A stretch of DNA of 35,919 nucleotides from Rhodospirillaceae bacterium (GTDB taxonomy: Bacteria > Pseudomonadota > Alphaproteobacteria > Thalassobaculales > Thalassobaculaceae). Numbering within the stretch: the stretch's first letter is position 1; each line of letters opens with the position of its first letter. Shown in pieces: positions 1 through 35,919 of this stretch. A program made the translations under genes and the position numbers. The notes under the pieces are model-generated. The model was given only the letters and a program-made list of their open reading frames with translations, was not told where the DNA came from and searched no databases. Location: NCBI GenBank assembly GCA_018699735.1, contig JABIRP010000379.1, positions 1-35,919 of the forward strand, given 5' to 3'.

Positions 1-264
1 ATCATCCTCTTGTGGACTTCCGCCCTTGCAGCAACCGTGATCGATGGCGCGGGGAATGTACCCTTCCTAAGAGCGGTCCATCCTCACGAACGGAGTGAGA
101 TGACACCAATTTTCATGACGTTTCGCTACGCCACATCGCTCCTAACGCCCGCGCTCTTCGCGATTGTGCTGGCATTCTTACCGCTCAATTTTGTTTTTGT
201 TGCCGGCGGTTGCGTCGCGGTCGGTATGGGATTGCTTTCCACTTACCTGCCGCGCCGACTTTAG
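1..264 (+). CDS. MFS transporter, C-terminal fragment (5' end outside window)
   Basis: Open frame from window start to the stop at 264. Hydrophobic helices (LLTPALFAIVLAFLPLNFVFVAGGCVAVGMGLLSTYLPRRL) resemble the last TM helices of an MFS permease. Confidence 0.6.
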   Translation: MILLWTSALAATVIDGAGNVPFLRAVHPHERSEMTPIFMTFRYATSLLTPALFAIVLAFLPLNFVFVAGGCVAVGMGLLSTYLPRRL

Positions 265-277
265 AAATCCATGGGTG

Positions 278-2422
278 CTAGCGGGTAACGATCATTGCAT
301 CGACCACACTCAGCCCGCAGCCAACCGGGTGCAGCAATACCGGGTTGAGATCGATCTCTTGGACTGTATCGGCATGATCCGCCGCGAAATGCGCGACATT
401 GACCAACACTGTCACGAGCGCGTCGATGTCCACGGCATCCCCACCTCGCCAACCGTTCAGCAAGGCCCGCCCCTTCAGTCCATCCACCAAACGATGCGCC
501 TCGGCCTTGGATATCGGCGCCGGGCCAGAACATGTATCGCCAAGCAATTCCACCAAGACGCCGCCCATGCCAACACTGACGATCGGCCCGAAGGTTTCAT
601 CTCGGTAGACCCCAACGATCATCTCCAGGCCCGGACGGGCCATCGGCTGCACGAGAACACCGTGCACATCCGCATCGGGCGCGTTGTCCGTTGCCCGCTG
701 CATTAGGGTCGCAAAACCAGTGCTCGCTGCGTCCTCGTCATCAACATCCAGCAAGACCAATCCCATGTCGCTCTTATGCGGAAGGTCTGGGGACTGCAGT
801 TTCAGGGCCACGGAGCCATCGACAGAATTTGCCGCCACCGTCGCAGCCAAGCCATCCATCACCAAACGACCCGTCAAAACCGGAATGCCATAGGCGGCCA
901 ACAGAGGCCCCGCCTGATACTCACAGAGAACCGTGGCCGGTCGAGTTAGCCCCGCCGCCACTTTATCGAATGCCGGGTGACGCTCATGGGTCAAGACCAC
1001 CGGTTCAGCCAAAAAATTCTCTCTTCGCTGCCGGTAATCCGCCATCGCCCGGATCGCTCGGGCGCAATTGCGCATGTTGGTCAGCATCGCAAAGCCCGCG
1101 TTGCCGGCGATCGCGATTGCATCCGGATGAGGGTCCGTATAGCTGCAGAACAAAGTCGGCTTTGTCGCTGCGGCGCCGACCTCCGCCAATCCCTCTTGGT
1201 CGCGGGTAAATCCAGCCAATAGCCGCGCCGACGTGATAGCGATAACCGCATCGACCTCATTTGAAGCCGCAACCCACTCCGTAAGACGAGAGTTTCCGAG
1301 CTTGCGAATAGCTTGAGCTGTTGCATCGACCGGGTTTTGCGATGTGCCATAAGCTGGCAGATGCTCATCAATGCGGGCGCGCGTTACTGCATCCAGCGGC
1401 GGCACGGTTAATCCAGCCAGGCTGGCCGTGTCGGCCATCCAGCCACCGGCGCCGCCGGAGCCGGTTGTAATTCCGACGCGCTTTCCGGCCGGTAGGCGAT
1501 GCAGGTTGAAGGAAAATCCGGCGGCGATATCGACCGCTTCCTCTAATTCTTCGGCCTCGATCAGACCATAACGGCCAAACATCGCGCGATAACCACCATA
1601 TTCACCTGCGAGCGCTGCAGTATGAGACATCGCGGCCCTGACCCCGGCCACAGACCGACCAATCTTCACGACGATTATCGGTTTTCCCAGCCGAAGTGCC
1701 TTTGCGGCGGTGGCGCGAAATTTCTCGGCGTTCTTGATGTTTTCCATGAACAGAATAAAGACGTCGGTGCGGCCTTCCTCGAGCATGTAATCCAAGAGAT
1801 CAACCATCTCAGCGCAGGCTTCGTTCCCCGTGCTCACGATGTAATTGAACGCAAGGCCCTTTGGTCTGCCACGATCGAAAAAGGCGAACCCAACCCCGCC
1901 GCTTTGCGCCAGCACCGCGATATGGCCGGTTTCCCTGCCGTCTGGGACAAGCGGCATGCCGCTTAAATCCATGGCGGGTGAAAACGTCGGGCAAAGTTGG
2001 TTCAGAGTGTTCGCAAAACCTTCCGCGTTCGGGCCGACCACCGCCATATCGTAGCGCGCCGCAATCTCGCGCAGATGTTGCTCGACGGCATCGCCGTCGC
2101 CGCCAACCTCTTCGGCAAAGCCCGAGGAAATGATTGTCGCTGCCTTTATCCCCGCCTTGCCGCAAGCCTCCAACGTCTCTGCCACAAATTTCGCCGGGAT
2201 CACGATCACCGCCAAATCAACCGGCCCGGGCAGTCGGTCAATCGAGGAATAAGCCTTTAGCCCGCAGACCTCAGTCTCTGAACGACTGACCGGATAGATC
2301 TTTCCCGCATAGTCATGCTTGGTCATGACCTTCATAAGAGCGCCACGCAGTATGTGCTCGTCATTGGACGCACCAATAACGGCCACCGCTTCAGGCCAAA
2401 GAAACGCCTTGAAGTCAGGCAT
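278..2422 (-). CDS. Acyl-CoA synthetase (NDP-forming) / acetate-CoA ligase family, fused CoA-binding and ATP-grasp domains
   Basis: 714 aa. N-terminal CoA-binding fold (VAVIGASNDEHILRGALMKVM), phospho-His region motif AMSHTAALAG, C-terminal ATP-grasp domain (VALKLQSPDLPHKSDMGLVLLDV). Confidence 0.9.
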   Translation of the reverse strand: MPDFKAFLWPEAVAVIGASNDEHILRGALMKVMTKHDYAGKIYPVSRSETEVCGLKAYSSIDRLPGPVDLAVIVIPAKFVAETLEACGKAGIKAATIISSGFAEEVGGDGDAVEQHLREIAARYDMAVVGPNAEGFANTLNQLCPTFSPAMDLSGMPLVPDGRETGHIAVLAQSGGVGFAFFDRGRPKGLAFNYIVSTGNEACAEMVDLLDYMLEEGRTDVFILFMENIKNAEKFRATAAKALRLGKPIIVVKIGRSVAGVRAAMSHTAALAGEYGGYRAMFGRYGLIEAEELEEAVDIAAGFSFNLHRLPAGKRVGITTGSGGAGGWMADTASLAGLTVPPLDAVTRARIDEHLPAYGTSQNPVDATAQAIRKLGNSRLTEWVAASNEVDAVIAITSARLLAGFTRDQEGLAEVGAAATKPTLFCSYTDPHPDAIAIAGNAGFAMLTNMRNCARAIRAMADYRQRRENFLAEPVVLTHERHPAFDKVAAGLTRPATVLCEYQAGPLLAAYGIPVLTGRLVMDGLAATVAANSVDGSVALKLQSPDLPHKSDMGLVLLDVDDEDAASTGFATLMQRATDNAPDADVHGVLVQPMARPGLEMIVGVYRDETFGPIVSVGMGGVLVELLGDTCSGPAPISKAEAHRLVDGLKGRALLNGWRGGDAVDIDALVTVLVNVAHFAADHADTVQEIDLNPVLLHPVGCGLSVVDAMIVTR

Positions 2423-2448
2423 AGGGCGCCATCATCTCAGGCCCACCG

Positions 2449-3603
2449 TCATCGTAAGCCAAGACCGCGTGCGATAATGCCGCGCAGTACTTCGGTCGTG
2501 CCGCCCTGGATCGTCAATTTCGGTGCAATTCGGATCGCGTGCTCAAGAGTTTTCTGAAATTCCGCCCGTCCGACCCTGTCAAACGGCAAACCGGCGGCCA
2601 GATCGCGCGCCAAGGCCGGCAGTTTCTGCTCCCAAATCGTTCCAAGGTCTTTGACCAAAGACGCCTCCAACACCGGCTCCTTACCGGCCGACAGCATGCC
2701 GGCGACCGAGATCGACATGCGCCGCATGGTGAACATCTGCGCCATCAGACGGCCCAACCCTTCGGCCGCGCGGCTGTCAGGCTCAGGCCCGATCAATTCG
2801 ATCAAGGCTATCAGCACTTGTATGGTTTCCAGAAAGCGCTCTGGGCCACTCCGCTCATACGCCAATTCGGCGGTGGCCTGTTTCCAGGCTCCGTCTATCT
2901 CGCCCAAAACATGATCGTCGGGGATCAGGGTATTATCGAAGATCACCTCGTTGAAATCGTGACTTCCATCCGGGAAATAAACCGGCCGGGTCGAGATGCC
3001 GTCGGCCTTCATGTCGACCAGGAACTGGGTCAAACCGTGCCGCCGGTTGTCCGATGTCGGCGGAGAGGTGCGGAACAAACCGATCATGTAGTCGGCCTGA
3101 TGCGCCGTCGAGGTCCAAAGCTTTTGTCCGTTGATGCGCCAACCCTCGTTCGTGCGCTCGGCCTTGGTGCTGGCAGCAAACAGGTCGGAGCCTGAGTTCG
3201 GCTCGCTCATCCCGATGGAAAACGTGCACTCACCGGCGATGATGCGAGGAATGATCTTTCGTTTTATCTCTTCGGGCGCGTATTTCAGGATAACCGGGCC
3301 CGATTGCCGATCGGCGGTGAAATGCACGCGGGTCGGGGCTCCGGCGATCAAAAATTCCTCGTTCACGACATAGCGCTCAAGGAAGCTTCGCTCCTGACCG
3401 CCGTATTCCTTCGGCCAGGTCATTCCAATCCAGCCCTTTTGCGCCACCTTGCGACTGAACGCGAGATTAAACGCTCGCCCGGGCTGGCCCAACTCGAAGG
3501 TGCCGGCGGCAACTTCCTCGGCGATGAAGGCGCGAACCTCCACGCGTAAGGCCTCGGCTTCTTCTGGCAGGCGGACCGGGTCGAATTGAATTGCACTACT
3601 CAT
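2449..3603 (-). CDS. Acyl-CoA dehydrogenase family protein (larger subunit-like)
   Basis: ORF opens at 3693 but the likely start is the ATG at 3603 (MSSAIQFDPVRLPEE). Motifs CTFSIGMSEPNSGSDL, LWTSTAHQADYMIGLFRT, QGGTTEVLRGIIARGLGL. Confidence 0.9.
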   Translation of the reverse strand: MSSAIQFDPVRLPEEAEALRVEVRAFIAEEVAAGTFELGQPGRAFNLAFSRKVAQKGWIGMTWPKEYGGQERSFLERYVVNEEFLIAGAPTRVHFTADRQSGPVILKYAPEEIKRKIIPRIIAGECTFSIGMSEPNSGSDLFAASTKAERTNEGWRINGQKLWTSTAHQADYMIGLFRTSPPTSDNRRHGLTQFLVDMKADGISTRPVYFPDGSHDFNEVIFDNTLIPDDHVLGEIDGAWKQATAELAYERSGPERFLETIQVLIALIELIGPEPDSRAAEGLGRLMAQMFTMRRMSISVAGMLSAGKEPVLEASLVKDLGTIWEQKLPALARDLAAGLPFDRVGRAEFQKTLEHAIRIAPKLTIQGGTTEVLRGIIARGLGLR

Positions 3604-3617
3604 CGCTCGCCCCCTCC

Positions 3618-4682
3618 TTAAGCCGCCGTCACAGTGGGCCACATGCCGAGCCCGCCCTTGCTTGCATAGACCCGCCCCAGGCGTTCGGCCCACTCCACTT
3701 CACCGCCGAAATCATCGCGCCAAGCCCAAAGGCGCTGGGCAAATCGGTGCAGGGGGTGCTCCATTGTGTAGCCGATCGCACCGTGCACCTGGTGGGCAAT
3801 CGCCGCCCCCTCACCCGCTGCCTCGCCTACCCGGATTTTCGCCGAGGCGGCTTCGATCAAAACCGCCTCGTCCAACTCCGAGCCTTGCTCCAAGGCGTAG
3901 GCGGCTGACGTTGCGATGGCGACCGCGGCAGCGACCTCGCCGGCCATGCGGGCCAGATTGTGTTGAACGGCTTGATATTTCGATATCGGCCGGCCGAATG
4001 CCACCCTCTCTTGCGCATACTGCACGGACATATCCAACAGAGCTTCCAACGCGCCTGCCATCTGCATCGCCCGGGCAACCGCGCCAAACTGCATCAGGCT
4101 GTCCTGGGTCAAACCATCAACCTTGGCGGCGGCAAGCGGTTCGGTCGCCTCGCAAATTACAGTGCCCAGATCGTCGCCGGCGATCGAGTGACCGGCATCA
4201 ACCGCAACCTCATCAGCCGACAGCAGGGCTACGTGACAGCCAGCATCGCCATTCTGCGCGAGAACCGCGAAATGAGAAACTTCACCGGCGAATGGAACAG
4301 CATCGCAGCGCCCGGTTATTCGACCCCGATCATCAATCGACAGGCGTGAATGGCGCTGCGTTGGCGCGACCGCGATCATTCCATCCGGTGCCGATATTCC
4401 ACCTCGCCCCAACAGCCAACCGGCCAAGACGGTTTCCGCCAACGGGAGTGCCACGGCATGACGACCGGCGATCCGCAAGATGTCGAAGGCGACAGCCAGT
4501 GGGATGCCCACACCGCCCAACGCCTCGGGCACCATTGCCCGGCTTAGCCCGGCTTCCTCGATCGCCGACCACAAAGGGGGACGCCAGCCGCCATCACCGG
4601 AGTTGATGACGCTCTGGGGATCCCCCAGGTCGTGAAAAATTCGCTCGCTGGTGTCAGCGATCAGATCGCTCAACTCACTCAT
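3618..4682 (-). CDS. Acyl-CoA dehydrogenase family protein (second, shorter paralogue)
   Basis: 354 aa. QYAQERVAFGRPISKYQAVQHNLARMA and HQVHGAIGYTMEHPLHRFAQRLWAWRDDFG are ACAD C-terminal helical-domain motifs. Confidence 0.87.
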   Translation of the reverse strand: MSELSDLIADTSERIFHDLGDPQSVINSGDGGWRPPLWSAIEEAGLSRAMVPEALGGVGIPLAVAFDILRIAGRHAVALPLAETVLAGWLLGRGGISAPDGMIAVAPTQRHSRLSIDDRGRITGRCDAVPFAGEVSHFAVLAQNGDAGCHVALLSADEVAVDAGHSIAGDDLGTVICEATEPLAAAKVDGLTQDSLMQFGAVARAMQMAGALEALLDMSVQYAQERVAFGRPISKYQAVQHNLARMAGEVAAAVAIATSAAYALEQGSELDEAVLIEAASAKIRVGEAAGEGAAIAHQVHGAIGYTMEHPLHRFAQRLWAWRDDFGGEVEWAERLGRVYASKGGLGMWPTVTAA

Positions 4683-4740
4683 GGACGCTCGCTCCTCTCG
4701 GCTCAGTGTCCGTAGCTAGTCTTAACGCCCCTGGCTCGCC

Positions 4741-5529
4741 TCAATGTCCTTGGAAGTTCGGGATGCGCCGCTCAGCCATAGCCTTGACGCCTTCCTTGAA
4801 ATCCTCAGTGGCGCGCAACCGGTCTTGCACTTCCAATTCATGATCGGTTGCCGCTTTGACCCGATCCGCCAGCCCCTGGCGCAAGGTTGCGCGGGTTTCC
4901 ACGACACCGAGTGGAGAGCACTGGGATATCTCCGTTGCCAGATCCATCGCCGCCTCACGCAGTTTTTCTAGCGGCACCAAGACGTCCGCCAAGCCCATCG
5001 CGTAGGCCTCCTCACCCTTGATACGGCGTGAGGTGTAAAACATCATTGCCGCCTTGGACGTACCGATCAATTCCGGCAAGGTCGTCGTCAATCCAAATCC
5101 GGGATGAAACCCGAGCCGGGTAAAGTTGGCGGAAAATCGAGCCTCCGGGCAGGCAATCCGGAAATCCGGCATCAGCGCCAAGCCGAGGCCACCACCAATC
5201 GCTGCCCCCTGAATTACCCCTATCACCGGTTTCGGAGTTCGAAACAATCGGACCGCTTCCTGATAGAGATGGCCGGATTGGCGTTTCTCATCGGCCCGCG
5301 TGCCCGTGTCTTTGTCGCCAAAATTGGCTCCAGCACAGAACGACTTGCCGTGTGCGCACAGAACAATGGCGCGGCAGTCATCGTCGGCACCCAGATCCTC
5401 AAAAGCCTGGGCGAGCGCGCCGATGAGCGCGAAATCGAAATAATTGTGCGGTGGCCGTTGGATTTCCACGATTGCCACGTGGTCATCGACACTTACGTCA
5501 AGATCAAGATAGCTACCATAACCAGACAT
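4741..5529 (-). CDS. Enoyl-CoA hydratase/isomerase family protein
   Basis: 262 aa crotonase fold: AIVLCAHGKSFCAGANFG, KPVIGVIQGAAIGGGLGLALMPDFRIA, ARFSANFTRLGFHPGFG. Confidence 0.92.
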   Translation of the reverse strand: MSGYGSYLDLDVSVDDHVAIVEIQRPPHNYFDFALIGALAQAFEDLGADDDCRAIVLCAHGKSFCAGANFGDKDTGTRADEKRQSGHLYQEAVRLFRTPKPVIGVIQGAAIGGGLGLALMPDFRIACPEARFSANFTRLGFHPGFGLTTTLPELIGTSKAAMMFYTSRRIKGEEAYAMGLADVLVPLEKLREAAMDLATEISQCSPLGVVETRATLRQGLADRVKAATDHELEVQDRLRATEDFKEGVKAMAERRIPNFQGH

Positions 5530-5854
5530 AGGTTCGCTTTCTCGCTAGTTGAGGACTGTTTACTAACTGATCCGCCAAAAGTTCTGGAATATCGACAACT
5601 GCCGAATAGTCGGTTTCATACCTCCCCAATTTATCGGTATTAGGGAATTTTGCCACTATTCAATCGGGTCCTTCGCTCCCCATCCTAGCGTCAACTTTGG
5701 AGCCGAGGTTGTTCGCGGCCTCAACCGATCGTCCAATTACACGCAGGATGGGATTGTGAGGTGAAATCACCGCTATAAGGTCACGATAATTCTCTGTAAT
5801 TACCCTCTGCAGAGTGAAATACTTTCAGACGTAGAACGACAAACGCAGCGCAGC

Positions 5855-6913
5855 GTGGAACTCCAACGAGGCTGGGCCATGCGACAGTTGAATTTTCTTG
5901 AGAGGCTACAGCGACTTTTCCTGGTCAGTGTGTTTTCACTGACGGCGAGTATCGGTTTTGGTTTCGTCCTCGGAGGTGAAATTTCTTGGTCGGCGGCGCT
6001 CATATCGGTCGGCACTGGTGCGGTGATTGGCATTCCGCTTTTCAGCTTCGAGATATTTTTCGTCAACAGCCCGCTCGGCGAACGCTTTCGACGACAACCC
6101 TTCTTGTTTTTCGTGTTGGTACGAGCAGTGGTTTGGGGCGGATGGATCTGGGTCGGGGTTTGGTTTTCCGCAGCCTGGATATGGCAACTGCCCCCCACCG
6201 ACTTGCTCATCAGTTCGAATACGTGGTGGACGATCGCTTTCTCGATCACGCTCGGAAGCCTGATAGTTATGATGTTGGCGCTCAATCGACTGCTCGGCCA
6301 AGGCGTGTTGGTGAACATTTTACTCGGCCGCTACCACCAACCCCGCGAGGAGTATCGGGCTTTTCTATTCCTCGACCTGATCGGGTCGACAGCTATGGTG
6401 GAGCGTATTGGCGCCGCTGCATTCCTTGGTGTCATGAACAGGTTCGCCTATGAAGTCGATCATGCGCTCGAAGGACGAGGCGGACGAATTCACAGCTATG
6501 TCGGCGACCAAGTAATCGTGACCTGGCCAATCGAAAACTCAGACGATCTGGCACCGGCCGTGGCGACCGTCTTCTCTCTGCGAAGACGCATCGCCCACCA
6601 TGCCGACACCTATGGGCGGGAATTTGGCGAAGTGCCACAGTTCCGTGCCGCACTGCACGTAGGTCCGGTAGCAGTCGGTGAAATTGGTGACGAAAAGCGC
6701 GAAATCGTGCTGCTCGGCGAGACGGTAAACTTGACCGCCCGATTGGAGCAAGTCGCGCGAGAACTCGAGCTTGAGTTCATCGTCTCCGACACCGCATTGC
6801 AGTACATCACACCAAGACCCGGATGGCGGGTCGAGCAAATGGGCCAATTCAAGCCCCGGGGCAGTGGCCAAAAAATGGAAGTTCACACGATCTTTCTGGA
6901 AGACGAAGACTGA
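5855..6913 (+). CDS. Membrane-anchored class III adenylate/guanylate cyclase
   Basis: 352 aa from a GTG (ATG alternative at 5879). About four N-terminal TM helices, then a cyclase homology domain: AFLFLDLIGSTAMVERIG, IHSYVGDQVIVTW, FRAALHVGPVAVGEIG, EIVLLGETVNLTARLEQVA. Confidence 0.9.
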   Translation: MELQRGWAMRQLNFLERLQRLFLVSVFSLTASIGFGFVLGGEISWSAALISVGTGAVIGIPLFSFEIFFVNSPLGERFRRQPFLFFVLVRAVVWGGWIWVGVWFSAAWIWQLPPTDLLISSNTWWTIAFSITLGSLIVMMLALNRLLGQGVLVNILLGRYHQPREEYRAFLFLDLIGSTAMVERIGAAAFLGVMNRFAYEVDHALEGRGGRIHSYVGDQVIVTWPIENSDDLAPAVATVFSLRRRIAHHADTYGREFGEVPQFRAALHVGPVAVGEIGDEKREIVLLGETVNLTARLEQVARELELEFIVSDTALQYITPRPGWRVEQMGQFKPRGSGQKMEVHTIFLEDED

Positions 6914-7006
6914 TCGCGCTCCCCAGTTTGCGCTCCTTGACCTGGCTCAATGCGTCTTTCCATGAAGCGCCTAAAATCGCATGCCTAAGGACATCGGAGG
7001 ATCGCC

Positions 7007-8119
7007 ATGGTGGGATTGCTGGGAATTGAAGATGAGCTTGGCCCCAAGCGGGTAATCCACGTCTACGAGCCTAGCCTAAGTCTCAACGGCATCTTGGTTG
7101 TCGACAACGTCGCTGCCGGACCGTCGATCGGCGGGTTGCGCATGGCGACGGATGTTACTCTGAGCGAGTGTTTTCGGCTCGCCCGCGCCATGACGTTAAA
7201 GAACGCAGCGGCGGGGCTGCCGCATGGCGGCGGTAAATCGGTCTTGCGCGCCGACCCAACCTTACCGAGAGCCGAGAAGGAGGCTTTGATCAGGGCATTT
7301 GCCGGCGCTCTACGCGATGTCGAGGATTATATATTCGGCCCCGACATGGGGACGGACGAACAATGCATGGCCTGGGTCAAGGACGAGATCGGGCGCTCGG
7401 TCGGATTGCCCCGGGAAGTCGGCGGCATTCCACTGGACGAGCTTGGAGCGACCGGACTGGGCGTCGCTCGCGCAGTGGAAGCGGCCCTGCCATATGTCGA
7501 TTTTGAGCTTGCCGGCGCCCGGGTCGCCATTCAAGGCTTCGGCGCCGTCGGTATGCACGCGGCCCGGTTCCTGTCCGAAAAGGGTGCTCTGTTGGTCGCC
7601 GCCTCCGATTCAAGCGGCGCCACCCGAGACGACGCGGGCTTGGACGTCACGGCGTTGATCGAAGCCAAACGCAATGGCCAACCGGTAAGAGACTTCGCGG
7701 ATGGGCGCGCAATGGAGCGCGACGCGATCATCGCTGTCCCGTGCGATATTTGGGTTCCGGCGGCACGACCAGACGTCATCGATCTCAGCAATGTCGATCA
7801 GCTCGACACGAAGCTGATTGTTCAGGGTGCGAATATTCCAATCACCTTGGAGGCCGAGGCCCATCTGCACAGGAAAGGCATCCTGTCACTGCCGGACTTC
7901 ATCGCCAATGCTGGGGGCGTCATCTGCGCCGCGGCCGAGTATGCTGGTGCGACGCAACAGGCGGCGTTCGATGCCATCGAAGAGAAGATCATCCAAAACA
8001 CCGAGGCAATGATGGACCGCGTTCGCGCCGATCAGACCTTGCCTCGCCAGGCCGCAACAGAGATGGCAGATATCCGCATTCGTCGGGCAATGGACACGAG
8101 GCGCTGGTCAATCTTCTGA
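7007..8119 (+). CDS. Glu/Leu/Phe/Val dehydrogenase family protein
   Basis: 370 aa. GPSIGGLRMATDVTLSECFRLARAMTLKNAAAGLPHGGGKSVL and Rossmann motif VAIQGFGAVGMHAARFL. GGAGG ribosome-binding site just upstream. Confidence 0.93.
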   Translation: MVGLLGIEDELGPKRVIHVYEPSLSLNGILVVDNVAAGPSIGGLRMATDVTLSECFRLARAMTLKNAAAGLPHGGGKSVLRADPTLPRAEKEALIRAFAGALRDVEDYIFGPDMGTDEQCMAWVKDEIGRSVGLPREVGGIPLDELGATGLGVARAVEAALPYVDFELAGARVAIQGFGAVGMHAARFLSEKGALLVAASDSSGATRDDAGLDVTALIEAKRNGQPVRDFADGRAMERDAIIAVPCDIWVPAARPDVIDLSNVDQLDTKLIVQGANIPITLEAEAHLHRKGILSLPDFIANAGGVICAAAEYAGATQQAAFDAIEEKIIQNTEAMMDRVRADQTLPRQAATEMADIRIRRAMDTRRWSIF

Positions 8120-8151
8120 ATTTTGCGCCAAGATGAGGCGGCAAGTTCCGC

Positions 8152-9390
8152 TTGCTAGAGCTTAGGATTGACCGGATGGATCAAGGCACAACGGCCCTGC
8201 CACTCTTAGACCTGATGATCGGAGTGGTCATCATTTTGGCCATCCTGTTCAAATCGGCATTCGAGCGCTTGGGCCTCCCGGCATTGGCCGGTTTTATTGC
8301 GCTGGGCGTGTTGTTACGAGTTGCCGACGATACATTCGGTCTAATTTCCGAAGACGGCATGGTCGTGCTGGAGTTTCTCGGGCGCATCGGCGTCTTCGCC
8401 ATTCTGTTCCGTGTCGGACTTGAGAGTAATCTGTCCGGGCTGTTGAGCAAGTTGCCGCGCGCGGCGCCGATCTGGGTATCGAATATCGCGCTGAGCGGCC
8501 TCCCGGCATACTGGGTTTCTTACCAATGGATCGGCCTGCCGCTGATACCCAGTCTCTTCGTGGCGATCGCTCTCACGGCGACAAGCATTGCGGTTACAGC
8601 CGAAATCTGGAGCGAGGCCGGCGCGATTTCCTCGGCCAATGGCGAGTTGATGATGGATGTCGCGGAACTGGACGACATCAGTGCTGTCGCCCTGCTCGCA
8701 TTCCTGCTGGCCTTGGTCCCAGTGCTGACGGGACAGTCCGATGGGACGATTTCGAAAGCCTTGTTTGACGCCGGAACAACCTTCCTGATCAAGACGTTCG
8801 CTTTCGGCGCCTTCTGCCTCTTGCTGGCACGATACGGCGAGCGACATATTTCCCGCTTCATCAAGTCGACGAAACCGCCTTATGGAATTCTGTTCGTTGC
8901 CGGCATCGGCATCGTCGTCGCGGCCCTCGCGGCCCAACTCGGGCTTTCACTTGCAGTCGGGGCGCTGTTCGCCGGCCTGATCTTCTGTCGTGACCCCGAG
9001 GTCGTCAGCATGGAGGCCTCGTTCGAGCCGGTGCACGACTTTTTCATGCCGTTTTTCTTCGTGGTCGTCGGCTTAAGCGTCGATCCGATGTCCCTCACCT
9101 CCGCAACACTGCTCGGGGGAATTCTGCTGATCGTCGCCGTTCTTGGAAAGATCATCGGGGCCGGCGTGCCCGCATATTTCGCGGCTGGATGGTCGGGAGC
9201 CGTTCTAATTGGTATCAGCATGGTGCCCCGGGCCGAGATTGCTCTTGTCGTCGCACGCCAAGGCAAAGAACTGGGCGAATGGGCTCTGCCGCCAGAGGTT
9301 TATTCGGCGCTGGTATTGATCGTCGCTGTGACGTGTACCGTATCGCCCGCGGTGCTTCGTGGGCTGTTGCGGCAGTGGCCGCAGAAGTAG
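8152..9390 (+). CDS. Cation:proton antiporter (CPA2/Kef-like), membrane domain only
   Basis: About 12 hydrophobic helices; ALTATSIAVTAEIWSEAGAISSANGELMMDVAELDDISAVALLAFLLA carries the CPA-type acidic pair. Start is TTG at 8152 or ATG at 8176. No C-terminal RCK domain. Confidence 0.85.
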   Translation: MLELRIDRMDQGTTALPLLDLMIGVVIILAILFKSAFERLGLPALAGFIALGVLLRVADDTFGLISEDGMVVLEFLGRIGVFAILFRVGLESNLSGLLSKLPRAAPIWVSNIALSGLPAYWVSYQWIGLPLIPSLFVAIALTATSIAVTAEIWSEAGAISSANGELMMDVAELDDISAVALLAFLLALVPVLTGQSDGTISKALFDAGTTFLIKTFAFGAFCLLLARYGERHISRFIKSTKPPYGILFVAGIGIVVAALAAQLGLSLAVGALFAGLIFCRDPEVVSMEASFEPVHDFFMPFFFVVVGLSVDPMSLTSATLLGGILLIVAVLGKIIGAGVPAYFAAGWSGAVLIGISMVPRAEIALVVARQGKELGEWALPPEVYSALVLIVAVTCTVSPAVLRGLLRQWPQK

Positions 9391-9395
9391 ACCTG

Positions 9396-9803
9396 TTATG
9401 CGTTAGGCGACCAGAGGTTCCCCAGCGCCTTCAGAACGTCGTATCGGCTTATCTGCCCGACCAGCCGGCCACCCTCAACCACCGGGAAACGACGGTAGCG
9501 GCTCTTGAGAAAAATATCGGCGACCTCAACGATGTCAGTTCTGGCCTCGATGGTCTCTACATCCGAGCTCATGAACTCCGCAACCTTGCCGCCCGGTTCC
9601 TGGTGGTAGCTCGCCTCGAACGCAATCGCCAAACAGTCCTTGATTGAAAGCATACCGACGATCTCGCCGGCATCATCCAGCACCGGCCCGCCTGACACTT
9701 CCGCCCCGAGGAGCGCCTTGATCGCATCATGGATGCCCATGTCGGGCGTGAAGGTAACCAGATCGCGGGTCATGTAGTCTTGGGTGGTGGCGTTCGCTTT
9801 CAC
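9396..9803 (-). CDS. Stand-alone tandem CBS-domain protein
   Basis: 135 aa with two CBS motifs: YMTRDLVTFTPDMGIHDAIKALL...GGPVLDDAGEIVGMLSIKD and FMSSDVETIEARTDIVEVADIFLKSRYRRFPVVEGGRLVGQISRYDVLKAL. GTG start overlaps the nqrM stop (GTGA). Confidence 0.92.
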   Translation of the reverse strand: MKANATTQDYMTRDLVTFTPDMGIHDAIKALLGAEVSGGPVLDDAGEIVGMLSIKDCLAIAFEASYHQEPGGKVAEFMSSDVETIEARTDIVEVADIFLKSRYRRFPVVEGGRLVGQISRYDVLKALGNLWSPNA

Positions 9804-9991
9804 AGGCGCCTCCCGGGTTCAAATGTGTCGGCGGGTTCATCCTGGGTCGCACCACAGACATCGCAAACGGCGATACCGTTCAGATTGCCGCAACCACCCT
9901 CACGCAGCGGCCGCCTGCCAAACAACACGCCCACCGCCATGCCAAGGATGGAGAGCATAACGACGACGAGTGTAAGCACGAAAATTAACAT
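9800..9991 (-). CDS. nqrM: (Na+)-NQR maturation protein NqrM
   Basis: 63 aa: one N-terminal TM helix then FGRRPLREGGCGNLNGIAVCDVCG, matching the small Cys-rich NqrM (DUF539) layout. Lies directly downstream of nqrF-apbE. Confidence 0.9.
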   Translation of the reverse strand: MLIFVLTLVVVMLSILGMAVGVLFGRRPLREGGCGNLNGIAVCDVCGATQDEPADTFEPGRRL

Positions 9992-10003
9992 CGTGGTCTC
10001 TCC

Positions 10004-11059
10004 TCAAGCCAAGAAGTAGGGCATGAAGGCCGTCGAGGATGCCTCAACGAAGCTGCGGCCGTTTCTAGCGATGAAGAAGGCGGCGATGCCTTCGCGCTCG
10101 GCAAGTTCCATACCCGCTTCGAGCCCCATGACCATCAAAGCCGTGGACAGCCCGTCCGCCAACATAGTCGTGGTTGCGATCACCGTCACCGAAGCCAAAC
10201 CATGTTCCACCGGCCGCGCAGTTCTCGGGTCGATGATGTGCGAGTAGTAGCGCCCCTCTTCTTCGAAAAAGAGACGATAGTCACCTGACGTGGCGAGCCC
10301 GTGCCGATCCAAGTGGACGACCCGCTGAGCGACCGATGGTACGCCGGAAGGATGTTCGATGCCGACACGCCAGCCGCCACCCCTTGGGCTCCAACCTCGG
10401 CCCCTAAGTTCGCCGCCGATCTCAACCAGATAATGACCGATTCCAATTTGTTCCAAGTGCTCGGCAATCTTGTCGACGGCAAAACCCTTGGCGATCCCAG
10501 ACAAATCGAGTTGAACAGCCTCATTCCGTTTAGTGAGCCGCGGTGGAGCACTCAAGGCGCCAACCTTGTTAAATCCAATTTTCGCCGACGCGTCTTCGAT
10601 GAGCGACTTGGAGGGAACCTGCTGTCCGTCGGCGCCAGAGCCAAATCCCCAAAGGTCGACGACTGGGCCGACAGTCGGATCGAAAGCGCCGCCAGTTAGA
10701 GCCGCAACCCGAAGCGCCGCTTCGGCGACGGTCGCGGTATCGCTGGACACACGAACCTCGGATCGGGCCGGTCCCGCGTTGAAGTGCGAAAGTTCGGATC
10801 CGGGTCGATAGGTCGACATCTGATCGTTGATTGCCTCAAGAATGTCCGCCAAGTCGGCGGTCAACCGATTTACGTCGACGCCGGCCGGTTTGTCGGTGAT
10901 CTTGATTTGATAGGTCGTACCCATCGTGCGACCGGAAAGTTGTGACAAGCCCCGTCCACGGTCACCACTATCGCAGGCCATGAGACTTAGGAACGGTGTT
11001 GCCAGAGCCAGGGAGCCAACCCCTTTAACTAGGCTCCTTCGGGTTAGGTCGTGTGTCAT
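10004..11059 (-). CDS. apbE: FAD:protein FMN transferase (NqrB/NqrC flavinylation)
   Basis: Likely ATG at 11059 (MTHDLTRRSLVKGVGSLALATPFLSLMACDSG, lipoprotein/Tat-like leader). LSGRTMGTTYQIKI, DLSGIAKGFAVDKIAEHLE, YYSHIIDPRTARPVEHGLASVTVIATTTMLADGLSTALMVMG. Confidence 0.95.
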   Translation of the reverse strand: MTHDLTRRSLVKGVGSLALATPFLSLMACDSGDRGRGLSQLSGRTMGTTYQIKITDKPAGVDVNRLTADLADILEAINDQMSTYRPGSELSHFNAGPARSEVRVSSDTATVAEAALRVAALTGGAFDPTVGPVVDLWGFGSGADGQQVPSKSLIEDASAKIGFNKVGALSAPPRLTKRNEAVQLDLSGIAKGFAVDKIAEHLEQIGIGHYLVEIGGELRGRGWSPRGGGWRVGIEHPSGVPSVAQRVVHLDRHGLATSGDYRLFFEEEGRYYSHIIDPRTARPVEHGLASVTVIATTTMLADGLSTALMVMGLEAGMELAEREGIAAFFIARNGRSFVEASSTAFMPYFLA

Positions 11060-11061
11060 GG

Positions 11062-12285
11062 CTAACCTCCGAAATCGTCGAAGAAGATGGCGTCGGGATC
11101 GACACCGAGATTGTCGAGCATGCGCCGTACCGCCCGGATCATCATGGGCGGGCCGCAAAGATAGTATTCGCAGTCCTCGGGCGATGGATGTTGCTTGAGG
11201 TATTGGTTCGCCAGGACATCATGAACAAATCCTGTCTGCCCGGTCCAAACGCCGTCCGGGATTGGCTCGGACAGAGCGACCGTCCAATTGAAATTGTCGA
11301 ACGTCACAGCCAACTGATCGAACTCGTCCTGGTATAGGATCTCCCGCCTGTTCCGAGCACCGTACCAGAACGATATCTGGCGTTCTGTCTTGCAGCGCTT
11401 GAGTTGATCGAGAATGAGCGACCGTAAAGGCGCCATGCCAACACCGCCGCCAACGAACACCATCTCGGCATTGGTATTGGTCGCCGAGAAATGACCATAG
11501 GGGCCAGAAACCAAGACCTCGTCCCCTGGCTTGCGGCTGAATAGATATGAAGAAACGACACCTGGCAGTGCGTCATCTGGAGCGTCAGGCGGAGGAATTG
11601 CGGCGCGAACGTTTAGTGTGATCGCATCCCTCTCTTCTGGAGGATTGGCCATGGAATAGGCGCGGGTCGTTTGACTGGGCGTCCCGGTCTCCAGCCGCCG
11701 CAGGTCGAACCTGTCCCAATCATCGCGAAAGGCGGCATCAATATCGATCTCCGAGTACTTAATCCTATAGGCGGGGCAAGTAGCCTGGATGTATCCACCA
11801 GCTCGGAATTCGATTAGCTCACCTTTGGGAAGGTCGAGCACCAACTCCTTGATCAGACTGGCGATTTGGGTGTTGGAACGAACCCGGCAGGCCCATTGCT
11901 TCACACCGAACACATCCTCGGGCACTTCGACCGACATCTCGTCGCGCAGCTTGACCTGACAGGCGAGACGCATGCCACGGCGTATCTCGCGTCTGGTGAG
12001 GCGCCCGGTTTCGGTCGGCAAGGCTGTTCCACCGCCGTTGGTCACCCGGACCCGACATTGGCCGCAAGTTCCGCTGCCGCCGCAAGCAGCCGGCAATCGA
12101 ATTTCCGCCTCGCCAAGCACGTCCAGTAATTTGCGGCCAACGGCAGCCGTGAGCGACTTTCCGTCATTGATCGTGACTTCGACAGTTCCCCCGGCGACAA
12201 AAAGCGAGCGGGCGGTCAGGATCGCCAAAACCAGCAACAACACGATGCAGGTGAACAGGACAATGCCGAGCCAAATTTCAGTCAT
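11062..12285 (-). CDS. nqrF: Na+-translocating NADH:quinone reductase subunit F
   Basis: ATG at 12285 ([11 protein letters not shown]). 2Fe-2S motif [16 protein letters not shown]...RLACQ; FAD motif [13 protein letters not shown] motif [24 protein letters not shown]. Confidence 0.97.
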
Positions 12286-12896
12286 CCGACAGTGATCCCC
12301 TTGAAGCCGAGGAAACCAAGGGAGATCAAACCGACCACCACGAAGGCTATTCCGGTACCTTGGAGCCCTTTCGGGATGTCGCTGTATTTCAGCTTCTCTC
12401 GAATTCCCGCCAGCAGGAGGATCGCGAGCAGCCAACCGAACCCCGTTCCCAAGCCGTAAGTGACACTTTCTGGCAGGTCGTATTTCCGGTCGACCATGAA
12501 CAAAGACCCACCGAGGATGGCGCAATTGACCGTGACCAACGGCAGGTAAATGCCAAGTCTCTGGTGCATGGCCGGCAAATAACGCTCGATCACCATCTCC
12601 ACAATTTGCACCATCGCGGCGATCACACCGATGAAGCTCAGGAGGGCCAGAAAGCTCAAATCGACGTCCGGCAACCCGGCCCAAGCCAGCGCACCTTCTG
12701 CCAGCAAATAGCCGTTGATCAGATTGTTGACCGGGACGGTTATCGTCTGAACCACCAGAACCGCCAAACCGAGGCCGAATGCCGTTTCCATCCGCCGCGA
12801 GACAGCCAAGAACATGCACATACCAAGGAAGAACGAGAGGGCCAGATTCTCGATGAAGGCGGCCTGCACGAATATGCTCGCATATCCCGTCATCAT
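12282..12896 (-). CDS. nqrE: Na+-translocating NADH:quinone reductase subunit E
   Basis: 204 aa membrane protein. [18 protein letters not shown] and [16 protein letters not shown] carry the two intramembrane Fe-S cysteines. Confidence 0.97.
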
Positions 12897-13552
12897 GGAC
12901 CTCCAGCTTTGGTCACTTCGAACTCGTCTTCCTCCACCTGTTCGGCGCGCGCGGAGCGGATCGCCCAGATCATGAATCCGATAATGAAGAACGCGCTCGG
13001 CGGCAGCAGCATTAAGGCGGCAGGTTGATACCAGCCCCCGGCGGCAGTCGTCGGCAGAATCACAATTCCCAACAAAGTGCCGGCGCCGAAGATCTCGCGG
13101 ACCGTGCCAACCGCAATCAGTATCCAGGCATAACCCAGCCCATTGCCGAGCCCGTCCAGGATGCTGGCGACAACGCCATTTCGAATGGCAAACGCTTCCG
13201 CCCGCCCGAGAATGATACAGTTGGTGACGATGAGGCCGACGAAGACCGAGAGCTGCCTGGAAAGCGAATACGCATATGCCTTCAGCACCTGGTCAACGAC
13301 GATGACCAGGCTGGCGATTATGGTGATCTGGATGATCAGTCGCACGCTGCGCGGCAAGTGCATACGGATCGAACTGATTGCCGCGTTTGATACCGTGATC
13401 ACGGCAATCACCGCCAAGGACATGATCAAGGCAGTGGCCAGGGTCTTGGTCACCGCCAAGGCCGAGCAGACACCCAGCACTTGCAAGGTAATCGGATTGT
13501 CGCCGACCAGCGGCGTGATGAGCGTCCGCAATTTTCCTGTACCCGGGTTCAC
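12893..13552 (-). CDS. nqrD: Na+-translocating NADH:quinone reductase subunit D
   Basis: ORF opens at 13606; GTG at 13552 ([35 protein letters not shown]) fits better because it avoids overlap with nqr[16 protein letters not shown] holds the second conserved Cys. Confidence 0.93.
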
Positions 13553-13556
13553 CGCC

Positions 13557-14390
13557 TCACCTCGCTCGAAGTTTGCGCAGGAATGGACCAAAGCCATGAT
13601 CGCCAAGCCAGTAGCGAAGCAGGTTTGTCACGCCATGGCTGGTCCAGGTAGCACCGGTTAAACCATCCACCTGATACGCAGCATCGGGACTAGCCGGGTC
13701 GACCGGTCCGGTTGCGATCCCAAGGCGTTGGGTCCCGGTCTGATCCCATATTCTTTTGCCATACCATTGCCGGCGCCAGGACGGGGCGTCGATTAATGCG
13801 CCCAACCCTGGTGTTTCCGTATGCTCATAAAAAGTAAGACCGACCACGGTCTTCAGGTCCGCACTCACACCAAGATAACCGTAGAGCATCGAGCCATATC
13901 CTTTGCCGCGCACCGGCAGCACCACGACCTCTGTCTTGCCCGCCCGCACGAGGAGATAAACGACAGCGAATTTGGCTCGACGACCGACCCATGCGACATC
14001 CTCTTTCGGGTCGACCATCACGCTTGTCTCGGGATCCTTGGCCGCAGCGCGCTGATCGAAGGACGCGGGGTCCATTCGCGGCACATACTCACCACTCTCC
14101 AGGTCGACAACCTTGGCTTCAAGCGTCGCCTCGCCCCTGCTAAACGCCGCAGCGAAATCCGGGACCCGGGAAACGATGTCGACGATATGGCGCTGACGCT
14201 CAGCCTCACGGTTGGCGATCTGGCGGGGTTTGAGGATGACCGCCGAGGCGGTCACCAACGCCGAGCAAACCAAGGCCACGATCAAGGTGATCGCAAGTGT
14301 CTTGATCGGTCGATCGTTCGGCATATCCAGGAACTGCCGGAATACTGACGCCGGGCGATCTCCCACATTGACAGGCTCATTAGTCGACAT
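13557..14390 (-). CDS. nqrC: Na+-translocating NADH:quinone reductase subunit C
   Basis: 277 aa. N-terminal TM; covalent FMN attachment motif [31 protein letters not shown]-like segment ([19 protein letters not shown]). Confidence 0.96.
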
Positions 14391-15477
14391 GACGTCTGGC
14401 CCTCCGCCTGATGTTGGCCCGAACCACCAAACTGTCGATGAGCGGTGCCGCGATGTTACCCATCAGGATCGCGAACATAACGCCGTCCGGATGATGGCCA
14501 TTGGCGACGCGAAACAGCACCACCAAGGCGCCAATCAGGAACCCGTAAATCCAACGTCCGGTATCGGTCATCGCCGAGGTCGTCTGATCGGTGGCCAGGA
14601 ACACGGCCCCAAACGCAAAGCTCCCGAGCGTCAGATGCCAGTGAAACGACAGCGAGAAATAGGCATCGCCCGGCAGATTGTTGGACAATATCGACGTCAG
14701 CACCATGCCGAGCAGCACACCGGTGATGACCCGTGCCGACGCTGTTCTGGTGTAAAGCAGGACGCCGGCCCCAAGAATGCACGCGACCGTCGACGTGGTC
14801 CCGAATGCGCCGGGCACGAGGCCGAGAAAGCTCAACTCCCAAGGTGTTGCCACCCAGGCCAGAGCCTCCGGCCTTTGCAGGGCTCCCAGGCTGAGGTAGG
14901 TCGGCTCCGAGAACGCATCCACCATGACCCACGAGGATTCGATCGTCATTTGCGCCGGATAAGTGACATAGAGAAACGCCACGCCGACCAACACGGGATT
15001 GAGAACATTCTTTCCAATACCGCCGAAAATCTCTCGGCCGACAACCAACCCAAACGAAATCCCGAGCGCCGCCTGCCACAACGGTAGCGCCGGCGGTAAA
15101 ACCAGCGCGAACAAAAGAACCAACACCGCCAATCCCTGACCGGGCGGGCGATGTCGAGCTGTCGCAAATGCCCACGACCAGAAGGCTCCGGTGACGCCAA
15201 CCGTGATCAGGATCGGCAGAAAATAGAGTGCGCCGTGAATGACAGCGGCAACAAAACTTAAGGGATCCAAGCCCACGCCGAGTGCTTGGATGACATCCCC
15301 GCGCCACCCCGGCGCAACCTCCAATTTCAAGCGCTCCAGAGTCAGATTAGCCTGCAGACCTGTGTTGTAGAGCGCCATGGCGACGCAAGGGGCCAACGCG
15401 ATTAGCTGCCATCGCAGCGCAGCCGCCAGATTGAAAGCGTCACGGATATGCGGGGCTGGCCTCGTAACCACTCTCAT
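14380..15477 (-). CDS. nqrB: Na+-translocating NADH:quinone reductase subunit B
   Basis: 365 aa polytopic. FMN-site-like segment GAFGTTSTVACILGAG; VVGREIFGGIGKNVLNPVLVG; LATDQTTSAMTDTGRWIYG; NGHHPDGVMFAILMGN. Alternative GTG start at 15471. Confidence 0.95.
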   Translation of the reverse strand: MRVVTRPAPHIRDAFNLAAALRWQLIALAPCVAMALYNTGLQANLTLERLKLEVAPGWRGDVIQALGVGLDPLSFVAAVIHGALYFLPILITVGVTGAFWSWAFATARHRPPGQGLAVLVLLFALVLPPALPLWQAALGISFGLVVGREIFGGIGKNVLNPVLVGVAFLYVTYPAQMTIESSWVMVDAFSEPTYLSLGALQRPEALAWVATPWELSFLGLVPGAFGTTSTVACILGAGVLLYTRTASARVITGVLLGMVLTSILSNNLPGDAYFSLSFHWHLTLGSFAFGAVFLATDQTTSAMTDTGRWIYGFLIGALVVLFRVANGHHPDGVMFAILMGNIAAPLIDSLVVRANIRRRARRHVD

Positions 15478-16844
15478 CCCTCCTTCTCGATCATGTCGAG
15501 TACGGAGCGAAGCATCGGGCCATAGTCGAGCTTGCTCGGGCAGATCGTCGTGCAGAGTGCTAAATCCTCCTCGTCAAGTTCGAGACAACCGAGCGCTTCC
15601 GCCGCCTCCAGGTCTCCGACGAGAAGTGCACGAAGTAATTGGGTGGGTAAAATGTCGAGCGGCATCACGCGCTCAAACCCGCCGAACGGGACCATCGCCG
15701 TTGCCGGTCTATTTGCTGAACTCACGAGTGGAAATTTTTTCCGGCCCCAGGGGCGAGATCCGAGGCCCCGATAGATCGAGAACCAATTGGGCGGACTGCT
15801 ACCGGTTGCACTATCCGCTGTGGCATCCCTTTCACCGATCACGGATACCTGGTTGTCGTAGCGGCCGAGATAGGCGCTCGCGCCGTCCGCGTGGCGTCCT
15901 GACATTACAGAGCCTGAAATCACGCGACACGCACCTTCGATCATAGCGTCTCGGGTCAAATCAGTGATGCTGGCCCCCATACGCGTGCGCAGGACACGCG
16001 GCTCCCGGATCATTGGGCCGGCCAGCGAAACCAGGCGTTCGCAGAGGAGCCTACCGGTCGTGAACAAATGCCCGATCGATATGACGTCCTGATAACCTAT
16101 GTGCCAAACCATCCGAGCCGCCGACACTGGATCGAGGTGATGGATATGCGTGCCGACCAAACCCGCCGGATGGGGTCCGGAGAACTTCCTTACAGACACC
16201 TCTGGTACCGACGGAATGGGCAGGTTCACACTCGGTCCCTGGCATACGAAGACGTTTCGCTCGGCCAAGTGAGAGATTACCGCAAGTCCGTTGCGAAACT
16301 CGTCCGGACGGGTTTCGATGATCTGCATCGGATCGGGCGCCAGAGGATTGGTGTCCATGGCGGTCACGAAAATTGAGCGGACAGTGCTCTCAGGATCCGC
16401 CGCTCTGCCAAACGGCCTAGTTCGCAGCGATGGCCAGAGACCGGATTCCAGCAAGGTCTCTATCACTTGGTCTCGCCTGAGCGAGCCGAGTTCGGCCGCT
16501 GGCCAGGACGAAAAATCCCTCTCCTCATCGCCATCCAAACGAATGACGACAGATTTCAACGATCTTCGGGGCCCCCAGACGATTTGCGAGACCACGCCGC
16601 TACCGGGAGACGTAAACTGGACCGATGGCCGCTTTCGATCCTCGAACAAGGTTTGGCCGAGCTTTACCCGGTCACCTTCTTCGACCCGCATCGCCGGTCT
16701 CAGCCCGCCATAGTCCTCTCCCGACAAAGCCACCGACGAGATCCCAGGGCCAGCGCCAATACTGCCCGCCGGATCACCGGCGATGGGTAGATCAAGGCCG
16801 GCTTCAATTCTGGTTATTGTCGTTTCAGCCTGTCGGCCCGGCAT
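15474..16844 (-). CDS. nqrA: Na+-translocating NADH:quinone reductase subunit A
   Basis: 456 aa. GLDLPIAGDPAG, LRPAMRVEEGDRVKLGQTLFEDRKRPSVQFTSPGSGVV, DLEAAEALGCLELDEEDLALCTTICPSKLDYGPMLRSVLDMIEKEG. Confidence 0.96.
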   Translation of the reverse strand: MPGRQAETTITRIEAGLDLPIAGDPAGSIGAGPGISSVALSGEDYGGLRPAMRVEEGDRVKLGQTLFEDRKRPSVQFTSPGSGVVSQIVWGPRRSLKSVVIRLDGDEERDFSSWPAAELGSLRRDQVIETLLESGLWPSLRTRPFGRAADPESTVRSIFVTAMDTNPLAPDPMQIIETRPDEFRNGLAVISHLAERNVFVCQGPSVNLPIPSVPEVSVRKFSGPHPAGLVGTHIHHLDPVSAARMVWHIGYQDVISIGHLFTTGRLLCERLVSLAGPMIREPRVLRTRMGASITDLTRDAMIEGACRVISGSVMSGRHADGASAYLGRYDNQVSVIGERDATADSATGSSPPNWFSIYRGLGSRPWGRKKFPLVSSANRPATAMVPFGGFERVMPLDILPTQLLRALLVGDLEAAEALGCLELDEEDLALCTTICPSKLDYGPMLRSVLDMIEKEG

Positions 16845-16923
16845 TCGTCTGACCCTCTCCGTGGCACTGATGGAAAGACACTAATCAAACCTTGATAGAG
16901 TCGTCTCTGACCTAGATCAGCCG

Positions 16924-16963
16924 TAAACTGAGACGGCCTGAACATCAAGAACGGCTCAGTTTA
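16924..16963. repeat. Inverted repeat overlapping the protease stop, upstream of nqrA
   Basis: taaactgag (16924-16932) and ctcagttta (16955-16963) are exact reverse complements, with inner cg/cg pairing after one mismatch. Confidence 0.75.
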
Positions 16964-18533
16964 AATCAGCTTTCTCCAGCAGAGACCGGACCTTCGCAGC
17001 TGGCACCCCAAGATTGGATCCACCAAATTCCGGCAGAATGGCGGTATTGACCGCGACTACATTTCCGTCGACATCCAAGACCGGACCGCCGCTTCCGCCG
17101 ACAGTCGTCTCCGCATCGTAGACAATTGTCGCCGAGGTCGTCTGGCTGACGATTCCCCGACTAGCGAGCGGCACGATATGGCCGCTCTTAGCCAACCGCT
17201 CGGCCACGCCCCAGAAATTGATCCCCCCGGCAGTCTGGAGTGCCTCTATGAACGCGTCACCGGCCTGCGCCAACAAGGACTTGAGCCCGGTTGGGTACCC
17301 CATGACAATCACCTCCGCACCCGGGGCCGGCGGTTCCACAGCAAGGCTCAGCCCGACCATAGACTCTGTGGCGTCCTTGCGACGCAACAACGCGAGATCC
17401 GCGTTATCGCTGGTTCGCAGAAGCTCCAACGTATCCGGTTCGTCGCGCCCCGGTGCGTAGGCAATGAACTTTGTCAGCACAGGCACGAGGCCCATACTGG
17501 CCATGGCCGGGACGTTCGCGTCATCTTCCCAAGGCTGCGCCAAATGCCGACTGGTGACCAGAACCCCGCCATCGCCGACCGCAAACCCCGTCCCGGTGAA
17601 CTGGCGACTGGCAACGGGCCCCTCTCCTTCCAGCGCCAGCAGCGGTTGGCCCACCGGCGAGATTAGCGGTCTCCCCTCATCATCCAATACATGGCGCAGC
17701 ATTCGGCCGGTCGACACCTCTTGGAACCCGTAAGCCCCCTGCAGAAAGGCGATCGATGGCACTGATGCTGCGATCACGCGCGCTGTAGCGGCCGACCGTT
17801 GTTCAAGAACAGCCAACCTGTCCGCCGCCGAAGACAGCCGGCTCCCGACCTCGGTTCGCAAGGCCCGCAAGTCAGCCGGCGTGATTGCCTCGTTTCGCGT
17901 CCGTGTCAAAGCGCCCGAGAAACTTTCGATCCGCGACGCACCGGCTTCAATTCGCTGCTCCAACAAGGCGCTCAGGCGATACTGCTGATATATCAAGGCT
18001 ATGATTACGGCCATAGCGATGACCGTGCCGACGCGGAACAGCACCGTGGTTTCAAGCGCCAAGCCTCGGAAAAACTCAAGGGTTGCTCGAACCAACCGGT
18101 CACCAATCGGGCGTCGACTGACCCGAAGATAGACAACGCCGTCGCGTAACAGGTTCGTCACCAATTTCCGGGCTGGCTCTCTTCCCTGGAAAATTCGGTA
18201 ACGGCATATCGGCCCTGCCTCGCCGAATTCAATCACGTCTTGTTGCTTAAGCACCTGGGATGTCGTTCGGGCACCGTTGACCCATATGGGATTTTCATCT
18301 GACGCAACGATTTCATAGCTATCCCCAACACGCCGAAGACGCGCGATCAGAGCCTCATGAGGCTCTGATGTGCCGGCATGCGAGACGTCGAGGAAACGAT
18401 CCTGGCGCAAAGACACATTCAGGCTCGTCCCTCCGAGCCAGGTAACCGTTCCCCGCGACGGACCGGTCAAGTGTTCAAGAACAATTACCCCACCTGACAA
18501 TTCATCGTCACGGTCATGGTTCATTGCGATCAT
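16956..18533 (-). CDS. FHA-domain / transmembrane / trypsin-like serine protease fusion
   Basis: ORF opens at 18689; ATG at 18533 (MIAMNHDRDDELSG) is plausible. FHA-like N-terminus, TM segment (ETTVLFRVGTVIAMAVIIALIYQQY), then a protease domain with apparent triad: LVTSRHLAQPW (His), DNADLALLRRKD (Asp), GGSGGPVLDVDGNVVAVN (Ser). Confidence 0.85.
   Translation of the reverse strand: MIAMNHDRDDELSGGVIVLEHLTGPSRGTVTWLGGTSLNVSLRQDRFLDVSHAGTSEPHEALIARLRRVGDSYEIVASDENPIWVNGARTTSQVLKQQDVIEFGEAGPICRYRIFQGREPARKLVTNLLRDGVVYLRVSRRPIGDRLVRATLEFFRGLALETTVLFRVGTVIAMAVIIALIYQQYRLSALLEQRIEAGASRIESFSGALTRTRNEAITPADLRALRTEVGSRLSSAADRLAVLEQRSAATARVIAASVPSIAFLQGAYGFQEVSTGRMLRHVLDDEGRPLISPVGQPLLALEGEGPVASRQFTGTGFAVGDGGVLVTSRHLAQPWEDDANVPAMASMGLVPVLTKFIAYAPGRDEPDTLELLRTSDNADLALLRRKDATESMVGLSLAVEPPAPGAEVIVMGYPTGLKSLLAQAGDAFIEALQTAGGINFWGVAERLAKSGHIVPLASRGIVSQTTSATIVYDAETTVGGSGGPVLDVDGNVVAVNTAILPEFGGSNLGVPAAKVRSLLEKADLN
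18346..18369. repeat. 24-bp perfect palindrome inside the FHA/protease ORF
   Basis: atcagagcctca|tgaggctctgat: the two 12-nt halves are exact reverse complements. Confidence 0.9.
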
Positions 18534-18855
18534 GGCGAAGTTTCCTTCGACGCATCCACCGTCAAATACTTCGAGATCCCTGAGGCTTTGCCTTAGCGTA
18601 GATCCCAGACAGTTCCGGCTTGATGGTAAGCGGCCTGGAGTCGATAGCACAAGCGACGGTTTTAGGTCCTGAGAGGCCTCAGGCCCCACAGGCGCTTGTG
18701 TTCGGCTTGATCTCGCTCATTCCATCGGTGCTTGAAAGGGTGTCTCCTGGTTCAAATCACGTCCGATGCATCGCCGTCCACTTGGTCAGGCTCTGACAGG
18801 CCAATGATGATGCAGGACGCAGGTACCGCTCGGCATAGTGCCAGGGAGTGAGCAA

Positions 18856-19815
18856 ATGCGCGGCATTTTGGTAACCGGAGCGCTTGGCCAAATCGGCTCG
18901 GAACTGGTGCCGGCATTGCGCGAGCGATATGGCGCCGACCTCGTTGTTGCCTCGGACTTACGGATGTCACCCTCGGGTTCGGATCAAGCTGAAGGTCCAT
19001 ACGCCCACGTCGATTGTACGGATCCGTCACAAATTCTTGAGGTCGTGCGACGACACGAGATCGGCACGATCTACCATCTGGCGGCCCTGCTATCCAGAGT
19101 GGCCGAAGAAAAGCCGCAGGTCGCATGGACAGTCAATATGGGTGGGCTCTACAACGTACTTGAGGTCGCCCGGCAATACGATTGCGCCGTGTTTTCACCA
19201 AGTTCGATCGGCGCGTTCGGACCGTCCACCCCACGTGACCAGACGCCTCAAGTTACAATCCAGCGTCCGACTTCGATGTACGGCGTCACCAAGGTTGCAG
19301 GTGAGTTATTAGGCGACTTCTACGCCGCGCGCTTTGGCGTCGACACGCGCGGGCTGCGATTGCCGGGGCTGATCTCGCATATCGCGCTGCCCGGCGGCGG
19401 CACGACGGACTATGCCGTCGATATTTTCTACCAGGCGATCCGCTATCGCCATTATTCCTGTTTCCTTCGTCCCGATAGCTGCCTCGACATGATGTATATG
19501 CCCGACGCAATTCGGGCCATGATCACGTTAATGGAGGCTGACGAGACCTCGCTCACCCATCGCAACGCCTACAACGTGGCGGCGATGAGTTTCACACCGG
19601 ACCGCTTGGCCCAGGAAATCCAGGTCCACATTCCCGACTTCGTCATCGACTATGAGGTCGACCCGGTCAGGCAGGCGATTGCCGATAGTTGGCCCCGGTC
19701 CCTTGACGACAGTGCGGCCCGTACCGACTGGGGTTGGGCGCCGGATTATGATTTGGCCTCAATGACCGCCGATATGATCGCACGCCTGCGAGGAAAACTC
19801 GGGGGCCCCAATTGA
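18856..19815 (+). CDS. NAD-dependent epimerase/dehydratase family; likely SDR-type L-threonine 3-dehydrogenase
   Basis: MRGILVTGALGQIGSELVPALRERYGADLVVASD, YHLAALLSRVAEEKP, SSIGAFGP, MYGVTKVAGELL, GTTDYAVDIFY. Followed 21 bp later by a Kbl-type enzyme. ORF opens at 18838. Confidence 0.87.
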   Translation: MRGILVTGALGQIGSELVPALRERYGADLVVASDLRMSPSGSDQAEGPYAHVDCTDPSQILEVVRRHEIGTIYHLAALLSRVAEEKPQVAWTVNMGGLYNVLEVARQYDCAVFSPSSIGAFGPSTPRDQTPQVTIQRPTSMYGVTKVAGELLGDFYAARFGVDTRGLRLPGLISHIALPGGGTTDYAVDIFYQAIRYRHYSCFLRPDSCLDMMYMPDAIRAMITLMEADETSLTHRNAYNVAAMSFTPDRLAQEIQVHIPDFVIDYEVDPVRQAIADSWPRSLDDSAARTDWGWAPDYDLASMTADMIARLRGKLGGPN

Positions 19816-19836
19816 GAGTGCAAAGGGAGATGCACC

Positions 19837-21066
19837 ATGCCTCATGACAGATTATCCGCCCTCCTGACCTCAGCCGCGCAAGACTTGGACCGGCGCGGCA
19901 CGGCCAAACGCCGGGAGACGGTTATCCGCGGCGTCCTGCCACCAAGCACCGATGGCGTGACAGGGCCCCGGTTTTTGATCGTAGGTCAAGGCGACCGGCC
20001 CTTCCTCCGGATGAACGCCAACAATTACCTCGGCATGTCGCTTCGGGCCGAGACGGCCACCGCCGAGGACACGGCAGTGCGCGAATTCGGAACCGGTCCC
20101 GGAGCCGTGCGGTTCATCGGTGGGACCTGGTCGCCGCATGTCGAGTTGGAGGCCAGGCTTGCCAGCTTTCACGGTCGCGGTGCGGCGATGATCTACAGTT
20201 CGGCCTACGCCACCGTGATGGGGCTCTTGCCGTCGCTGATTACGCCTGAAACCGCAGTGATCAGCGATGAGCTGAACCACAATTGCATCATCAATGCGAT
20301 CACACTTGCCAAGCCGGCTCAGAAGCGGATCTACCGGCATCTCGACATGAACCAGTTGGCCGAACAACTGGAGGAGGTCTCCCGCACTTGTAAGCGAGGC
20401 CTGATCGTTACCGATGGAATCTTCTCCATGCGTGGTGACCACGCGCCCTCGCGCGAAATTATGGAGATTGCACACCGGTTCGACGGGGCCTTCGCCGAAA
20501 ACTTGCTGGTTGTTGTTGACGATTCACATGGCGTGGGCGCCTTCGGCGCCACCGGTCGAGGCACCGAGGAATATACCGACAGCTCGCCGCCTGACCTGTT
20601 GATCGGCACGCTTGGAAAGGCGTTTGGCGTCAATGGCGGGTATGTTGTTGGCGACCCGGCGATCCTCGACTACCTGCGCGAGACATCGCCGTTCTACATC
20701 TATTCCAACCCGATCACGCCGGGCGAGGCCGCGGCAGCGCTGGCGGCGGTGGATTTGCTCGACAGTGGGCTTGGTCGCGACTTGCTCGACCACCTGAGAG
20801 CGATGACCGCTCGTTTTGAGGCGGGCTTAAAAATTCTCGGCTTTGAGACCATCCCGGGAGAGCACCCGGTCGTGCCCCTCATGGTCCGTGACACCGACAA
20901 GACGTCTGCCCTGGTCGCGCATCTCTTCCAGAGCGGCATATTGGCGACCGGGTTGAACTATCCGGTTGTACCGCGCGGCGAAGAGGAAATCCGCTTCCAG
21001 ATCTCAGCCGATCACACCTCCGCCGATATCGACGAGGCGTTGGCTGTGCTCGCGACGTTCTCTTGA
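19837..21066 (+). CDS. kbl: Alpha-oxoamine synthase family; likely glycine C-acetyltransferase (2-amino-3-ketobutyrate CoA ligase)
   Basis: 409 aa PLP enzyme: NNYLGMSLR, GTGPGAVRFIGGTWSPHVELEARLASFHG, VVVDDSHGVGAFGATGRGTEEY, LIGTLGKAFGVNGGYVVG. Confidence 0.85.
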   Translation: MPHDRLSALLTSAAQDLDRRGTAKRRETVIRGVLPPSTDGVTGPRFLIVGQGDRPFLRMNANNYLGMSLRAETATAEDTAVREFGTGPGAVRFIGGTWSPHVELEARLASFHGRGAAMIYSSAYATVMGLLPSLITPETAVISDELNHNCIINAITLAKPAQKRIYRHLDMNQLAEQLEEVSRTCKRGLIVTDGIFSMRGDHAPSREIMEIAHRFDGAFAENLLVVVDDSHGVGAFGATGRGTEEYTDSSPPDLLIGTLGKAFGVNGGYVVGDPAILDYLRETSPFYIYSNPITPGEAAAALAAVDLLDSGLGRDLLDHLRAMTARFEAGLKILGFETIPGEHPVVPLMVRDTDKTSALVAHLFQSGILATGLNYPVVPRGEEEIRFQISADHTSADIDEALAVLATFS

Positions 21067-21117
21067 GTTAGTTAGGGCACACAGTCTTATTTCCGATTGA
21101 ACGATGTCCGCTCGTCG

Positions 21118-21663
21118 CTAGCGTTTGATGGCTTCGCGGGCTTCGAATTCTCTTCCCAGATCCATGAGGTAGGACACTAAGTCGCCAACCAGACTTCGAT
21201 CGACCAGGCAATCGTATACGGCTTCCTCCAAATGGCGGAGGCCGACGCGGTAGATACCAAACCGGCAAACGGCGAAAGCTCCGGTCGGGAACGCCGCTGG
21301 ATCGAGATCAATCGTGGCGGCCTTCGCCAAAAGTGCCCCCGCCATAGCACCCTCAACGCGGACCATCTGATAGGCGGATGTCGCATCGACGGTAAGACGC
21401 TCGCTGTCGCTGTCGTAGCCTGGCGCGATATTCTCCACCGTTGCCGCATCGTCTTGCACCAACAGCACTTCGCCCGGTGCGATACGGCACACGCCCCAAC
21501 CCTGCGGTTCGAATTTGGGGCCAGTTGACACCGCATCCTGCGTTATCGCTTTTATCAGGCGCTTTTCGATCCCGGGACAATGCGTGATCGTCACGGCCGC
21601 CGGCCCGGCTTGACCCGCTGATGTTTCAACCTCAGCCAATTTGCCGGCTCCCTTCATGATCAT
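21118..21663 (-). CDS. soxG: Sarcosine oxidase gamma subunit
   Basis: ORF opens at 21708; the internal Met near 21663/21657 is the more likely start just after/over the soxA end. GWGVCRIAPGEVLLVQDD, TVDATSAYQMVRVEGAMAGALLAKAATIDLDPAAFPTGAFAVCRFG. Confidence 0.88.
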   Translation of the reverse strand: MIMKGAGKLAEVETSAGQAGPAAVTITHCPGIEKRLIKAITQDAVSTGPKFEPQGWGVCRIAPGEVLLVQDDAATVENIAPGYDSDSERLTVDATSAYQMVRVEGAMAGALLAKAATIDLDPAAFPTGAFAVCRFGIYRVGLRHLEEAVYDCLVDRSLVGDLVSYLMDLGREFEAREAIKR

Positions 21664-24577
21664 AGAAATGCGGCGCGACCACCGTGACCGGGGTTTTCTT
21701 GCCGGCAATTGGCGCCGAGGCTATCAAGGCCTCGCCAATACGGTCGTGTCCGCCTTCCAGTAGGGCAAGGGCTATATCGTGGCCAAGCGTCGGACTGTAG
21801 GCCAGCGATGCGATCCAGCCTTGCGCGCCACCGATCTCGTCTGGGCGGTCTGGCAGCACCAGATGGGCGCTATAGGGTATCCGCTGGCTCGGATCGACGG
21901 GGACCACGCCGACCAATTGGCGACGGTTTGGCACCGTCATTTCCGGCAAACCGAGGGCTTCCTTACCAATGAACCACTTCTTTGAACTCACCATTCGCCC
22001 GAGGCCTATATCATCGGGATTAGTCCGCCCTTCGGCCTCCCGACCGATAACGAAGTGACCTTTCTCCAGGCGAAGCACGCCCATGGATTCTAGGCCGTAG
22101 GGCTCCATGTTTTCCGGCGCGCCGGCCTCCAACAATGCCTGCCACAGCTCAGCACCACGGTCGGCGGGCACGTTGATTTCATAGGACAGCTCGCCAGAAA
22201 AGCTGATCCGAAAGATCCGAGCCGGTATGCCAGCAATAGTTCCCACGCGGCCAGCCATGAACGGCAACCCTTCGTTCGATACATCGAGCCCGTCGCAAAC
22301 GCGTGCCAGCACGTCGCGAGCTTTGGGGCCGGCCAGAGCAGCGGCAAACCACTGCTCGGTTACCGGCGTCAGTACCACGCGCAAGTCGGACCAACGGGTT
22401 TCCAGCAACCGTGTCATCCACTCATAGACGGCGCCGGCGCCGCCCGAAGTCGTGCTCATGACGTAGTGATCTTCAGCCAGGCGCATCGTCACGCCGTCGT
22501 CGAACACCATCCCGTCCTCACGCAGCATTATGCCATATCGCCCCATACCGATCTTCAAGGTCGACCATCCGTTGGTGTAGATCCGGTTGAGGAACTCGAT
22601 GCAATCCGGTCCGGCCATTTCGATCTTTCCGAGGGTGGAAACATCGACGATAGACACGTTCTCGCGTACGGCCATGACCTCGCGATTGACTGCTTCGAGG
22701 TCGGTTTCCGTGCCTTGGCGATAGAACTGAGGCCGTAGCCAGGCCCCCGCATGCAGCCAGACACAGCCTGCTTCCTCATGCAGATCATGGGCTGCGGTTC
22801 GGCGCATGGGATGGCGAAGGTCAGGCGACTGATGCGCCGCGACGGCCCCCATCGGCAGAGGGACATAAGGCGGGCGAAAGCGTGTTGTTCCGATTGCCGA
22901 CACATCCTCACCGCGAGCCTCGGCGATCGCCCGGACGCCGTTGACGTTGCCGAGCTTGCCCTGATCGGTGCCCATTCCAAGTGTGGTGTACCGCTTTACG
23001 TGCTCGATCGATCGATAGCCTTCCCGCACCGCGAGTGAGAGATCGGCCACGGTCACATCGCCTTGCAAATCGACAAAGGCCTTGCCACCGGCATCGGACA
23101 GATTGGCAAAGGCGGCCGATGCTTTTTCAGAGCGTGCGCCCTCGACATTGGGCGCCGGGCTGGTGGCCCCACTGCCACCGGCGAGGCCGGCCTCATGGCC
23201 TTGCCGCAAAACATCCGCGAGATCGAAAGACCCATTGCTCGCACCGACGCAAATTACGCCATCCTCACTCACGCCTGGAACAAACATACCGCGTGCCTCG
23301 TCCCAAACCGGCTTGCCGCCGGTATGGGCGTACAGATGCAGCGCCGGACTCCAACCACCAGCCATCGCGACGAGGTCACAGTCGAGCCAGCGTTCGCCTT
23401 TAGGGGTCGCCGCACGGGCTGCCCGCACACCGCGCGCGCCCTTGATGTCGAGCACGCCGGAACTCCATTCGACCGTCGCCCCCGCCTCAGCCGCTATAGC
23501 GGTTCCGGTGTCGCGGCGATCGAGCACCGTGACCTGGGCGCCGGCTTGGGCAAGATGCGCCCCTGCAGCATGACCGCTATCGTTTTCGGTCGCGACCACG
23601 ATGCGCGATCCAGGCAAAACCCCATGGCGCAGCAAGTAGCCAGCCGCCGCCGATGCGGTCATTACGCCAGGCCGGTCGTTGTTGGCAAATACCAAAGGCC
23701 GTTCAATGGCCCCGGTCGCAAGCACAACACGGCCGGCACGAACTTTCCAGAGACGCCACCGTGGCGACGGATCGTCTCTGCCTGCCGGGGCTTCTCGGAC
23801 TTTTTCACACAGGATCACGAAGCCATGCTCATAGCGACCGGCCACCGTGGTTCGAGTAAGAATTCGAACATTGTCCATGACGGAAAGTGCCGCAATGGCG
23901 TTAGCGGCCCAATCCGAAGCGCGCTCGCCATCGATACGCGCGTCCTCGCCAAGCAACCCAAGGCCAAGCCATGGGTTTTCGTCGACTAGAATAACGCGGG
24001 CTCCCGACCGACCGGCGGCCAGGGCGGCGGAAAGTCCAGCCGCACCACCGCCCGCGATCAAGACGTCGGTATGCGCATGGGTGCTGGTGTAATGTTCGGT
24101 ATCAACCGCCTCCGGTACGGTTCCCAATCCGGCCACGCGCCGTATCAGATGTTCATAGAACATCCAGGCACCGGCCGGAGCCATGAAGGTCTTGTAATAG
24201 AAGCCAACCGGAAACAGCGGCGAGGCAAGGTTGAGCCACGCTGAGAGATCGAAGTTCACCGAAGGCCATGCGTTCTGCCCACGGGCTGACAGCCCCTCGT
24301 ACAATTCGACCGTGGTCGCGCGCGTATTGGGCTCATCGCCGGTGGCACGCTCGATTGCCAGCAGGCCGGTCGCTTCCTCAGGGCCGATACCAGTGATGCC
24401 GCGCGGCCGGTGGTACTTAAAGCTTCTGGCGACGACGCGGACATTGTTGGCGATCAGTGCCGATGCCAAGCTATCGCCCGCCTGGCCACGATAGGCGCGG
24501 CCGTCGAATTGAAACCGCACCTCATCCGCGCCCGGATGTAGGCCAGCCCCTTCAATCCGTCTTGCACTGCCGGTCAT
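21632..24577 (-). CDS. soxA: Sarcosine oxidase alpha subunit
   Basis: 981 aa. N-terminal RFQFDGRAYRGQAGDSLASALIANNVRVVARSFKYHRPRGI, FAD domain DVLIAGGGAAGLSAALAAGRSGARVILVDE, C-terminal aminomethyltransferase (GcvT-like) fold ELSYEINVPADRGAELWQALLEAG. Confidence 0.96.
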   Translation of the reverse strand: MTGSARRIEGAGLHPGADEVRFQFDGRAYRGQAGDSLASALIANNVRVVARSFKYHRPRGITGIGPEEATGLLAIERATGDEPNTRATTVELYEGLSARGQNAWPSVNFDLSAWLNLASPLFPVGFYYKTFMAPAGAWMFYEHLIRRVAGLGTVPEAVDTEHYTSTHAHTDVLIAGGGAAGLSAALAAGRSGARVILVDENPWLGLGLLGEDARIDGERASDWAANAIAALSVMDNVRILTRTTVAGRYEHGFVILCEKVREAPAGRDDPSPRWRLWKVRAGRVVLATGAIERPLVFANNDRPGVMTASAAAGYLLRHGVLPGSRIVVATENDSGHAAGAHLAQAGAQVTVLDRRDTGTAIAAEAGATVEWSSGVLDIKGARGVRAARAATPKGERWLDCDLVAMAGGWSPALHLYAHTGGKPVWDEARGMFVPGVSEDGVICVGASNGSFDLADVLRQGHEAGLAGGSGATSPAPNVEGARSEKASAAFANLSDAGGKAFVDLQGDVTVADLSLAVREGYRSIEHVKRYTTLGMGTDQGKLGNVNGVRAIAEARGEDVSAIGTTRFRPPYVPLPMGAVAAHQSPDLRHPMRRTAAHDLHEEAGCVWLHAGAWLRPQFYRQGTETDLEAVNREVMAVRENVSIVDVSTLGKIEMAGPDCIEFLNRIYTNGWSTLKIGMGRYGIMLREDGMVFDDGVTMRLAEDHYVMSTTSGGAGAVYEWMTRLLETRWSDLRVVLTPVTEQWFAAALAGPKARDVLARVCDGLDVSNEGLPFMAGRVGTIAGIPARIFRISFSGELSYEINVPADRGAELWQALLEAGAPENMEPYGLESMGVLRLEKGHFVIGREAEGRTNPDDIGLGRMVSSKKWFIGKEALGLPEMTVPNRRQLVGVVPVDPSQRIPYSAHLVLPDRPDEIGGAQGWIASLAYSPTLGHDIALALLEGGHDRIGEALIASAPIAGKKTPVTVVAPHFYDHEGSRQIG

Positions 24578-24861
24578 TCTCCGCCCTCCCCGGCGGCAAG
24601 CCGACTGGAGTACAGCTCATGCGTCACGGTGTCGCGTTCGACCACCAGCCAGCGCCGACACCCGTATCGATGCACCCAGAGCTCCGTGTGGCGGCCCTTC
24701 GGATTTTCGCGCAGATAGAGATAGTCGGCGAATCCATCGATATCGACCTCAGCTTGCCCCGACGCGCTATCGGTAACTGGTGGTTGGACCGTCGCATCAC
24801 CGCCAAACCCGAACTCATCCTCTGGTCTTTCGCCGCACACGGGGCAAGGTATCAACAACAT
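24574..24861 (-). CDS. soxD: Sarcosine oxidase delta subunit
   Basis: 95 aa. CPVCGERPEDEFGFGGDA and HRYGCRRWLVVERDTVTHEL, the Zn-binding Cys/His arrangement. Stop overlaps the soxA start (ATGA). Confidence 0.95.
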   Translation of the reverse strand: MLLIPCPVCGERPEDEFGFGGDATVQPPVTDSASGQAEVDIDGFADYLYLRENPKGRHTELWVHRYGCRRWLVVERDTVTHELYSSRLAAGEGGE

Positions 24862-24872
24862 CGATCAGATCC

Positions 24873-26135
24873 TCAGTGATAGTGCGGATAGTTGCCGGCA
24901 CCACGTTCGCTCAGCAACCGGCCCGAGCGGAACCGCTCAAGCGAGAACGCCTCATTTAAAGAATGCGGTGCATCATTCGCGATCGTATGAGCAAAAACCC
25001 AACCGGAACCGGGCGTCGCCTTGAAGCCGCCGTAGCACCACCCTCCGTTCAGATAGAGCCGCTCGACAGGGGTTTTGGCGATGATTGGGGACCCATCCAT
25101 GGACATGTCCATGACACCGCCCCAGGTGCGCATCAGACGCAATGACTTGAGGCGCGGTATCATGCCGACGGCGGAAGAAACCACGTCTTCCACGGTCGGC
25201 CAGGTGCCGCGCTGGGAGTAGGAATTATACCCATCTAGCGCGCCCCCCATGAGCACTTCACCTTTGTCGGTCTGGCTAACGTAGACATGCAGCGAAGGCG
25301 AGATCACGACGGTGTCGAGGAACGGCTTTACCGGCTCACTCACCATAGCTTGGAGAAGATGGGTTTCGATCGGCAAACGAAGCCCCGCCATGCGGGCCAC
25401 CTCGCTCGAGTGCCCGGCAACCGCGATACCGACCTTACCGGTGGCAATATCGCCACGGCTGGTCTGGACGCCGGTTACCGCACCGTCCTTGATGTCGAAA
25501 CCTGTTACTTCGCAGTTTTCGATGATGTCGACGCCGAGCCGGTCCGCCGCCCTGGCATAGCCCCAGGCGACCGCGTCGTGACGCGCGACACCGCTGCGGG
25601 GTTGATCGACAGCGCCAAAGATTGGAAAGCGTGCGTTCGGTGAAAAATCCAACGCCGGAGCCCGCCGCTGGACCTCTTCTCGGCTCAGGCGCACCCCGTC
25701 GATACCGTTCAGGCGAAGCGCGTTGTAGCGCATGGTCATGCCCTCGGCCTGGCCGAAATCATGCGCCAGAATGATATTGCCCCGGGGGCTGAACATGACG
25801 TTGAAATTGAGGTCCTGGCTCAACCCTTCCCAGAGCTTTAGCGCGTGCTCATAGAAGAACGCGTTGTCGCGCAAAAAGTAGTTCGAGCGCACGATCGTGG
25901 TGTTGCGCCCGGTGTTGCCGCCGCCGATCCACCCCTTCTCCAGCACCGCCACATTGGTGACCCCGTGCAGCTTTGCCAGGTAGTACGCAGTCGCCAGCCC
26001 GTGACCGCCGCCGCCAATGATAACAACGTCGTAGCGCGGCTTCGGAGCCGGTTTCCGCCAAGCCTCCGGCCACGACCGGTGCCCGGTAATCGCACCTCGT
26101 ACGAGTGCGGCTATTGAGTAGCGCGCGTCTACCAT
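24873..26135 (-). CDS. soxB: Sarcosine oxidase beta subunit
   Basis: Likely ATG at 26135 (MVDARYSIAALVRGAITGHRSWPEAWRKPAPKPRYDVVIIGGGGHGLATAYYLAK). ORF opens at 26189. VLEKGWIGGGNTGRNTTIVRSNYF, NGGWCYGGFKATPGSGWVFAH. Confidence 0.95.
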   Translation of the reverse strand: MVDARYSIAALVRGAITGHRSWPEAWRKPAPKPRYDVVIIGGGGHGLATAYYLAKLHGVTNVAVLEKGWIGGGNTGRNTTIVRSNYFLRDNAFFYEHALKLWEGLSQDLNFNVMFSPRGNIILAHDFGQAEGMTMRYNALRLNGIDGVRLSREEVQRRAPALDFSPNARFPIFGAVDQPRSGVARHDAVAWGYARAADRLGVDIIENCEVTGFDIKDGAVTGVQTSRGDIATGKVGIAVAGHSSEVARMAGLRLPIETHLLQAMVSEPVKPFLDTVVISPSLHVYVSQTDKGEVLMGGALDGYNSYSQRGTWPTVEDVVSSAVGMIPRLKSLRLMRTWGGVMDMSMDGSPIIAKTPVERLYLNGGWCYGGFKATPGSGWVFAHTIANDAPHSLNEAFSLERFRSGRLLSERGAGNYPHYH

Positions 26136-26216
26136 CTTTACATTGCCCCATGGACCAAACTGAATTTCGAGTGCTAACGTAACTACCACATCATTAATAC
26201 GGTCTCATAGCCTCCC

Positions 26217-27194
26217 ATGTCTGCACCACTTCTTCAGGTTGATGATTTAAGGGTCCACTTTCGGGTCGACGACGGCTTGCTCAAAGCTGTCGACGGGGTG
26301 AGTTACGAGCTTGGACAGGGCGAGACCCTTGGTATCGTCGGCGAGAGTGGCAGTGGCAAGACAGTTTCGTCGCTCGCCGTGATCGGGCTCTTGGAGCGTC
26401 CGCCAGCGGAAATCCCGTCCGGGCGGATCATTTTCGGCGATGAAGACCTGCTGACCTATTCAGAAAACCGCATGAGCGATGTGCGCGGTCGGCGCATATC
26501 GATGATATTCCAAGAGCCGATGACCTCCCTCAATCCGGTGATGGCAATCGGCCTCCAGATTTCCGAGGTTGTGCGGCGCCACCTTGGTATGTCCAAGCGG
26601 CAGGCGCGAGAGCGTACGCTGGAGCTTCTCAATCTGGTCGGCATCCCTGAGCCATCCAAACGGATCGACGAATATCCACATCAGCTGTCCGGCGGCATGC
26701 GCCAACGGGTGATGATCGCATTGGCCCTGGCCTGTGAGCCGATGATCCTGATTGCTGATGAGCCAACCACAGCACTCGACGTCACCATTCAAGCCCAGAT
26801 CTTGGAGCTGATGGCATCGCTGCAGGAAAAGCTCGGCACCTCTATTCTCTTGATCACCCACGACCTTGCGGTGATCGCAGAAACCGCCCACCGGGTCGCG
26901 GTAATGTATGCTGGGCGCATCGTTGAGAAAGCACCGGTCAAAGAAATTTTCCAAAACCCTCGCCACCCTTATACCCAAGGCTTGTTGCGATCGATCCCTC
27001 GCATCGACCGCGAGCGCGAGAAACGACTGACCGAGATCCCGGGCTTTGTTCCCAGCTTGGCCGACCTTCCGTCCGGCTGCGCCTTTGTTGACCGTTGCCC
27101 GCAAGCCATCGATCGCTGTCGGCGCGACACCCCAATGATCGAAGCAATAGGCGAAGGTCACCAGGTCAGTTGCTGGAGGGCCGAGGATGGCTGA
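26217..27194 (+). CDS. Dipeptide/oligopeptide-type ABC transporter ATP-binding protein (DppD/OppD-like)
   Basis: Walker A GESGSGKT, signature [12 protein letters not shown], Walker [13 protein letters not shown]-terminal oligo_HPY-type [11 protein letters not shown]. Confidence 0.96.
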
Positions 27195-28167
27195 CGTATT
27201 GCTTGAGACACGCGGGCTGAAAACCCATTTCCCAATCCGCAAAGGCCTTTTGTCGCGGGTTGTCGGCCAGGTTCATGCGGTCGATGGTGTCGACCTCCAG
27301 GTCGAGCGCGGTCAGGTGCTCGGATTGGTCGGCGAGAGCGGTTGCGGTAAGACGACGATCGGCAAGACCATCCTCAAACTGGTCGAGCCAACAGCGGGTG
27401 AAATCCATTACGACGGCGAAAATATCACCCACCATGACCGCGCCCGCATGATTCCGTGGCGCAAGCGCATGCAAATCATCTTTCAAGACCCGTTTTCCTC
27501 GCTCAATCCGAGGCTGACGGTCGGCGGCATCGTCGCCGCACCGCTGGAAATCCACGATGTCGCGCGCGGATCCGAGAAAGATGACCGGGTGGCCGGATTG
27601 CTAACCAAAGTCGGGCTCCCCACCGACGCAATGCGCCGCTATCCGCATGAGTTCTCCGGCGGCCAGCGCCAGCGTATCGGGATCGCCAGAGCACTGGCCC
27701 TGGACCCAGAACTCATCCTCGCCGATGAACCGGTGAGCGCCCTCGATGTCTCAATTCAAGCCCAAATTATCAACCTTCTCAAAGACTTGCAGGAGGAATT
27801 TGGGTTGACGTATATTGTCATCTCGCATGATCTGAGCGTGATCAGCCATATCTCCGACATGGTCGCGGTGATGTATCTCGGCAAAGTCGTCGAAATCGCG
27901 CCGCGTGACGAACTCTACTTTTCGCCCAAGCACCCCTACACCGAGGCTCTACTATCAGCCGTTCCGGTGCCCGATCCGACGGCACGGCGCGACCGCATCG
28001 TCTTGAGCGGCGATGTCCCCTCGCCGATCAATCCGCCGTCAGGTTGCGCGTTTCATCCACGGTGCCCGAAGGCGCGGCCCGACTGCGCGCAAGTGACGCC
28101 CGAACTTAAGCCGGTTGGCAACAATCATGCCGCCGCCTGTATTCTGCTCGACGGCAAGAGCGGATGA
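27187..28167 (+). CDS. Dipeptide/oligopeptide-type ABC transporter ATP-binding protein (DppF/OppF-like)
   Basis: Walker [56 protein letters not shown]. Overlaps the preceding gene by 8 nt. Confidence 0.96.
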
Positions 28168-28180
28168 GGAGGAAAGCATA

Positions 28181-29134
28181 ATGCTGCAATTCATCGTGCG
28201 CCGCCTGATCCATGCCGTCCCGCTTATGATCGGAGTTTCGGTCATCGGCTTCGGCCTGATGCATCTGGCTCCGGGTGGGCCGCTTGGTGTTTATACCCTG
28301 AACCCCACGGTCTCTGTACAAGACATTGAGCGCATCAAGGCGATCTACGGCCTCGATCAACCGATTTACGTCCAGTACTACAGATGGGCCAGCGGTATGT
28401 TCGTCGGTGATTGGGGCAACACGTTCTTTGGTGGCCGCCCTGTGTTGACGGTTGTCCTTGAGCGGGTTCCAGCGACCATGCTGCTCGCCGGCTCGTCGCT
28501 TGCGATCGCCATCGTGCTCGGCATGTTTGTTGGCATACTTGGTGCAGTTCGGCGCTATTCGGTTTTCGATTATCTGGCGACAACCGGTGCCGTGTTCGCG
28601 CTCTCGTTCCCGACCTTCTGGTTTGGGCTGATGGCAATTTACATTTTCGCCATCGAGCTCAGGTGGCTGCCGTCGGGCGGCATGTTCGAGCTTGGTGAAG
28701 AAGGCAATATCCTTGACCTGTTGGTGCATCTAATCCTGCCAACGGCAGTGCTGGCACTGGTCATCGTCGCGACCTGGAGCCGATATGCCCGTTCCAGCTT
28801 CCTGGAGGTTATCAATCAGGACTACATCCGCACTGCGCGCTCCAAGGGCTTGCGCGGCGGGACGGTGCTGTTCCGACACGCCTTCCCGAACGCCGTGACA
28901 CCGTTGATCGCACTTCTCGGTGTCCAACTGCCATTCCTATTCTCGGGCGCATTGGTCGCTGAGACGATTTTCGGTTGGCCCGGCATGGGACGCCTGTTTG
29001 TTGATAGTCTGACAATGAAAGAATACCCGGTCCTGATGGGATTGATGATGTTCACCGCAGGCTTTGTAATCATCGGTAATTTGTTGGCAGATGTCGCGGT
29101 CGCCATGGTCGACCCGCGCGTCAGGCTGGAGTGA
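28181..29134 (+). CDS. Dipeptide-type ABC transporter permease (DppB-like)
   Basis: MLQFIVRRLIHAVPLMIGVSVIGFGLMHLAPGGP; EAA loop YIRTARSKGLRGGTVLFRHAFPNAVTPLI; RBS GAGGA upstream of ATG at 28181. Confidence 0.96.
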   Translation: MLQFIVRRLIHAVPLMIGVSVIGFGLMHLAPGGPLGVYTLNPTVSVQDIERIKAIYGLDQPIYVQYYRWASGMFVGDWGNTFFGGRPVLTVVLERVPATMLLAGSSLAIAIVLGMFVGILGAVRRYSVFDYLATTGAVFALSFPTFWFGLMAIYIFAIELRWLPSGGMFELGEEGNILDLLVHLILPTAVLALVIVATWSRYARSSFLEVINQDYIRTARSKGLRGGTVLFRHAFPNAVTPLIALLGVQLPFLFSGALVAETIFGWPGMGRLFVDSLTMKEYPVLMGLMMFTAGFVIIGNLLADVAVAMVDPRVRLE

Positions 29135-29147
29135 GAGAGGACGATCT

Positions 29148-30071
29148 ATGAACGACGCTGCCAATACCGATCTCTCGGCTGACGCCCCTGTATCACCGGC
29201 GGCTCCGACGGTGCGCTATGAGAGCCAATTGCGCCGGGTGACACGGCGGTTCCTGCGTCACAAATTGGCGGTGTTTGGCGGCATCGGAGTAATCTTGCTG
29301 ATAGCATCGGCACTCTTCGCCGATCTGTTGTCGCCACATGATCCCATCTTCATCGACACATCTTTGCGTTTCCTGTTCCCGATGGATAATCCATCCTATC
29401 CACTCGGCACCGATGAGATCGGCCGCGACACATTAAGCCGGCTGCTCCACGGCGGGCGGATCTCGCTGGTTGTCGGTGTTGTCGCCATGATCGCAACGGT
29501 CGTCACCGGTGCTGTCATCGGCCTCACCGCCGGTTACTACGGTGGCTGGATCGACAACCTCATCATGCGTTTCGTCGACACCATGCTGTGTTTTCCGCAG
29601 GTCTTCCTGCTGCTGGTGGTCGCGGCGTTCGTCACGCCGACGCTGATCTCGATCTCGCTCATCATCGGGTTGACCTCGTGGATGGAGGTCTCACGCATCG
29701 TTCGCGCCGAGATCCTTCACCTGAAGGAGCAGGACTTCATCCAAGCGGCTCATGCGCTCGGCGCCTCGGGCGCGCGCATCATGTTCAAGGAGTTGTTGCC
29801 CAACACGATGGCGCCAATCCTGGTCGCCGCAACCTTGAAGGTGGCAACTGCAGTGTTGATGGAATCCTACATCAGCTATCTCGGCTATGGCATCCAGCCG
29901 CCCTTGGCGAGCTGGGGCAATATGCTCACCAACGCACAGTCCTATTTCGATACGGTACCGTTCCTGGCAGTCCTGCCCGGCGTGATGATCACATTCACCG
30001 TATTGAGTTTCAATTTCCTGGGGGATGGGCTGCGCGACGCACTCGACCCCAGGCTCAAGATGGATCAGTGA
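29148..30071 (+). CDS. Dipeptide-type ABC transporter permease (DppC-like)
   Basis: LGTDEIGRDTLSRLLHGGRISLVVG; EAA loop FIQAAHALGASGARIMFKELLPNTMAPILV; SYLGYGIQPPLASWGNML. Confidence 0.96.
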   Translation: MNDAANTDLSADAPVSPAAPTVRYESQLRRVTRRFLRHKLAVFGGIGVILLIASALFADLLSPHDPIFIDTSLRFLFPMDNPSYPLGTDEIGRDTLSRLLHGGRISLVVGVVAMIATVVTGAVIGLTAGYYGGWIDNLIMRFVDTMLCFPQVFLLLVVAAFVTPTLISISLIIGLTSWMEVSRIVRAEILHLKEQDFIQAAHALGASGARIMFKELLPNTMAPILVAATLKVATAVLMESYISYLGYGIQPPLASWGNMLTNAQSYFDTVPFLAVLPGVMITFTVLSFNFLGDGLRDALDPRLKMDQ

Positions 30072-30134
30072 GGCTATGTGCTTCATGGCACCCGCCCCAG
30101 TGATCCAAACCAAGACCATTAAGGGAGGACTCTA

Positions 30135-31775
30135 ATGTCTCGAACAATTTGGACTCTAAAAAGGCGTGATTTTTTAAAGACCACAGGGTCTGTGGCTGCG
30201 GTTGCGGCTGCCTCAAGCGCCTTCCCGATGCCTGCGGTCGCGGCCAAGACCGACCGCATTATCATTTCTCACAACCAGGAGCCGGTACAATACAACCCGT
30301 TGCTCTATGTTAACCGCGGAACCGAGAACGTGCCCGAAGCCTGCATGTTCGACGCGCTGTGGGATATGAATGAAAAAGGTCAGTTCGCCCCGAATCTGGC
30401 GACCTCGATCCCGACCCAAGCCAATGGCGGGGTCTCAGCCGACGGCAAGACCTGGAAGATCAATCTTAAAAAGGGTGTGCGCTGGCATGACGGCCAGCCG
30501 TTCACGGCCAAAGACGTCGAGTTCACCTATCAGACGATTATGAACCCCAAGGTCGCAGTCCGTTCGCGCTCAGGTTTCGATTTGATCGAATCTCTGAATG
30601 TAATTGACGACGAGAATATCGAGATCCAGCTGTCCAAGCCGTACACACCGTTCCTATGGGCCTGGCAGGAGATGCATATCGTACCGAAGCACGTCCTGGA
30701 GAGCGAGGCCGATATCAACACCTCCAACTTCAACAGCGCGCCGGTCGGCACCGGCCCCTTCAAGTTTAAGAGCCGGGTCGCAGGCAGCCATATCGTCTTC
30801 TCGCGCAACGATGACTACCATCGTGGCCCAGCCAAGGTCGAAACCATAATTCAGAAGGTCGTGCCCGACGTTCAGGTGCTCTACGGCCAGGTTAAGACCG
30901 GCGAAGTCGACTATATGATCACCAGCCTACCCTTCGATCGTTGGGGCGAAGCAGCGAAGCTTCCGGATCGTACTTTCTACGAGCTACCGCTGCCTTGGGT
31001 ACAATTCATCTACTTCAACTGCGGCAAGCCCCAGTTCAGCGACCCCAAGGTCCGCAAAGCGCTGTATATCGCGACTGAGATGCAGAAGTCCCTCGACGAC
31101 ATCTATCTCGGCCGTTGGAAGCGGACCTTCTCCTATCTCCACACCAGCCACTGGGCCTACAACTCCAACCTCGGCGAGGAAACGCCCGATCTGGCGCTCG
31201 CCGCCAAAATGCTGGACGAGGCCGGTTGGAAAGTCGGGCCCGACGGGATCCGCGCCAAGGGCCCCGACAAGATGAAGTTCACCATGTCGACGACCGCCGG
31301 TAACACCGCACGCCAGAGCTGCCAAGCGTTGTTCCAGCAGCAGTGGCGCAAGATCGGCGTCGAGATGGAAATCAAGAACTTCCCGGGCTCGGTTGTTTGG
31401 GGCGAGTACACGACCAAGTCGAAGTTCGACACGCTCCTGGTCGCCTGGGCGCCGATCGTCGGCATGGACCCGGACTACTCGGCACGCTGCCACTCAAAGC
31501 TGATCCCGGCAAAGTACGGCGTCGGCTCGAACTACGTGCAGTACGAGAACCTGGAGGTCGATCGCCTCCTCGACTTGGGCGCCTCACAAACCGCACAAGC
31601 CGACCGGGTCAAGACCTATCACGAGATCCAACGCATCTTGCTGGACGAGGTCCCATTCGCACCTCAAGGCGGCGTCTTCGGCGGTCTGGTGCACAACAAG
31701 GGCCTGATGGGCGTGAAACGGAACCAGTACGTCACCGATACGACCTGGAACGTTCAGGATTGGTATTGGGGCTGA
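30135..31775 (+). CDS. ABC transporter substrate-binding protein, family 5 (peptide/nickel type), Tat-type signal
   Basis: 546 aa. Tat-like KRRDFLKTTGSVAAVAAASSAFPMPAVAA; GVRWHDGQPFTAKDVEFTYQTIMNP; GTGPFKFKSRVAGSHIVFSRNDDY. GGGAGGA RBS upstream. Confidence 0.95.
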   Translation: MSRTIWTLKRRDFLKTTGSVAAVAAASSAFPMPAVAAKTDRIIISHNQEPVQYNPLLYVNRGTENVPEACMFDALWDMNEKGQFAPNLATSIPTQANGGVSADGKTWKINLKKGVRWHDGQPFTAKDVEFTYQTIMNPKVAVRSRSGFDLIESLNVIDDENIEIQLSKPYTPFLWAWQEMHIVPKHVLESEADINTSNFNSAPVGTGPFKFKSRVAGSHIVFSRNDDYHRGPAKVETIIQKVVPDVQVLYGQVKTGEVDYMITSLPFDRWGEAAKLPDRTFYELPLPWVQFIYFNCGKPQFSDPKVRKALYIATEMQKSLDDIYLGRWKRTFSYLHTSHWAYNSNLGEETPDLALAAKMLDEAGWKVGPDGIRAKGPDKMKFTMSTTAGNTARQSCQALFQQQWRKIGVEMEIKNFPGSVVWGEYTTKSKFDTLLVAWAPIVGMDPDYSARCHSKLIPAKYGVGSNYVQYENLEVDRLLDLGASQTAQADRVKTYHEIQRILLDEVPFAPQGGVFGGLVHNKGLMGVKRNQYVTDTTWNVQDWYWG

Positions 31776-31808
31776 CCACTTCGGTTCAACTCCCACCATG
31801 AAGCAATA

Positions 31809-31836
31809 CGGCCGGCCCCTCGGGGTCGGCCGTTTT
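31809..31836 (+). terminator. Rho-independent terminator after the ABC transporter operon
   Basis: cggccggccc-ctcg-gggtcggccg then tttt: near-perfect GC-rich hairpin (one G-T wobble) with a short T run, 34 nt after the binding-protein stop. Confidence 0.85.
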
Positions 31837-31867
31837 CATCTGTTGGATGTCGGAACTCTTGTCTCCC

Positions 31868-33076
31868 CTACACCCGATCAAGCGCTTGGTGTAGATCCGC
31901 CTCCAAGTCCTCAACGGTCTCCAGACCGATTGAAAACCGGATCAGGTCGTCGGTGACACCAAGCGCTGGCTGCTCATCCGGGTGAACGGTCGCTCGACCA
32001 CGGATTAGGCTTGCCGGGCTGATCATCAGGCTTTCAGCGTCACCGAGGCTAACCGCGCGAGATATCAATTCGAGCCCGTCGAGCATCCGCGTCGCACCCG
32101 CAAGGCCATCCTTCAGACCAAATGACATCATGGCACCGCCGTTCGACATTTGTCGGCGAGCAATATCGTGGCCCGGATGGCTTTCCAATCCGGGATATCG
32201 CACCCAGGCAACCTTCGGGTGGCTCTCCAGAAGTCGCGCCAGAATGAGCGCGTTTTCGGCGTGTTGGCGCATACGGATCGGCAAAGTCTTGAGACCGCGC
32301 AGTATGAGATAAGCAGTCATCGGCGAGACAACCGCTCCGGTGATGTACCGCAGGCCATGGGACCTGATTTCATCGATCCGGGCCGTATCACCCAATACTG
32401 CGCCGGCGAGAACATCGCCGTGGCCGCTGGCGAATTTGGTCAGTGAGTGAATAACCAGATCGCAGCCAAACTCAATTGGACGCTGCACCGCCGGTGAGGC
32501 AAAGGTCCCATCCACTGCGATTGGAATATCGCGGCTTCCACGCGCGGCGACGATGGCCTCGATGTCGATGATGTCCACCGTCGGGTTGGCCGGCGTCTCA
32601 AAGTAGATCAGCCGGGTCCGGTCGTTGATTGCGGCGGCGACGGCGGCGGGGTCGTTAAAATCAACCAGAACCACCTCGATGCCAAAGCGCGGCAGAGCCT
32701 GTTTCACTAATGTGTGGGTGTTTGTATAGAGCGTATGATGGGCAACCAGACGATCTCCGGCCGACAACAACGTCAGCATGGTCGAACCGACAGCGCCCAT
32801 CCCGGACGCCAGGGCCAGGCCGGCCTCGGCCCCCTCCAGGTCAGCCAGTCTGGCTTCCAGCACTTCCTGCGTCGGATTATGGCTGCGCCCGTAGATGTAC
32901 CCCGGCTGGGCGCCGGCAATGACTTCGGCACCGTCGGCAACAGAGTCGAAGACGTAAGTCGAGGTCATGTAGATCGGCGGGTTGAGCGCACCTTTGGCCT
33001 CGGCCGGGTCATAACCTTGGTGGATCGCTCTGGTCTCGAAACCTTGCCGATTTCGACCGGGTTTGGCGTCTGACAT
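31868..33076 (-). CDS. Cys/Met metabolism PLP enzyme; likely methionine gamma-lyase
   Basis: 402 aa. TRAIHQGYDPAEAKGALNPPIYMTSTYVF, YGRSHNPTQEVLEARLADLEGAEAGLALASGMGAV, PLP-lysine region DLVIHSLTKFASGHGDVLAG. Confidence 0.88.
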   Translation of the reverse strand: MSDAKPGRNRQGFETRAIHQGYDPAEAKGALNPPIYMTSTYVFDSVADGAEVIAGAQPGYIYGRSHNPTQEVLEARLADLEGAEAGLALASGMGAVGSTMLTLLSAGDRLVAHHTLYTNTHTLVKQALPRFGIEVVLVDFNDPAAVAAAINDRTRLIYFETPANPTVDIIDIEAIVAARGSRDIPIAVDGTFASPAVQRPIEFGCDLVIHSLTKFASGHGDVLAGAVLGDTARIDEIRSHGLRYITGAVVSPMTAYLILRGLKTLPIRMRQHAENALILARLLESHPKVAWVRYPGLESHPGHDIARRQMSNGGAMMSFGLKDGLAGATRMLDGLELISRAVSLGDAESLMISPASLIRGRATVHPDEQPALGVTDDLIRFSIGLETVEDLEADLHQALDRV

Positions 33077-33129
33077 TGCTTCCTCCCAATTACCGCGTCA
33101 GGACCCATTTGCCGACGCAAAATCCAATA

Positions 33130-33906
33130 CTAATTTCCTTTGAACCGAGGTTCGCGTTTCTCAAGGAAGGCCCTTCGGCCCTCAGCAAAATCCTCGGATG
33201 TAAGAATCCGCTCGCGCCAATCTAGGCCGGCCTTGCGGGCCGATGTTTGGTCCTCGAATACCGCCCGCCAAAGAGTTTCCTTGGTGGCGCGGATGGCGAG
33301 CGGGCCCGCTTCATTTGCAATCCGTGTCGCCAACGCCATCGCCACATCACGCACTTCGCCCGCCGGTGCCCGGGCGTGAACCAAACCCGCCCCCTGCATC
33401 CAGTCAACATCGCGCGGCTCGCCCGGCACCAGCAAGGAGAATGCCGCGCCATATCCGACTTTCTTCGCCAACTTCAATGGTATATCGACGGCCGCGACAC
33501 CGACCTTCGGTTCCGGCACCGAAAAGCGCGCGGTCTCCTCGGCGACGATCAGGTCGCAGGCAAGCGCCACATTCAACCCCTCGCCGACGCAATGACCATG
33601 CACAGCGGCGATAATTGGCTTCGACGTCACCATCTCGTCGGCGATCTCGACGATGCCATAGCCTTCCATACCGCCCGCCTTCATATCGCGATCCAGCGCT
33701 TTCAGATCGACACCCGCCGAAAAGGCACGATCACCGGCCGCAGCGATGACCGCGACGAACAATCGATCATCTTCGGCAAACCGACGGATCGCCACATTGA
33801 AATCTCGATACATTGCCTTGTCGAAAGTGTTCAAAGCCTCCGGGCGGTTCAACTCGATCAGCGCCACGCTGCCTTCGACTTCGAAGCGGATAACCGGATC
33901 GCTCAC
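33130..33906 (-). CDS. Enoyl-CoA hydratase/isomerase family protein
   Basis: 258 aa crotonase fold: VAVIAAAGDRAFSAGVDLKAL, KPIIAAVHGHCVGEGLNVALACDLIVAEETARFSVPEPKVGV. Confidence 0.92.
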   Translation of the reverse strand: MSDPVIRFEVEGSVALIELNRPEALNTFDKAMYRDFNVAIRRFAEDDRLFVAVIAAAGDRAFSAGVDLKALDRDMKAGGMEGYGIVEIADEMVTSKPIIAAVHGHCVGEGLNVALACDLIVAEETARFSVPEPKVGVAAVDIPLKLAKKVGYGAAFSLLVPGEPRDVDWMQGAGLVHARAPAGEVRDVAMALATRIANEAGPLAIRATKETLWRAVFEDQTSARKAGLDWRERILTSEDFAEGRRAFLEKREPRFKGN

Positions 33907-35276
33907 CCCGCCTCCTCCACAAGCTTGGTCTTACCCGTTGTTCCTTTGATTAATTCAAACTGACCCTCTTCGATAAACTCGATTTCGGCGCGGAACCGTA
34001 AATGATTGCGGATCGCCGTGATCAGGTCATCCGCCAACGCGCGCCGTCGCTCTTCCGGCACACCCGCTTGAATTTCAACTTTGATCGGAACCGGCGGCGG
34101 CACGACGGGCTCCGGCCCTGGTTTGACGATCCGCATGTTACCGGTGGTGAGCTCGGAAACTTTATTGATCACATCGCGCACGGCGTTGGGAAAGACATTG
34201 ACGCCCCGGACCAAAAGCATGTCGTCGACCCTGCCCTTGAAGGTCATGCGCGGGCCCGGCCGGCCGCACTCACATGGGCTCATAGTGACCTGGATTATGT
34301 CCTTATCGCGCCATCGGATCAGCGGCGCGCATTCCTTGTCCAGGCCGGTATAAACAATCTCGCCCTCAACCCCATCCTCAAGCGGCAGGGATTGCATAGT
34401 CTCGGGGTCACAGATCTCAAAATGCGCATTGTCCTCGGCGAAATAGTGGATGCCGGCATGCGCCTCGCATGCGATGCCGGTCGGGCTATGGCACCCGGTT
34501 GCACCCATGAGATCGTAAACCGTGGCGCCGCCGAATGCGGCTTCAATCGGTTTGTAGATTTCCGGGATCGAGCCACCGGGCTCTCCGAAGACCACCAGCT
34601 TTTCGATACCCAGGTCTGCCGGATCGACGCCCGTGCGTTCCTTCATCGTCTTAACAATGTGTTGCGCGAACGAGACCGTACAGGCGATCAGCTTTGGATG
34701 GGTTTCCACACCAATCTGCGCCACCCGCTCGACACCACTCAAGGCGCCGACGGGAATGACGCAGGCACCATAGTCCAACATGGCGTCCAGGATCGGCAGA
34801 CCGGCGATCCACATGCTCATGACGCTGGCATGCATCACCATGTCGCCCGGCTCAATGCCGATACGGACCAAAGCGCGGGCCATGTTCTCAGCCGTCACAT
34901 CGCGGTCAGCCTTGGTGAAACCGCTAAACGTCGGCGCGCCGGTGGTGCCCGAGGAGGAAGACAACCGATTGACCTGCCTGATATCGCAGGTGATGTGCAG
35001 GCCCAGCGGGTGACCCTGTTGCCGTTTCGAGTCTTCCTGGCTTTCCCGCTCCTCGTCTTTGTCGAAAAACGGAAAGTGCTGATAGTCAGCGAAACTCTTG
35101 AGTTTTGCAGGATCCACACCCGCTTTGTCGAACTTTGCAGTGTAGTAGGGCGACTGTTCGTAAACCCGGATCAATTGGCGTTTCAGTTTGTCCAATTGCA
35201 GTTCTGCCAATTCACCACGATCCATGGATTCGGCAGCAGGGTTCCAAAGCTTTGGCATTTTGTTCGTCATCTCCAT
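33903..35276 (-). CDS. Phenylacetate-CoA ligase (PaaK)-family AMP-forming CoA ligase
   Basis: 457 aa. Adenylation motif SSSSGTTGAPTFSGFT, FGEPGGS, LMGATGCHSPTGIACE, GRVDDMLLVRGVNVFPNAV. Confidence 0.92.
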   Translation of the reverse strand: MEMTNKMPKLWNPAAESMDRGELAELQLDKLKRQLIRVYEQSPYYTAKFDKAGVDPAKLKSFADYQHFPFFDKDEERESQEDSKRQQGHPLGLHITCDIRQVNRLSSSSGTTGAPTFSGFTKADRDVTAENMARALVRIGIEPGDMVMHASVMSMWIAGLPILDAMLDYGACVIPVGALSGVERVAQIGVETHPKLIACTVSFAQHIVKTMKERTGVDPADLGIEKLVVFGEPGGSIPEIYKPIEAAFGGATVYDLMGATGCHSPTGIACEAHAGIHYFAEDNAHFEICDPETMQSLPLEDGVEGEIVYTGLDKECAPLIRWRDKDIIQVTMSPCECGRPGPRMTFKGRVDDMLLVRGVNVFPNAVRDVINKVSELTTGNMRIVKPGPEPVVPPPVPIKVEIQAGVPEERRRALADDLITAIRNHLRFRAEIEFIEEGQFELIKGTTGKTKLVEEAG

Positions 35277-35454
35277 TGCTTGTGAAGCTCCGCTCCGTTG
35301 ACCCCAAGCTCCACAATTTCACCCTTTGAATACTGTTCGTTGACGATTATGCAGAAGCTATGAAAGCTCGGCAATGCACGCTAGCCGGGCGATATTGTCA
35401 CGCACTCCACGTCACGCCCAACCGACAGCGCCTTCAAATCTAAGTGTCCTTGGA

Positions 35455-35919
35455 TCAACTGTCGTTCGGTATCCAGCCGCTGGCCCGCCGCCAATCCTTC
35501 GGCAGACCATCGAACCGCGACAATTGAAAGCTGGAAAGGTCGGCGAAATCGCACCGCCCGTCGGTCACGAGTTGCTGGATCGCATGCCCACTAGCCGGCG
35601 ACAGGCCGAACCCGACACTCGACATGGTCGCGACAACCACGTTCTCGACCCCCGGAAGGAAATCGATCACTGGCCGACCATCGGGTGTGTTCTCGATGAA
35701 GCCAGCCCAGCTTCGAATAACGCGGGCATGCGCCGCCTTCGGAAACAGCTCCGCCACCCGCTTGGCGATACTGCGTGAAAGAGGTGTTGCATGGGGGCGT
35801 TGACCTCCCATGTCTTCGACATCGAACCATTCGTGCGGCCCGCCACCATAGGCAAGATTTCCGCGCAGGGTCTGACGACCGTAAAGACCATTACCATCCA
35901 CCCCACCAATCGACATCGC
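35455..35919 (-). CDS. FAD-dependent oxidoreductase (DAO family), C-terminal part; 5' end beyond window
   Basis: Frame is open to the window edge. SWAGFIENTPDGRPVIDFLPGVENVVVATMSSVGFGLSPASGHAIQQLV is the typical DAO/sarcosine-oxidase-beta-like C-terminal end. Confidence 0.8.
   Translation of the reverse strand, partial: AMSIGGVDGNGLYGRQTLRGNLAYGGGPHEWFDVEDMGGQRPHATPLSRSIAKRVAELFPKAAHARVIRSWAGFIENTPDGRPVIDFLPGVENVVVATMSSVGFGLSPASGHAIQQLVTDGRCDFADLSSFQLSRFDGLPKDWRRASGWIPNDS

Follow-up and report, generated by a model that had tools for sequence, protein, structure and literature searches.

The gene at positions 16956-18533 of the window, the whole 35,919-nucleotide stretch of DNA that was analysed, lies directly beside an nqr cluster. 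The question it raises is whether its product, described in an earlier note as a transmembrane fusion of an FHA domain and a protease, serves the respiratory Na+ pump, relays a phosphothreonine signal, or acts alone. The product is probably an HtrA-type periplasmic endopeptidase that is tethered to the membrane and acts alone, with a degenerate cytoplasmic FHA domain for which a phosphorylation-independent contact is the most likely use. The reading frame is real and is located on the minus strand, given that stop codons interrupt the plus-strand reading, and it encodes 525 amino acids. The start is placed at the ATG at 18533, with an AAGGA element about 9 nucleotides upstream; the mechanical open reading frame reaches further, to a GTG at 18689. 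The contig might in principle have been a contaminant, but its sarcosine oxidase gene has relatives of 69-70% identity in two genomes of the same family, so it plausibly belongs to its assigned genome.

The trypsin/HtrA-like domain comprises residues 261-521 (16971..17753, minus strand), with a catalytic triad of His330 (17544-17546), Asp379 (17397-17399) and Ser481 (17091-17093), all encoded on the minus strand. Pfam Trypsin_2 (PF13365) matches residues 314-495 with an E value of 4e-15 and is matched by all 41 family members. The triad, which had been described as apparently intact, is invariant in 41 of 41 aligned sequences, and a GGSGG motif is nearly invariant among them. A structure model of the full-length protein (pLDDT 80, pTM 0.58) was matched by Foldseek to the protease domains of HtrA1, DegP, Deg1 and MarP (Rv3671c). 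NCBIfam models of the Do/HhoA type also match all 41 members. Because the scores fall well short of all curated HtrA cut-offs (27 bits against 416 for TIGR02037, and 25.4 against 250 bits for the MarP model NF033740), the protease is not an orthologue of DegP, DegQ, DegS or MarP. Domain searches gave no PDZ match, and the protein stops 44 residues past Ser481, so that there is no room for such a domain, in agreement with the earlier description.

A single hydrophobic helix at residues 163-181 (17991..18047, minus strand) bears out the one transmembrane segment that had been proposed. The positive-inside charge bias around this helix is weak in the window protein, with two Lys or Arg residues on either side, and the N-in/C-out orientation is predicted from the type of protein. 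The helix is followed by a helical linker at residues 182-260 (17754..17990, minus strand), for which long helices are modelled at 164-213 and 219-243, with helices continuing to about residue 260. The long helices agree with the coiled-coil-like linker of the earlier note; the heptad pattern is weak, and a coiled coil is plausible. Residues D131, T162, F166 and R167 around the start of the transmembrane helix, and L209, D221, L222, R239, L243 and E244 in the linker, are nearly invariant, suggesting that this connection is under selection.

The N-terminal domain adopts a predicted FHA fold of 11 strands, on the presumed cytoplasmic side, at residues 16-115 (18189..18488, minus strand). The window protein alone scores 16.3 bits with the FHA model PF00498, under the Pfam gathering cut-off of 20.7, but the same model is matched by 25 of 41 family members at E <= 0.05, with a best E value of 1.9e-7. 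A profile built from 40 N-terminal domains finds the FHA domains of GarA, OdhI and Rv1747 in the PDB at E values of 9e-4 and weaker, with those of GarA and OdhI as the top matches. A model of residues 1-125 (pLDDT 86, pTM 0.77, 11 strands) likewise places FHA structures at the head of the Foldseek list, with GarA the best. In short, the FHA-like domain proposed earlier is upheld as a fold by profile, model and relatives, and falls short of the Pfam cut-off when this one protein is scored by itself. In one gammaproteobacterial copy (L077:10039-11463), the N-terminal FHA region is read in a different frame from that of close relatives, a candidate frameshift or assembly error.

The relatives of the protein define an unnamed family of membrane-tethered proteases, assembled from known parts and distributed widely but patchily. 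A search of genome contigs with the single sequence gave no matches, and a search with an alignment of five sequences gave 46 loci; in the scan of GTDB species genomes with this alignment, nearly all of the 46 loci were true relatives. About 47 distinct relatives are conserved over their full length at 25-59% identity, mostly 37-59%. The carriers include Rhodospirillales-like and Hyphomicrobiales MAGs, Ruegeria, Antarcticimicrobium, Sedimentitalea, Gammaproteobacteria, two Acidobacteriota and one Nitrospira, the last with a distant relative of 25% identity. No orthologue was found in the 35 other genomes searched from the same GTDB family, several of which are incomplete; the matches there, short, C-terminal and of the DegP type over about 40-210 residues, were rejected as orthologues. 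A sample of 385 genomes from the class contains four others with an orthologue, at 54-58% identity over the full length. In a tree, the window protein clusters with sequences from Rhodospirillales and Hyphomicrobiales MAGs (96/88 support). Such patchiness may reflect loss or horizontal transfer. One copy resides on an 811-kb Ruegeria plasmid, where it is annotated only as "serine protease", and a literature search for bacterial FHA-protease fusions found no relevant paper.

The neighbours of the protease gene vary between genomes, such that the commonest Pfam families occur in only 4 of 108 neighbour proteins, and no recurrent neighbour was found across the loci of the relatives. Two large shared neighbour clusters (1 and 3) were discounted, since they resemble antisense readings of the protease gene itself. 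A recurring upstream reading frame of about 170 amino acids was also set aside, given that the proteins differ between lineages and are unrelated, being Hsp20-like in Ruegeria and of other sequence elsewhere. In Ruegeria (L103:5128-7524), an Hsp20-family gene lies just before the protease gene, and a universal stress protein is encoded nearby. This context is lineage-specific and fits a stress role, which might be proposed for the protein by analogy.

In the window, the protease gene is followed by nqrA (15474..16844) and by nqrB, nqrC, nqrD, nqrE and nqrF (11062..15477), all on the minus strand, and these genes with apbE form a complete cluster, as confirmed by Pfam and NCBIfam. The protease gene is co-directional with nqrA, which starts at 16844, across a gap of 111 bp (16845..16955, minus strand), just as had been noted, and no promoter or terminator was predicted in this gap on that strand. 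A 9-bp inverted repeat (16955-16963 and 16924-16932) overlaps the protease stop codon; it has no T run, and the folding energy of the 16924-16963 region is ordinary (z -1.07). The window NqrA is only 43-46% identical to the NqrA of family relatives, and apbE is downstream and co-directional (cluster 10004-16844), as opposed to upstream and divergent in those relatives; the window cluster may be of separate origin. NqrB (14380-15477) is 365 amino acids long, with its most upstream start overlapping the nqrA stop codon. Alignment to the NCBIfam NqrB models begins only at about position 38-40, and the window NqrB seems to be missing an N-terminal stretch of about 38 residues that is found in typical NqrB. 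A gene of the Na+/H+ exchanger family at 8152-9390 and the nqr-apbE cluster are convergent, with about 0.6 kb between the exchanger gene and apbE.

An accessory protease of the Na+-NQR complex, co-transcribed with nqr and active in assembly, quality control or regulation of the pump, would account for the common strand, the short gap and the lack of a predicted terminator within it. The earlier note took the pairing with the pump to be the new element of the locus and proposed a neighbourhood survey for its recurrence beside nqrA. The window nqrA-F and apbE were compared by tblastn with 49 loci, 47 of them distinct. For about 44, the sequence continues for 1 kb or more 3' of the protease gene, the side occupied by nqrA in the window; flanks were at most 10 kb and were often shortened by contig ends. 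Within these flanks, nqrA, B, C, D and E were near the protease gene in none of the approximately 47 distinct other loci. Matches to nqrF in five Ruegeria neighbourhoods were rejected: they cover only the NAD-binding half at about 30% identity, and the corresponding gene in Ruegeria sp. THAF33 is annotated as a ferredoxin reductase. An nqrA above the model cut-off is present in 16 of the 43 other carrier genomes, away from the neighbourhood of the protease gene. Another seven have only matches below that cut-off, one being a full-length nqrA interrupted by a stop or frameshift and others probably divergent relatives. In the remaining 20, among them the 99%-complete G092, nothing matches nqrA at E <= 0.001. 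The class background for nqrA is 8 of 372; the carriers exceed it chiefly through Ruegeria, and their excess does not count as independent evidence. Within the same family, nqrA occurs in 8 of 36 genomes, that of the window included; at the six other family nqr loci that were read, the protease gene is absent and nqrA is preceded upstream by a divergent apbE. The association does not recur, an outcome that the earlier note had itself named as refuting its proposal. The adjacency is probably a local event without functional meaning, with nqrA a chance neighbour; an accessory role is very improbable for this protein and is largely refuted as the function of the family. The family is thereby freed of a misleading tie to the respiratory Na+ pump.

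The other function proposed earlier, in which the FHA domain reads a phosphothreonine signal and passes it to periplasmic proteolysis, draws on the FHA fold itself, and canonical FHA domains bind phosphothreonine. At the positions of the GR, SxxH and S/T-x-N-G motifs, as aligned to GarA, the proteobacterial members have other residues; His-Ala is kept at the SxxH position in the distant Nitrospira member alone. No Pkinase match for a Hanks-type Ser/Thr kinase exceeds the cut-off in the MAG of the window (about 91% complete) or in G092, as holds for 15 of the 37 carrier genomes tested, with MAG gaps and non-Hanks kinases possible. Given the absent contact motifs and this kinase result, the mechanism is very improbable. 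The FHA region of the Nitrospira member (L086:745-2439, 25% identity) is more canonical and may represent the ancestral state. The domain likely still has a job, since a set of residues particular to it is strongly conserved (G24, R27, G28, W84, N86, L95, D99, E102, G107, P108 and R111), and it probably serves a phospho-independent protein contact or oligomerisation. An inside-out (or outside-in) switch, in which the FHA-like domain is bound by an unphosphorylated partner in the cytoplasm, and this binding gates the periplasmic protease through the transmembrane helix and linker, is a tentative alternative. It would make sense of these conserved residues and of the selection on the membrane connection, but no recurrent partner gene adjoins the protease gene. 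The wider proposal, that throughout a conserved family a phosphorylation-independent cytoplasmic FHA domain controls an HtrA-type periplasmic protease across the inner membrane, is doubtful; we know of no description of cytoplasmic control of envelope proteolysis by such a route. If the domain does gate the protease, this would be an uncommon case of cytoplasm-to-periplasm control of proteolysis. A catalytically dead anchor that retains only the protease fold is extremely improbable, given the conservation of the triad and of the GGSGG motif.

The favoured account, that of a stand-alone envelope protease, preserves the layout described in the earlier note (FHA fold, transmembrane helix, helical linker and PDZ-less protease with its triad) and dispenses with the phosphothreonine input and the nqr pairing. 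The protein would span the inner membrane once, with the degenerate FHA domain on the cytoplasmic side and the transmembrane helix and helical linker leading to a PDZ-less serine endopeptidase with a complete triad in the periplasm. It would act alone in proteolysis, perhaps for envelope quality control, like other membrane-tethered enzymes of the HtrA type, and would not belong to Na+-NQR. For the FHA-like domain, the most likely mode of action is phosphorylation-independent contact, whether for oligomerisation, for localisation or with a partner protein.

Among known FHA proteins, GarA and OdhI are the closest by profile and fold, but the window domain is without their phosphothreonine-binding motifs. 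EssC of type VII secretion differs from the window protein in being an ATPase with tandem FHA domains and no protease. Its N-terminal FHA domains are likewise devoid of the residues for phosphothreonine recognition and so provide a precedent (PMC4925161). The HtrA/Deg proteases (MEROPS S1C; DegP, DegQ, DegS, HtrA1 and Deg1) share the trypsin-like fold and the His-Asp-Ser triad, are periplasmic in bacteria and, in DegS-type enzymes, have a membrane anchor, as predicted for the window protein. The window protein differs from them in the absence of a PDZ domain and the presence of an FHA domain on the presumed cytoplasmic side. MarP (Rv3671c) of mycobacteria, matched by both structure and profile, is likewise a membrane-tethered protease of the periplasm, chymotrypsin-like and without a PDZ domain. 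MarP has a multi-pass transmembrane anchor, whereas the window protein has one transmembrane helix and an FHA domain.
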